A DNA stretch of 37,249 nucleotides from a virus. The notes below the pieces were generated by a model, which worked only from the letters and a program-made list of their open reading frames with translations, ran no database searches and had not been told where the DNA came from. Of this stretch, positions 1-37,249 are shown in pieces. The stretch spans positions 1 through 37,249 of IMG/VR virus record IMGVR_UViG_3300047678_000471, one strand, 5' to 3'. The translations under genes and the position numbers were made by a program. How positions within the stretch are numbered: position 1 is the stretch's first letter; each line of letters begins with the position of its first letter.

Positions 1-2
1 GG

Positions 3-92
3 CTTGACAATGTAACATCAGCTATGTGCATGCATCAGCAGCGGTTCGGGTTCGACGTTTATGGGGGTAAAAACAAAAAGGAACAAAGTTAA
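3..92 (+). CDS. 3' end of a host reading frame, running into the prophage left end
   Basis: A frame open from the window edge encodes about 29 residues, ending RFGFDVYGG then KNKKEQS and a TAA stop at 90-92. The part before about 65 reads like real protein. The lysine-rich tail coincides with the A-rich left repeat (69-85), so the last residues and the stop are probably phage DNA. That suggests a host gene interrupted or truncated by the insertion. I do not recognise the product. It may also be a chance open frame, as only 30 codons are visible. Confidence 0.3.
   Translation, partial: LDNVTSAMCMHQQRFGFDVYGGKNKKEQS
69..85 (-). repeat. Left-end transposase-site-like repeat L1
   Basis: Read on the minus strand this is TGTTCCTTTTTGTTTTT. 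It differs at one position from the right-end repeat at 37135-37151 (TGTTCCGTTTTGTTTTT), in inverted orientation. Mu ends carry several such MuA-binding sites; here there are two on each side. The L1 and R1 orientations point outward symmetrically, as expected for prophage termini. Confidence 0.65.
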
Positions 93-159
93 AATATAAA
101 AAAGTGCGAAAAATGCACAACTGGTGCGGCTTTCAGCCGATTTTTAGAATTGTGCAGAA

Positions 160-176
160 AAAAACAAAACGGAAAT
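160..176 (-). repeat. Left-end transposase-site-like repeat L2
   Basis: The minus-strand reading is ATTTCCGTTTTGTTTTT, matching the right-end copy at 15 of 17 positions. It lies about 90 bp inside L1, whereas the two right-end copies are only 22 bp apart. Asymmetric spacing of the end sites is also a feature of Mu. The stretch 93-197 holds no gene; it contains this repeat and a few GTGC/GCAC short inverted words. Confidence 0.55.
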
Positions 177-197
177 TATGTTGGATTAGCTTATATT

Positions 198-1055
198 TTA
201 CTTCAATTTTGGGAGCCGCTCGTTAATATCATCTATGGCTTTCCACAATTTTGACACTTCACGTCTTGTATCATTAAAGTAATTACGCAAATCCCGGGTA
301 TGGACTTCCACCACTTTAAAGAGGGCCAAAAGGTCGTTAAAATGCCTTTTATATGGTGTATAAGTGTCGTTATCGCTAACTAATTCAAGGTGGTGCTTAT
401 CAGCCTTGTACAGGCGCTTGCAAACAATACCGTCATCTTTGTCAAATACAACGTGGATAAAGCCTTCACGCAATTCGTGCATGGGATTTTGAAGCAAAAT
501 AGCTATCACATGGTCGCCATCTTTTATGGTGCCGTGCATACTATCGCCGGTTACCTGGCAACGTATATGAATGCCAGGCCCCAGATTTGGTATATACAGC
601 GTTGGAAGCTGGTTTAGCTTGTCTTTATCGGCCAAAATCTGCGCCATCCCGGCGGCGGCTTTAGTATCAAAATCATACACATTACCACTCCATTTTTGCC
701 CATAATTCACCTGATCTTCCCCTACAATTGACAATTTTACATTATCTGAAATACCCCATTTTGGGGTACGTAGGTGGACATTTGGGTGGACATTTAGATG
801 GACATTTTCCTGCTTTTTTTCATCAACTAATTTTTCATTTAGGTGGACATTCTTAAAATCTTTACTTATCAAAATTCCCGGATCAACACCAAAAAAATCA
901 GCAATCAATAAAATTGTTTCAATATTTGGCTCCGTGTGCCCTGTTTCATAATTTGCAACAGTACCCCTCTTTAAACCCAATGCGGCAGCGGCTTCCGCTT
1001 GTGTAAGCCCCTTTTTCTTTCTTAAAAAAATAAGGTTGTTTTTAAGGTTATTCAC
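198..1055 (-). CDS. S24-family phage repressor (XRE HTH plus LexA-like autoprotease)
   Basis: The 285-aa protein should keep the lytic genes silent and be inactivated by self-cleavage during the SOS response. Residues about 8-60 form an XRE-type HTH (GLTQAEAAAALGLKRGTVANYE). The C-terminal half is a LexA/S24 peptidase domain, with the catalytic serine in GDSMHGTI (Ser172), the lysine in VCKRLYK (Lys213) and a possible Ala-Gly cleavage site at AAAGMA (135-136). The start is GTG at 1055; no ATG fits. The linker carries tandem NVHL/NVHP four-residue repeats, seen in DNA as repeated GGTGGACATTT units at about 773-851. It is divergent from the early operon and shares the operator at 1074-1110 with it. 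Confidence 0.9.
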   Translation of the reverse strand: MNNLKNNLIFLRKKKGLTQAEAAAALGLKRGTVANYETGHTEPNIETILLIADFFGVDPGILISKDFKNVHLNEKLVDEKKQENVHLNVHPNVHLRTPKWGISDNVKLSIVGEDQVNYGQKWSGNVYDFDTKAAAGMAQILADKDKLNQLPTLYIPNLGPGIHIRCQVTGDSMHGTIKDGDHVIAILLQNPMHELREGFIHVVFDKDDGIVCKRLYKADKHHLELVSDNDTYTPYKRHFNDLLALFKVVEVHTRDLRNYFNDTRREVSKLWKAIDDINERLPKLK

Positions 1056-1073
1056 TTCCTGTTAATAATTTTT

Positions 1074-1110
1074 TTGTTTCAAAATTTGACAATGTCAAAA
1101 AATGAAACAA
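1074..1110. promoter_or_regulatory. Palindromic operator between repressor and early genes
   Basis: A 37-bp imperfect palindrome with outer arms TTGTTTCA / TGAAACAA and a core TTTGACAATGTCAAA that is symmetric except for its central base. Its place between the divergent repressor and early genes makes it the likely repressor-binding site. It overlaps the -33 element of the putative early promoter, which gives a simple blocking mechanism. The function is inferred. Confidence 0.7.
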
Positions 1111-1116
1111 TATTTG
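1085..1116 (+). promoter_or_regulatory. Putative early promoter (Bacteroidota type)
   Basis: TTTG at 1085-1088 is followed after 20 bases by AATATTTG at 1109-1116. This matches the Bacteroidota consensus (TTTG, 19-21 bases, TAnnTTTG) at all but one defined base. Transcription would start near 1120, downstream of the ATG at 1102. That is why the next gene is better started at 1144. The -33 element lies inside the operator palindrome. Confidence 0.5.
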
Positions 1117-1143
1117 TGTTCTCTCAAAAAGAACAACGAAAGT

Positions 1144-1359
1144 ATGCTGAAAACTCGAATCAAACAACCTAAAAGAGATACCCACCGGGCCGCAAGGATA
1201 AAGAAAACTGCTGCTTTAACAGGCTATTCTGAAAGATATGTACGCATGGTGCTGGATGGCGATAGGCAGAGTGAGGGAGTTATGGCCGTGTTTATGGCCA
1301 TCAAAGATGGCGAAGATCAATTGCTTACTGAAGTGAAAAAATTAATCCCGTTTAACTAA
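1144..1359 (+). CDS. Small early DNA-binding-like protein
   Basis: The 71-residue basic protein contains a helix-turn-helix-like segment (AALTGYSERYVRMVLDGDRQ). It is the first gene of the early operon, four bases before the transposase, where Mu-like phages keep small regulators such as Ner. The frame is open from an ATG at 1102, but that start falls inside the operator and upstream of the predicted transcription start, so 1144 is preferred. A Ner-like or Cro-like role is inferred from position and the HTH only. Confidence 0.65.
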   Translation: MLKTRIKQPKRDTHRAARIKKTAALTGYSERYVRMVLDGDRQSEGVMAVFMAIKDGEDQLLTEVKKLIPFN

Positions 1360-1362
1360 TAT

Positions 1363-3426
1363 ATGCAAAAAAACGCCGCTACAAATAACGAGCTATACCT
1401 TGAAAGGGCCGACCTCGTACCGCATATAATGAGTTACGATGCTTTTATTAAGGCAAATAACCGAAATGGCGGTTACTGGCGAATGATGCAAAACCCCTTT
1501 GACGGCCGCATGCCTATGGTAAAGTTTGAAACCATGCGCCCGGCCCTAAAGGAAAAAATACAACGCTACTACGGCGGAGATATATATGCCCACTATGCTG
1601 CATTACACATACTGCAGCAATTGACGCCAGACCATCATGCTGAGGAATTTTACCGCAATTACCGATATGATGGCAATAAAGAACTTCCACCTGAATACCA
1701 GGCCCGCTGCTGCGAGGCTGTAAAATGGCTCAACTTCTTTATAAAAGCGCAGGATGAAAAACATTATATGAAGGATAAACTTGGCATCAAGCGCATAGAT
1801 ACCTTTTGGGAGGTATGTATAAAGCAACTCATTGCTTACAATGTAGCCCTGCCACATAGCTATGGCAACCTGGTAAGCAAGCCAGATAGCGCTATTAAAA
1901 AGTACCGGGCCAATAGTTACGCCTCACTTATAAGCGGCCATTTTGGCAATAAAAAAGCGGCTAAAATAGGCAAAGCCGAAGATGGCTACTGCCCCGAACG
2001 AGAACAGCAGCAATTAGTAGTGATTAAAAAGCTGGCCCGCCTGCCGATGAACCTCGATATGGCCCAAATAACAAGCATGGCCAACGCATTTTTTGCAAAA
2101 AAAGGATGGGCCCAGATAAGCGAAGCTACCGTAAGCAACAAAATACAGCTACTACTGCCAGAGATAGCTATGCAGCGTAAGGGGATGGGCTGGTACAACA
2201 ACAATGTAGCCATGCAGGTAAAAAGGGTGGCCCCTAAGTACCCCACCTACTTTTGGACACTCGACGGATGGACGGTAGAGCTGGCCTACCAGGACGAACA
2301 GGGCGGTAAAATGCGATATGATAACAGGCTGGTAATGGTAGTAGTGCTGGATGCCTGCAAAAAGTACCCCGTAGGCTGGGCCATTGGCGAAAGGGAGAAT
2401 ACCGACCTGATACGCATGGCCCTGCGCAACGCCATTATACACATGCAGGAGTTATTTGGTGCCGTGTACAGGCCCTGGCAAATACAAAGCGACAGGTACG
2501 GGTTGAAAAACCTAACGCCATTTTACAACGCCGTTAGCCATCTACATACCCCTGCTGCTGTAGGCAATGCTAAAAGCAAAATAGTAGAGCCCTATTTTAA
2601 GTATCTCAACAAAAAATACTGCCAGTTACTATATAACTGGACGGGCTTTAATATCAATGCCAAAAAAAACAACCAGCCGAATGTTGAATTTTTAAACAAA
2701 ATAAAAAAACAACTACCCGATAAGGCAGGTGTAGTAGAGCAGATAAACACATTTATGATGGCTGAGCGAAAGCTTAAAATTGCTGATTATGCGGCCCTCT
2801 GGCAAGCCATGCCTGCCGATAAGCAGGTTACCCTTAGCCCTGCCGATTGCATCCAGGTTTTCGGAAAGGCGCATAGTGAGTTTAACTCAATTACCGGCCT
2901 GGGCCTTATAGCCACGCTGGAAGGCAGAAAAATGACTTACGACAGCTTCGACCCCGATTTCCGGGCCCTGCAATTTTCAACCAAGTTTAAAATATACTAC
3001 GAGCCAACCGACCTGAGCCAGGTAGTAGCAGTTACCGAAGATGGCAAACGTAAATTTTTACTACACGATAAAATGGGAGTAGGTATGGGCTTTATGAATA
3101 CCACGCCGGAACAACTCGACTACCGGCAACGTATAAAAGATTTTAACACAGCCAGAAAAACCGAATTGGTTCAACAAAGTATAAGTGATGATGCCCTACT
3201 GGCAGATATAGTAGGCAGTACCGACTTTGACCTTAGCGATAGCGCTGAAGCAACATTAAAACTCATGCTAACCGATGAATATGGCCAACAAAAAGAACAC
3301 CTGCAGGATGCTAAGGGGCTAAAGCCATCAAAAAAACAGCAGCAGCTTAACCAGGCACAGCAGGAGTGGGACGAGGAGCACCAACGGCGCATCGAAAGCC
3401 AGATAGACGTAAACGACTATTTATAA
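1363..3426 (+). CDS. Mu-type DDE transposase (MuA-like)
   Basis: This 687-aa protein should bind the prophage ends and carry out the strand cleavage and strand transfer of replicative transposition. The catalytic triad is visible: Asp301 in TLDGWTVEL, Asp377 in IQSDRYG and Glu409 in SKIVEPYF. The length is close to that of MuA (663 aa). The N-terminal 200 residues would hold the end- and enhancer-binding domains. The C-terminus is rich in Lys and Gln, as expected for the MuB-contact region. It lies directly upstream of the MuB-like ATPase gene. Confidence 0.92.
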   Translation: MQKNAATNNELYLERADLVPHIMSYDAFIKANNRNGGYWRMMQNPFDGRMPMVKFETMRPALKEKIQRYYGGDIYAHYAALHILQQLTPDHHAEEFYRNYRYDGNKELPPEYQARCCEAVKWLNFFIKAQDEKHYMKDKLGIKRIDTFWEVCIKQLIAYNVALPHSYGNLVSKPDSAIKKYRANSYASLISGHFGNKKAAKIGKAEDGYCPEREQQQLVVIKKLARLPMNLDMAQITSMANAFFAKKGWAQISEATVSNKIQLLLPEIAMQRKGMGWYNNNVAMQVKRVAPKYPTYFWTLDGWTVELAYQDEQGGKMRYDNRLVMVVVLDACKKYPVGWAIGERENTDLIRMALRNAIIHMQELFGAVYRPWQIQSDRYGLKNLTPFYNAVSHLHTPAAVGNAKSKIVEPYFKYLNKKYCQLLYNWTGFNINAKKNNQPNVEFLNKIKKQLPDKAGVVEQINTFMMAERKLKIADYAALWQAMPADKQVTLSPADCIQVFGKAHSEFNSITGLGLIATLEGRKMTYDSFDPDFRALQFSTKFKIYYEPTDLSQVVAVTEDGKRKFLLHDKMGVGMGFMNTTPEQLDYRQRIKDFNTARKTELVQQSISDDALLADIVGSTDFDLSDSAEATLKLMLTDEYGQQKEHLQDAKGLKPSKKQQQLNQAQQEWDEEHQRRIESQIDVNDYL

Positions 3427-3443
3427 CTGCAAAACCAACCAAC

Positions 3444-4391
3444 ATGAAAAAAGAAATAAAAGACCAGGTAATAGCCGGTGTAAATCAGTACATCGAAAAC
3501 AATGGCCTTAGCCAGCAGGATGTGGCCCGGCAAACCGGTATCAATGCCGCATACCTCAGCATGATGCTGCGTGGCAACTATACGCTAAAAGATACCGAGA
3601 TAGCCGACCGCTACTTTTACACCCTTAGTGATTGGGCAGGCCTTCCTTTTGAAAAACAATACTGGGATATACTGCCCACACGCCAGTTTAAGGAGTGTAT
3701 AGCCTACCTCGAGCATGCCATGAGGCACAGCCAAACCATCACTTTATTGTGCGATACCGGTTTTGGAAAAACAGCCACCCTCGATAAATTTCAGCATAAG
3801 CATCCACGCCATTGCATCCGTATTACCGTTAATAGCTGCTACAGCCTTAAAGATATACTGGCTGTAATATGCGAAAAAACAGGTGTAGAGCAGGCATGGA
3901 GCACCAGCCTTACCCTTGGCAATATCATCCAGCGCTTTAAAGAGCTTAAGCACCAGGGCCACAAAATGATAGTAGTAATTGACGAAGCCGAAAACATGAA
4001 GCTGCCAGTGCTTAAAATGCTAAAGGGCCTCTACGATGGCATTAAAGGCTACGCAGCACTTGCCCTTGTAGGCACCGACCAGTTGATTCACATGCTCGAT
4101 AAAATGCGCCGCCGTGATGCCATAGGCATGCCACAGCTATACCGGCGTATAAAAGCCGGGGTAAAAATCATTAGCAACGATACCGGAGGCTTCAAAATAT
4201 TTTTCGAAAAGTATATCACTGGGGAGCAGGCCCTGCAAAAGCTGCTGCTTCAATTGTGCAGCAACTATGGTGAGCTGCACGACTATTTAGAGCCAGTACT
4301 GCGTGAAGCCGATATAAATAACCAGCCTGTTTCAGAACAATTATTTCGCCAATACCATAACCTGCCAAAATTTACCAACAGTCATGCATAA
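3444..4391 (+). CDS. MuB-like AAA ATPase, transposition target chooser
   Basis: The 315-aa protein starts with an HTH (about residues 20-48, LSQQDVARQTGINAAYLSMM), followed by an AAA ATPase core. Walker A is CDTGFGKT (103-110) and Walker B is IVVIDEAE (176-183). MuB uses ATP to coat target DNA, stimulates MuA and confers target immunity; the HTH-ATPase layout is that of MuB. The start at 3444 was chosen over a longer frame because it lies after the transposase stop and begins the conserved HTH domain. It overlaps the next gene by 8 bases, so the two are probably translationally coupled. Confidence 0.9.
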   Translation: MKKEIKDQVIAGVNQYIENNGLSQQDVARQTGINAAYLSMMLRGNYTLKDTEIADRYFYTLSDWAGLPFEKQYWDILPTRQFKECIAYLEHAMRHSQTITLLCDTGFGKTATLDKFQHKHPRHCIRITVNSCYSLKDILAVICEKTGVEQAWSTSLTLGNIIQRFKELKHQGHKMIVVIDEAENMKLPVLKMLKGLYDGIKGYAALALVGTDQLIHMLDKMRRRDAIGMPQLYRRIKAGVKIISNDTGGFKIFFEKYITGEQALQKLLLQLCSNYGELHDYLEPVLREADINNQPVSEQLFRQYHNLPKFTNSHA

Positions 4392-4743
4392 GTTAAAACT
4401 ATCCGTGCAGGACGAGATGTGCCTGCTACTCAATTGCGAGGATGATACTTACAGTAGCATCATTTACAAATATGGCTTAGCCTACCTTATGTGGTACCTG
4501 CCCTGCAACCCACGGCAGCGCCGCATACTGGAAGGCAGCAAAGTATTTTGGAATTGGTTTAAAACACAATGGTACATACACGATCAGGCGCTAATTGATG
4601 ATGCCGAATTTCACCAGGCCACTATAAAAGAGCGCCGCCTGTGGTTTAAGCGCTTGCATTGCCCGCAGGCAATGGCGGCAGAGGTAAAGCCAAATAGTAT
4701 TGTAATTGCTGAACTCTACAAAAAAGAAAAACTATGCTATTAA
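4384..4743 (+). CDS. Hypothetical early protein, 119 aa
   Basis: I do not recognise this protein. It is rich in Trp, Tyr and Leu (MWYLPCNPRQRRILEG, KVFWNWFKTQWYIH), with no signal peptide or clear membrane span. It overlaps the MuB-like gene by 8 bases and the DnaA-like gene by 10, so it is part of one tightly packed early operon. Base composition and codon use match its neighbours, which supports it as a real phage gene. Confidence 0.75.
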   Translation: MHKLKLSVQDEMCLLLNCEDDTYSSIIYKYGLAYLMWYLPCNPRQRRILEGSKVFWNWFKTQWYIHDQALIDDAEFHQATIKERRLWFKRLHCPQAMAAEVKPNSIVIAELYKKEKLCY

Positions 4744-5150
4744 CACCACACCAACAGCAACTTATATCAGCCATAGAGGCTGAGTACACAAGTATTATAG
4801 CAGCCATCACCGGCAAATCAGTAATTGTAAAATTTGTAATAGATGAGGATTTGGATAAAATGGCGATCGAAAAATCAATAAGGCACTATGTGTGCCAGCA
4901 CTTTGGTGTAAGCTGGGCCCAAATAGAAGGAAAGTACAGAGATAGGGTAATTACTACAGCCAGGCATGTGTACTGTTGGCTTTGCCGCAAAAATTTATCC
5001 ATGACTTTTAAAGCCATCGGGCAAAAAATAGGCAAGCACCATACTACTGTAATTGCCGGTATAGCATGTATTGATGATTACCTTGAGGTCAAAGATGAAA
5101 TCGTTGAAAATTCCATAAACACACTAACCCAATTAATAACATTGAAATGA
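4734..5150 (+). CDS. DnaA domain IV-like DNA-binding protein
   Basis: The 138-aa protein has in its C-terminal half the pattern of the DnaA origin-binding domain: ARHVYCWLCRK, then FKAIGQKIGKHHTTVIAG (about residues 80-115). This corresponds to the DnaA signature with IG, a basic loop, H-TTV and a following helix. There is no AAA domain. It probably binds DnaA-box-like sites or interferes with host initiation; which of these is unknown. Its place between transposition and replication genes suggests a role in replication or its control. Confidence 0.7.
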   Translation: MLLTPHQQQLISAIEAEYTSIIAAITGKSVIVKFVIDEDLDKMAIEKSIRHYVCQHFGVSWAQIEGKYRDRVITTARHVYCWLCRKNLSMTFKAIGQKIGKHHTTVIAGIACIDDYLEVKDEIVENSINTLTQLITLK

Positions 5151-5461
5151 TTAGCAAACCATTCACCATAACCATTAGCCGCTCCATGCTTGAAGGTATA
5201 TATGGCATTATTAGCGTTATCATACAAAGCCAACCAGCCGATGATGATGATAAGCTACTACTGGCTACCCTGGCCGAAATACGAAGCGATATGCATCGCC
5301 GCCTCGATAAAGTACAGCAGGAGTATCGCTTTACCTTAAGCCCGGCTAAAGCCATCGCATTACGCATTATGGCTACTAATTTTTGCCTCGATATTAAAAC
5401 ATACACTGGCAACAAGCTGCACCAGCTAAGTAATCAAATTCACAAACATTACAGTAATTAA
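5147..5461 (+). CDS. Hypothetical early protein, 104 aa
   Basis: I do not recognise this small, probably helical soluble protein. It contains an acidic patch (QPADDDDKLLLATLAEIRSD) followed by basic helices. It overlaps the upstream stop codon by the ATGA arrangement, so it is cotranslated with the DnaA-like gene. Confidence 0.7.
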   Translation: MISKPFTITISRSMLEGIYGIISVIIQSQPADDDDKLLLATLAEIRSDMHRRLDKVQQEYRFTLSPAKAIALRIMATNFCLDIKTYTGNKLHQLSNQIHKHYSN

Positions 5462-5468
5462 TCAGCAC

Positions 5469-5594
5469 ATGATACTATTGCTACTCACCCTGCTTTACAT
5501 AAGCGCTTACAGTGTTGACCAATGGATTGCCTACAACGAATTAAAACAACGCCGCAAGGCCCGGCGCAGCAAAGTACAACCACGTTTAAAATAA
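5469..5594 (+). CDS. Small membrane protein, 41 aa
   Basis: A short frame begins MILLLLTLLYISAYSVDQWI, one hydrophobic segment at residues 2-16, and ends in a very basic tail (KQRRKARRSK). It is codirectional, lies between its neighbours with short gaps (7 and 18 bases), and the codon use fits. A single-pass inner membrane protein with a cytoplasmic positive tail is likely. The function is unknown. Confidence 0.5.
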   Translation: MILLLLTLLYISAYSVDQWIAYNELKQRRKARRSKVQPRLK

Positions 5595-5612
5595 TCTTTA
5601 AAACAATATAAA

Positions 5613-6254
5613 ATGAGTAATGTAAAATTTCACACCCAAAAAGATAGTGTATGGGTTAATGCCGCAGGCGATGCGGTGCCTGTAAAATTTGTGCCTAAAG
5701 TTGATAAGGTAAAAGAAAGCCTGGGGCAAAAAGTACATAAAGCTGCATTGCAGGCCGAAAAGCAATTATCCGATTTGCATAAACTTTTAACCGAAGCCTC
5801 AACCGAAGTGCTGCAGCTTATACGAGATGAATATGCAGTTAAAAGTGGCAAACAAAAAAAACAAGGTAAAGGCGCTTTTACATGGTTCAATTTCGACAGG
5901 AGCATAAAGATAGAAGGTGATGTAAACGACATTGTAAAATGGGATGGCCCATTGATGACAGAGGCGCACGAGCTTTTAAAACAATACATCAATGCCAATC
6001 TTAACGGAGCCAATGAATTGATTGCCGGATTAGTTACTGCCGCATTTGCCAACACTCGTGGCATGATAGATAGCGGCAAAGTGTTTCAGATACTCAAGTA
6101 CCAGGATAAAATAAAAAACAAAGAATTTCAAAAAGCCTGTGAACTGATGAAACAGGCCCAAACTATAGACCGTACAAAGATGTACATGCGTGTATGGGAG
6201 AAGGCAGATACTGGCGAGTATCGCAACATAAACCTCAACTTTAGCAGCATATAA
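5613..6254 (+). CDS. DUF3164-family protein
   Basis: The 213-aa protein resembles DUF3164 proteins, which occur in the early regions of Mu-like phages. Visible features are the N-terminal W-x-N-A-x-G-x-x-VP segment (VWVNAAGDAVPVKFVP), a helical region at 35-75, the F-W/N-F-DRS-K-I strand (FTWFNFDRSIKIEGD) and a long helical C-terminus. The molecular role of the family is not known. Confidence 0.8.
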   Translation: MSNVKFHTQKDSVWVNAAGDAVPVKFVPKVDKVKESLGQKVHKAALQAEKQLSDLHKLLTEASTEVLQLIRDEYAVKSGKQKKQGKGAFTWFNFDRSIKIEGDVNDIVKWDGPLMTEAHELLKQYINANLNGANELIAGLVTAAFANTRGMIDSGKVFQILKYQDKIKNKEFQKACELMKQAQTIDRTKMYMRVWEKADTGEYRNINLNFSSI

Positions 6255-6333
6255 TGGCTGAAAAAGTTATTTTTTGCAAAAAAATCAACTCAAAAAATAC
6301 ATAAGTATTTAAAAATCAGATAATTATTAAAAA

Positions 6334-7125
6334 ATGCACCCTCAAAAAATGGAAAGTATTGCCAACTTAAAACCAATTGCCGGTGCAAAAGTTGATTTGC
6401 CACAAAAGCCATATAAGAAAAAGAAAATCAAGATGTTACGCCCCTCTCAAATCATCAAAAAAGAGCGGCAGTATATCGATTTGGATGGCCCGCTTGGCGA
6501 AAGCATTGGCAGAATTGAAAGGGGCACAAAAATATTCATTACCGGCCGCAGCTATAGCGGTAAAAGCAGCATTATAATCAGGCTATGCCGGGCTATGTCC
6601 CAGCACATGAGGGTTGATTACAACAACCACGAAGAGAAGGGCGGCGATGCTGCAACTGTAAAGGAAAAAATGCGCCTGGCAGGCATTGACGAAAGCCACG
6701 ATGATAGTATCCGGTTTTACAAGGCCCCAATTACCAGCGATGTGGAAGAAACTTTTTCGGAAATACTTTTAAAACGCAATAGTGCAGGCTTTGCGGTGCT
6801 CGATAGTGTGCAGCATGCCGGTATGGGTAAGCGGGAGTATATTGAATTTACCAACATGTTTTGCAACCCCCGCCGGGGCAAAATAATAGCCTTCATCAGC
6901 CATTGGCAAAAGAACGACCTTACTAAGCACCTGCTGCATGATTGCGATGTGAAGCTGGAAGCTATGCATTATGTGGTGTATGTAGAAAGTCGACTTGAAG
7001 GCGCTACCAACAAGCCGATAGTTATTTGGGAAGAAGGTGCCAAAAAAGCCTGGGGTAAAAATTATAAAGCAGTGATCAACGGCGATTACTGGCCGGGTAG
7101 AAAGAATAATAAAAGGAAAAAATAG
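6334..7125 (+). CDS. RecA/KaiC-like P-loop ATPase
   Basis: The 263-aa protein has a Walker A motif GRSYSGKSS at residues 71-79, an acidic NNHEEKGG at about 97-104 (possible catalytic Glu) and a Walker B-like AGFAVLDSV at 151-159, the order seen in RecA/RadA/DnaB-type ATPases. The N-terminus and C-terminus are very lysine-rich, suggesting DNA or RNA contact. It is a second ATPase besides the MuB-like one. A role in phage DNA replication or recombination is inferred. The cassette array begins after its stop. Confidence 0.7.
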   Translation: MHPQKMESIANLKPIAGAKVDLPQKPYKKKKIKMLRPSQIIKKERQYIDLDGPLGESIGRIERGTKIFITGRSYSGKSSIIIRLCRAMSQHMRVDYNNHEEKGGDAATVKEKMRLAGIDESHDDSIRFYKAPITSDVEETFSEILLKRNSAGFAVLDSVQHAGMGKREYIEFTNMFCNPRRGKIIAFISHWQKNDLTKHLLHDCDVKLEAMHYVVYVESRLEGATNKPIVIWEEGAKKAWGKNYKAVINGDYWPGRKNNKRKK

Positions 7126-7204
7126 AAATTAGATGTAAAAACAAACTATATGTCAACTCCACAATTTTACTTACTTATCTGAAACGACTTTAAATAAAAT
7201 AAAA

Positions 7205-7957
7205 ATGGCTCAAAAGTCAAACATACAATGGACTGATGCAACTTGGAATATCGCAAGAGGTTGCACAAAAGTAGATGAAGATTGCAAGTTTTGTTATATG
7301 TATAGGGATAGTTTTGATAATACAAGATATAACCCTTTGCAAGTAACGAAAACTAAAACAGTTTTCAATTTGCCTTTGAAGATAAAAGAACCTTCAAAGA
7401 TTTTTACCTCGTCATTAACAGATGTATTTCATCCTGATTGCGATGCTTTTAGAAATGAAATGTGGGATATAATTCGCAAATGCCCACAGCATACTTTTCA
7501 GATACTTACTAAACGACCTGAAAGAATTGAAGCAAACACACCTGCTGATTTATTACAGGCAGAAAATATTTTGTTTGGCACAAGTGTAGGAAGTGAGAAA
7601 GGCAAACAAAGGATTTACGATTTATTAAAAGTTGATTGCAAAACTCGTTTCATTTCATTTGAACCACTACACGAAAGAGTAGATATGAATTTAGATTTAC
7701 TGGACTTGCTTAAAATTCATTGGGCAATTATTGGTGGTGAAAGTGGTAATGAAACTGGCAAATATCGTTATCGCCCTTGTCAAGTTGAATGGATGGAAGA
7801 ACTTGTAAAAGACTTAACACCAACAACTGCAATTTTCGTCAAACAAATGGGAACACATTTAGCAAAAGAGTTAAAAATGTCTGATAGGCACGGTGGGAAC
7901 ATTGATGAATTTCCGTCCACCTTGCAAATTAGAGAGTTTCCCAAAGGTAGCAGCTAA
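7205..7957 (+). CDS. DUF5131 (phage Gp37/Gp68) family protein
   Basis: The 250-aa protein is recognisable as the phage Gp37/Gp68 family: IQWTDATWN near the start, a CX6CX2C cysteine cluster (Cys20, Cys27, Cys30 in GCTKVDEDCKFCY), then FTSSLTDVFHPD, FQILTKRPERI, FGTSVGSE, SFEPLHER and IIGGESG. The cysteines suggest an iron-sulphur or metal site on a TIM-barrel-like fold, but the activity is unknown. The TAA stop lies inside the left end of the first attC-like site (7953-7959). It is the first gene of the array; no attC-like end is visible upstream. Confidence 0.85.
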   Translation: MAQKSNIQWTDATWNIARGCTKVDEDCKFCYMYRDSFDNTRYNPLQVTKTKTVFNLPLKIKEPSKIFTSSLTDVFHPDCDAFRNEMWDIIRKCPQHTFQILTKRPERIEANTPADLLQAENILFGTSVGSEKGKQRIYDLLKVDCKTRFISFEPLHERVDMNLDLLDLLKIHWAIIGGESGNETGKYRYRPCQVEWMEELVKDLTPTTAIFVKQMGTHLAKELKMSDRHGGNIDEFPSTLQIREFPKGSS

Positions 7958-8082
7958 CGTTCGACGGCTTTCTGCTGCGGGGATTTGATGCACGTCTGCC
8001 CATTAAAGCACTAAAGCCAGTGAACGAACAAATGTTGAAGGTTTGCACTTTCGCCCCGTAGCGGAAAACCGATTGTTGGCGG
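7953..8082 (+). repeat. attC-like site A
   Basis: The left arm is GCTAAC, 6 unpaired bases, then CGGCTTTCTGCTGCGGGG. The right arm is CCCCGTAGCGGAAAACCG, 3 unpaired bases, then GTTGGC. The arms pair over most of their length, with a variable middle. The length is 130 bp, within the range of attC sites. The stop codon of the preceding gene is part of the left end. The site is not a simple terminator, because it lacks a short loop and a U-tract. Confidence 0.7.
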
Positions 8083-8124
8083 TTCGTGCTTTTGTAAATT
8101 TAGAACATTAAAAATATATTCAAC

Positions 8125-8385
8125 ATGTCAAAACATTTAAGAGTATCACTCTATTACAATGATGAACATCCGCAAAAGATGATGCAACGGTTAGGAATTA
8201 CCTACCAACACGCTACACCGCAAAGTTTAGGCGACCAATGGTGGTTTTGGAATTGCGAAAACGTACCCGACACTTTACCTGAACATGTTACCATATTAGA
8301 TGCCGACCCGATGGAAATGATTGGTTGGGGTCTGTCCAAAGAAGATGCAGAAAAGATTAGGGACTATACAAGTGCTGGGTCTTAG
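8125..8385 (+). CDS. Cassette-encoded hypothetical protein, 86 aa
   Basis: I do not recognise this protein. It is soluble and mildly acidic, with an aromatic run QWWFWNCENVP and a C-terminal helical part (MEMIGWGLSKEDAEKIRDY). It lies alone between attC-like sites A and B, 42 bases after A and 5 bases before B, the usual one-gene cassette layout. Confidence 0.65.
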   Translation: MSKHLRVSLYYNDEHPQKMMQRLGITYQHATPQSLGDQWWFWNCENVPDTLPEHVTILDADPMEMIGWGLSKEDAEKIRDYTSAGS

Positions 8386-8390
8386 CATGA

Positions 8391-8527
8391 CCGCCAACGT
8401 TGAAGGTATTGCCGAAGGTGGGGCGTAAAAGTGCTACCGCTTCACCTAAGCACAAAAGTTTAATAGTAGCACTAATGTTGAATTTGGGTTGGTCTGCCCC
8501 ACTTTTGGCAATACATTGTTAGCAGCC
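8391..8527 (+). repeat. attC-like site B
   Basis: The left end is CCGCCAACG and the right end is GTTAGCAGCC. Inner arms GGTATTGCC/GGCAATAC and GGTGGGGC/GCCCCAC pair in register, with a 7 versus 3 nt internal loop next to the ends. The length is 137 bp. It shares the right-hand flank (GC-GCCGTTTA) with site C. Confidence 0.7.
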
Positions 8528-8542
8528 GTTTAATTTTAAAAT

Positions 8543-8989
8543 ATGCAAACTTATTTTCAAACAGACGAATTGCAAAAACTCATTGATTGGGAAGCAATAA
8601 TGCCAATGTCAAGATACGCTGGTGGACACGATGAACAAATGAAAGGGCTTTTTAAAAATGTAACAGTAATAGCCCATTGGAACGAAAACGATTATCAGGG
8701 GCAAGTAGCAACCTGTGTAAAGTTCAATGATGGAAAATTTAAAGACCATTTTGGTATTTACAATGATTATTACGGTTCTTGTTCAGGTTGCGATGCTTGG
8801 GAAGATGCAGGTGATGATGACGTAAGAAAAATGTGCATTGACTTATCAAATGGAACATACATTTTTAAAAGCCTTGAAGATGTAAAAGAGTTTTTGCAAA
8901 ACCCAAATGATGAAGGTAAACAATGGTCGTCTTGGTCAGGTGTAGCTGCTAATTTATTGTCGAACATTAATTCAGGAACGATTCAGTAA
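8543..8989 (+). CDS. Cassette-encoded hypothetical protein, 148 aa
   Basis: I do not recognise this protein. It is acidic and rich in Asp, Trp and Gly. A short cysteine pair sits in GSCSGCDAWEDAGDDDV (about residues 75-91), followed by a conserved-looking MCIDLSNGTYIFKS and a tryptophan-rich end (KQWSSWSG). There is no signal peptide. It occupies one cassette between sites B and C. The stop is followed by ATGGCTGCTAACG, a flank shared with site D. Confidence 0.65.
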   Translation: MQTYFQTDELQKLIDWEAIMPMSRYAGGHDEQMKGLFKNVTVIAHWNENDYQGQVATCVKFNDGKFKDHFGIYNDYYGSCSGCDAWEDAGDDDVRKMCIDLSNGTYIFKSLEDVKEFLQNPNDEGKQWSSWSGVAANLLSNINSGTIQ

Positions 8990-8992
8990 ATG

Positions 8993-9091
8993 GCTGCTAA
9001 CGTAAAAGCATTTGTGTCAGGCGGGCATAGATGCAAATTTAAATTAACCGCGAGCTGTCCGCCCGCTTGCACAAATGCAGTGTTAGCTGCC
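8993..9091 (+). repeat. attC-like site C
   Basis: The shortest complete element, 99 bp. The left end is GCTGCTAACG and the right end GTTAGCTGCC. The inner arms GCATTTGTG/CACAAATGC and GGCGGGC/GTCCGCCCGC pair almost perfectly, with a 6 versus 3 nt internal loop beside the end boxes. Confidence 0.72.
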
Positions 9092-9099
9092 GTTTATTT

Positions 9100-9378
9100 A
9101 TGAAGCGATTAACTCAAACACACGAATTAAAAACTTGGTCAGAATACTTTGATGCTGTTTTGGCTGGAAAGAAAACATTTGAAGTAAGAAAGAATGATAG
9201 GGATTTTCAGGAAGGAGATATTCTATTGCTTAACAAATGGGATAATGTCAAAAATGAATACGCTGGAAGCCAAACAGCATTTACAATTACTTATGTCCTT
9301 AAAGGCGGTCAATTTGGAATTGAAGACGGATACTGTGTTTTAGGACTTAAACCGATACTACCCGCTGGCTGTCGCTAA
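9100..9378 (+). CDS. DUF3850/ASCH-like domain protein
   Basis: The 92-aa protein reads as a DUF3850 domain: THELKTWSEYFDAVLAGKKTFEVRKNDRDFQEGDILLL in short blocks (H-ELK, F-AV--GKKTFEVRKNDRDF, GD-L-L) and a C-terminal Y-CVLGLK strand. The family has a PUA/ASCH-like fold expected to bind nucleic acid, often in phages. The start at 9100 is used because the longer frame would run through the right arm of site C. It is a single cassette gene. Confidence 0.8.
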   Translation: MKRLTQTHELKTWSEYFDAVLAGKKTFEVRKNDRDFQEGDILLLNKWDNVKNEYAGSQTAFTITYVLKGGQFGIEDGYCVLGLKPILPAGCR

Positions 9379-9381
9379 ATG

Positions 9382-9516
9382 GCCGCTAACGGTTCTGGGC
9401 TTGTAGCAGCAGGGGATTTATAGCACTACTGTTCAGCCTTAGCACCACAGCCCAATAGATGTAAATGGCTCAAAACTTATTCGTCTGCCCCTATTGCTAC
9501 AAACCCTTGTTAGCGG
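9382..9516 (+). repeat. attC-like site D
   Basis: The left end is GCCGCTAACG and the right end GTTAGCGG. The inner arms GGGCTTGTAGCAGCAGGGG and CCCCTATTGCTACAAACCC are complementary along almost the whole length, with a 6 versus 3 nt internal loop. The length is 135 bp. The flank after the right end (TTCGGGC) resembles that of site A (TTCGTGC). Confidence 0.72.
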
Positions 9517-9562
9517 TTCGGGCTTGGTTTCACAAGGGTTAAAATTTAAAAAAGTTAAAAAA

Positions 9563-9952
9563 ATGAAGCAAAAAGATTTAGAGCAAATAAAAGAAGGCGA
9601 ATTTATACAACACAAGCATTTTGGTTTATGCTACGTTGATAAACGCCAATTAGATGGCTTTGGTCGTTGGTTTGGATTAGCTATTCGCCCATTGTCAATA
9701 CAAGGGTTTATGACACTTGCGAACTGTTCGGGTGTTTTATTTAATAGAACATTAGAAGATAGCAATAGACTTATTACTTCAAAAGTTATAAATCCAACTA
9801 TTCCAAAATTGATTTTTAAAACTAAAAAAGGTTTTGAAGTTCACGAATGGAAAAAACTTGGTGAAGTATCCGACAAAGGAAAATTTTCAAGTGTCAAATT
9901 AAAAGAGTTTACAAATCAAGATGAAGCAATGTCGTTTGCTGGGTTTTCGTAG
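9563..9952 (+). CDS. Cassette-encoded hypothetical protein, 129 aa
   Basis: I do not recognise this protein. It begins MKQKDLEQIKEGEFIQHKHFG, and the first third reads like a small beta-barrel domain (QHKHFGLCYVDKRQLDG). The rest alternates Lys/Phe strands. The start at 9563 follows an A-rich leader; the longer frame upstream overlaps site D and is unlikely. It is the last gene of the array. Confidence 0.65.
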   Translation: MKQKDLEQIKEGEFIQHKHFGLCYVDKRQLDGFGRWFGLAIRPLSIQGFMTLANCSGVLFNRTLEDSNRLITSKVINPTIPKLIFKTKKGFEVHEWKKLGEVSDKGKFSSVKLKEFTNQDEAMSFAGFS

Positions 9953-9953
9953 C

Positions 9954-9965
9954 CTGACCGCTAAC
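9954..9965 (+). repeat. Broken attC-like site E (left end only)
   Basis: CTGACCGCTAAC repeats the left-end box and its flank as in sites B and D, immediately after the preceding stop codon. No complementary right arm or GTTRGC follows before the next phage gene at 9991. This marks the point where the array was cut off or replaced by phage sequence. Confidence 0.55.
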
Positions 9966-9990
9966 TATTGCATTTACGCTATTACACGAG

Positions 9991-10233
9991 GTGAAAAAAA
10001 GTGAACCAGCTATGTTAATCAACACAATATGCGAGCATCTTGAGCAGCGCATTAAAAATAACGAGCTTAGCAATAACGACCTGGTTCAAATAATTGAACT
10101 GGCCGGCCGATACCTTAACCTGGCCACCATTAGCGACTATGCCGATGCTCATAAAATGAGCTACAACGGTGTAAAAAAAACTCGTGAAATACGTACCCTC
10201 TTCAACGTAAAATTTGTAATCGATAACGAATGA
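9991..10233 (+). CDS. Small HTH-like early protein
   Basis: The 80-aa protein has two helical parts: ICEHLEQRIKNNELSNNDLV and then a segment ending DYADAHKMSYNGVKKTREI, which looks like the second half of an HTH used to recognise DNA. A GTG at 9991 or an ATG at 10012 could start it; the ATG would give 73 residues. It is the first phage-type gene after the cassette array, with codon use again like the transposase region. It overlaps the next gene by the ATGA arrangement. Confidence 0.7.
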   Translation: MKKSEPAMLINTICEHLEQRIKNNELSNNDLVQIIELAGRYLNLATISDYADAHKMSYNGVKKTREIRTLFNVKFVIDNE

Positions 10234-10655
10234 AACGTTTCATCATCTCATCCGACAAATTTACCGGCAGCGCCGAGCTACTTTACAATGACAAGGGTAT
10301 GCTGATAAAAATAGACATGACACAGGCCCAAATGGATGAACACACAACCATGCACTTTAAGCGCAGCGTGCCGCACACTTTGGCCCTGCTGATGGATAAT
10401 AACTGGTGCAGCCCAGGCACTACCACTGTTGAAGCGGAATATGAAGTTGATTTTGAAATGTTCTGGGAAAAATACGATCATAAAATCAATAAAAAACGTT
10501 GCATACCCCTTTGGGATAAATTAACCAAACCACAACAAGTAGCCGCTTACTACGGCATCTATCGCTACCAGCGCTACCTGCAGCGCACCGGCCAGTATAA
10601 AAGAAACCCTGAAAATTATTTGAAAGACGAAATGTGGAATAATGACTACAAGTAA
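10230..10655 (+). CDS. Replication-protein-like C-terminal domain protein
   Basis: The 141-aa protein ends with a pattern found at the C-terminus of many phage and plasmid replication proteins: FWEKYDHKINKKRCIPLWDKL, then KP--YLKDEMWNNDY (about residues 75-141). The first 70 residues are beta-rich and unfamiliar. A role in phage DNA replication is inferred from the pattern and position. Confidence 0.6.
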   Translation: MKRFIISSDKFTGSAELLYNDKGMLIKIDMTQAQMDEHTTMHFKRSVPHTLALLMDNNWCSPGTTTVEAEYEVDFEMFWEKYDHKINKKRCIPLWDKLTKPQQVAAYYGIYRYQRYLQRTGQYKRNPENYLKDEMWNNDYK

Positions 10656-10791
10656 CACCATCGTTTTATACAAAGGCCATACTATCCAGTATGCCGATGG
10701 CTACTGGAGCATAGCCACAAGGCCATTGCTGCCATTTATAAGCCTGCAGACAGCTAAAGAGTACATCGATAACCAAATGCTCATAAAATGA
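10642..10791 (+). CDS. Small early protein, 49 aa
   Basis: A short frame (MTTSNTIVLYKGHTIQYADG, ending KEYIDNQMLIK) overlaps the previous gene by 14 bases and the next by 4 (ATGA). It fills what would otherwise be a 132-base gap in a tightly packed operon, and its codons fit. It looks like a small beta-hairpin plus helix. The function is unknown. Confidence 0.55.
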   Translation: MTTSNTIVLYKGHTIQYADGYWSIATRPLLPFISLQTAKEYIDNQMLIK

Positions 10792-11207
10792 ACCAGGCCC
10801 AGTATAAAGCGGCATACGCCATCATCAATAAATGCGGCCTTAGTGCCGAGAAAGATACCATAGTATTATCGATTAGTAATGGCCGCACCACCAGTATGCG
10901 CCAGCTAACACACCAGGAGAGTATTTTTTTAATAAAATGGTTAAAAAATGAACAAGAGCGCCGGGGCAAAATACACAGCAGGGATATAAGCGCCATGCGT
11001 GGCAAAATACTATACTACTGCCACCAGATGGGATGGACGAAAAAAAATGCAACAGGCAAAACCATTGCCGATGTGCAGCGCTTTGATGAATGGGCCCTGC
11101 ATTATAGCTATCTCAAAAAAAAACTTAACCAGTATACTTACGATGAAATGCCTAAATTAGTGAGCCAGTTTGAACAGGTATATAAGCACTTTTTAAATAA
11201 ATTTTAA
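10788..11207 (+). CDS. GemA/Gp16-like (DUF1018-type) protein
   Basis: The 139-aa protein matches the general layout of Mu GemA/Gp16 family proteins: an N-terminal QAQYKAAYAII, then SAMRGKILYYCHQMGW, TIADVQRFDEWAL and a C-terminal helical stretch EMPKLVSQFEQVYKHFL. In Mu, GemA affects host gene expression and DNA topology. The assignment rests on pattern and position late in the early operon. Confidence 0.6.
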   Translation: MNQAQYKAAYAIINKCGLSAEKDTIVLSISNGRTTSMRQLTHQESIFLIKWLKNEQERRGKIHSRDISAMRGKILYYCHQMGWTKKNATGKTIADVQRFDEWALHYSYLKKKLNQYTYDEMPKLVSQFEQVYKHFLNKF

Positions 11208-11213
11208 ACCAAC

Positions 11214-11690
11214 ATGAAAAAGTTAATTGTCGTTTTATTCATACTACCCATATCATTGTACTCTCAATGTTACAATCCTTTTGGCAACGATACTTTAGCC
11301 ACATCGCTAAAACAAGCCGTTGAAAATTATACCATGTTTAATTTGCAAAAAAGCGAGCCGAAAAAAATAAGTAGCGCTTATGCCATTAATTATTTCAACC
11401 CGGAAGGGTTTGCCGGGCTAACCATTTCTCTGAGCAGAAAAAAAATACTGCAAGGCACCGAGCTTGTATATGGAGAGCCTACAATCTTTAGAATTGCTAT
11501 TTTCGGCCCTGCAGAAAGGTTGAAAAAAATGGCTGATGAATATTTTTACCCACTCATACAGCCATGCCTGAAAAGAAAAATAACCTGTTGTTTTTTTTGG
11601 AACAATTTTAAACTTTCACTATTTGAAGATCAGCCACATAATGGAATAGAAATGAAGTATATGGAAATTGAAATATTGCCTGGCAATTAA
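11214..11690 (+). CDS. Exported hypothetical protein, 158 aa
   Basis: The N-terminus MKKLIVVLFILPISLYSQCY is a Sec signal peptide with a Bacteroidota-like S-Q cleavage point. The mature part is a mixed alpha/beta domain of unknown type. It lies 6 bases after the GemA-like gene. A periplasmic early protein could alter the envelope of the lysogen or the infected cell, for example superinfection exclusion, but nothing in the sequence proves this. Confidence 0.65.
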   Translation: MKKLIVVLFILPISLYSQCYNPFGNDTLATSLKQAVENYTMFNLQKSEPKKISSAYAINYFNPEGFAGLTISLSRKKILQGTELVYGEPTIFRIAIFGPAERLKKMADEYFYPLIQPCLKRKITCCFFWNNFKLSLFEDQPHNGIEMKYMEIEILPGN

Positions 11691-11757
11691 CTTTATTACT
11701 GTGCTTTGTTTCCATCTTTTTTTTTATACATAAAAAAAAATATGCATTATTGCACAC

Positions 11758-12087
11758 ATGCTTCGAGGCCATCGTACATATCTTTCCCTTTTTCAAAGCG
11801 AACAACCCATCACCGACACTATTGCACTGCCAGAGCGCAGGGGGCGCAATGAAGAGTTGATTAAGCAGCGTAATGAGTTACTTTTACATCGCCATTATTT
11901 TTACACTAAAATAAAAAAGTACCCATACCACCTGCTTTTATCAAGCCTGGAGAGTGAATTTTTCCTGACACAACGCACTGTAATGGATATTGTGCAGTCC
12001 AATACGACCTTGCTGCGGCGTATCAATACTGATAAAATAGAATCTCGTGAGCTAAGGCGTAAATACCCGGCTATGAATTGGGACTAA
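11758..12087 (+). CDS. Possible DNA-binding protein at the end of the early region
   Basis: The 109-aa basic protein has an HTH-like stretch SEFFLTQRTVMDIVQSNTTLLRR (shown here: SEFFLTQRTV then MDIVQSNT) at about residues 60-80. Mor/C-type activators sit at this position in Mu, and the protein could play that role, though I see no clear Mor signature. Its 3' end overlaps the oppositely oriented tail-completion-like gene by 17 bases. Confidence 0.55.
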   Translation: MLRGHRTYLSLFQSEQPITDTIALPERRGRNEELIKQRNELLLHRHYFYTKIKKYPYHLLLSSLESEFFLTQRTVMDIVQSNTTLLRRINTDKIESRELRRKYPAMNWD

Positions 12088-12601
12088 GGCCCATCAATGC
12101 ATCCGGCCTTGCAGCTTTCACTGTTGTTTTTTTACCAATATCATCGGTATATCCAATTGCAAATTTTATTACCCTTACCCGGATATCATCGTCCCGGCGT
12201 TCGGTGCCTGCGGCCCGGCGCAGTAGCTTGCCAAAGCCTTCGGGTGCCCAGCCGTGCAGCGCTTTGCATAATCTTCGTTCCACTTCGTAAAACTGAAATG
12301 CTTTATCCCTTATTGAAACAGGTGTCAAGTTGCTGGCATCTGTATATTTTACCAGCCCTACACGTATGGTAATAATACCTGTTGCCATTTGCTCAAGGTG
12401 GTTTTGCATATCGGTGTATTGCAGCTCTTCAATATCAATAAGCGCACAGGGCCATGCTACCGCCGGCCGCATTTCGTAGTTTTCAAGCTGCCCCAAATCC
12501 TGCTCAATATACCGGTACACGGCTTTTTCGTCAGCCGTGATTTCTGCAATCTTTTCAATGAGGCTGTTTAAAAGGTTAGCCTCGGGTGATTGTAATGCCA
12601 T
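12071..12601 (-). CDS. Tail-completion/head-tail connector-like protein
   Basis: The 176-aa protein has a helical N-terminus, then strands with WPCALIDIEELQY, MATGIITIRVGLV and DDIRVRVIKFAIGYTD. That alpha/beta pattern is seen in phage tail-terminator and Mu gp37-type proteins. It is the last gene of the leftward head operon, next to the gpG-like gene, the usual place for a connector. Its 3' end overlaps the early operon's last gene. Confidence 0.55.
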   Translation of the reverse strand: MALQSPEANLLNSLIEKIAEITADEKAVYRYIEQDLGQLENYEMRPAVAWPCALIDIEELQYTDMQNHLEQMATGIITIRVGLVKYTDASNLTPVSIRDKAFQFYEVERRLCKALHGWAPEGFGKLLRRAAGTERRDDDIRVRVIKFAIGYTDDIGKKTTVKAARPDALMGLSPNS

Positions 12602-12627
12602 AATTACTGTTTAAATCGTTTAAAAGT

Positions 12628-13203
12628 TTAGCGCAGCCCTTTCATCAGCTCTGCCATCAGGCGGCGCTGTAGCTGTTTATCTAAATATTGACTGTAGCCC
12701 ATAAACTGGCGGCGTGGCACATCGGCATTCACACGCCTTGTATGTTGTTTCACAGTTGTGTAGCCTGTATTTATTTTGCCCCATTTAATTGTGCTTCGTG
12801 TTTTTAAAGTAGTTTTTTTAACAATTCCTGTTTTGTTTATTTTTCGGGTATGTCGCCTCACAGTCTGAATGAATCCGAGGCGCATCCCCTCATTATGTGC
12901 TTTTGCATAAGGTACATCTGTACCAATGGTAACGGCACCAAAATGTACATCAGTAACTCGTATGCTTCGGCGCAGCCTGCCGGTGTCAACAAGCAATGCT
13001 CTTCCTTTATTACGTGGCGTAATGCCCCATTTGGTTATTTCTTTGCGCTGCTTCCATGGCTCACGGTAGCTGCCCAGCCATGCCTGCTCCCTGAAGCGGT
13101 CTAAAAAAAAATTCACGGCATCATTACCCAGCATGGCCGGGGCATATTTAATCACTTCTTTAAAGTGCTTTTCAATCTTGTTTAAATCAAAATTTTGAGC
13201 CAT
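12628..13203 (-). CDS. Virion morphogenesis protein (Mu gpG-like)
   Basis: The 191-aa protein shows the phage virion morphogenesis/tail S signature: LLVDTGRLRRSI, VTIGTDVPYAKAHNEG and, near the C-terminus, VPRRQFMGYS. Proteins of this family help join head and tail; in Mu, gpG follows gpF as here. It is rich in Arg and Lys. The 74-base leader before it carries the hairpin at 13255-13274. Confidence 0.85.
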   Translation of the reverse strand: MAQNFDLNKIEKHFKEVIKYAPAMLGNDAVNFFLDRFREQAWLGSYREPWKQRKEITKWGITPRNKGRALLVDTGRLRRSIRVTDVHFGAVTIGTDVPYAKAHNEGMRLGFIQTVRRHTRKINKTGIVKKTTLKTRSTIKWGKINTGYTTVKQHTRRVNADVPRRQFMGYSQYLDKQLQRRLMAELMKGLR

Positions 13204-13254
13204 TTAAAATAGTTGTATATTTACATATCAGTTCGCCCCACGAAGGCGAGCGCC

Positions 13255-13285
13255 CCCCGGCAGCAATGCCGGGGCTTTTATTTTA
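13255..13285 (+). terminator. Terminator-like hairpin, plus-strand orientation
   Basis: The stem CCCCGGCA/TGCCGGGG (13255-13274) has a GCAA loop and is followed by TTTTATTTTA on the + strand. No + strand gene precedes it. It would stop transcripts running on from the early operon into the oppositely transcribed head genes. On the minus strand it is only a hairpin in the leader of the gpG-like gene. The loop core recurs inverted at 36976-36987. Confidence 0.55.
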
Positions 13286-14645
13286 CAGGCCACACCTTCC
13301 CATTTATATCAATTACAATTATTTTTTCAATAATTTGCAAACTGCTGCTGTTGTCAATTGCTCTTTCAGCAATACTTTTAATCTTATCCATATCAACATC
13401 ATGCCTCATTTGAATAACAGCATTTTTTAAACCCTGATCTGCCACTCTTTTTAACATACGGCCAATTTTCTTTCCCTTAAAATCATCTTCATAACTTTTA
13501 AGTTCCCAGTATTCTTTATTAAAATAAAAATCAGGTTGAGAAAAAGGGGTTACGTTTTTAAAGAAGTAATAATATCTCCAGTCTTCGGAAGGCGACTGAA
13601 AATCGGGGCATAAAAATACATCTGTATCGAAATGCGATGCAATGGCATCGGCAGCATTTATCCGTTGCTGATATTCTACATAATAGCGCTGGTCATTTTT
13701 CTTTCCAGGGTCGTAAGCCAATCCGCTTTCATAAACAGCCCCTTCGCTTCCTCTTAATTTCCTCGTTGTATCTAAGCTGTAATTAGCATCCCCAAAACTC
13801 AATAACGCATTTTCCGGCACATGGTTAAAATATGGATGCCCTTTTGGAAACACCAATCCATCTTTTGCAATATTGGTGCTAAACATTGCCGGTATCACAG
13901 CATGCTCAATCTTATTATCGGGTGTAACAGAACCACCACTATGCTTCCTTACGGTACTCCGGCATCCGAAGTGGTTGGGTGGGTAATACTTATTCCAAAA
14001 TGCATCATCCACATGCTTGCGTACCCCATGCAATGGCCTGCATATATCACTGGTGCGGCCATCCATCACCACATCCATTTCAAGTATGGGAAAGGTGTTT
14101 TTGCCTGCCTGAATGTCCACCCACTTGCTTGCCATTTGCCCGCTTGCAATAGCGGTATCATATTCTGTTTTCAGCCATTGGTTTACATGGGTATCGTTTA
14201 TTTCAAAGGCAGCTTTTTTAAACTCGCTATAGCTTCTAATTTTTGCATCCGGCCCTATGAGGGCTTGTGTTAGTGCTTTTAATTGCTGGTAATTTTTGGC
14301 AGCAGAAAACTGGTAAACATTGTTCTGAAGGTTTTTAAGCATTTCATAATCGGGGCTGTTATAATCAATCCCGATTAAATCCTTCCCATATCCATTTTTT
14401 ACGGCAGCCCACAATTCTTTTGCATAGTACTGTGTTACTTTTTTATCAATGGTTTTCGGCATTCCCTGTTCTTTCCAAATGCCCTCAACCATTTGCGTTA
14501 ATGCAGCGGCAAAATCATCATTATTGGTTGCAGAAAGTTTAAATGGGCTATTGCCCGAATGGCAGCAGCTTTCACCATACAGCGTATTTAATTCTGCGGT
14601 TAACTGTTTATGTGTTTGCCCCGGCAGCCCACGTATGCTTTTCAA
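13278..14645 (-). CDS. MuF minor head protein with C-terminal nuclease-toxin-like domain
   Basis: The 455-aa protein has a MuF/SPP1 gp7-type domain in the first 240 residues, with the family signature VMDGRTSDICRPLHG (193-207) and YYPPNHFGCRSTV (220-232). Residues about 318-455 form a separate domain: a helix with INAADAIASHFDTDVFLCP, a strand with QPDFYFNKEYWELKSY (370-385) and helices with GRMLKRVADQGLKNAVI, ending in strand IIVIDINGKVW. This resembles the BECR-fold (barnase/EndoU/colicin/RelE-like) nuclease domains known on phage minor head proteins (PBECR families) and the CdiA C-terminal tRNase. Such a domain could be injected with the DNA. No immunity gene is obvious next to it. Confidence 0.85.
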   Translation of the reverse strand: MKSIRGLPGQTHKQLTAELNTLYGESCCHSGNSPFKLSATNNDDFAAALTQMVEGIWKEQGMPKTIDKKVTQYYAKELWAAVKNGYGKDLIGIDYNSPDYEMLKNLQNNVYQFSAAKNYQQLKALTQALIGPDAKIRSYSEFKKAAFEINDTHVNQWLKTEYDTAIASGQMASKWVDIQAGKNTFPILEMDVVMDGRTSDICRPLHGVRKHVDDAFWNKYYPPNHFGCRSTVRKHSGGSVTPDNKIEHAVIPAMFSTNIAKDGLVFPKGHPYFNHVPENALLSFGDANYSLDTTRKLRGSEGAVYESGLAYDPGKKNDQRYYVEYQQRINAADAIASHFDTDVFLCPDFQSPSEDWRYYYFFKNVTPFSQPDFYFNKEYWELKSYEDDFKGKKIGRMLKRVADQGLKNAVIQMRHDVDMDKIKSIAERAIDNSSSLQIIEKIIVIDINGKVWPVK

Positions 14646-14650
14646 CAGCT

Positions 14651-15955
14651 TTAGTGGGCGCTCCCGAAAAAATCGGTTAATACGTTTTTGATTTCAGCCT
14701 CAAGGCTAAGTTTCTTATCCTCTTTTTTTCCATCAGCCTGCTGCTGTTGCTTTGCCTTTTCATCTTCCATTTTTTGTACCTGTGCATCAAAATCATCGGG
14801 CTTTTTTAAGCCGCTGATTTCATAAATATCATCGGCATCCACGGGCAGGCCCATTAGCTTAACCTGCTGCGCTATGCTTATTTTAGTTTTGGCGGTATCT
14901 AAATCCACAGGATCTTCATTCACAAATTTGCCGCCGGGAGGCAGCAGGCCAATGTTTATAAGCACGGGTAAAATAACCTCATTGAGTATAGCTATTTCTT
15001 TTATTTTGTCGTCCTGCGCAACTTCGTTTACTGTTTTAAAATGCGTTTCGCTTTGTGCATAGCCACTACTCTTGCTGCTTGTGGTACTTTCGGTTGCACC
15101 AAGTATCAACACCATCATTTCTTCGTTCATTGCCTGCCGCAGGGTGTTGTACAAATCATTACTATTGCTGCCACTACTATCTTTATGCATGGTAAACTCT
15201 GCATCCTTTGGCAGCACAGCCCATGCTGCACTTGCCGCTTTTTCCAAAGCCTGCTCCAATTGTATGCGCACCTGCTCGTTGAAGCCATCGTACCTGGCTT
15301 CACGAAATGGCATGCCGAATATTTGTGCATAGTTGGCCCAATCGGCAATATTTCCTCTTTTATAAATAGCATAGCAGGTTGCCTGCAGCAGGTATCCCAA
15401 ATCATCATGCCTGCCTATTTCAACAACTGTGCGGTTGTAAGGTGGCATATCGTACCTTATTCCTTCAATGTCAAATTGATTTTGTATAATTAATTTTTCA
15501 CGTGGTTTTATATGTTTTTTGGGCACATCAAACACATAAAGCTTATCATCCACATTCATTAGTTCCATTACAGTTATGCCCCATGCCTTTTGCAATTGGA
15601 TGCACTCTCTCAAGTATATGAATTGTAAACTATCGATAAGACAACTTGTGCCTTTAATTTCTTTTTTATCATCCTCACCTACATACATAAGTTTGTTTTT
15701 TGTAACACCGAGTACCCTTTTCCTTACTAAACGGTTTAAAAAGGCATCTAAAAGGGCATCATCATACAAGTCATAAAGTGCTTCTCTGGAGCCATTTATA
15801 GCTTCCGCATTTTGGTGTTTATTGCGCCAGTCCTGTATATCGGTTTTGCTGCGCTGTACAGGGCGTATATTAATATTTTGTATTACAATACCACTTTCCT
15901 TTATTTCTCCTGAAACTTTAGTTACACCTGGTTTCACTTGTTTTTTAACTGCCAT
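14651..15955 (-). CDS. Portal protein (DUF935, Mu gp29-like)
   Basis: The portal forms the DNA entry and exit ring at one head vertex. The protein has the DUF935 pattern: DALLDAFLNRLVRKRVLGV, AWGITVMELMNV, YAQIFGMPFREARYDGF, AEFTMHKDS and GATESTTSSKSSGYAQSE. I start it at MAVKKQ (15955), just after the gp36-like stop, rather than at 15982, which would overlap that gene. It is about 434 residues, with a Lys/Gln-rich C-terminus (KAKQQQQADGKKEDKK). It precedes MuF as in Mu. Confidence 0.85.
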   Translation of the reverse strand: MAVKKQVKPGVTKVSGEIKESGIVIQNINIRPVQRSKTDIQDWRNKHQNAEAINGSREALYDLYDDALLDAFLNRLVRKRVLGVTKNKLMYVGEDDKKEIKGTSCLIDSLQFIYLRECIQLQKAWGITVMELMNVDDKLYVFDVPKKHIKPREKLIIQNQFDIEGIRYDMPPYNRTVVEIGRHDDLGYLLQATCYAIYKRGNIADWANYAQIFGMPFREARYDGFNEQVRIQLEQALEKAASAAWAVLPKDAEFTMHKDSSGSNSNDLYNTLRQAMNEEMMVLILGATESTTSSKSSGYAQSETHFKTVNEVAQDDKIKEIAILNEVILPVLINIGLLPPGGKFVNEDPVDLDTAKTKISIAQQVKLMGLPVDADDIYEISGLKKPDDFDAQVQKMEDEKAKQQQQADGKKEDKKLSLEAEIKNVLTDFFGSAH

Positions 15956-15956
15956 T

Positions 15957-16376
15957 TTAAAAGTTGTTTTTTCGTTTTTCAATAGTTCCGTACTTGATAT
16001 AATTGTTTGCCTCTTCGGCCGGGGGCTCCGAAGGGTAAGGCATTGTAGGATTTATTTTACCACTCTGCACCTTGCCCAGCCATTCCAGTGCCTGCTCGTA
16101 CCGGTACTTTCGCAATTCCATCTCCACGCCGGGGTTGGCAAGCTGTATGTAATGCCATACGGCAATGTCTTTTGTGTACAGCAATAATGTAGGGTGGCGT
16201 TCAGTGCCGGTAGCACTGAATATGGCTGTTGTGTCGTAAGCCCTTATATAACCTTCCACTTCGCCGGTAGCAGCAATTATAGCATCCTGTAGTATGCTTT
16301 CATCCTCACGGCTTATTTCGTCCACTATGCCGCCATACAGGTGTGTTTTAATTTCTGATGTTTCTAAAAATGCCAT
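15957..16376 (-). CDS. Mu gp36-like head protein (DUF1320)
   Basis: The 139-aa protein matches DUF1320: the N-terminal FLETSEIKTHLYGG, LQDAIIAATGEVEGYIRAYD and YTKDIAVWHYIQLANPG, then a helical end EQALEWLGKVQSGKINP. It is probably a head-completion/connector protein. In Mu it lies after the capsid gene, but here it sits between terminase and portal, so the order differs. Confidence 0.8.
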   Translation of the reverse strand: MAFLETSEIKTHLYGGIVDEISREDESILQDAIIAATGEVEGYIRAYDTTAIFSATGTERHPTLLLYTKDIAVWHYIQLANPGVEMELRKYRYEQALEWLGKVQSGKINPTMPYPSEPPAEEANNYIKYGTIEKRKNNF

Positions 16377-17873
16377 TTAAAAACGTTTTAAGCTGTGTTT
16401 ACGAAAGCCCATACTTATGGGCGTATCTTCAAAAAAACGGTTATCAATTATTTGTTTTGCACCTTCGCAGGCATCGGGGCCGTCATCATGGCTTTTGCTG
16501 CCTGGTTCAAGCGCTTTGAATTGTTCTTCGAGTATTTGCATGTGATGATTGCTGCGTTCCTCTTCATTCAACCACAGCTTTCCATTTGTATTCAAGGGCT
16601 CCAGTGCACTTTCAATACGTGTGAATTTGTCCGGTTTTTTTCGTTTATCCGGGGCAATCACTATGGTACTTTTCATTGTGGCAAACACATCGTGCAGCTC
16701 TTTTAGAATTATATCCTGTAAAAAGTTTTCTTCAGCATACCAGTATATCGGCGTTTTCCCGTCAACGTAATTTTTTATGTCAATAAGCCCGGCTGCCAAA
16801 TCTCTGGTAGTGCCCTGCTTTAAAAAGCACTTGCGTATATGGTACTCTGTGCCTATTCTGCCCATTAGTACAGCCGCCTTAAAATCGTTGCGGCTGGTAC
16901 TCTTATAGCTTAAATCTATGTAGCATACGAGGAACCTGTATGCCTTTATATGGGGCAGTTTTTTATAATGCATTTCGCTGAATACTGAGCCCTGGCTTAT
17001 AGGGTTATTGAAATACTCCTTTTGTGCACTGATATAACTTATTTTGCTTAGGGTATAATCAATATCCTTTTCGCTGTTTTTTGCAGGCCATGTGCTTTTA
17101 CCTTTATTATCACGGATGTTGATTACGTCAACATAGTCGGCCTTTTTAATAGCTTCTGTTATGCAGCAATACTTTGCGATAATATTGCCGTTAAAGCGTA
17201 TGCGCTTACGACCACTCACGCTTAGCGTTGGTATCAGGGCCTGTTCTATCCATTCCCACTTTTGCCTTACTATTTTTTCATTTCTGCACTCTTCGTCCGT
17301 ATCAATATCATCTATGTCAAGTATATCAGGCCGCATCTCTTCCAGCCGCAAGCCCCGTGGTGATTGACCGGCACCAATGGCAACAAATCCGAAACCAGCT
17401 TTCGATACAAAGTGCCCCGTTTCCCACTGCCCAATTTTCTTTTGCTCGCCATAATCGTTTATTATTCGCTGATTGCTTTCCAGGTTTATCATATACGGCA
17501 TCAGCAATGCAACGGCTTTATCATAGCTGGTGCTTACCTGTATTTTAAACTTAGACCTGCCTGTTAGCATCAGTTTTAAATCTTCCATCATAGCCCGGGT
17601 ACTCTTAGCCAGTTCCCGGCTCCATGCCCTCACTTCGTATATCCGCTCGTTATCCATCCAGCGCCTGGTAGCTGCCCGGTGAAAGGCTGCGCTTTCACAT
17701 TTATAATAGTTAGGGAAGTAGTATTTGAACCAGGCCTCATGGTCTGATTCAAGCATGGCGATACGTTTCTTTTGCTGAACCAGCGTTTCCGCCTGGTCTA
17801 CATAAGTAGAGCGCTCTATCTGCTTTCTAAATTTTTCCCACTGCGCCAGTGCCTGCTTATCCTTCAGCTTCAT
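16377..17873 (-). CDS. Terminase large subunit
   Basis: The 498-aa packaging motor and nuclease has a deviant Walker A WSRELAKST (84-92), Walker B DILDIDDID (183-191), a nuclease-domain strand CYIDLSYK (Asp320) and a C-terminal HDDGPDACEGAK acidic site. The length is usual for the family. It overlaps the small subunit gene by 4 bases and is followed directly by the gp36-like gene. Confidence 0.9.
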   Translation of the reverse strand: MKLKDKQALAQWEKFRKQIERSTYVDQAETLVQQKKRIAMLESDHEAWFKYYFPNYYKCESAAFHRAATRRWMDNERIYEVRAWSRELAKSTRAMMEDLKLMLTGRSKFKIQVSTSYDKAVALLMPYMINLESNQRIINDYGEQKKIGQWETGHFVSKAGFGFVAIGAGQSPRGLRLEEMRPDILDIDDIDTDEECRNEKIVRQKWEWIEQALIPTLSVSGRKRIRFNGNIIAKYCCITEAIKKADYVDVINIRDNKGKSTWPAKNSEKDIDYTLSKISYISAQKEYFNNPISQGSVFSEMHYKKLPHIKAYRFLVCYIDLSYKSTSRNDFKAAVLMGRIGTEYHIRKCFLKQGTTRDLAAGLIDIKNYVDGKTPIYWYAEENFLQDIILKELHDVFATMKSTIVIAPDKRKKPDKFTRIESALEPLNTNGKLWLNEEERSNHHMQILEEQFKALEPGSKSHDDGPDACEGAKQIIDNRFFEDTPISMGFRKHSLKRF

Positions 17874-18322
17874 GCAAATTGATTTAGATAGATGTCAAAC
17901 CATTTCGTTATCTGCTTTGCCAAATCAGGTTCTTCTTTTTGCACCATGTTTATAAACTCAGTACCAACATCCACTTTTTCGGCAATACTTGTTTCAATTT
18001 CAAGGTTTTTTATTGCAGTAGTTAGTTTCAGCACTGCATCAGCTTCTTTGCTATTGATGGGTATTTTCAACTCACTTTTTTCGTCTATCGCATCATTTAT
18101 GTTTTGAAGCATTTTGTAAAGCCTTCGCAATTCGTTACTACGTGTAGTTAGTAATGATGTTTTTAAGTCATCCCATCTTACACCTTTATCATCTGATGTA
18201 TTCACCCAGGTACTAAGTGTGTTTTCGCTGACCCCAACTATGGAAGCAATTTCCTTTTGATTATACTGGCCGGTTAAGTAGAGTGCTTTAGCCTTATCCT
18301 TTTTGTCGTTGCGTTTTGCCAT
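17870..18322 (-). CDS. Terminase small subunit-like protein
   Basis: The 150-aa protein has an N-terminal HTH (AKALYLTGQYNQKEIASIVG, then VSENTLSTWV) and a helical C-terminal part, the layout of DUF1804-type small terminases that recognise phage DNA for packaging. I start it at the ATG at 18322 (MAKRND); a TTG at 18331 would add three residues. The start codon lies within the 20-bp palindrome at 18314-18333. Confidence 0.75.
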   Translation of the reverse strand: MAKRNDKKDKAKALYLTGQYNQKEIASIVGVSENTLSTWVNTSDDKGVRWDDLKTSLLTTRSNELRRLYKMLQNINDAIDEKSELKIPINSKEADAVLKLTTAIKNLEIETSIAEKVDVGTEFINMVQKEEPDLAKQITKWFDIYLNQFA

Positions 18323-18333
18323 ATATGGCAAAA
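18314..18333. promoter_or_regulatory. Perfect 20-bp palindrome between divergent late operons
   Basis: TTTTGCCATATATGGCAAAA is perfectly self-complementary. Both divergent ATG-GCA-AAA starts (minus at 18322, plus at 18325) lie in it, two bases apart. It could be an operator for a late regulator, or simply the result of two identical gene starts (MAK) facing each other. Promoters for the two late operons must lie inside the opposite coding region or overlap this site. Confidence 0.5.
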
Positions 18334-18519
18334 TTGTTTTTTATACAGGGCGGTTTCAATTTTAAAATCAATGATACGGCAGTAGGTGCCGGGGCTTACG
18401 GCAAATGCTGCCGTGTGTCTAAACCTGCATTTGGTAAGGCTTTCAGCCGATTGCATTTTTACGCCATAATCGACAAAGCAAGCGAATGGCCAAACTGGAT
18501 ATTGACATTGTTCTTATAG
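18325..18519 (+). CDS. Small protein at the head of the rightward late operon, 64 aa
   Basis: The frame begins MAKLFFIQGG and contains GAGAYGKCCRVSKPAFGKAF. Its codon use resembles the phage genes. It overlaps the protease gene by 34 bases. The first triplets copy those of the next gene (MAKL). I do not recognise it; it may be a real small late protein or a leader reading frame. Confidence 0.4.
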   Translation: MAKLFFIQGGFNFKINDTAVGAGAYGKCCRVSKPAFGKAFSRLHFYAIIDKASEWPNWILTLFL

Positions 18520-19520
18520 ATGACAGCATAGTGATGCATGGCTTTCGTGTATTAATGAGCGGCGCAATGCTTGAAGGTTTTAAAAGCAATCCAATAATGC
18601 TGCTGCAGCATAACCGACCCAAAGAGTATGCCGGTGCCGATGATATTATGCTGCCGATTGGTAAGTGGTACGATATACGTGTAGAAGGTAACCGCTTGCT
18701 GGCAAAGCCAGAGTTTGACGATGATGACGAGCTGGCTGTTAAAGTGCAGAATAAAGTTCAAAAGGGTTACCTCAATGGCGCAAGCATTTGGATAGAGCCG
18801 TTGAGAATAAGCGAAGAGCCATCCGACATGCTGCCGGGCCAAAGCCTGCCCACATTAACCAAATGGGGCCTGCTGGAGGCAAGCATTGTGGATATACCCA
18901 ATTGCCGCAATGCCTTAGCTATAAGGAATAGTGCCGGAAAAAAAATACTACTGCACGGCGATGGAAGCGAAAATGAAAATGAGTTAAAAGAATACTTAAA
19001 AACTTTTTCAACAAAAAATATATCGATGGAAAAAAAAGTACTGGCCGCTAAGCTTGGCCTTGATGAAAGCGTAGCTGATGCTTTGCTTAGCAAAAAAGTA
19101 GATGAAATAATTGCCAATGCTGCCAAGCTTACTGCATTGCAGGATGAAAATACGCAGCTTAAAGACACTATTGTGCAGATGAAAAACGCTGCTGCTGATA
19201 AGGCGGTTGATGACCTGGTTGAAGCGGGGTTTAATGAAAAAAAATACGGCGCTGAAGAAAAGGAAAGGTATCGTAAGCTGGCCAAGGCCGATTTTGAAAC
19301 TACAAAAGAGCTTATAGATAGCATGAAGCCTTATGAAAGTATTGAAAGCCGGTTGAGCGCTGCCGATAACAATGTAAACCAGGCAAGGCTTACTGAGCTG
19401 AGCAAGCTGAGTGGCGTAGAGCTTTACAATAAGGGCCTGCTGGAAGAGTTGCAAAAACTATCGTTGCCGGTATTTAAAATTAAGTACAAAGAAGCCTTTG
19501 GGGTAGAGTACAATGGCTAA
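18486..19520 (+). CDS. Prohead protease with C-terminal scaffold
   Basis: The 344-aa protein has an S78/HK97-type protease domain in residues 1-150: His42 in LLQHNRP, Ser100 in GYLNGASIW and the strand LLEASIVDIPNCRNA. Residues about 181-300 are helical and charged (coiled-coil-like), typical of scaffolding. An in-frame ATG at 19026 (Met181, MEKKVLAAKLG) follows an A-rich stretch and would yield a separate scaffold of 164 residues, as with Mu I and Z. It lies directly upstream of the capsid gene. Confidence 0.85.
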   Translation: MAKLDIDIVLIDDSIVMHGFRVLMSGAMLEGFKSNPIMLLQHNRPKEYAGADDIMLPIGKWYDIRVEGNRLLAKPEFDDDDELAVKVQNKVQKGYLNGASIWIEPLRISEEPSDMLPGQSLPTLTKWGLLEASIVDIPNCRNALAIRNSAGKKILLHGDGSENENELKEYLKTFSTKNISMEKKVLAAKLGLDESVADALLSKKVDEIIANAAKLTALQDENTQLKDTIVQMKNAAADKAVDDLVEAGFNEKKYGAEEKERYRKLAKADFETTKELIDSMKPYESIESRLSAADNNVNQARLTELSKLSGVELYNKGLLEELQKLSLPVFKIKYKEAFGVEYNG

Positions 19521-19558
19521 TCAAATTATTAAATAAAAAAGATAAAAAAAGTATAACC

Positions 19559-20638
19559 ATGAAACTAATTAAAGCCATTGTTTTTATTGCAGGCATTTTT
19601 TTGCTGGGTGCTCCGGCAGTTGAAGGTATTGTGCAGTTTTCAAAAGAAATTAATGTACATCCATTGGCAGTGGCAGTGCCTTTAATAACAATAGGCATTG
19701 TGCATTCCATTTATAATGATAGGAAAAACGTTATTGTTAATGGCCTTGTGCTTGAAGTATGGGCCAGGTACATCATCGAGCGTTTTTGGAAAGATAATAG
19801 CTTTTTGAAATTTGCCAAAGATGATAGTGATTATGTAACTCAGGGCCGTATAGTACACATACCACAGCCTGGTAGTAAACCTGTGGTGGTAAAAAACAGG
19901 AGCAGTTTTCCGGCTACTGCCGTTCGCCGTACTGATACAGAAGTGTTGTATTCGCTTGACGAATATACAACCGACCCTACCCACATTCCGAATATCGATG
20001 CCATTCATTTGAGTTACAACAAGCAGGATAATGTGCTGGGCGACCATATGAGCACGCTAACTGAAACCGTTGCTGATGATATGATAATTAAATGGGGTGC
20101 CAATGCCACAGTTGTAAAAACAACTGGTGGCGCTATTGGCCCGGTTACAGGACAAACTGGTAACCGCAAAGCTTTTATCGAGGCCGATTTGAAAAACCTG
20201 ATGATAAAAATGAATGTTGACAATGTGCCAAAGCAAAACCGCTACATCATGATTGACGACAATATGTATGGCGCATTTTACGACAGCCTTGGCCAAACCA
20301 ATGCAAAAGACTTTAGCCGCTATGCTGATGCCGAAAACGGTGTTATAGGCAAGCTGCATAGTTTTAGCATCATGACCAGGAGCAGTGTGCTGGCACTAAC
20401 CTCGGCCGATGCTGTAAAAGCGCTTGGCGCATCGCTTGGTGCTACTGATAACCTTGCCTCACTGGCCTGGCACAAGGATAGTGTTGCCTTTGCAATTGGC
20501 GATACTAAGCTTTTCCAAGACCTGAATAACCCCCTCTACTACGGCGATATACACTCACTGCTTTTGATGGCCGGTGGCCGGGTAAGGCGTGGGGATAGTA
20601 AAGGTATATATGCAGTAACGCAGGATGCTGCAGCCTAA
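19559..20638 (+). CDS. Major capsid protein with hydrophobic N-terminal extension
   Basis: The 359-aa protein follows the protease/scaffold gene, as expected for the shell protein. From about residue 58 (IVNGLVLEVWARYIIERFWK) it reads as the coat protein of Bacteroidota Mu-like phages, with QGRIVHIPQPG, YSLDEYTTDPTHIPNID and RVRRGDSKGIYAV. The first 52 residues are unusual: two hydrophobic runs (about 4-20, AIVFIAGIFLLGAPAVEG, and 35-52), resembling a signal/membrane segment. The start cannot be moved: no ATG lies between it and the conserved part. The extension may be cut off by the prohead protease. Confidence 0.8.
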   Translation: MKLIKAIVFIAGIFLLGAPAVEGIVQFSKEINVHPLAVAVPLITIGIVHSIYNDRKNVIVNGLVLEVWARYIIERFWKDNSFLKFAKDDSDYVTQGRIVHIPQPGSKPVVVKNRSSFPATAVRRTDTEVLYSLDEYTTDPTHIPNIDAIHLSYNKQDNVLGDHMSTLTETVADDMIIKWGANATVVKTTGGAIGPVTGQTGNRKAFIEADLKNLMIKMNVDNVPKQNRYIMIDDNMYGAFYDSLGQTNAKDFSRYADAENGVIGKLHSFSIMTRSSVLALTSADAVKALGASLGATDNLASLAWHKDSVAFAIGDTKLFQDLNNPLYYGDIHSLLLMAGGRVRRGDSKGIYAVTQDAAA

Positions 20639-20662
20639 TTTAAAATAACAGCCGCCAACCAC

Positions 20663-20688
20663 TGGAGCCTGGTTAAGGCCGGGCTCCA
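20663..20688 (+). terminator. Hairpin after the capsid gene
   Basis: TGGAGCCTGG and CCGGGCTCCA form a 10-bp stem with one T-G wobble and a 6-base loop (TTAAGG). No U-tract follows, so it may attenuate rather than end transcription, or stabilise the upstream capsid message, between the strongly expressed capsid gene and the lysis genes. Confidence 0.4.
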
Positions 20689-20697
20689 TATATAAAA

Positions 20698-20874
20698 ATG
20701 CAAAGGCAAATTATGATAGACTGGATTGCTGTAAAAATAAACAGCACTGCTATATTCTTAAGCATATTAGGTGCTATAAAGGGCAATCATATTGCTTTAA
20801 GCCTATCAATACTTGCCAGCCTGTACAGCCTTGCATACACACATTATAAGTGGCGAAAACACCGTAAAAAATGA
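20698..20874 (+). CDS. Small membrane protein, holin candidate, 58 aa
   Basis: A short frame encodes two likely membrane segments: STAIFLSILGAIKG (16-29) and ALSLSILASLYSLAY (32-46). It ends in a strongly basic tail (KWRKHRKK). It overlaps the next gene by ATGA and starts the lysis cassette before the u-spanin-like and endolysin genes. Size, basic tail and position suit a holin; which of this and the next protein is the holin is open. Confidence 0.55.
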   Translation: MQRQIMIDWIAVKINSTAIFLSILGAIKGNHIALSLSILASLYSLAYTHYKWRKHRKK

Positions 20875-21101
20875 AACAATTTTTTTCAAGCCTATCTAAA
20901 ACGGATGTACGCAACATCATTGCCATCATCTATGTACTGCTTGTGCTTGGATTTATTTATGTGCTCGTATTTAAACCGGTGCCCAACGAAAACAAAGACC
21001 TTGTAAATGTGCTTGGTGGTGTTGTTATTGGTGGTATCGGCCCCATCATCGGATTTTACTACGGCAGCAGTAAATCAGACAATCATTTGGATAGTAAATG
21101 A
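20871..21101 (+). CDS. Small membrane protein, holin/antiholin candidate, 76 aa
   Basis: Two membrane segments are visible: IIAIIYVLLVLGFIYVLVF (16-34) and VVIGGIGPIIGFYYGSS (51-67). It is coupled by overlap to the upstream membrane protein and the downstream lipoprotein. The GGIGPIIGFYYGSSK end recurs in holin-like phage proteins of Bacteroidota. Together with the previous gene it may form a holin-antiholin pair. Confidence 0.6.
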   Translation: MKQFFSSLSKTDVRNIIAIIYVLLVLGFIYVLVFKPVPNENKDLVNVLGGVVIGGIGPIIGFYYGSSKSDNHLDSK

Positions 21102-21571
21102 AAATTTTAATTATCATACTACTTGTATTCTTTTCATTCAATGCCTGCCGCACTGTACGGCCTGTGCTGCATACCAACCAAAAGGATAGTGTTGTAACCG
21201 TTACTGTTACTGAAAAGGTAACCGTAACAGAATACCTGCCGGGAGATACGGTAGAGCTTTGGCAGGCTATACCATGCCCTGAAGCAGTTGTTGATAGAAC
21301 TGTTAAAAAGGGTAACACCTCGTTATCTGTGCAATTAAAAAATGGCCAGTTAAATGTGCGGTGCAATAGCGATAGCCTGCAACGTATAATTGACAGCATT
21401 AAAACATCTGTTCATAAAGAAGTGTATCGTGAAAAAACAATATCGATACCTATTGATAAACCAGTACCCTACATACCAAAATGGGTGTGGTGGCTGATTG
21501 CAGCTAACACATTCTACTTGTTTTGGCGATTTAGAAAGCCGCTAATTAAACTTTTGAAACCAACTGTATGA
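21098..21571 (+). CDS. Unimolecular spanin-like lipoprotein
   Basis: The 157-aa protein has a lipoprotein signal with Cys17 (VFFSFNAC). A beta-rich middle follows (SVVTVTVTEKVTVTEYL), then a helical region, and a C-terminal membrane segment (KWVWWLIAANTFYLFW, about 128-144) with a basic tail. An outer-membrane lipid anchor at one end and an inner-membrane span at the other is the design of u-spanins such as T1 gp11, which fuse the two membranes in the last step of lysis. It lies between the membrane proteins and the endolysin. Confidence 0.6.
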   Translation: MKILIIILLVFFSFNACRTVRPVLHTNQKDSVVTVTVTEKVTVTEYLPGDTVELWQAIPCPEAVVDRTVKKGNTSLSVQLKNGQLNVRCNSDSLQRIIDSIKTSVHKEVYREKTISIPIDKPVPYIPKWVWWLIAANTFYLFWRFRKPLIKLLKPTV

Positions 21572-22035
21572 CACTTGCCGAAAAAACCTTACAGGTAGCA
21601 ATTAACCAACTTGGAGTTTCGGAAAAGCCGGTTGGTAGTAATGCAGGGCCTGAAGTAAACAATTATTTAAAAAGCGTTGGCCTTCGCCCAGGATATGCCT
21701 GGTGTATGGCTTTTATCTACTGGTGTGTTGAGCAGGCGGCAAAAGAATTGAATGAAATTAACCCGTTGGTTAAAACCGGCGGTGTGCTACGGCAGTGGAA
21801 TGAAGTAAAGCTGCGCAAGCTATCATCGAGGGACAGGGCGATAAAGCCGGGCGACATTTTTATCATGGATTATGGCAAGGGCCTCGGCCACGCCGGTTTT
21901 GTTGAAAGAGTAGGTAACGGTATTATTCATACCATAGAAGGCAATACCAATGAAGGCGGCAGCCGTGAAGGCTATAAAGTAACACGAAGGCAGCGGCTGC
22001 TAACTACTATTAATAAGGGATTTATACAGCTTTAA
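21568..22035 (+). CDS. CHAP-domain endolysin
   Basis: The 155-aa protein shows the CHAP/NlpC-type active site: Cys46 in GYAWCMAFIYWC, His108 in LGHAGFVE and an acidic/polar end of the site at EGNTNEG (124-130). It should cut peptide links in peptidoglycan. It has no signal peptide, so it needs a holin, consistent with the two small membrane proteins just upstream. It overlaps the spanin-like gene by ATGA. Confidence 0.88.
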   Translation: MTLAEKTLQVAINQLGVSEKPVGSNAGPEVNNYLKSVGLRPGYAWCMAFIYWCVEQAAKELNEINPLVKTGGVLRQWNEVKLRKLSSRDRAIKPGDIFIMDYGKGLGHAGFVERVGNGIIHTIEGNTNEGGSREGYKVTRRQRLLTTINKGFIQL

Positions 22036-22056
22036 ATAATTTTTTAAATCACAACC

Positions 22057-22338
22057 ATGACAAAAGCAGAAGCACAGAAAATAGCCGAATTTTTTTTTAA
22101 AACATACCCGTCAATTCCGGCCTTTCACATAACTACAGATAAGCAGGCTTTTGCATCTATAAATGATGCTAATGCACATGCTGATTTTTTGAATAAAAAA
22201 AATCCTGAAGTATTTACAATTGAAAGGGAAAAGGCAACTACAGATGTAGCACCGACGCAAGATGATAATACCGAAGATGCCGGTAAGCCTGCTGCTGCTA
22301 AAAATAAAAGCAGTAAGAAAGAAACGGATCAAAAATAA
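22057..22338 (+). CDS. Small tail-region protein, 93 aa
   Basis: The first 60 residues have the layout YPSIPAFHITTDKQAF-, DANAHADFLN, EVFTIERE: a strand, a phage-typical D-x-Q-x-F turn, a helix and a strand. The C-terminus is low-complexity (DDNTEDAGKPAAAKNKSSKK). Similar short proteins precede sheath genes in other phages. The function is unknown. Confidence 0.6.
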   Translation: MTKAEAQKIAEFFFKTYPSIPAFHITTDKQAFASINDANAHADFLNKKNPEVFTIEREKATTDVAPTQDDNTEDAGKPAAAKNKSSKKETDQK

Positions 22339-22363
22339 TTACAAAAACTTTTAATAATAAAAC

Positions 22364-23590
22364 ATGCGCCCACAGGTAAATATCGCATTAATGAATGGCC
22401 AGCTTGGCCTTACCGGCCCGCCAGAGTTTGGCACCTGCGGCCTGCTGGTGGCAGCACCAGCAGCGCCGGTTGCCGGTTATGGTACGCCTTTTATTTGCAA
22501 AAGCAGCAAGGCCGTGGAAACTGCTTTTGCGCAGGATGAAAACATGGCGCTGCGTAATCTTATCATCAATCGTTTTTTTGCCGAGGCCGCTGAAGGTACC
22601 AGCCTGTATATACTGGCAATGGCACAAACCACTACCCTTACAACACTCCTTGCGCCTGTAAATGCCGATAAACTGCTTACCCTGGCAGGTGGCGCAGTAC
22701 GCCTGATGGGTGTTATCAAGTTTCCTGATATGGAAGAGTATGAGCCTGCCATTGATGGTGGATTTGATGAAGATGTGCATACCGCCGTTGCGGCGGCGCA
22801 AACATTAGCAGATAATTGGTTTTTGAATAAAAAACCTTTCAGGGTGCTGATTGAAGGATTTGGCTTTACCAACGCCGATGATGCCCTGAGTTACGAAAAT
22901 AATACCAAGAGAAATGTAGCCATAGTAGTAGGCGCCATTGGAGATAGCACTGCGGCCGCCTTACTGCAGGTATTGGGCAGGGCAAGCAATAGTGCTCCTA
23001 ACAGGAATATCGGCAGGATAAAGAGCGGCAGCCTTAACATACCCGAGGTTGATAGCATAAAGATTGGCAATGTATTGATTGAAAATGTGCCGGTTGCCGA
23101 TTTGGATCTTTTGCATGATAAGCGGTACATCAGTTTTGAACGAAACGAAATTGCCAGCGGTGTAGTAGTAACTAACGATAATATGCTTACGGCCATTACT
23201 GACGATTACAACAACCTTGCGTATGGCCGGGTAATTGATAATGCCACCCGTATAGCCTTTAACACCTATTACCGTGAGCTGAAAGATGATGTGGAAGTAA
23301 ACGAAGGCGGACGGCTTGCTCCAGTGGTTGAAAAGGCGCTTGAAAATTCAATTGAAAGCAGCATCGACCAGTTTATGCGTGGCCAACTTTCATTAAAAAG
23401 AGATGGTACTTCAGATGTAGAATGCCTGGTAAACCCCGACCCGGTAAAATATGCACCGCTATACGCAGCCAATGATTTGAGCAATCCAAATTTCAACATA
23501 CTGCAAACCGGTAACGTGTACCTGTTTTTGCAATTGCGGCCAAAAGGCAGCCTGAAATATTTGAATGTGTTTTTGGGATTCACCGTTTAA
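22364..23590 (+). CDS. Contractile tail sheath protein (DUF2586-like)
   Basis: The 408-aa protein is followed by the tube gene, the invariant order for contractile tails. Visible features are GQLGLTGPPEFGTCGLLVAA, DNWFLNKKPFRVLIEGFGF, the RNVAIVVGAIGDS strand and a C-terminal sheath-like domain with NTYYRELKDDVEVNEGGRL and LQLRPKGSLKYLNVFLGF. It fits DUF2586-type sheaths. Confidence 0.85.
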   Translation: MRPQVNIALMNGQLGLTGPPEFGTCGLLVAAPAAPVAGYGTPFICKSSKAVETAFAQDENMALRNLIINRFFAEAAEGTSLYILAMAQTTTLTTLLAPVNADKLLTLAGGAVRLMGVIKFPDMEEYEPAIDGGFDEDVHTAVAAAQTLADNWFLNKKPFRVLIEGFGFTNADDALSYENNTKRNVAIVVGAIGDSTAAALLQVLGRASNSAPNRNIGRIKSGSLNIPEVDSIKIGNVLIENVPVADLDLLHDKRYISFERNEIASGVVVTNDNMLTAITDDYNNLAYGRVIDNATRIAFNTYYRELKDDVEVNEGGRLAPVVEKALENSIESSIDQFMRGQLSLKRDGTSDVECLVNPDPVKYAPLYAANDLSNPNFNILQTGNVYLFLQLRPKGSLKYLNVFLGFTV

Positions 23591-23602
23591 AAATAATTGA
23601 CA

Positions 23603-24034
23603 ATGGCATTCGATTCAAGAGAGTATGAATTTGCTGATATAAAAGTAAGTATGCTGGGCATAGAGCTTAGCGGCCTGCGTGGGCTTACTTATAAAAAAAG
23701 CCAGGAAAAAGAACTGGTGTATGGTGCAGGTAACCAGCCTAAGGCCATACAGCGTGGCAATAAAAAGTATGAAGGCACTTTGATGTTGCTGAAAAGTGAT
23801 TACGACCTGCTAAACCTGGCAGCCCGATCAGCCGGGTACGAGGATTTAACTGATGTGCCCGGCAGGTTGATTGATGTAACCTGTGTGTATCAAAAGAGTG
23901 ATGATGCGGCCCAGCTTTCGGTTGACACTTTACAAAACCTTGAATTTACAGAATTTGAAGACGGGCAAAAGCAGGGTGATAAGTTTAAAGAAATAAGCCT
24001 ACCCTTTATTTTCCTTCGTTTAAAACAAGTTTAA
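23603..24034 (+). CDS. Tail tube protein
   Basis: The 143-aa protein reads YEFADIKVSMLGIELSGLRGLTYK, ELVYGAGNQPKAIQRGNKKYEG and LPFIFLRLKQV, typical of tubes of contractile tails. I take the ATG at 23603 (MAFDSRE) rather than the TTG six bases upstream. It forms the inner channel that pierces the host envelope. Confidence 0.85.
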   Translation: MAFDSREYEFADIKVSMLGIELSGLRGLTYKKSQEKELVYGAGNQPKAIQRGNKKYEGTLMLLKSDYDLLNLAARSAGYEDLTDVPGRLIDVTCVYQKSDDAAQLSVDTLQNLEFTEFEDGQKQGDKFKEISLPFIFLRLKQV

Positions 24035-24056
24035 AAATTATATAAAACCAACTACA

Positions 24057-24365
24057 ATGCAATTACTAAAAGGCCAGGCCACGCTTGAGCAAATACAGGA
24101 ATGGAAAGAGAAGTATGGCAAGATATTCACCTATACCGTTGATGAAAAGATATGCTACTTCCGCCCGGTTAACCGCAACGACTACAGCCTGGCGGCCAGC
24201 AAGGTAACCAGCGCAGGCCCTGCAAAATTCAACGAAATACTTATAGCCAACACCTGGCTTGGCGGATGCGATGAGTTGCGCAAAGAGGATAAATACTTTT
24301 TCGGCCTCATTGATAAAATTGAAGAATTGATGGATAAGCAAAAGGGCGAATTGGGGGAGTTATAA
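24057..24365 (+). CDS. Tail assembly chaperone, short form (gpG-type)
   Basis: The 102-aa protein starts MQLLKGQATLEQIQEWKEKYG and lies between tube and tape measure, the fixed place of tail assembly chaperones. The zero frame ends LGEL at 24365. Just before the stop is the slippery heptamer A-AAG-GGC (24341-24347), which allows a second, longer product. Confidence 0.75.
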   Translation: MQLLKGQATLEQIQEWKEKYGKIFTYTVDEKICYFRPVNRNDYSLAASKVTSAGPAKFNEILIANTWLGGCDELRKEDKYFFGLIDKIEELMDKQKGELGEL

Positions 24366-24544
24366 AAAATGCAAAGGGGGCATTTGATGACGACCCAATT
24401 GCATACATCAACCACCAATTGCGCTACTACAGCGGCTTTACCAGGAATGAACTGGAAGCGATGACAGATGCAGAATGGGCAAAAGAGTATGCTATTCTGC
24501 AAAACATACGAATTGAAGAAGCTAAAAGAAAGCCTTTTGGGTAG
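24341..24544 (+). CDS. Frameshifted extension of the tail assembly chaperone (gpGT-type)
   Basis: A -1 shift at AAAGGGC (24341-24347; zero-frame codons CAA AAG GGC) opens a frame that runs without a stop to TAG at 24542-24544. It adds 65 residues including DDDPIAYINHQLRYYSG and AEWAKEYAILQNIRIEEAKR. The fusion is about 162 residues. The extension has no good start codon of its own at its left end and would otherwise leave an unexplained gap before the tape measure gene. Lambda gpG/gpGT uses the same arrangement. Confidence 0.75.
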   Translation, partial: KGRIGGVIKNAKGAFDDDPIAYINHQLRYYSGFTRNELEAMTDAEWAKEYAILQNIRIEEAKRKPFG

Positions 24545-24552
24545 CATGAAAA

Positions 24553-26277
24553 ATGAACCAGGCATTAACATTTATACTGAAGCTGCAGGACATGCTTACG
24601 CCTGGTATGCGGCAGGCTGCACAAATTAGCAATACATCTGCCAACCAGATTGCATCGCAGTTTGAAAAAATAGGTGGTAGCGGTAAGCGAATGAACGCCA
24701 GTATAAATGAATTGCGGGTAAGGCTTGATGCTATCAATAAAGTGCGCTTTAGCACTACTGTTGAAAAGGAATTTCAAATTGCCACTAAGGCTGCGCAAAA
24801 ATTAGAAGCCCAGCTCGAAAAGCTGGAAGGCAAAGGCCAGTCAATGGGAAAAGGTGGCGGCATGCTCGGCTCCATTGTAGGCGGTAATTTAATTACTTCA
24901 TTAATTGGTAAAGCTGGCGATGCGTTGATGGGGGCTGCGGGCTCGGTTATCAGCAACACATTTCAGCGGCAGAAAGATAAAGTAGGGCTAACTACATTTT
25001 TAGGCAAATCCGGCGCCGAAGAGGCGTACAATAACATACAGCAGGATGCAGCGATAACGTCCTTTGATACGGCAAGTTTATTGAGCGTTAACCGGGCTTT
25101 AATAAGCTCGGGCCTAAATGCAAAAGATGCCCGCCGTGATGCAATGAACCTGGCCAATGCCATTAGCGCAGTTGGCGGTGGTAATGATGAATTGCAAAGA
25201 ATGGCTGCCAATATGCAGCAGATTAAGACGGTGGGTAAGGCATCGGCGATGGATATAAAGCAATTTGCGATGACCGGCATCAACATTTACGAGATGCTTG
25301 CTAAAGCAACTGGAAAAAGCATTGACGATGTAAAGGAAATGGATGTTGGTTACGACCTGCTTAGTAAATCGCTACAGCAGGCAGCAGAGGCCGGTGGGAT
25401 GTATGCCGGTGCGCTGGCAGCACAGGGAGAAACAATGGGTGCCAAATGGGCCACATTTACGGATAAACTGAGCATAAAAGCTGCTGATATTGGCGATAAG
25501 CTGAAGCCGGTGTTTGATTTTGTTTTGGATGGCATTGTATCGCTTTCTGAAAAATTTGATGAATGGCTACCTGCCCTGCAGCCGGTATTTGATATGCTTA
25601 ATTCGATACCAGCAGTTATGGCAGATATACTGAGCCCTACCGGTAGCTGGAGCGAATATTTAAATGTTGGCAGGCAAATGCTAAACAGCCTATGGGTAAC
25701 TGTAAAGAGCCTTGCCATGAACATTTGGAATATTACTAAAGGCATTATTGAGTGGGTGAAAAAGAGCGAATTAATGAAAGATATAGCCTGGGCCATCGGC
25801 AAGTTATTCGATGGTGTTATGTGGGTGATACGAAAGATTGGTGATGCTTTACAACTGTATTGGGAAAAGTTTTTAAAACCCATGTGGGATAAGATTGAAT
25901 GGGCCTACAAAGCAATTAAAGGCTTATTCACCGGCAATACAAAAGCAACGGTAGAGGTAGTTGGTAAGCCTGCACTTGATGCCGGTAAACCGGCAGGCGT
26001 AACAGACCCATTGAAAGCGCTTAATGCAGGAAGGGATAGTAAGATTGGTGCTGCAGACCTTGCCGCTGCCGGTGGCGCTTTAAAAGAGGGTAAGGCAAAA
26101 GCAGATGGCATTAACCATGGCGGCCAGCGCAGTATTGTTATCAATATCACAAAGGTGATGGATAAAGTAGAGCAGCATATTTTAAATGGCGGACAGCAGG
26201 CTGCTGATGAATTTGCAAGTGCTGTACGGGAAGCTCTACGCAGAGAGTTATACAACCTTAACGGAATAGCATCGTAA
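24553..26277 (+). CDS. Tape measure protein
   Basis: The 574-aa protein has a coiled-coil N-terminus (NELRVRLDAINKVRF and AAQKLEAQLEKLEG), a TP901-type core with small-residue runs (MLGSIVGGNLITSLIGKAG, LANAISAVGGGNDELQRMA) and several amphipathic helices towards the C-terminus. It sets tail length and occupies the tail lumen; 574 residues point to a rather short contractile tail. The stop overlaps the next start (TAATG). Confidence 0.88.
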   Translation: MNQALTFILKLQDMLTPGMRQAAQISNTSANQIASQFEKIGGSGKRMNASINELRVRLDAINKVRFSTTVEKEFQIATKAAQKLEAQLEKLEGKGQSMGKGGGMLGSIVGGNLITSLIGKAGDALMGAAGSVISNTFQRQKDKVGLTTFLGKSGAEEAYNNIQQDAAITSFDTASLLSVNRALISSGLNAKDARRDAMNLANAISAVGGGNDELQRMAANMQQIKTVGKASAMDIKQFAMTGINIYEMLAKATGKSIDDVKEMDVGYDLLSKSLQQAAEAGGMYAGALAAQGETMGAKWATFTDKLSIKAADIGDKLKPVFDFVLDGIVSLSEKFDEWLPALQPVFDMLNSIPAVMADILSPTGSWSEYLNVGRQMLNSLWVTVKSLAMNIWNITKGIIEWVKKSELMKDIAWAIGKLFDGVMWVIRKIGDALQLYWEKFLKPMWDKIEWAYKAIKGLFTGNTKATVEVVGKPALDAGKPAGVTDPLKALNAGRDSKIGAADLAAAGGALKEGKAKADGINHGGQRSIVINITKVMDKVEQHILNGGQQAADEFASAVREALRRELYNLNGIAS

Positions 26278-26852
26278 TGGCAACAATTAACCTGAATGAC
26301 ATTTTTAAAGATGCTTTTGGATATAAAGTAGATACACGTGAACCAATAATTGAGGCCAACTCAATACCATTGGACTATAGCACAGCAACCGGCCAGCCTT
26401 ACTATGATGAAGATGTATTTGGCCGTGAACATTTTTTGCCGATAAAACTGGATGGAAAGCTGATACCATTTGCCGTAATGGGAATGACCTGGAAAAAAAC
26501 AATTGTAAGTACTCCAATGCCCGAGCGTGGCGGTAGTGTGAATGAGTTGGTGGCTATCGATGATTATCTTTTTAATATAAAAGGAATTTTAATAAGCCCT
26601 GATAACGTTTTTCCTGAAGATGAAATTATCGATTTAAAAAAAACATGGCTGAAAGGCAGTAGTGTTACGCTGAGAAGTGTTTTGTCGGATTTGATACTCT
26701 CTGGCCGCAGTAACATAAAAGGGGAGGATTATTTGGGCCACCGGGTATTGATAAAAGAAATAAAATGGCCTGCTGTTGCCGGTGTGGAGCATGCCAAGCC
26801 TTTTGAAATGGAATTAGTGAGTGATTTGATTTTTGACATTGAAATTGATTAG
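26277..26852 (+). CDS. DUF6046-like tail protein
   Basis: The 191-aa protein resembles DUF6046 proteins of Bacteroidota phages: FGREHFLPIKLDGKLIPFAVM, WKKTIVSTPMPERGGSVNELV, AIDDYLFNIKGILI and FPEDEIIDLK. It sits between tape measure and hub, where LysM-type tail proteins or baseplate connectors are found. The exact role is unknown. Confidence 0.7.
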   Translation: MATINLNDIFKDAFGYKVDTREPIIEANSIPLDYSTATGQPYYDEDVFGREHFLPIKLDGKLIPFAVMGMTWKKTIVSTPMPERGGSVNELVAIDDYLFNIKGILISPDNVFPEDEIIDLKKTWLKGSSVTLRSVLSDLILSGRSNIKGEDYLGHRVLIKEIKWPAVAGVEHAKPFEMELVSDLIFDIEID

Positions 26853-27890
26853 ATGGCTTTTGCATTATGCAGCGATATAACTATTGGTAATTACAAGCGT
26901 GTGAAGCCGCATGAGGTGAAGATTGCTAAAAGCATATTTGATTATGTGGATAAGGCTACTATAAAGCTTCCTATCACTTCAAGAATTGTTAGGAGTGGTG
27001 AAGTAATTACAGCAAGTGCTGAAAGCCCAAAGATTTTTTCGGAAGGCGATAAAGTGCTGATACAACTGGGCTACAATGGGCAATTAAAAAAGGAGTTTGA
27101 GGGATTTGTAAGCAGGGTAAATTTTAAAACACCGGTAGAATTAGAGTGCGAAGGATATAGCTACCAGTTGAGGCAAAATAATTATTTAAAAACGTTTTAC
27201 AAAACGGATTTAAGCACTATAATGAAGTTTTTGGTAGCAGATACTGATATAGTGCTAAAAACAAATCTGGATAAAAAAAAAGGCTTCATTATAGATAAGC
27301 TGCAATTTGATAATAATAGCGGCACCGAGTGCCTTGAAAAAATAAAAAAAGAAAGTGCGGGGCTTATTAAATTTTTCTTTACCGGTAATGAGCTATGGTA
27401 TGGTTTGCAATACGACCAGGTAAAGGCTGATGTGAAATATCTTCTTGGTTGGAACGTGATTAAAGACGACAGCCTCAAACTAAGGCAGGCTAATAACCAG
27501 GATGTAACTGTAAATTTTATTGGCGAAAAAAAAGACGGGACTAAGGTAAAGGTTATTGTTAATGGAAAAAAAAGAACAAAAGACAATGTACTAAAAACAA
27601 GCGGTAGTGCTGGAAAAACCGGTGAAACAATAATTATAAAAACGCACTCGATTGTTGATAAAAACGCTCTTGACCTTATGGCAGCGGCCAAGCACCGGCA
27701 ATTAACTTATGATGGCTATGAGGGCAAAATAACTGCATTTGGTGCACCTTATTGCGAACCTGGATATGCGGCAGTTATAACGGATAATAAGTACAACGAG
27801 CGTAGTGGAAGATACATTACAGAGAGTGTTGAAGTGAGCTATGGAATGCAGGGTTTCAGGCGTGTAGTTGGTATTGGTGCAAAACTGTAA
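26853..27890 (+). CDS. Baseplate hub protein (gpD/gp27-like)
   Basis: The 345-aa protein looks like the hub that joins tube and spike: EGDKVLIQLGYNGQLKKEFEG followed by FVSRVNFKTP (first beta-barrel), GTECLEKIKKESAGLIKFFF with GNELWYG (central domain) and a C-terminal barrel with DGYEGKITAFGAPYCEPG, YITESVEVSYGMQGF. It follows the DUF6046-like gene and precedes the spike gene, as in Mu and P2. Confidence 0.75.
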   Translation: MAFALCSDITIGNYKRVKPHEVKIAKSIFDYVDKATIKLPITSRIVRSGEVITASAESPKIFSEGDKVLIQLGYNGQLKKEFEGFVSRVNFKTPVELECEGYSYQLRQNNYLKTFYKTDLSTIMKFLVADTDIVLKTNLDKKKGFIIDKLQFDNNSGTECLEKIKKESAGLIKFFFTGNELWYGLQYDQVKADVKYLLGWNVIKDDSLKLRQANNQDVTVNFIGEKKDGTKVKVIVNGKKRTKDNVLKTSGSAGKTGETIIIKTHSIVDKNALDLMAAAKHRQLTYDGYEGKITAFGAPYCEPGYAAVITDNKYNERSGRYITESVEVSYGMQGFRRVVGIGAKL

Positions 27891-27891
27891 A

Positions 27892-28371
27892 ATGAGTTTA
27901 ACAACTGAACAAATAAAGCAGCAGCTTGCAGCATTTGCAGCCAGGTATGGGCCATCGGTAATAATACCAGCCACAGTTACCGCAATAAATAATGATGATA
28001 CCGTTTCGGTTGAATTTAGCGATGGGAGCACAATAGATGACGTACGACTTAAGAGTGTAGTATCGGATGGTGGAAAATTTGTTTTAGTGCCCAAAATAGA
28101 TAGTGTAATACTTGTAGCACGGATTGAAAACAGTACAGAGTATGTGGTAATATCCGTACACGAAGTAACTGAGATAAAGCATGTAATAGGTGTGGTTGAG
28201 GGCAGTGTTAATGGTGATGGTTTTTTAATAAAAAAAGGCAATGATACATTGAAGCAGGCACTCATTGAATTTGTAGAAGCAATGGAGCCGATAATTATTT
28301 TGGAAGGCCGCAACCCGAATATGATAAAACTGGCAAGCGCAAAAAGCAAACTTCAAAATTTATTACGCTGA
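27892..28371 (+). CDS. Baseplate spike-like protein (gpV/gp45-like OB domain)
   Basis: The 159-aa protein contains an OB-like barrel: PATVTAINNDDTVSVEFSDG, VRLKSVV, KFVLVPKIDSVILVARIEN and EYVVISVHEV. It ends in a helical segment. This matches the N-terminal part of baseplate spikes such as Mu gp45 and P2 gpV, but it lacks a long needle. I start it at 27892, just after the hub stop, as the longer frame overlaps the hub gene. Confidence 0.65.
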   Translation: MSLTTEQIKQQLAAFAARYGPSVIIPATVTAINNDDTVSVEFSDGSTIDDVRLKSVVSDGGKFVLVPKIDSVILVARIENSTEYVVISVHEVTEIKHVIGVVEGSVNGDGFLIKKGNDTLKQALIEFVEAMEPIIILEGRNPNMIKLASAKSKLQNLLR

Positions 28372-28607
28372 TGGCATTGAATAAAGATGTACTTGGTGTG
28401 GATTTGTGTAACAGGGCTAATGCTTTTAATGAGGTAGATATTGATGACCTGCAGGCAGCAAGGCAAGCATTTTGGAAAAGCATTGCAGAGGGCATTATAA
28501 ACCACTTTAAAACAAATGGTGTAATTACTGTGCCAGGTACAGGGCTGGTAGCGCCAAGCGGCGGTGGGCCTGTAAGTGGCGTTAGCAGCACCGGAAATAT
28601 ATCATGA
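28371..28607 (+). CDS. Small baseplate-region protein, 78 aa
   Basis: The protein has a helix VDIDDLQAARQAFWKSIAEGI, the segment INHFKTNGVITVPGTGL and a flexible Gly/Ser tail (SGGGPVSGVSSTG). Similar small proteins follow spike genes in Bacteroidota phages. It overlaps both neighbours by 1-4 bases. A role as spike tip or baseplate adaptor is possible but not shown. Confidence 0.6.
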   Translation: MALNKDVLGVDLCNRANAFNEVDIDDLQAARQAFWKSIAEGIINHFKTNGVITVPGTGLVAPSGGGPVSGVSSTGNIS

Positions 28608-28894
28608 CTGATATTTTATTAAATGAAAGTTTTGATTTTGACTATATCAATGGGGAAATAGTGCGTGGGGAAAGCACATTGCAACATCAGAAGCTATTGC
28701 TGGTGTGCGCTAAAGGAGATTTTAAAGAAAGCGTAACAACATGCGTAGGTGCTGCAGGTTATTTAAAAGATGACGATAAATCAGCTTTTATGCAGGAGGT
28801 AAAAAAAGAATTTGAACGAGATGGTATGCTGATTGAAAGAATAAAATACGATAACGGTGTTTTAAAAATTGATGCTCGGTATGGCAGTGATTAA
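28604..28894 (+). CDS. Baseplate wedge-like protein (gp25/gp46 position)
   Basis: The 96-aa protein has a N-terminal DFDYINGEIVRGES hairpin, LLLVCAKGDFKESVTTCVG and KKEFERDGMLIERIKYDNGVLKIDA in blocks: a small alpha/beta protein with the size, order and GDF motif of gp25/W-like wedge proteins. The gene lies before the J-like gene as in P2 and Mu. The family call is tentative. Confidence 0.5.
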   Translation: MTDILLNESFDFDYINGEIVRGESTLQHQKLLLVCAKGDFKESVTTCVGAAGYLKDDDKSAFMQEVKKEFERDGMLIERIKYDNGVLKIDARYGSD

Positions 28895-29153
28895 AAGATT
28901 TCAAACGCTTGCTGATTTTGCCTGCCAGCATGGCGGCAATATAGAAAGCCTGCTGAGTGTTGCTGTTTTGAACGGCATATCGCCGACTGCAAATGTGGAG
29001 CCGGGAACAGTGTTGAAACTGCAAGTAATTGATATACGGCAGTCGCAATTTTTTTTAACAAATAAAGCTGTAGATATTACTTCGCAAGGCAGTGATACTA
29101 TACAAGGAGGAATTGGATACATGCAGATTGGAACAAATTTTATAGTTAGTTAA
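28881..29153 (+). CDS. LysM-like tail protein, 90 aa
   Basis: Residues 5-50 follow the LysM layout: FQTLADFACQHGGNIESLL, AVLNGISPTANVEPGTVLKL. In tails, such domains often bridge tube and baseplate parts. I start it at the ATG at 28881 (MAVIKRF). It overlaps the previous gene by 14 bases and meets the J-like gene directly. Confidence 0.65.
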   Translation: MAVIKRFQTLADFACQHGGNIESLLSVAVLNGISPTANVEPGTVLKLQVIDIRQSQFFLTNKAVDITSQGSDTIQGGIGYMQIGTNFIVS

Positions 29154-29998
29154 TGGCGCAATCAATTTCATATTACAAGGAGCTTATAACAAACGAATAT
29201 GTGAACAGGGCGGCTGCTATTGGTATAACTATAAATCCGCAAGCCTGGAGTGCCACTAACCTTGATCGCTGCTTTATACACGCCGTGAGTGTATGCGCCT
29301 GGATGCTTCATAGTTTGTTTGACTTGTTTAAGTCGGATGTGAACGAAACGATAGGTGCCATGAAACCACACAGCCTGCGGTGGTATGCCGAGATGGCAAA
29401 GAAATTTCAATACGGATTTGCATTGCCTGAAGATAGCGATGTATATGATAATACGGGGGTTGATGATGAAGATGTGTTGCAAAGCAAAATAGTGGCTTAT
29501 AGTGCAGTAACCGAACAAATACGAGGGCTTAGAATAAAAGTAGCTAAAGCAGGTGAAATTGATTTGGCGCCGCTTACTAATGATGAATTGGACGCATTTA
29601 CAGCATACATGCGGCGCATAAAAGATGCCGGCGTGAAGCTGAATATTACCAGCCAGGTTGCCGATTCACTAAGGCTTGTTTTGACGGTAGTGTACAATCC
29701 GCTTGTATTGACCGCTACAGGGAGCAGGATTGACGGCATAGCCGCAGCACCGGTAAAAGATGCCATAAGGGCTTACTTAAAAAACCTGCCATTTAACGGC
29801 ATTTTAAGTTTGCAAAAACTGATTGATGAAATTCAAAAAGTTGATGGCGTTGCGGATTTGCATGTAAACAGCGCCAGGGCAAGGTATGGCCTGCTTCCAT
29901 TTAGCAATATAAATATAAAGTATAAGCCCGATAGCGGTTACCTGCGCATTAGCGATGATGACCTTTTGATTAATTATGTAGCTGACAATGACGAATGA
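29153..29998 (+). CDS. Baseplate J-like protein
   Basis: The 281-aa protein has the J-like central pattern: AVTEQIRGLRIKVAKAG, TNDELDAFTAYMRRIKDAGVKLN, DSLRLVLTVVYNPLVL, APVKDAIRAYLKNLPFNG and LIDEIQKVDGVADLHV. These proteins form the wedge ring of contractile-tail baseplates. The position after the wedge-like gene supports this. Confidence 0.75.
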   Translation: MAQSISYYKELITNEYVNRAAAIGITINPQAWSATNLDRCFIHAVSVCAWMLHSLFDLFKSDVNETIGAMKPHSLRWYAEMAKKFQYGFALPEDSDVYDNTGVDDEDVLQSKIVAYSAVTEQIRGLRIKVAKAGEIDLAPLTNDELDAFTAYMRRIKDAGVKLNITSQVADSLRLVLTVVYNPLVLTATGSRIDGIAAAPVKDAIRAYLKNLPFNGILSLQKLIDEIQKVDGVADLHVNSARARYGLLPFSNINIKYKPDSGYLRISDDDLLINYVADNDE

Positions 29999-30482
29999 TG
30001 AAGTATATCGTGTTGATTTTAAAAAGCTGCTTACCTGGCTGATACCATGGCGATTATTGCAGCCACGAGTGCTTAACTGGTTATTTTCATTACTGCTGCC
30101 GTTGCAACAGTTATATACGGCATTTTGGAAATACAGGAGGGCTACTATATATCACTTGCGTATAACACCGCAGGTTTGTTTTTTAGAAAAACTGCTTAAT
30201 GACCGTTATGATTTTACGCAAAGGCGCATATACATTGATGATGGAATGGATAAAAACCCATTGCACATTTTTATTTACGAAGAATTGAAGCCAAAGTTTG
30301 TTTTTAAAAATAATGAAGCGAAACCAAAATACATCTACACGAGTGGTGAAAGTGGATTATTTAAAGATGATTTTGTTGTGAACGTGCCTGCTGGACTGGT
30401 GTACGATGAAAATGAGATGAGCAGCCTTCTTAAAGTATATAAGTTGGCCGGTTCAAAATTTAAAATACAAGTGTACTACTGA
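29988..30482 (+). CDS. Baseplate/tail protein downstream of J (gpI/gp48 position)
   Basis: The 164-aa protein follows the J-like gene with an 11-base overlap, the place of P2 gpI/Mu gp48. It is rich in Trp, Leu and Arg at the N-terminus (LLTWLIPWRLLQPRVLNWLF), then has FLEKLLNDRYDFTQRRIYI and a C-terminal beta part (FKDDFVVNVPAGL). The hydrophobic N-terminus is probably an interface rather than a membrane span, given its prolines and charges. Confidence 0.55.
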   Translation: MTNDEVYRVDFKKLLTWLIPWRLLQPRVLNWLFSLLLPLQQLYTAFWKYRRATIYHLRITPQVCFLEKLLNDRYDFTQRRIYIDDGMDKNPLHIFIYEELKPKFVFKNNEAKPKYIYTSGESGLFKDDFVVNVPAGLVYDENEMSSLLKVYKLAGSKFKIQVYY

Positions 30483-31261
30483 TGCATAAACAGATTGATT
30501 TTTCAAACATTGGCGGTTTTCCGCTTGAGCAGGATACGCTTGCATTTATGCAAGATAGTTATACCACTGCACTTATGCACATAGCCAGGCTATGCGGTGG
30601 CGACAAAATAATACTATGGGGAGTTGAAGTGGAGGATGGCGTTGTTAGCGATGGCGCAATTTCTATTAATAATGAAATTATACCCTTTGCCGGTGGTGCA
30701 GTTGATAATTACATTTCAATTGAAATAACGCAAGGCCCTGCACTTTATGAAGATGGCAATGTAAAATATCCATATACTACAAAGATAGCTACATGTGCTG
30801 CTGTTGGTGATATTGCGATGGCTGAGCTGCAACGGCTGCCAACGCTTATAAATATTTGGCTGCCAGGAGATATAAAGATGAAGTATGTGCCAGAGGAATA
30901 TATTGCTGCCAACTTTGATGCTAATGGTTACGGGCTCAATCGTGAAAAAGGCTGGCGCATATTGAGCAAACAATATCCTGCAACTGCCGGACGGGTATTC
31001 GTACAAAGAGATCCATCTAATCCAAAATTTAATGAAGTTGGTAAAATATTTGGCGCAGAAACACACCCATTGACTGCAGATGAAAACGGCCAGCACGTTC
31101 ACCAAATTAAAGGCAGGCCCAACGGTACGGGTAATGGTTCGGATGCAAGTTTATTAAATAGCGGCACTGCCGCCACATGGGTAACTGAAAGCAGCGGTTT
31201 GGGATTGCCGCATAATAATATACAGCCATCGGTTGCAGTACTTGTTTTAATTAGATTATAA
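30482..31261 (+). CDS. Tail fibre protein with collar-like C-terminus
   Basis: The 259-aa protein has at its C-terminus the tail-collar/fibre tip pattern: GAETHPLTADENGQHVHQIKG, with a metal-binding-type H-x-H, and PHNNIQPSVAVLVLIRL at the very end. The N-terminal part attaches to the baseplate (MHKQIDFSNIGGFPLEQDTL). It should be an adsorption fibre or its base. Confidence 0.75.
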   Translation: MHKQIDFSNIGGFPLEQDTLAFMQDSYTTALMHIARLCGGDKIILWGVEVEDGVVSDGAISINNEIIPFAGGAVDNYISIEITQGPALYEDGNVKYPYTTKIATCAAVGDIAMAELQRLPTLINIWLPGDIKMKYVPEEYIAANFDANGYGLNREKGWRILSKQYPATAGRVFVQRDPSNPKFNEVGKIFGAETHPLTADENGQHVHQIKGRPNGTGNGSDASLLNSGTAATWVTESSGLGLPHNNIQPSVAVLVLIRL

Positions 31262-31704
31262 TGCCAAGCTATAAAGACACATCGAAGCCATGGTTTGAAA
31301 CTGGAGATTATCCAACTCAGTCGCAGTTTTGGCAAACATTCGATCGTATTCGATGGAAGGATGAGCCTATAAGTATGGCTGAAGTTGAAGGGTTGATTGC
31401 ACAGCTTAATGCATTAAGCAGGCCTGATGATGTGGTAGTGTGTGATGGTGGCCCGGTATTGTACACAATACCACCGGGCTATAAACTTGTAAGTATTGAA
31501 ATATGTACACCTGTTGGTGTAGCTGCTTTGCAGGCCAATTTTACTTTTGGAGCAACGGGTGTTATAATACCTGAAATGGAATTAAGCGGCCCTGAGAGCT
31601 TTCCTGTAAACATTCTCGCTGCCTTTTCTGCGAAAGGCCTTTCTATAACTGGATTAAACACGGGAACTAAAGTGTTATTTGAAAAAAGAAAAATAAACAT
31701 TTAA
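31261..31704 (+). CDS. Tail-fibre-associated protein, 147 aa
   Basis: The N-terminus PWFETGDYPTQSQFWQTFDRIRW is a typical baseplate- or fibre-attachment segment in Bacteroidota phages. The rest is a small beta-domain (YTIPPGYKLVSIEICTPVG). It starts on the stop codon of the fibre gene (TAATG). I cannot name it further. Confidence 0.6.
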   Translation: MPSYKDTSKPWFETGDYPTQSQFWQTFDRIRWKDEPISMAEVEGLIAQLNALSRPDDVVVCDGGPVLYTIPPGYKLVSIEICTPVGVAALQANFTFGATGVIIPEMELSGPESFPVNILAAFSAKGLSITGLNTGTKVLFEKRKINI

Positions 31705-31706
31705 GA

Positions 31707-33452
31707 ATGAGTTTAAAGCATATTTTACCGCCACTTTTTATAATGCTAAGTATAGCAGCACATGCGCAAGTGCCGAGTGCTGAAAAAATGATAGTACGAC
31801 AGCAGTTGTACTTAAAGGATACCTGGTTAAGAGGGGTTGCTACTGATACTTTTAGTATGAGTAGTGAAGATAAGGCTATAGTACCAAAAGTAATTGCAGA
31901 TTACATAGCGCCGAGAATGGCTTTTGTTTTGGATAGTATTGAAAAGGTGAAAGACACCGTTAAACTCGGCTATCTTTTAAAAAAATTTACCCACCTGGGC
32001 AGGCCTGGTGTGATGGTGGATAGCGCTAAACTGGATAGCGTGATAAGGAGTATTACGAGCGGTGGCGATAGCTACTGGCAAGCCGATGATTACGGCATAG
32101 CATACAATGGTGAATTGGGGCAAAATGTAAAGATAAAAGCTGCCGAGGGTAGCGGTGATAATGCGATACTCACATTGCAGGCCGATGGTGGCAATGGCAG
32201 TGAAATATACCTGAAAAATAGTACCGGCCAGCAGATGAAGATAGCGAGTTACGATGATTCGCATTTGATTGACCTTAATGCTGGGCCATTAGATTTTAGG
32301 ATAAGCAAGCCGGGAGCTTCGATTAATTACGTTGGGAGGGAATGGCAGACTGTTTTTAGATTTAAAGATAACGGCGAGTTTAAAACTACCACATTGTCTA
32401 CTTCAGCGTTCATTGAAAATACATTTCTTATAGATAGCCTCGGCAAGGTAGGCATACACACATCCACTCCCGACAGCACATTAAGCCTATCCGGCAGCCT
32501 TAAACTGAATATCCCCGGGGCAGGATTAGGCAGGGTGCTTACGGGAACAGATAGCAATGGCGGGGCGGTGTGGGCCGCATCAACAGATACGAGCGGATTC
32601 ATGCACAAATCCTACAATCTTACTGAAACTATTACGGGCAATAAAACATTTACCGGTAGTAACGCTTATGGAACACCTGCGAGCATAACTCTTACCAATG
32701 GTAGCGGCCTGCCTTTAAGCACAGGTGTTACAGGTACACTTGGTGTAACAAACGGCGGCAATGGTCTTGCAACTTCAACTCTTGGGGATATACGCTACGG
32801 TAGTGGTACTAATACGATGGCTGCATTGGCCGGTAATACAAGCACCACGATGGCGGTATTGACACAAACGGGTAATGGCAGTGCAAGTGCTGCACCGGTA
32901 TGGACAAGTACCACCGGCAGCGGAAACGTTGTTAGAGCTACATCTCCAACACTTGTAACGCCAACTCTCGGCGTTGCCTCTGCAACAGGCGTAATAATTA
33001 GCGACAGCCTTAAATTAGATAAAAGTAAAATTTCAATTAATCAATCAATAAAATGGGGATTAATGCTTGATTCGTCCACAAATAAAGTTGAGCGTATGAG
33101 CATAGAGAGTGGTACTTGGACACCAACTGCTACTGCTGTTACGAATATTACAGGAACGCCAACAACATATACCTGCATGTACACAAGAGTTGGTAACATA
33201 GTTACTATATCTGGACGAGTTGATGCCAATAGCACAGCGACAGGTGCTACAGAATTTTCATTGACATTACCAATTGCATCAGACTTCACAACTACTGAAG
33301 ATGCGAGGGGTTGTGCTAATACCCAAAGCTCAACTGCTAATAGAGTTGTGTTTTGGGCTGATGCTACCAACGACAGACTATCTTTTCAATTTAACTCTGC
33401 CGCATCTGGCTCGAGAGAATACAGTTTTTCAGGACAATACATAATAAAATAA
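31707..33452 (+). CDS. Tail-fibre-like protein with signal peptide, 581 aa
   Basis: The N-terminus LKHILPPLFIMLSIAAHAQV is a Sec signal peptide with an AHA-Q cleavage point. The middle is typical fibre sequence: GTLGVTNGGNGLATSTLGD and IRYGSGTNTMAALAGNTS repeats and Thr/Ser/Gly-rich strands, also GNVVRATSPTLVTPTLG. The end, from about residue 485, is a small beta-domain (GTWTPTATAV, MYTRVGNIVTISGRVDANS). A virion fibre with an export signal is odd; the two genes that follow share this. Confidence 0.7.
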   Translation: MSLKHILPPLFIMLSIAAHAQVPSAEKMIVRQQLYLKDTWLRGVATDTFSMSSEDKAIVPKVIADYIAPRMAFVLDSIEKVKDTVKLGYLLKKFTHLGRPGVMVDSAKLDSVIRSITSGGDSYWQADDYGIAYNGELGQNVKIKAAEGSGDNAILTLQADGGNGSEIYLKNSTGQQMKIASYDDSHLIDLNAGPLDFRISKPGASINYVGREWQTVFRFKDNGEFKTTTLSTSAFIENTFLIDSLGKVGIHTSTPDSTLSLSGSLKLNIPGAGLGRVLTGTDSNGGAVWAASTDTSGFMHKSYNLTETITGNKTFTGSNAYGTPASITLTNGSGLPLSTGVTGTLGVTNGGNGLATSTLGDIRYGSGTNTMAALAGNTSTTMAVLTQTGNGSASAAPVWTSTTGSGNVVRATSPTLVTPTLGVASATGVIISDSLKLDKSKISINQSIKWGLMLDSSTNKVERMSIESGTWTPTATAVTNITGTPTTYTCMYTRVGNIVTISGRVDANSTATGATEFSLTLPIASDFTTTEDARGCANTQSSTANRVVFWADATNDRLSFQFNSAASGSREYSFSGQYIIK

Positions 33453-33459
33453 ATAAGCA

Positions 33460-33930
33460 ATGAAATTACTAACTACCATCACCGCCATACTGCTGCTATC
33501 GGCAGCCTCTTTTTCGCAAACGACAATTAAAGTAACTACCAGTTCATCATCCAGCGCAAAGACGGTGTACACCCAGGCAGGCACCGATGCGTTGGTGAAC
33601 AAAGCACAAAGTAATGCTGTAGCCTACACTAACGCACAGGTATTGCCAGTATGGGTATGGATAGCAAAGACGGATAGCATCATCAATGCCCTCAATGCGG
33701 TAACGGTGAAGCAGCAGGCTGATATTGATAACCTTAAATTTCAAAACAGGCAAAAGGATACATTGATTGCAATGATGGCAATTGATTACCGCAGCAGGAT
33801 TGATGCGATACTCCCTGATACAATTATAAATGGCAACGGATTTAAAATTGAAACTGTGGGCCCACGCAAAATGAAGATAACCGCACAGGTTAGTTATGAT
33901 GCTAATGGTAAGCTTGTAAAAAATTATTGA
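33460..33930 (+). CDS. Exported hypothetical protein with coiled-coil, 156 aa
   Basis: It begins KLLTTITAILLLSAASFSQT, a Sec signal peptide. A Ser/Thr-rich segment follows, then a predicted helical part (DSIINALNAVTVKQQADIDNLK) that may form a coiled coil, and a beta-rich end (GNGFKIETVGPRKMKITAQ). It lies 7 bases after the fibre gene and 1 base before the next. I do not recognise it. It may be an adaptor for the beta-helix protein. Confidence 0.6.
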   Translation: MKLLTTITAILLLSAASFSQTTIKVTTSSSSSAKTVYTQAGTDALVNKAQSNAVAYTNAQVLPVWVWIAKTDSIINALNAVTVKQQADIDNLKFQNRQKDTLIAMMAIDYRSRIDAILPDTIINGNGFKIETVGPRKMKITAQVSYDANGKLVKNY

Positions 33931-33931
33931 A

Positions 33932-36019
33932 ATGAAAAAAACAATAGTTACACTTTTTGCCGCTATACTGATGCACCTGTACGCTGCTGCCACAACCTAT
34001 TATGTGAGCAGCAGCGGCAGCGATGCTAATCCTGGAACCATGGCGCAGCCCTGGCTTAGTATATCCAAAGTGAATGCGGTGGCTGCCGCCAATGATATAG
34101 TATTGTTTGAGCGTGGTGGCACCTGGCAGGGCACACTTAGGCCCAAAGCAAATGGCATTACTTACGATGCTTATGGTAGTGGCCCTATGCCGGTAATTAC
34201 CGGATTTGAAACGCTAACAACCTGGACAAATGTTGGCAGCGGCAAGTACAGCAAGTATGTGCCGGGAGTAAAGAGTTATTGCAACATACTACTCATTAAC
34301 GGCAACGTACAACGCATTGCCAGAACGCCAAACACTACACTATGGTACAATAATGGTGGCACCAGTAGCAGCGTAGTGTATAATCTGCTAAGCGGGCAGC
34401 CTTCGTTTGTTGGCGGCGATGTAGTAGCCTGGAAGAATGGCTGGCGTATAGACAGGGGCCGCATTACTGCGCAAACAAGTAATACACTGAGCTATGTGCA
34501 GCAGCGTGGTATAGCCAGCAGCGCCGGTAATCTTGACTTTGTGAGCCAGGATGCCGGTTATGGCTTTTTTGTGCAAAACCACGAGGCTTGCCTTGATGCC
34601 TTCGGTGAGTGGAGGGTTGATAGTGCGGCAAGTACCGTAAGGTTGTATATGGGGGCAGCTAACCCGGTTGATTACAACATACAGGTAAGCGTTGTGGATA
34701 CATTGGTGAATATTGGCAGTCGTACAGGCATTACAGTGAGGTCGCTGAAATTCACAGGCGCTAACGTAGCGGCGATACACGCTATTACCAGCAGTAACGT
34801 GCTGGTGGAGGGTTGTAGCTTTTATGCCAACACAATGGCTACTTACTTTTGGAACACAAGTAATTTGACGATTACTAATAATGACTACAAGCACAGCTTA
34901 TGCCAGGCCATAGCTGTGGCCAACAGGCAGCGCATTAACGTTACCGTTACTAATAATACTGTTGACAGCACGGGATTGCTGGCCGGGCAGGGTGCCTTTG
35001 CATATACTATGCAGTTGAAGGCTATCAGCGTAGAGGTGGACAGCACGGTGGCGGGCCACAATACTGTAATAAGCGGCAATCATGTGAGCAATACCGGTCA
35101 GGCTGGCATTGAGTTCCAGGGCAGCAAGATATTGGTGGAAAAAAACTATGTGTACTGGTATTGCCGGGTTTTGGAAGACAACGGAGGTATATACACCTTT
35201 ACGAGGAATGACGGAACGCCGCCGCAAAAGCGGTTTAGGTATAGAGCCGTTCGTTTTAATATAATAAATCATTGTCCGGGTGCCGACATATCTATTAAAA
35301 ACCCTGAAGAGCCTGATGTAGCGGGCTTGTACCTTGATGATCAGACAGAACAGTTGGAGGCGTATGGTAATACCATAGCTGGCATCAACGGGCCTGGCAT
35401 ACAGCTTAACAACCCTTATTATTTGAGCATTGTTGATAACACAGTTTATGATTGCGATGAAAGCATTTTGGTGCAGGCTAAGAACTACAGCAGCCTTGCC
35501 GGTAATGTGATTAAAAAAAACATCTTTTTTAATACAACTAACCAGCAGACATATTTCAGATATTGGGATTATAACCTGCAATTGCCGACAGCGCAAACAC
35601 TGGCACAGAGCACTGGCAGCTTTGCGCTTGTTGACAGCAATTACATTTACTGCACACGCAGTAGCTGGATTAGGCTCTGGTACTCTGTCAATGGTAGCAG
35701 TACAACTTTCAGCAACCTGGCTTATAACACATGGCGCAGTACCTACGGGCAGGATGCGAACAGCAGCACAGCGCCTGTAGCTGTAACTGGTTATTCGCTG
35801 GTATATAATGCAAGCGATGAGCCTGCAACGGCAGCGTTTCCGGGCCAGCGCAAAATTGATATGAAAGGGAATGTAATGGATAACAGCATGAGCATTGCCC
35901 CTTACAGCAGCGCTATACTCATTAATAACGGCACTGTGCCTGTGCCTCCGGCAGAGCCGCCAGCGCCTGGTGAGCCAGCGCCTGAAGGCTTTATAATAGT
36001 GAACTGGAAACTGGAATAG
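33932..36019 (+). CDS. Exported right-handed beta-helix protein, 695 aa
   Basis: The signal peptide KKTIVTLFAAILMHLYAAAT leads into TYYVSSSGSDANPGTMAQPW, the usual entry of pectate-lyase-like beta-helices (DUF1565 type), and a long series of parallel-beta coils with Asn/Val/Ile ladders (GITVRSLKFTGANVAAIH, NVLVEGCSFYANTMATYF, NLTITNNDY). It ends in a Pro-rich tail (PVPPAEPPAPGEPAPEG). Such proteins bind or cut polysaccharides; in phages they serve as depolymerase spikes. Catalytic residues cannot be fixed by eye. Confidence 0.75.
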   Translation: MKKTIVTLFAAILMHLYAAATTYYVSSSGSDANPGTMAQPWLSISKVNAVAAANDIVLFERGGTWQGTLRPKANGITYDAYGSGPMPVITGFETLTTWTNVGSGKYSKYVPGVKSYCNILLINGNVQRIARTPNTTLWYNNGGTSSSVVYNLLSGQPSFVGGDVVAWKNGWRIDRGRITAQTSNTLSYVQQRGIASSAGNLDFVSQDAGYGFFVQNHEACLDAFGEWRVDSAASTVRLYMGAANPVDYNIQVSVVDTLVNIGSRTGITVRSLKFTGANVAAIHAITSSNVLVEGCSFYANTMATYFWNTSNLTITNNDYKHSLCQAIAVANRQRINVTVTNNTVDSTGLLAGQGAFAYTMQLKAISVEVDSTVAGHNTVISGNHVSNTGQAGIEFQGSKILVEKNYVYWYCRVLEDNGGIYTFTRNDGTPPQKRFRYRAVRFNIINHCPGADISIKNPEEPDVAGLYLDDQTEQLEAYGNTIAGINGPGIQLNNPYYLSIVDNTVYDCDESILVQAKNYSSLAGNVIKKNIFFNTTNQQTYFRYWDYNLQLPTAQTLAQSTGSFALVDSNYIYCTRSSWIRLWYSVNGSSTTFSNLAYNTWRSTYGQDANSSTAPVAVTGYSLVYNASDEPATAAFPGQRKIDMKGNVMDNSMSIAPYSSAILINNGTVPVPPAEPPAPGEPAPEGFIIVNWKLE

Positions 36020-36052
36020 GCTTTTCTCATACGCAGTTGGTTTTAGTAAACG

Positions 36053-36080
36053 GCCCCGGATGTCTATCCGGGGCTTTGTT
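36053..36080 (+). terminator. Late-operon terminator / first helix of methyltransferase leader
   Basis: GCCCCGGAT/ATCCGGGGC form a 9-bp perfect stem with a GTCT loop, followed by TTTGTTT. It ends the tail operon. It is also the first helix of the structured stretch before the methyltransferase gene. Confidence 0.7.
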
Positions 36081-36120
36081 TGAGGATACAAGCAGCGAAC
36101 TTTTTTAAAACTCAAACAAA
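36075..36120 (+). promoter_or_regulatory. Second helix of the structured leader before the methyltransferase gene
   Basis: TTTGTTTGAG (36075-36084) and CTCAAACAAA (36111-36120) are perfect 10-bp inverted repeats ending 2 bases before the ATG at 36123. The enclosed loop contains GATACAAGC, the last part of the 14-nt motif (36080-36093) found again at 37003-37016. Pairing would place the start codon at the base of a helix, which could control translation. Confidence 0.5.
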
Positions 36121-36122
36121 AT

Positions 36123-36926
36123 ATGCGACCATTAATGAAAACGCCGATTAGCTATTACGGCGGTAAACAAAAGTTAGCACCAGTTATAGTGCCTGTTATA
36201 ACTGCACAGCCCCACACGCTTTATTGTGAGTGCTTTATCGGTGGCGGAGCAGTTTTTTTCGCAAAACCGGAAAGCGAAGTAGAAGTTTTGAACGACACAA
36301 ACAGGGAGTTGATAAATTTTTATTCAGTTGCCAAAAATAGGTTTGTTGAACTTGAAAAGATGATAAGCGTAAGCCTCCATAGCCGCTGGTTGCACCGGGA
36401 TGCTACGGTAGTGTATGAAAGTCCTCATTTGTTTGATGAGGTAAAAAGGGCATGGGCCGTTTGGGTGCTTAGCACTCAAAGTTTTAGTTCAAAGCTCGAT
36501 GGCAACTGGGGTTTTGATATAAAAAAACGGACTACAACAACTAAAATAACGAATAAAAGAAATGACTTTACCGAAGCGATAGCCCAGCGGCTTCAAAACG
36601 TGCAGTTAGACTGTGCTGATGCTTTGTATGTTATAAAGAGCAGGGATAGCGCTGATAGCTTCTTTTATTGCGACCCGCCGTATTACAACAGCGATTGCGG
36701 TCATTATGATGGATATAGCGAGAGTGATTATATGGCCCTGCTTGAAGTGCTGAGCGGTATAAAGGGCAGGTTTCTGTTATCTTCCTATCCATCGACCTTA
36801 TTGGATGGGTATATCAAACAAAATGGCTGGCATAGCCAGTGCTTTGAACAGGGGGTAAGCGTTAATGCGAAGGGTGGTTATCGTAAGCGTAAATGGGAGG
36901 TTTTAACGGCTAATTTTAAGTTTTAG
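36123..36926 (+). CDS. D12-class DNA adenine N6-methyltransferase (Dam-like)
   Basis: The 267-aa enzyme transfers a methyl group from S-adenosylmethionine to adenine in DNA. Visible motifs are SYYGGKQKLAP (10-20), the SAM-binding FIGGGAVFF (38-46) and the catalytic DPPYYNSD (184-191), in the alpha-type order of D12 methylases. No restriction enzyme is beside it, so it is probably a solitary methylase protecting phage DNA or marking regulatory sites. An ATG at 36135 is an alternative start. It is set apart from the tail operon by the terminator at 36053-36080. Confidence 0.9.
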   Translation: MRPLMKTPISYYGGKQKLAPVIVPVITAQPHTLYCECFIGGGAVFFAKPESEVEVLNDTNRELINFYSVAKNRFVELEKMISVSLHSRWLHRDATVVYESPHLFDEVKRAWAVWVLSTQSFSSKLDGNWGFDIKKRTTTTKITNKRNDFTEAIAQRLQNVQLDCADALYVIKSRDSADSFFYCDPPYYNSDCGHYDGYSESDYMALLEVLSGIKGRFLLSSYPSTLLDGYIKQNGWHSQCFEQGVSVNAKGGYRKRKWEVLTANFKF

Positions 36927-36933
36927 GTAAAAA

Positions 36934-37042
36934 GGCCCGGACGATAATTAAAAGGTGCGAATCATTCAACTACCTGGCATTGCTGCCTGTCCGGGCCGTA
37001 TCTTGAGGATACAAGCCAAGCCGATGTAGTTGAATGATTCGC
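36934..37042 (+). ncRNA. Candidate pseudoknotted structured RNA after the methyltransferase gene
   Basis: Two perfect inverted repeats are interleaved: GGCCCGGAC (36934-36942) with GTCCGGGCC (36989-36997), and a 17-bp pair (36957-36973 with 37026-37042, GCGAATCATTCAACTAC and its complement). Between them lie a small hairpin GGCA-TTGC-TGCC (36976-36987) and the 14-nt motif TTGAGGATACAAGC (37003-37016). The 5-bp GTATC/GATAC hairpin overlaps that motif. Interleaved helices of this length are not explained by a simple terminator. Strand is assumed to be that of the upstream gene. Confidence 0.5.
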
Positions 37043-37112
37043 TGGGCGAAGATAGGTGTTAATATGGGGGTTAAAGTGCTTTTAAAAGGTTTTTTTATTG
37101 CGAGGTAAAAAA

Positions 37113-37128
37113 TGTTCCGTTTAGTTTT
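37113..37128 (+). repeat. Right-end transposase-site-like repeat R2
   Basis: TGTTCCGTTTAGTTTT is a direct repeat of the outer right-end site 22 bp further on. One base differs at the centre. The 37043-37112 stretch before it holds no gene and no feature I recognise. Confidence 0.6.
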
Positions 37129-37134
37129 AAAAAA

Positions 37135-37151
37135 TGTTCCGTTTTGTTTTT
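37135..37151 (+). repeat. Right-end transposase-site-like repeat R1
   Basis: TGTTCCGTTTTGTTTTT is the outermost right-end copy, inverted relative to the left-end copies at 69-85 (16/17) and 160-176 (15/17). Host sequence begins a few bases to the right; trmB starts 29 bp further on. Confidence 0.65.
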
Positions 37152-37175
37152 GCGCTTATATATGCAATATATTTG
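37143..37175 (+). promoter_or_regulatory. Putative trmB promoter spanning the prophage-host junction
   Basis: TTTG at 37143-37146, inside the right-end repeat, is followed after 21 bases by TATATTTG (37168-37175), a full match to the Bacteroidota -7 consensus. The -33 part would come from the phage. Only 5 bases separate the -7 element from the trmB start codon, so the message would be almost leaderless. Confidence 0.45.
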
Positions 37176-37180
37176 CGCCC

Positions 37181-37249
37181 ATGGGCCAAAAAAAATTACT
37201 GCGATTTAATGCTATCAAATCCTTTTCGAATGTGCTGGAATACCCGGAG
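37181..37249 (+). CDS. trmB: Start of host tRNA (guanine-N7)-methyltransferase (partial)
   Basis: The first 23 codons (MGQKKLLRFNAIKSFSNVLE then YPE) match the N-terminus of Bacteroidota TrmB, which makes 7-methylguanosine at position 46 of tRNA. The rest lies beyond the window. It marks the host side of the right prophage end and points to a Chitinophagaceae-like host. The identification rests on 23 residues only. Confidence 0.65.
   Translation, partial: MGQKKLLRFNAIKSFSNVLEYPE

Follow-up and report, generated by a model that had tools for sequence, protein, structure and literature searches.

The window, the whole 37,249-nucleotide stretch of viral DNA analysed here, comes from a phage of Bacteroidota, and the end of its tail operon carries three genes with predicted signal peptides that adjoin a short tail adaptor, an arrangement that recurs in related phages. 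The balance of probability tilts, in our judgement, towards the three proteins being tail fibres or depolymerases that pass into the periplasm, lose their signal peptides there and dock at lysis onto tails built in the cytoplasm. The tail-end module is made up as follows.

29153..29998, + strand: baseplate-region protein (phrog_38413, E 1.4e-53), used as the anchor for finding relatives.
29988..30482, + strand: conserved tail protein of ~160 aa, no signal peptide.
30482..31261, + strand: tail protein that matches PHROG tail proteins in its C-terminal part and has no signal peptide.
31261..31704, + strand: short tail adaptor, no signal peptide, with an N-terminal domain (K.WFETG.YPTQ.QF) that is also present in fused fibres.
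31707..33452, + strand: fibre protein, predicted signal peptide cut at AHA-Q, C-terminal domain resembling minor tail proteins.
33460..33930, + strand: coiled-coil-like protein, predicted signal peptide cut at SFS-Q.
33932..36019, + strand: right-handed beta-helix protein, glycosidase/lyase-like, predicted signal peptide cut at AAA-T or nearby.
36052..36075, + strand: terminator-like hairpin after the beta-helix gene, a consensus match only.
36123..36926, + strand: D12 class adenine methyltransferase, the last gene of the module in the window and in several relatives.

The methyltransferase lies outside the export question, and terminator-like consensus sites are frequent in the region (16 found, 6.2 expected).

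A sequence-only reading had described three adjacent tail-end genes with signal peptides, and both the coordinates and the cut sites AHA-Q, SFS-Q and AAA-T were reproduced by a rule-based caller written for this analysis (not SignalP). According to this caller, all three leaders have n-, h- and c-regions with small residues at −1 and −3, and none of the three has a lipobox Cys at +1; the fibre and the coiled-coil protein have Gln at +1, following the Bacteroidetes Q-rule, and the beta-helix protein has Thr. Each of the three ORFs begins with the first start codon that follows an in-frame stop, with intergenic gaps of 2, 7 and 1 nt, and composition-preserving shuffles reached the observed leader scores in 1, 27 and 3 of 4000 cases, respectively. 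Among the 52 gene calls of the window, only two further signal peptidase I (SPI) calls were made, at 11214-11690 (LYS-QC) and at 19559-20638, the latter probably a membrane helix, together with one lipobox. The Met at residue 28 of the fibre protein is a candidate internal restart without the leader.

Conservation of the leaders in homologues, which the same reading had named as a check, was borne out in the relatives, where called genes downstream of the adaptor have Gln at +1 in 44 of 61 cases (the set counts L045, a duplicate of L005, and includes a few small membrane proteins) and 744 upstream control genes gave 56 calls of any kind, three of them with Gln at +1. The preference of the caller for Gln is equal in the two gene sets, and some start codons in the gene set of the relatives are mis-chosen (L013 and L014). 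Leaders on tail-end genes thus occur above chance across the relatives and are Q-rule-like. In the prophage L194, the leader and the first ~120 aa of the window fibre are conserved and the body differs, the gene at the position of the beta-helix gene is 62% identical over its length, and there is no convincing counterpart of the coiled-coil protein. Viral contigs scanned with the window fibre or the coiled-coil protein alone yielded no relatives, and tblastn against phage records gave no match for the window adaptor, the beta-helix protein or the L035 fibre.

The leaders tend to go with the architecture of the adaptor. Among 56 Mu-like loci, a short adaptor is followed by a gene with a signal peptide in 22 and by one without in four, whereas all 30 long adaptors are fused to the fibre and have no signal peptide. 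Leader-bearing tail-end genes beside a short adaptor are therefore a recurrent architecture, for which the tree of these loci requires seven changes, at least three of them forced by starred branches; with kinship controlled, the link between adaptor length and leader was not significant (2.8 of five pairs agree, none disagree, median p 0.25). In a wider adaptor set the ratio of leader-bearing to leaderless cases was 31/16 for short versus 1/68 for long adaptors, with L040 wrongly taken as long and L084 as leaderless even though its next gene reads ...CFS-QT. Eight leader-bearing fibre genes stand behind one adaptor in L011. We propose that the C-terminal beta-sandwich of the adaptor is the docking socket. 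A docking-domain model recovered 25 of 31 leader-class adaptors in a held-out test, missing L022, L042, L110, L154, L155 and L159, and in one split it gave L178, a fused protein with no leader, a score of 1.6e-8. The adaptor C-terminal domain gave no Foldseek match at E ≤ 0.001 and only generic beta-sandwich matches (best Z 8.6), and so the fold itself does not show docking. As for a small exported 'helper' common to split and fused loci, the candidate small proteins of L004 and L041 matched only themselves and were rejected.

One fibre shaft type, as judged by sequence comparison, follows a signal peptide in some proteins and an adaptor in others: residues 29-102 of the leader-bearing L199 fibre share 56% identity (E 2e-23) with residues 47-131 of the fused L156 protein, in a comparison in which several signal-peptide labels are false calls on the ~155 aa tail protein. 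The sister phages L042 (split, with leader) and L039 (fused) have a fibre segment in common, the S74 chaperone is present in leader-bearing fibres and also in the fused L016, and residues 465-581 of the window fibre match a minor tail protein. Modules are also exchanged among Cellulophaga phages, in which the leader and the following 20-110 aa move as a single unit between phage families.

The isolated Cellulophaga phages phi10:1, phi19:1 and phi18:3, the tail genes of which are arranged like those of the window, connect such proteins to particles. GenBank notes, for which a 2013 Cellulophaga phage paper is reportedly the source, record 11 signal-peptide tail proteins as detected by MS/MS in virions (phi10:1 gp091-094, phi19:1 gp101-104 and phi18:3 gp085-087, with Gln at +1 in 10 of the 11), the notes being silent on leader cutting and co-purifying periplasmic protein being a possible source. 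Residues 1-118/131 of phi10:1 gp093 are 83-96% shared with proteins of a different body, while residues ~119-774 are 44-50% identical to phi4:1 gp052 and phi14:2 gp097, which are leaderless and likewise MS/MS-noted. In the examined parts of phi13:1 and phi40:1, the MS/MS-noted proteins have no Q-rule leaders, and leaders on tail proteins are therefore not universal. We found no virion proteomics for the lineage of the window; homology and architecture would place its own three proteins in the virion.

The beta-helix protein matches Pfam PF13229 (E 6.4e-15) and, as a model with mean pLDDT 67, has 3vst as its best Foldseek match (E 5e-13); it is a putative polysaccharide-degrading, depolymerase-like spike. 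Homologues at E ≤ 1e-10 occur in 24 of 244 Chitinophagaceae genomes, mostly at about 30-36% identity, and all four of the host stretches fetched received a leader call. An origin from host secreted proteins, one of three options raised from the sequence, accordingly fits the beta-helix protein and leaves the fibres unexplained. Both of the long host homologues (L196 and L198) carry a T9SS sorting domain, which the phage copies lack, and this C-terminal domain (TIGR04183) was found in none of 46 signal-peptide proteins; of the suggested action at the cell surface before lysis, the likely pre-lysis place is therefore the periplasm. The third option, addition to virions after lysis, is the best supported of the three, by the leader proteins noted in Cellulophaga virions and by the same bodies and shafts on non-exported tail proteins.

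Leaders in the relatives, together with tagged proteins reported from the particles of other phages, suggest export and attachment only when the cell breaks. In the assembly route that we infer, the fibre, its small coiled-coil partner and the beta-helix spike would be distal tail components made as Sec preproteins, and the rest of the tail, ending with the short adaptor (31261-31704), would be assembled in the cytoplasm. The fibre proteins would cross the inner membrane, the leader would be cut by signal peptidase I, usually exposing a Gln that the host would cyclise, and the mature fibres would fold and wait in the periplasm. Lysis would then mix the compartments, and the conserved N-terminal module of the fibre may dock onto the C-terminal domain of the adaptor.

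It is unlikely, although it is the strongest of the alternatives, that the proteins are exported effectors rather than virion parts, acting in the periplasm or, once the cell has lysed, in its surroundings by masking receptors, protecting progeny from debris or trimming host polysaccharide. The leaders themselves, the enzyme-like members of the exported set (the beta-helix protein and an esterase-like gene of L005), the secreted host relatives of the beta-helix protein and the five Q-rule genes of Porphyromonas phages, regarded by their authors as possible host-surface modifiers (PMC10367356), are in keeping with such a role, but the MS/MS notes place leader proteins in the virions of three phages, the shafts and bodies match those of virion fibres, and in several split phages the tail-end module examined holds no other long fibre gene. 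We regard as quite improbable a leader that is kept, as an uncleaved hydrophobic N-terminus that anchors the fibre in the inner membrane or packs into the tail tip; leader-bearing proteins noted in the virions of phi10:1, phi19:1 and phi18:3 would fit, but the sole invariant column of 18 chosen fibre N-termini is the Gln at +1, which a membrane tether does not need, and the c-regions suit signal peptidase I. Chance capture, with fibre genes built from host secreted proteins and leaders as unselected leftovers, has the host relatives of the beta-helix protein in its favour but is very improbable, since the leader form is kept across loci whose fibres have little else in common, travels as a unit with the adjoining residues between Cellulophaga phage families and is missing where the fibre is fused to the adaptor.

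Tailed phages, in the textbook account, are assembled in the cytoplasm. The coat proteins pIII and pVIII of the filamentous phage M13 are virion proteins made with signal peptides and inserted in the inner membrane, where the virions are extruded; the present proteins share the signal peptide, but here a tailed virion is built in the cytoplasm. Ordinary tail fibres and tailspikes, whether S74-chaperoned or pectate-lyase-like, resemble them in lying last in the tail module and in joining a modular N-terminal attachment region to a variable body; an S74 domain is present in two of the present set, and homologous bodies occur in phi4:1 and phi14:2. The present proteins differ by their Sec leader and by being distinct from the cytoplasmic adaptor. 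The secreted parallel beta-helix proteins of Chitinophagaceae have the leader at the same end. The Porphyromonas gingivalis phages (Nixviridae) have Q-rule genes with similar Bacteroidetes-type leaders, the function of which is reported as unknown, and the available portion of the report makes no link to tail fibres (PMC10367356). We found no description of leaders on phage tail proteins in the open-access literature.

We advance more tentatively, as somewhat doubtful, the wider reading that cross-compartment assembly is at work in several tailed-phage families of Bacteroidota: tails with bare sockets and Sec-exported, cleaved and periplasm-stored fibres or spikes would meet only at lysis. The leader and N-terminal plug would form an exchangeable cassette, so that one adaptor could accept several fibres, and mixed-fibre, even cross-phage decorated, virions might arise from a shared periplasmic pool. 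If export and docking at lysis are true, receptor-binding proteins would fold in another compartment and join the virion only at lysis, which would explain several fibres on one phage, provide a natural route for swaps of receptor-binding modules and expose a dependency of the phage on host secretion. Annotators of Bacteroidota phages should not take a tail gene with a signal peptide for an error.

The window (37,249 bases; an IMG/VR virus record) also encodes an AAA ATPase, and its relatives are Bacteroidota phages and prophages, the nearest of which come from Chitinophagaceae and related groups. Its relevant features are the following.

1363–3426, Mu-type transposase (phrog_310, E 1.9e-35)
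11214–11690, early-region gene (158 aa) outside the tail module, with a strong Q-rule leader, LYS-QC
20871–22035, lysis-like cassette well ahead of the tail genes, including small membrane proteins, a lipobox lipoprotein that is outer-spanin-like (21098–21571) and a possible endolysin gene (21568–22035)
29153–29998, baseplate-region protein (the anchor)
31261–31704, short adaptor, a conserved tail protein
31707–33452, fibre, predicted cut AHA-Q
33460–33930, coiled-coil-like protein, predicted cut SFS-Q
33932–36019, beta-helix protein, predicted cut AAA-T

The last three are genuine open frames spaced by 1–7 nt, each beginning at the first start codon past a stop. The sequence-only reading had described them as three consecutive tail-end genes with Sec leaders, which proved correct: the same frames and cuts were recovered here with a rule-based caller (n-region charge, h-region hydropathy and the −3/−1 rule; not SignalP), the observed leader score being rarely matched when each protein was shuffled (1/4000, 27/4000 and 3/4000, in gene order). 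The glutamine at +1 is explained by the Q-rule (PMC5837995). Q-rule genes of Porphyromonas phages are described as of unknown function in PMC10367356, and PMC5723332 mentions leaders in general terms for two rumen Bacteroides phages; the term 'signal peptide' is absent from the available portions of PMC8776804 and PMC13288928. No description of leaders on tail fibres was found in the literature searched, which covered few subscription journals.

Relatives were fetched with the anchor, giving 30 loci from genomes and 30 from viral contigs, the latter including L002 and L003, which had been found earlier. The gene order past the anchor is nearly invariant (a protein of ~160 aa, one of ~270 aa and the adaptor), and the N-terminal domain of the adaptor is conserved, with M1, F12 and P18 invariant in a 20-sequence alignment. 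Two states occur: either a short adaptor is followed by at least one separate leader-bearing fibre gene, or the adaptor is long and continues into the fibre as one fused protein. Among the 56 loci with a complete adaptor, leader genes recur behind short adaptors (22 versus 4 without), and long adaptors were followed by a leader in none and by no leader in 30; the arrangement in the window is part of a recurrent architecture. The leader state requires seven changes on the anchor-protein tree, at least three of them forced by well supported branches, and the states have therefore switched more than once. In kinship-controlled pairs the link between adaptor length and leader was not significant (2.8/5 agree, 0 disagree, p 0.25).

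An adaptor profile matched 40/394 genomes in the Chitinophagaceae set, 25/295 in the Bacteroidales set (around L022), 45/296 in the Flavobacteriales set (around L019) and 20/250 in the Sphingobacteriales set (around L033), the last three sets being named from the titles of their centre loci. Among the fetched loci, leaders stood behind short adaptors in the Chitinophagaceae set, at two Bacteroidales-set loci and at three Sphingobacteriales-set loci, with one further leader behind a 374 aa adaptor; none was found in the Flavobacteriales set, in which the script left many matches unresolved. Pooling gave 135 distinct adaptors; with 18 open-ended ones left out and one short adaptor having no next gene, these comprised 31 short with a leader, 16 short without, one long with and 68 long without (Fisher p 2.7e-15, uncorrected for kinship), the long ones including neighbours that resemble contractile injection systems. 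The adaptor domain also occurs within proteins of ~260 aa (L100, L165–L172 and L181), the next genes of which resemble baseplate parts of such systems.

The closest tail end is that of prophage L194, in which a 148 aa adaptor precedes four genes, all leader-bearing (441 aa, SFS-Q; 77 aa, ATA-Q; 109 aa, ASA-Q; and a 696 aa beta-helix), and a D12 methyltransferase closes the module, as in the window. The beta-helix proteins share 62% identity over their full length. Between the fibres, similarity is confined to the leader and the initial ~140 residues (36% identity, E 8e-22), whereas their bodies differ, so that the leader and N-terminal module form the conserved part.

The Sphingobacteriales-set prophage L199 carries a leaderless fused adaptor-fibre of 673 aa together with leader-bearing fibres of 473, 378 and 559 aa. 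Residues 29–102 of the 473 aa fibre match residues 47–131 of the fused protein L156 from another genome (56% identity, E 2e-23); the same shaft thus lies behind a leader in L199 and behind the adaptor in L156. The sister loci L042 and L039, on a starred branch, repeat this pattern, and the S74 fibre chaperone is found in leader-bearing fibres (L038 and L041) and in a fused one (L016). Several near-identical adaptor copies adjoin fused and leader-bearing fibres in L199 (7611–19001), a single tail module that may work as a set of cassettes for switching fibres. Elsewhere, a Chitinophaga prophage (L011, 12862–20836) has one adaptor and then eight consecutive leader-bearing fibre genes, the last cut by the locus end; L005 has a leader-bearing esterase-like gene amid tail fibres (14673–15677; weak PHB depolymerase family match); and gene 56 of Winogradskyella phage Peternella_1 (L065, 7072–7437, 121 aa), immediately upstream of tail-tip genes, has a Q-rule leader, ASA-QK.

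Virion evidence comes from Cellulophaga phages, in which leaders were called on all of the consecutive tail-end proteins phi10:1 gp091–gp094, phi19:1 gp101–gp104 and phi18:3 gp085–gp087, with glutamine at +1 in 10 of the 11; GenBank annotates all 11 as structural by experimental MS/MS. The pectate lyase phi10:1 gp095 has a leader and no MS/MS note. Residues 1–118 or 1–131 of phi10:1 gp093 are 83–96% identical to phi18:3 gp086 and Nekkels_1 gene 54, the bodies of which differ, and residues ~119–774 match phi4:1 gp052 at 50% and phi14:2 gp097 at 44% identity, both of these proteins being leaderless and MS/MS-noted. Similarly, the first 42 residues of gp094 (the leader and about 22 more) recur at 88–93% identity in front of different bodies, among them a pectate lyase. 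In the parts of the phi13:1 and phi40:1 genomes that were read, none of the MS/MS-noted proteins received a Q-rule leader call, which counts against generality. Two points are well supported: that tail proteins carry credible Sec leaders, and that proteins of this kind are present in the virions of other phages.

A T9SS sorting domain was found in none of 46 leader-bearing proteins (our selection from ~60 and five of phi10:1, the window proteins included), although two host homologues of the beta-helix match one, and a lipobox is absent from all three window proteins; together these results point to the periplasm as the likely pre-lysis place. Matches to PHROG tail-fibre, minor-tail or virion families were obtained for several of the 46. 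In its C-terminal half the window adaptor is predicted to form a beta-sandwich (whole-model mean pLDDT 73), and a leader-class adaptor profile recovers 25/31 members, each held out with its near kin; it misses L022, L042, L110, L154, L155 and L159, and other domains may therefore serve in independent splits. When the fibre paralogues within one prophage are compared, conservation is highest just behind the leader in L011 (0.51 identity versus 0.17–0.42 further on) and less clearly so in L008 and L010, with little contrast in L007. We infer that the C-terminal domain of the adaptor binds the fibre. The leader proteins would enter the periplasm before lysis and then dock on this domain, a route that we favour, with moderate confidence, as the best explanation.

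Follow-up and report, generated by a model that had tools for sequence, protein, structure and literature searches.

A candidate pseudoknotted small RNA encoded opposite the late genes of a Mu-like phage of Bacteroidota, and its proposed role in opening the leader of the phage's dam gene

Bacterial small RNAs acting in trans can activate their targets by opening an inhibitory hairpin in the leader of the message, as is the case of DsrA and RprA with rpoS, and of RNAIII with hla. Type I toxin-antitoxin and lambda OOP-type antisense RNAs repress, and are encoded next to, and opposite, the gene that they control. Phages P1 and P7, as well as their relatives, carry the c4 antisense RNA (RF01695), a structured molecule whose loops are complementary to a leader of the same phage. 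To our knowledge, the unlocking of a phage DNA-modification gene is known only with a protein key. In phage Mu, the start codon of mom lies in a hairpin that is opened by the Com protein (PMC6483171). The c4 RNA is listed in PMC2864571, where the STAXI motif (RF01728) is reported as a pseudoknot near antirestriction and DNA-manipulating genes. Here we analyzed a stretch of viral DNA of 37,249 nucleotides (referred to as the window throughout), and propose that a knotted small RNA encoded on its minus strand pairs with the dam leader and activates dam translation in trans, a reading to which we assign a probability of about 0.6.

The window derives from a Mu-like transposable phage of a Bacteroidota host (IMG/VR virus record IMGVR_UViG_3300047678_000471). 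Its transposase is MuA-like, with 33% identity to that of Elizabethkingia phage TCUEAP3, an AAA protein of the MuB type and a Mu-like I protease are also encoded, and the gene order agrees with that of TCUEAP3 and of Winogradskyella phage Peternella_1. The phage genes finish with dam, which shares 60% identity with the dam of Peternella_1. A DUF5131 (PF07505) protein is encoded in the early region, at positions 7205-7957. Toward the right, two 22-bp direct repeats, TAAAAAATGTTCCGTTT(A/T)GTTT, at 37106-37149 are probably transposase binding sites marking the right end of the phage, and related AACAAAA(A/C)GGAA sequences are present close to the left end, at about 75-90 and 163-175. A host reading frame, MGQKKLLRFNAIKSFSNVLEYPE, which may be TrmB-like, starts at 37180 (37180-37249), suggesting that the prophage sits just before a host gene, and a host-like open end, LDNVTSAMCMHQQRFGFDVYGGKNKKEQS, is seen at positions 3 to 92.

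The original prediction for the region just downstream of dam was that interleaved, perfect 9-bp and 17-bp inverted repeats form a candidate pseudoknotted non-coding RNA. Both repeats are exact and their coordinates were confirmed, with stem 1 (GGCCCGGAC at 36934-36942, pairing with GTCCGGGCC at 36989-36997) interleaved with stem 2 (GCGAATCATTCAACTAC at 36957-36973, pairing with GTAGTTGAATGATTCGC at 37026-37042). The 17-bp repeat, which had been judged very unlikely to be a product of chance, has no equal in the window, where no other perfect inverted repeat confined to 100 nt exceeds 11 bp, and the two stems sum to 26 bp, compared to no more than 19 bp in 405 dinucleotide shuffles of the flanks of related genes, most of which contained no interleaved pair at all. 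No reading frame of annotated size was found across the element, again as predicted. When folded against dinucleotide shuffles, the element gave z scores of -4.8 (minus strand) and -4.4 (plus strand), with 0/200 shuffles as good; a good fold on either strand is, however, expected of an inverted repeat, and the fold alone therefore does not give the strand. The features of the locus are collected in Table 1.

Table 1. Coordinates of the predicted small RNA gene, its parts and the proposed target region in the window.
Feature	Position	Strand	Basis or remark
Terminator-like hairpin CCCCGG-ATGTCTAT-CCGGGG-CTTTGTTT	36054..36080	+	Between tail genes and dam; from sequence
dam leader hairpin TTTGTTTGAG/CTCAAACAAA	36075..36120	+	Fold z -2.55; 3' arm ends 2 nt before ATG at 36123
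Target site TTGAGGATACAAGC in dam leader	36080..36093	+	30-43 nt before start codon
dam	36123..36926	+	D12-class N6-adenine DNA methyltransferase, 267 aa, PF02086 E 2e-23; proposed target gene
Small RNA gene, ~114 nt	36929..37042	-	Predicted start at/near 37042, end in U-run 36929-36933; order of parts as in dozens of relatives
U-run after P2, terminator-like RNA end	36929..36933	-	Sequence
P2 3' strand GTCCGGGCC	36934..36942	-	UUUUU directly after
P1 3' strand	36957..36973	-	P1 covaries at 11/11 modelled pairs
Hairpin E GGCA-GCAA-UGCC, GNRA tetraloop	36976..36987	-	Fold; covaries in relatives
P2 5' strand GGCCCGGAC (pseudoknot)	36989..36997	-	Sequence and covariation
Hairpin D (GTATC-CTCAA-GATAC)	36998..37012	-	Fold
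Seed GCTTGTATCCTCAA, loop and 5' arm of hairpin D	37003..37016	-	Perfect complement of dam leader 36080-36093
P1 5' strand, 17 bp, first RNA nucleotides	37026..37042	-	Sequence, inverted-repeat search
-7 promoter box TATCTTCG	37047..37054	-	Sigma-ABfr consensus TAnnTTTG, one mismatch; ends 4 nt before P1

Close DNA relatives of this region were not found by blastn in phage records, and because the letters diverge among elements, relatives had to be found by their architecture. Peternella_1 dam and TCUEAP3 mom are each preceded by an interleaved stem pair, with letters quite different from those of the window. Of the loci with a homologous dam that were examined (80 viral loci, and 80 genome loci from Chitinophaga, Pedobacter, Mucilaginibacter and many Flavobacteriaceae), about half have the architecture with perfect stems, in one of two placements: before dam, at a distance of about 150 to 40 nt, or immediately after the gene, which is the arrangement of the window, while many of the remaining ones, inspected by eye, show imperfect stems or are cut by the contig end. 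An alignment of the members obtained with MAFFT and RNAalifold misaligned P1 and produced partly spurious helices; a covariance model seeded on five close phages, with the window left out and P1 named by hand, was used instead. Searched against 100 loci, this model detected 32 elements, none of them on the plus strand, and it recovered the window (43 bits, E 7.8e-7, minus strand). Paired cells reached 94.8%, compared to 66.6% after shuffling and 32-43% when slid (0/500 shuffles as high), and the pseudoknot helix P2, not entered as pairs in the model, pairs in 98.9% of the cells. The original prediction had named a lack of compensatory changes among homologues as the outcome that would speak against it; double compensatory changes are instead found at 27/31 pairs, pseudoknot included, and the structure passes this check massively. 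The candidate RNA call was, in other words, right, and a structured, independent small RNA with a pseudoknot is strongly supported as a prediction from sequence. In Rfam 15, which includes the c4 antisense RNA and STAXI, no match to the window was seen at gathering score, nor was any seen in ten related loci at E up to 1; no such RNA was found in the searchable literature (subscription papers and preprints lying outside its scope), and the family appears to be undescribed.

In every element the order of parts on the minus strand is the same: TAnnTTTG, P1, seed, P2 5' strand, P1 3' strand, linker, P2 3' strand and U-run. The first of these matches the -7 consensus established for the Bacteroidota primary sigma factor (PMC7366714), and an exact copy of it ends 0-5 nt, mostly 2-5, before P1 in 52 relatives; with a -7 box just before P1, the RNA should start with P1. 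Across 162 dam loci, promoter and U-run occur together in 55 elements on the minus strand and in 0 on the plus strand. With a stricter descriptor, all the loci together yielded 24 matches, every one of them on the minus strand, and about 119 control contigs that carry chance TTGAGGATACAAGC matches yielded none. Further, G.U wobbles outnumber A.C mismatches by 25 to 8, which favours the minus strand as supporting evidence only, given that the model alignment leans slightly to G.U. Taken together, the signals strongly support a predicted RNA on the minus strand, opposite the other late genes of the phage. The same data bear on the possibility that the element works in cis, as a structure within the late message transcribed from the plus strand (an attenuator or a protein-binding leader), and that the minus-strand signals are incidental. 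The plus strand does fold (z -4.4), and where the element lies upstream of the gene a plus-strand terminator-like hairpin before dam is common (64-77%; 64% strong, compared to 10% in shuffled sequences). In the window and its class, however, the element is downstream of dam, both the promoter and U-run tally (55 to 0) and the wobble tally (25 to 8) point to the minus strand, and the complementarity to the dam leader described below makes sense only for a minus-strand RNA, so that we consider a cis-acting role quite improbable.

Two other roles had been suggested for the element at the outset. That of a processing or exonuclease-resistant element is not supported. As for a DNA structure serving transposition, or packaging, at the right end of the phage, the element is indeed near that end and near the transposase-type repeats at 37106-37149, but these repeats are separate from it, dozens of relatives have the element upstream of dam or mom and away from the end, and the oriented promoter and U-run are kept, which makes such a role hardly credible.

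The original prediction, correct on the RNA, had not noticed its strand, promoter and terminator, nor that it is complementary to the dam leader at a distance of 900 bases, a feature that points to its likely function. The window contains two copies of TTGAGGATACAAGC, one within the element (37003-37016) and one within the dam leader (36080-36093), and the duplex of seed and leader involves 14/14 bases, at -21.8 kcal/mol. When tried as a general motif across viral contigs, TTGAGGATACAAGC gave at least 119 matches, which is chance level, and is phage-specific. In the 37 phages with a downstream element, we matched the P1-P2 interval of each RNA to the dam leader of the same phage, and pairing was good in 34/37, at nearly the same place and with a different sequence in each group (consecutive pairs: 16 bp in L126, 14 in L127, 14 in L151 and 13 in L138). 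The score for own pairs was 1246, against 724 +/- 29 for permuted pairs (about 18 SD; 0/50,000 as high), and with only one phage per seed cluster, for 22 unrelated clusters, it was 797 against 440 +/- 24 (about 15 SD). RNAduplex run on whole sequences yielded rambling duplexes, still 8 SD over permuted pairs, and was replaced by this local test of segment D. In 31/39 loci, the leader ranked first among the plus-strand sites of the entire locus, and in the 37-kb window it was the best plus-strand site besides the sRNA gene itself, by a small margin (34.5 vs 32.5). In L188, L189 and L272, where an element with good stems lies downstream of dam, a convincing target in the dam leader was not found, and these elements may have another target. 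As far as can be judged from sequence, base-pairing of the RNA with its own dam leader is strongly supported, and the predicted RNA and its dam-leader target co-evolve. It could be argued that the two TTGAGGATACAAGC copies are operators for a DNA-binding regulator of the phage, and that no base pairing is involved, as the site in D is partly palindromic (GTATC-TTGAG-GATAC) and operators would also change together within one phage. In the leader copy, however, the 5' half of the palindrome is missing, and what the two copies have in common extends from the D loop into a single arm. Moreover, the leader copy occupies the loop and 5' arm of a hairpin, and some of the differences are compatible with G.U pairing; we thus regard operators as very improbable.

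The sign of the regulation was approached through the leader. In 34 phages of the downstream class, a hairpin lies just before or over the start codon of dam (mean z -2.57), and in several of them (L157, L166, L177) the start codon itself is within its 3' arm. The target is the loop and 5' arm of this hairpin, not the 3' arm. The start region is computed to be unpaired at 0.40 in the free leader and at 0.73 once the target is bound, with an increase in 32/34 and a decrease in one, a gain in accessibility that alone is no proof of activation, as binding one arm of any hairpin computationally frees the other. Because the target lies on the arm opposite the start and binding would free the start, as with small RNAs that activate by opening a leader and with Mu mom, whose Com protein was absent from the phages searched, translational activation is favoured. 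In the mechanism that we propose, a free-standing minus-strand RNA of ~114 nt would be made from its own promoter and finish in a terminator-like end. Comparison among phages shows that the RNA folds with P1 enclosing hairpins D and E and with the pseudoknot P2 joining the P1 loop to the 3' end; since P2 would engage bases whose alternative partner is the GGCUU end of the seed (the GGC/GCC extension of hairpin D competes with P2 in the fold), the pseudoknot might serve to present the seed. The dam leader hairpin is predicted to occlude the start region. The seed, which D carries in its loop and 5' arm, is matched by the same comparison to the leader, where it is predicted to pair with the loop and 5' arm of the hairpin; this would open the hairpin and free the start region, leading to trans activation of dam translation. 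Activation of dam by the RNA is what we infer from this modelled geometry.

Our initial reading was of repression, as by a type I antitoxin, and was demoted on the geometry of the leader. A rather unlikely alternative is that the same RNA, from the same strand and with the same target, represses, acting as a prophage antisense that silences dam or mom in the lysogen until outnumbered by late transcription. The pairing evidence is identical in either case, DNA-modification genes are often kept silent, and in the upstream class the RNA is fully antisense, in cis, to the dam or mom leader. The host-type promoter also fits a repressor; being strong, it suggests expression in the lysogen too, where a repressor would be simpler, and this counts against activation. 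The target, however, is mostly 15-50 nt upstream of the start codon, on the 5' arm of the occluding hairpin, and pairing there should therefore open the start rather than block it; pairing with the 3' arm or the AUG, which would suit a repressor, is rarely the case.

Activation through an opened leader, the reading that we favour for the window, might not extend to the upstream class. Here the RNA gene is directly upstream of, and divergent from, the modification gene, and the RNA is antisense to the leader itself. The class comprises many dam phages and all eight (8/8) of the phage loci with close mom relatives, in which the element precedes mom; it is missing from the two mom loci that are most distant. 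The P1 of upstream elements often starts with UCUCAC(A) in dam and mom phages (e.g. L192, L200 and L298), with stems that otherwise differ. The start region is only moderately blocked (0.49 unpaired), and no trans target for these RNAs was found within the loci. The mechanism may therefore differ, and could be antitermination, antisense repression or translational opening.

In L172, a Peternella-like phage, the element heads an operon of a thymidylate-synthase-like enzyme and dam; the thymidylate-synthase-like gene (PF00303) overlaps dam (L172:2333-3816), possibly as a base-modification operon. At a prophage end (L242:4998-7342), the RNA element follows dam, a C5-cytosine methylase (PF00145) and a small ORF of the minus strand, all in a row. 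When the window-type model was run on 301 genomes of one host family, five matches were obtained in four genomes, three of them beside dam, one with only a short dam-like stretch, and a weaker one without dam. The element appears to be tied to phage DNA modification, and not to host functions. In MT835523, a related transposable phage, the element was not evident by eye, and the right end resembles a diversity-generating retroelement (DGR) instead. Such a DGR-like right end is seen by eye at L124:39500-41871, in a related transposable phage, where a reverse-transcriptase-like ORF at 40125-41546 and repeated variable stretches take the place of a modification gene.

We lean, if only slightly, toward a broader reading, in which an undescribed family of pseudoknotted RNAs replaces Com as the key to the DNA-modification genes of transposable phages throughout Bacteroidota, be it dam, mom, or an operon encoding a thymidylate-synthase-like enzyme or a C5 methylase, with a private seed-target pair for each group and locks that are largely mutually incompatible. 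If true, this would be a new family of phage RNAs, widespread and with a target that can be read from sequence, in a phylum whose known sRNA mechanisms are few, and the translational lock of the Mu mom type, opened by a protein there, would have an RNA-operated counterpart. The mechanism, a small RNA opening a leader, would be of a known kind, applied to phage DNA modification. Seed-target pairs would behave like natural, mutually distinct riboregulators, and could provide a series for testing specificity and for building switches for Bacteroidota.

Compared with the known systems, the locus differs from c4 in its fold, which is another one and without an Rfam match, in its Bacteroidota rather than Proteobacteria setting, and in that c4 represses. 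STAXI consists of tandem short pseudoknots in Enterobacteriales, unlike the window, which has no Rfam match. As with type I toxin-antitoxin and lambda OOP RNAs, the gene adjoins and opposes its target, but the geometry predicts opening of the leader, and the target is an adenine methyltransferase of 267 aa, not the small toxic, usually membrane peptide of a type I system. With DsrA/RprA-rpoS and RNAIII-hla the RNA would share an anti-antisense action, the small RNA being predicted to pair with the arm that hides the start region; it differs in being encoded by a phage of Bacteroidota, beside its target, on a pseudoknotted scaffold and with a new seed in each phage group. The likeness to Mu com/mom (PMC6483171) is that of a modification gene at the right end of a transposable phage, with start signals in a leader hairpin and, as proposed here, a trans-acting factor of the phage that frees the start upon recognizing a hairpin, whereas the factor would be an RNA with base-pairing specificity rather than the zinc finger protein Com, and the gene in the window is dam and not mom. 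Com (PF10122) was absent from 13/13 phage records searched, including that of the mom phage TCUEAP3, and by this comparison the small RNA would work like the Com/mom switch of Mu without being a member of it.
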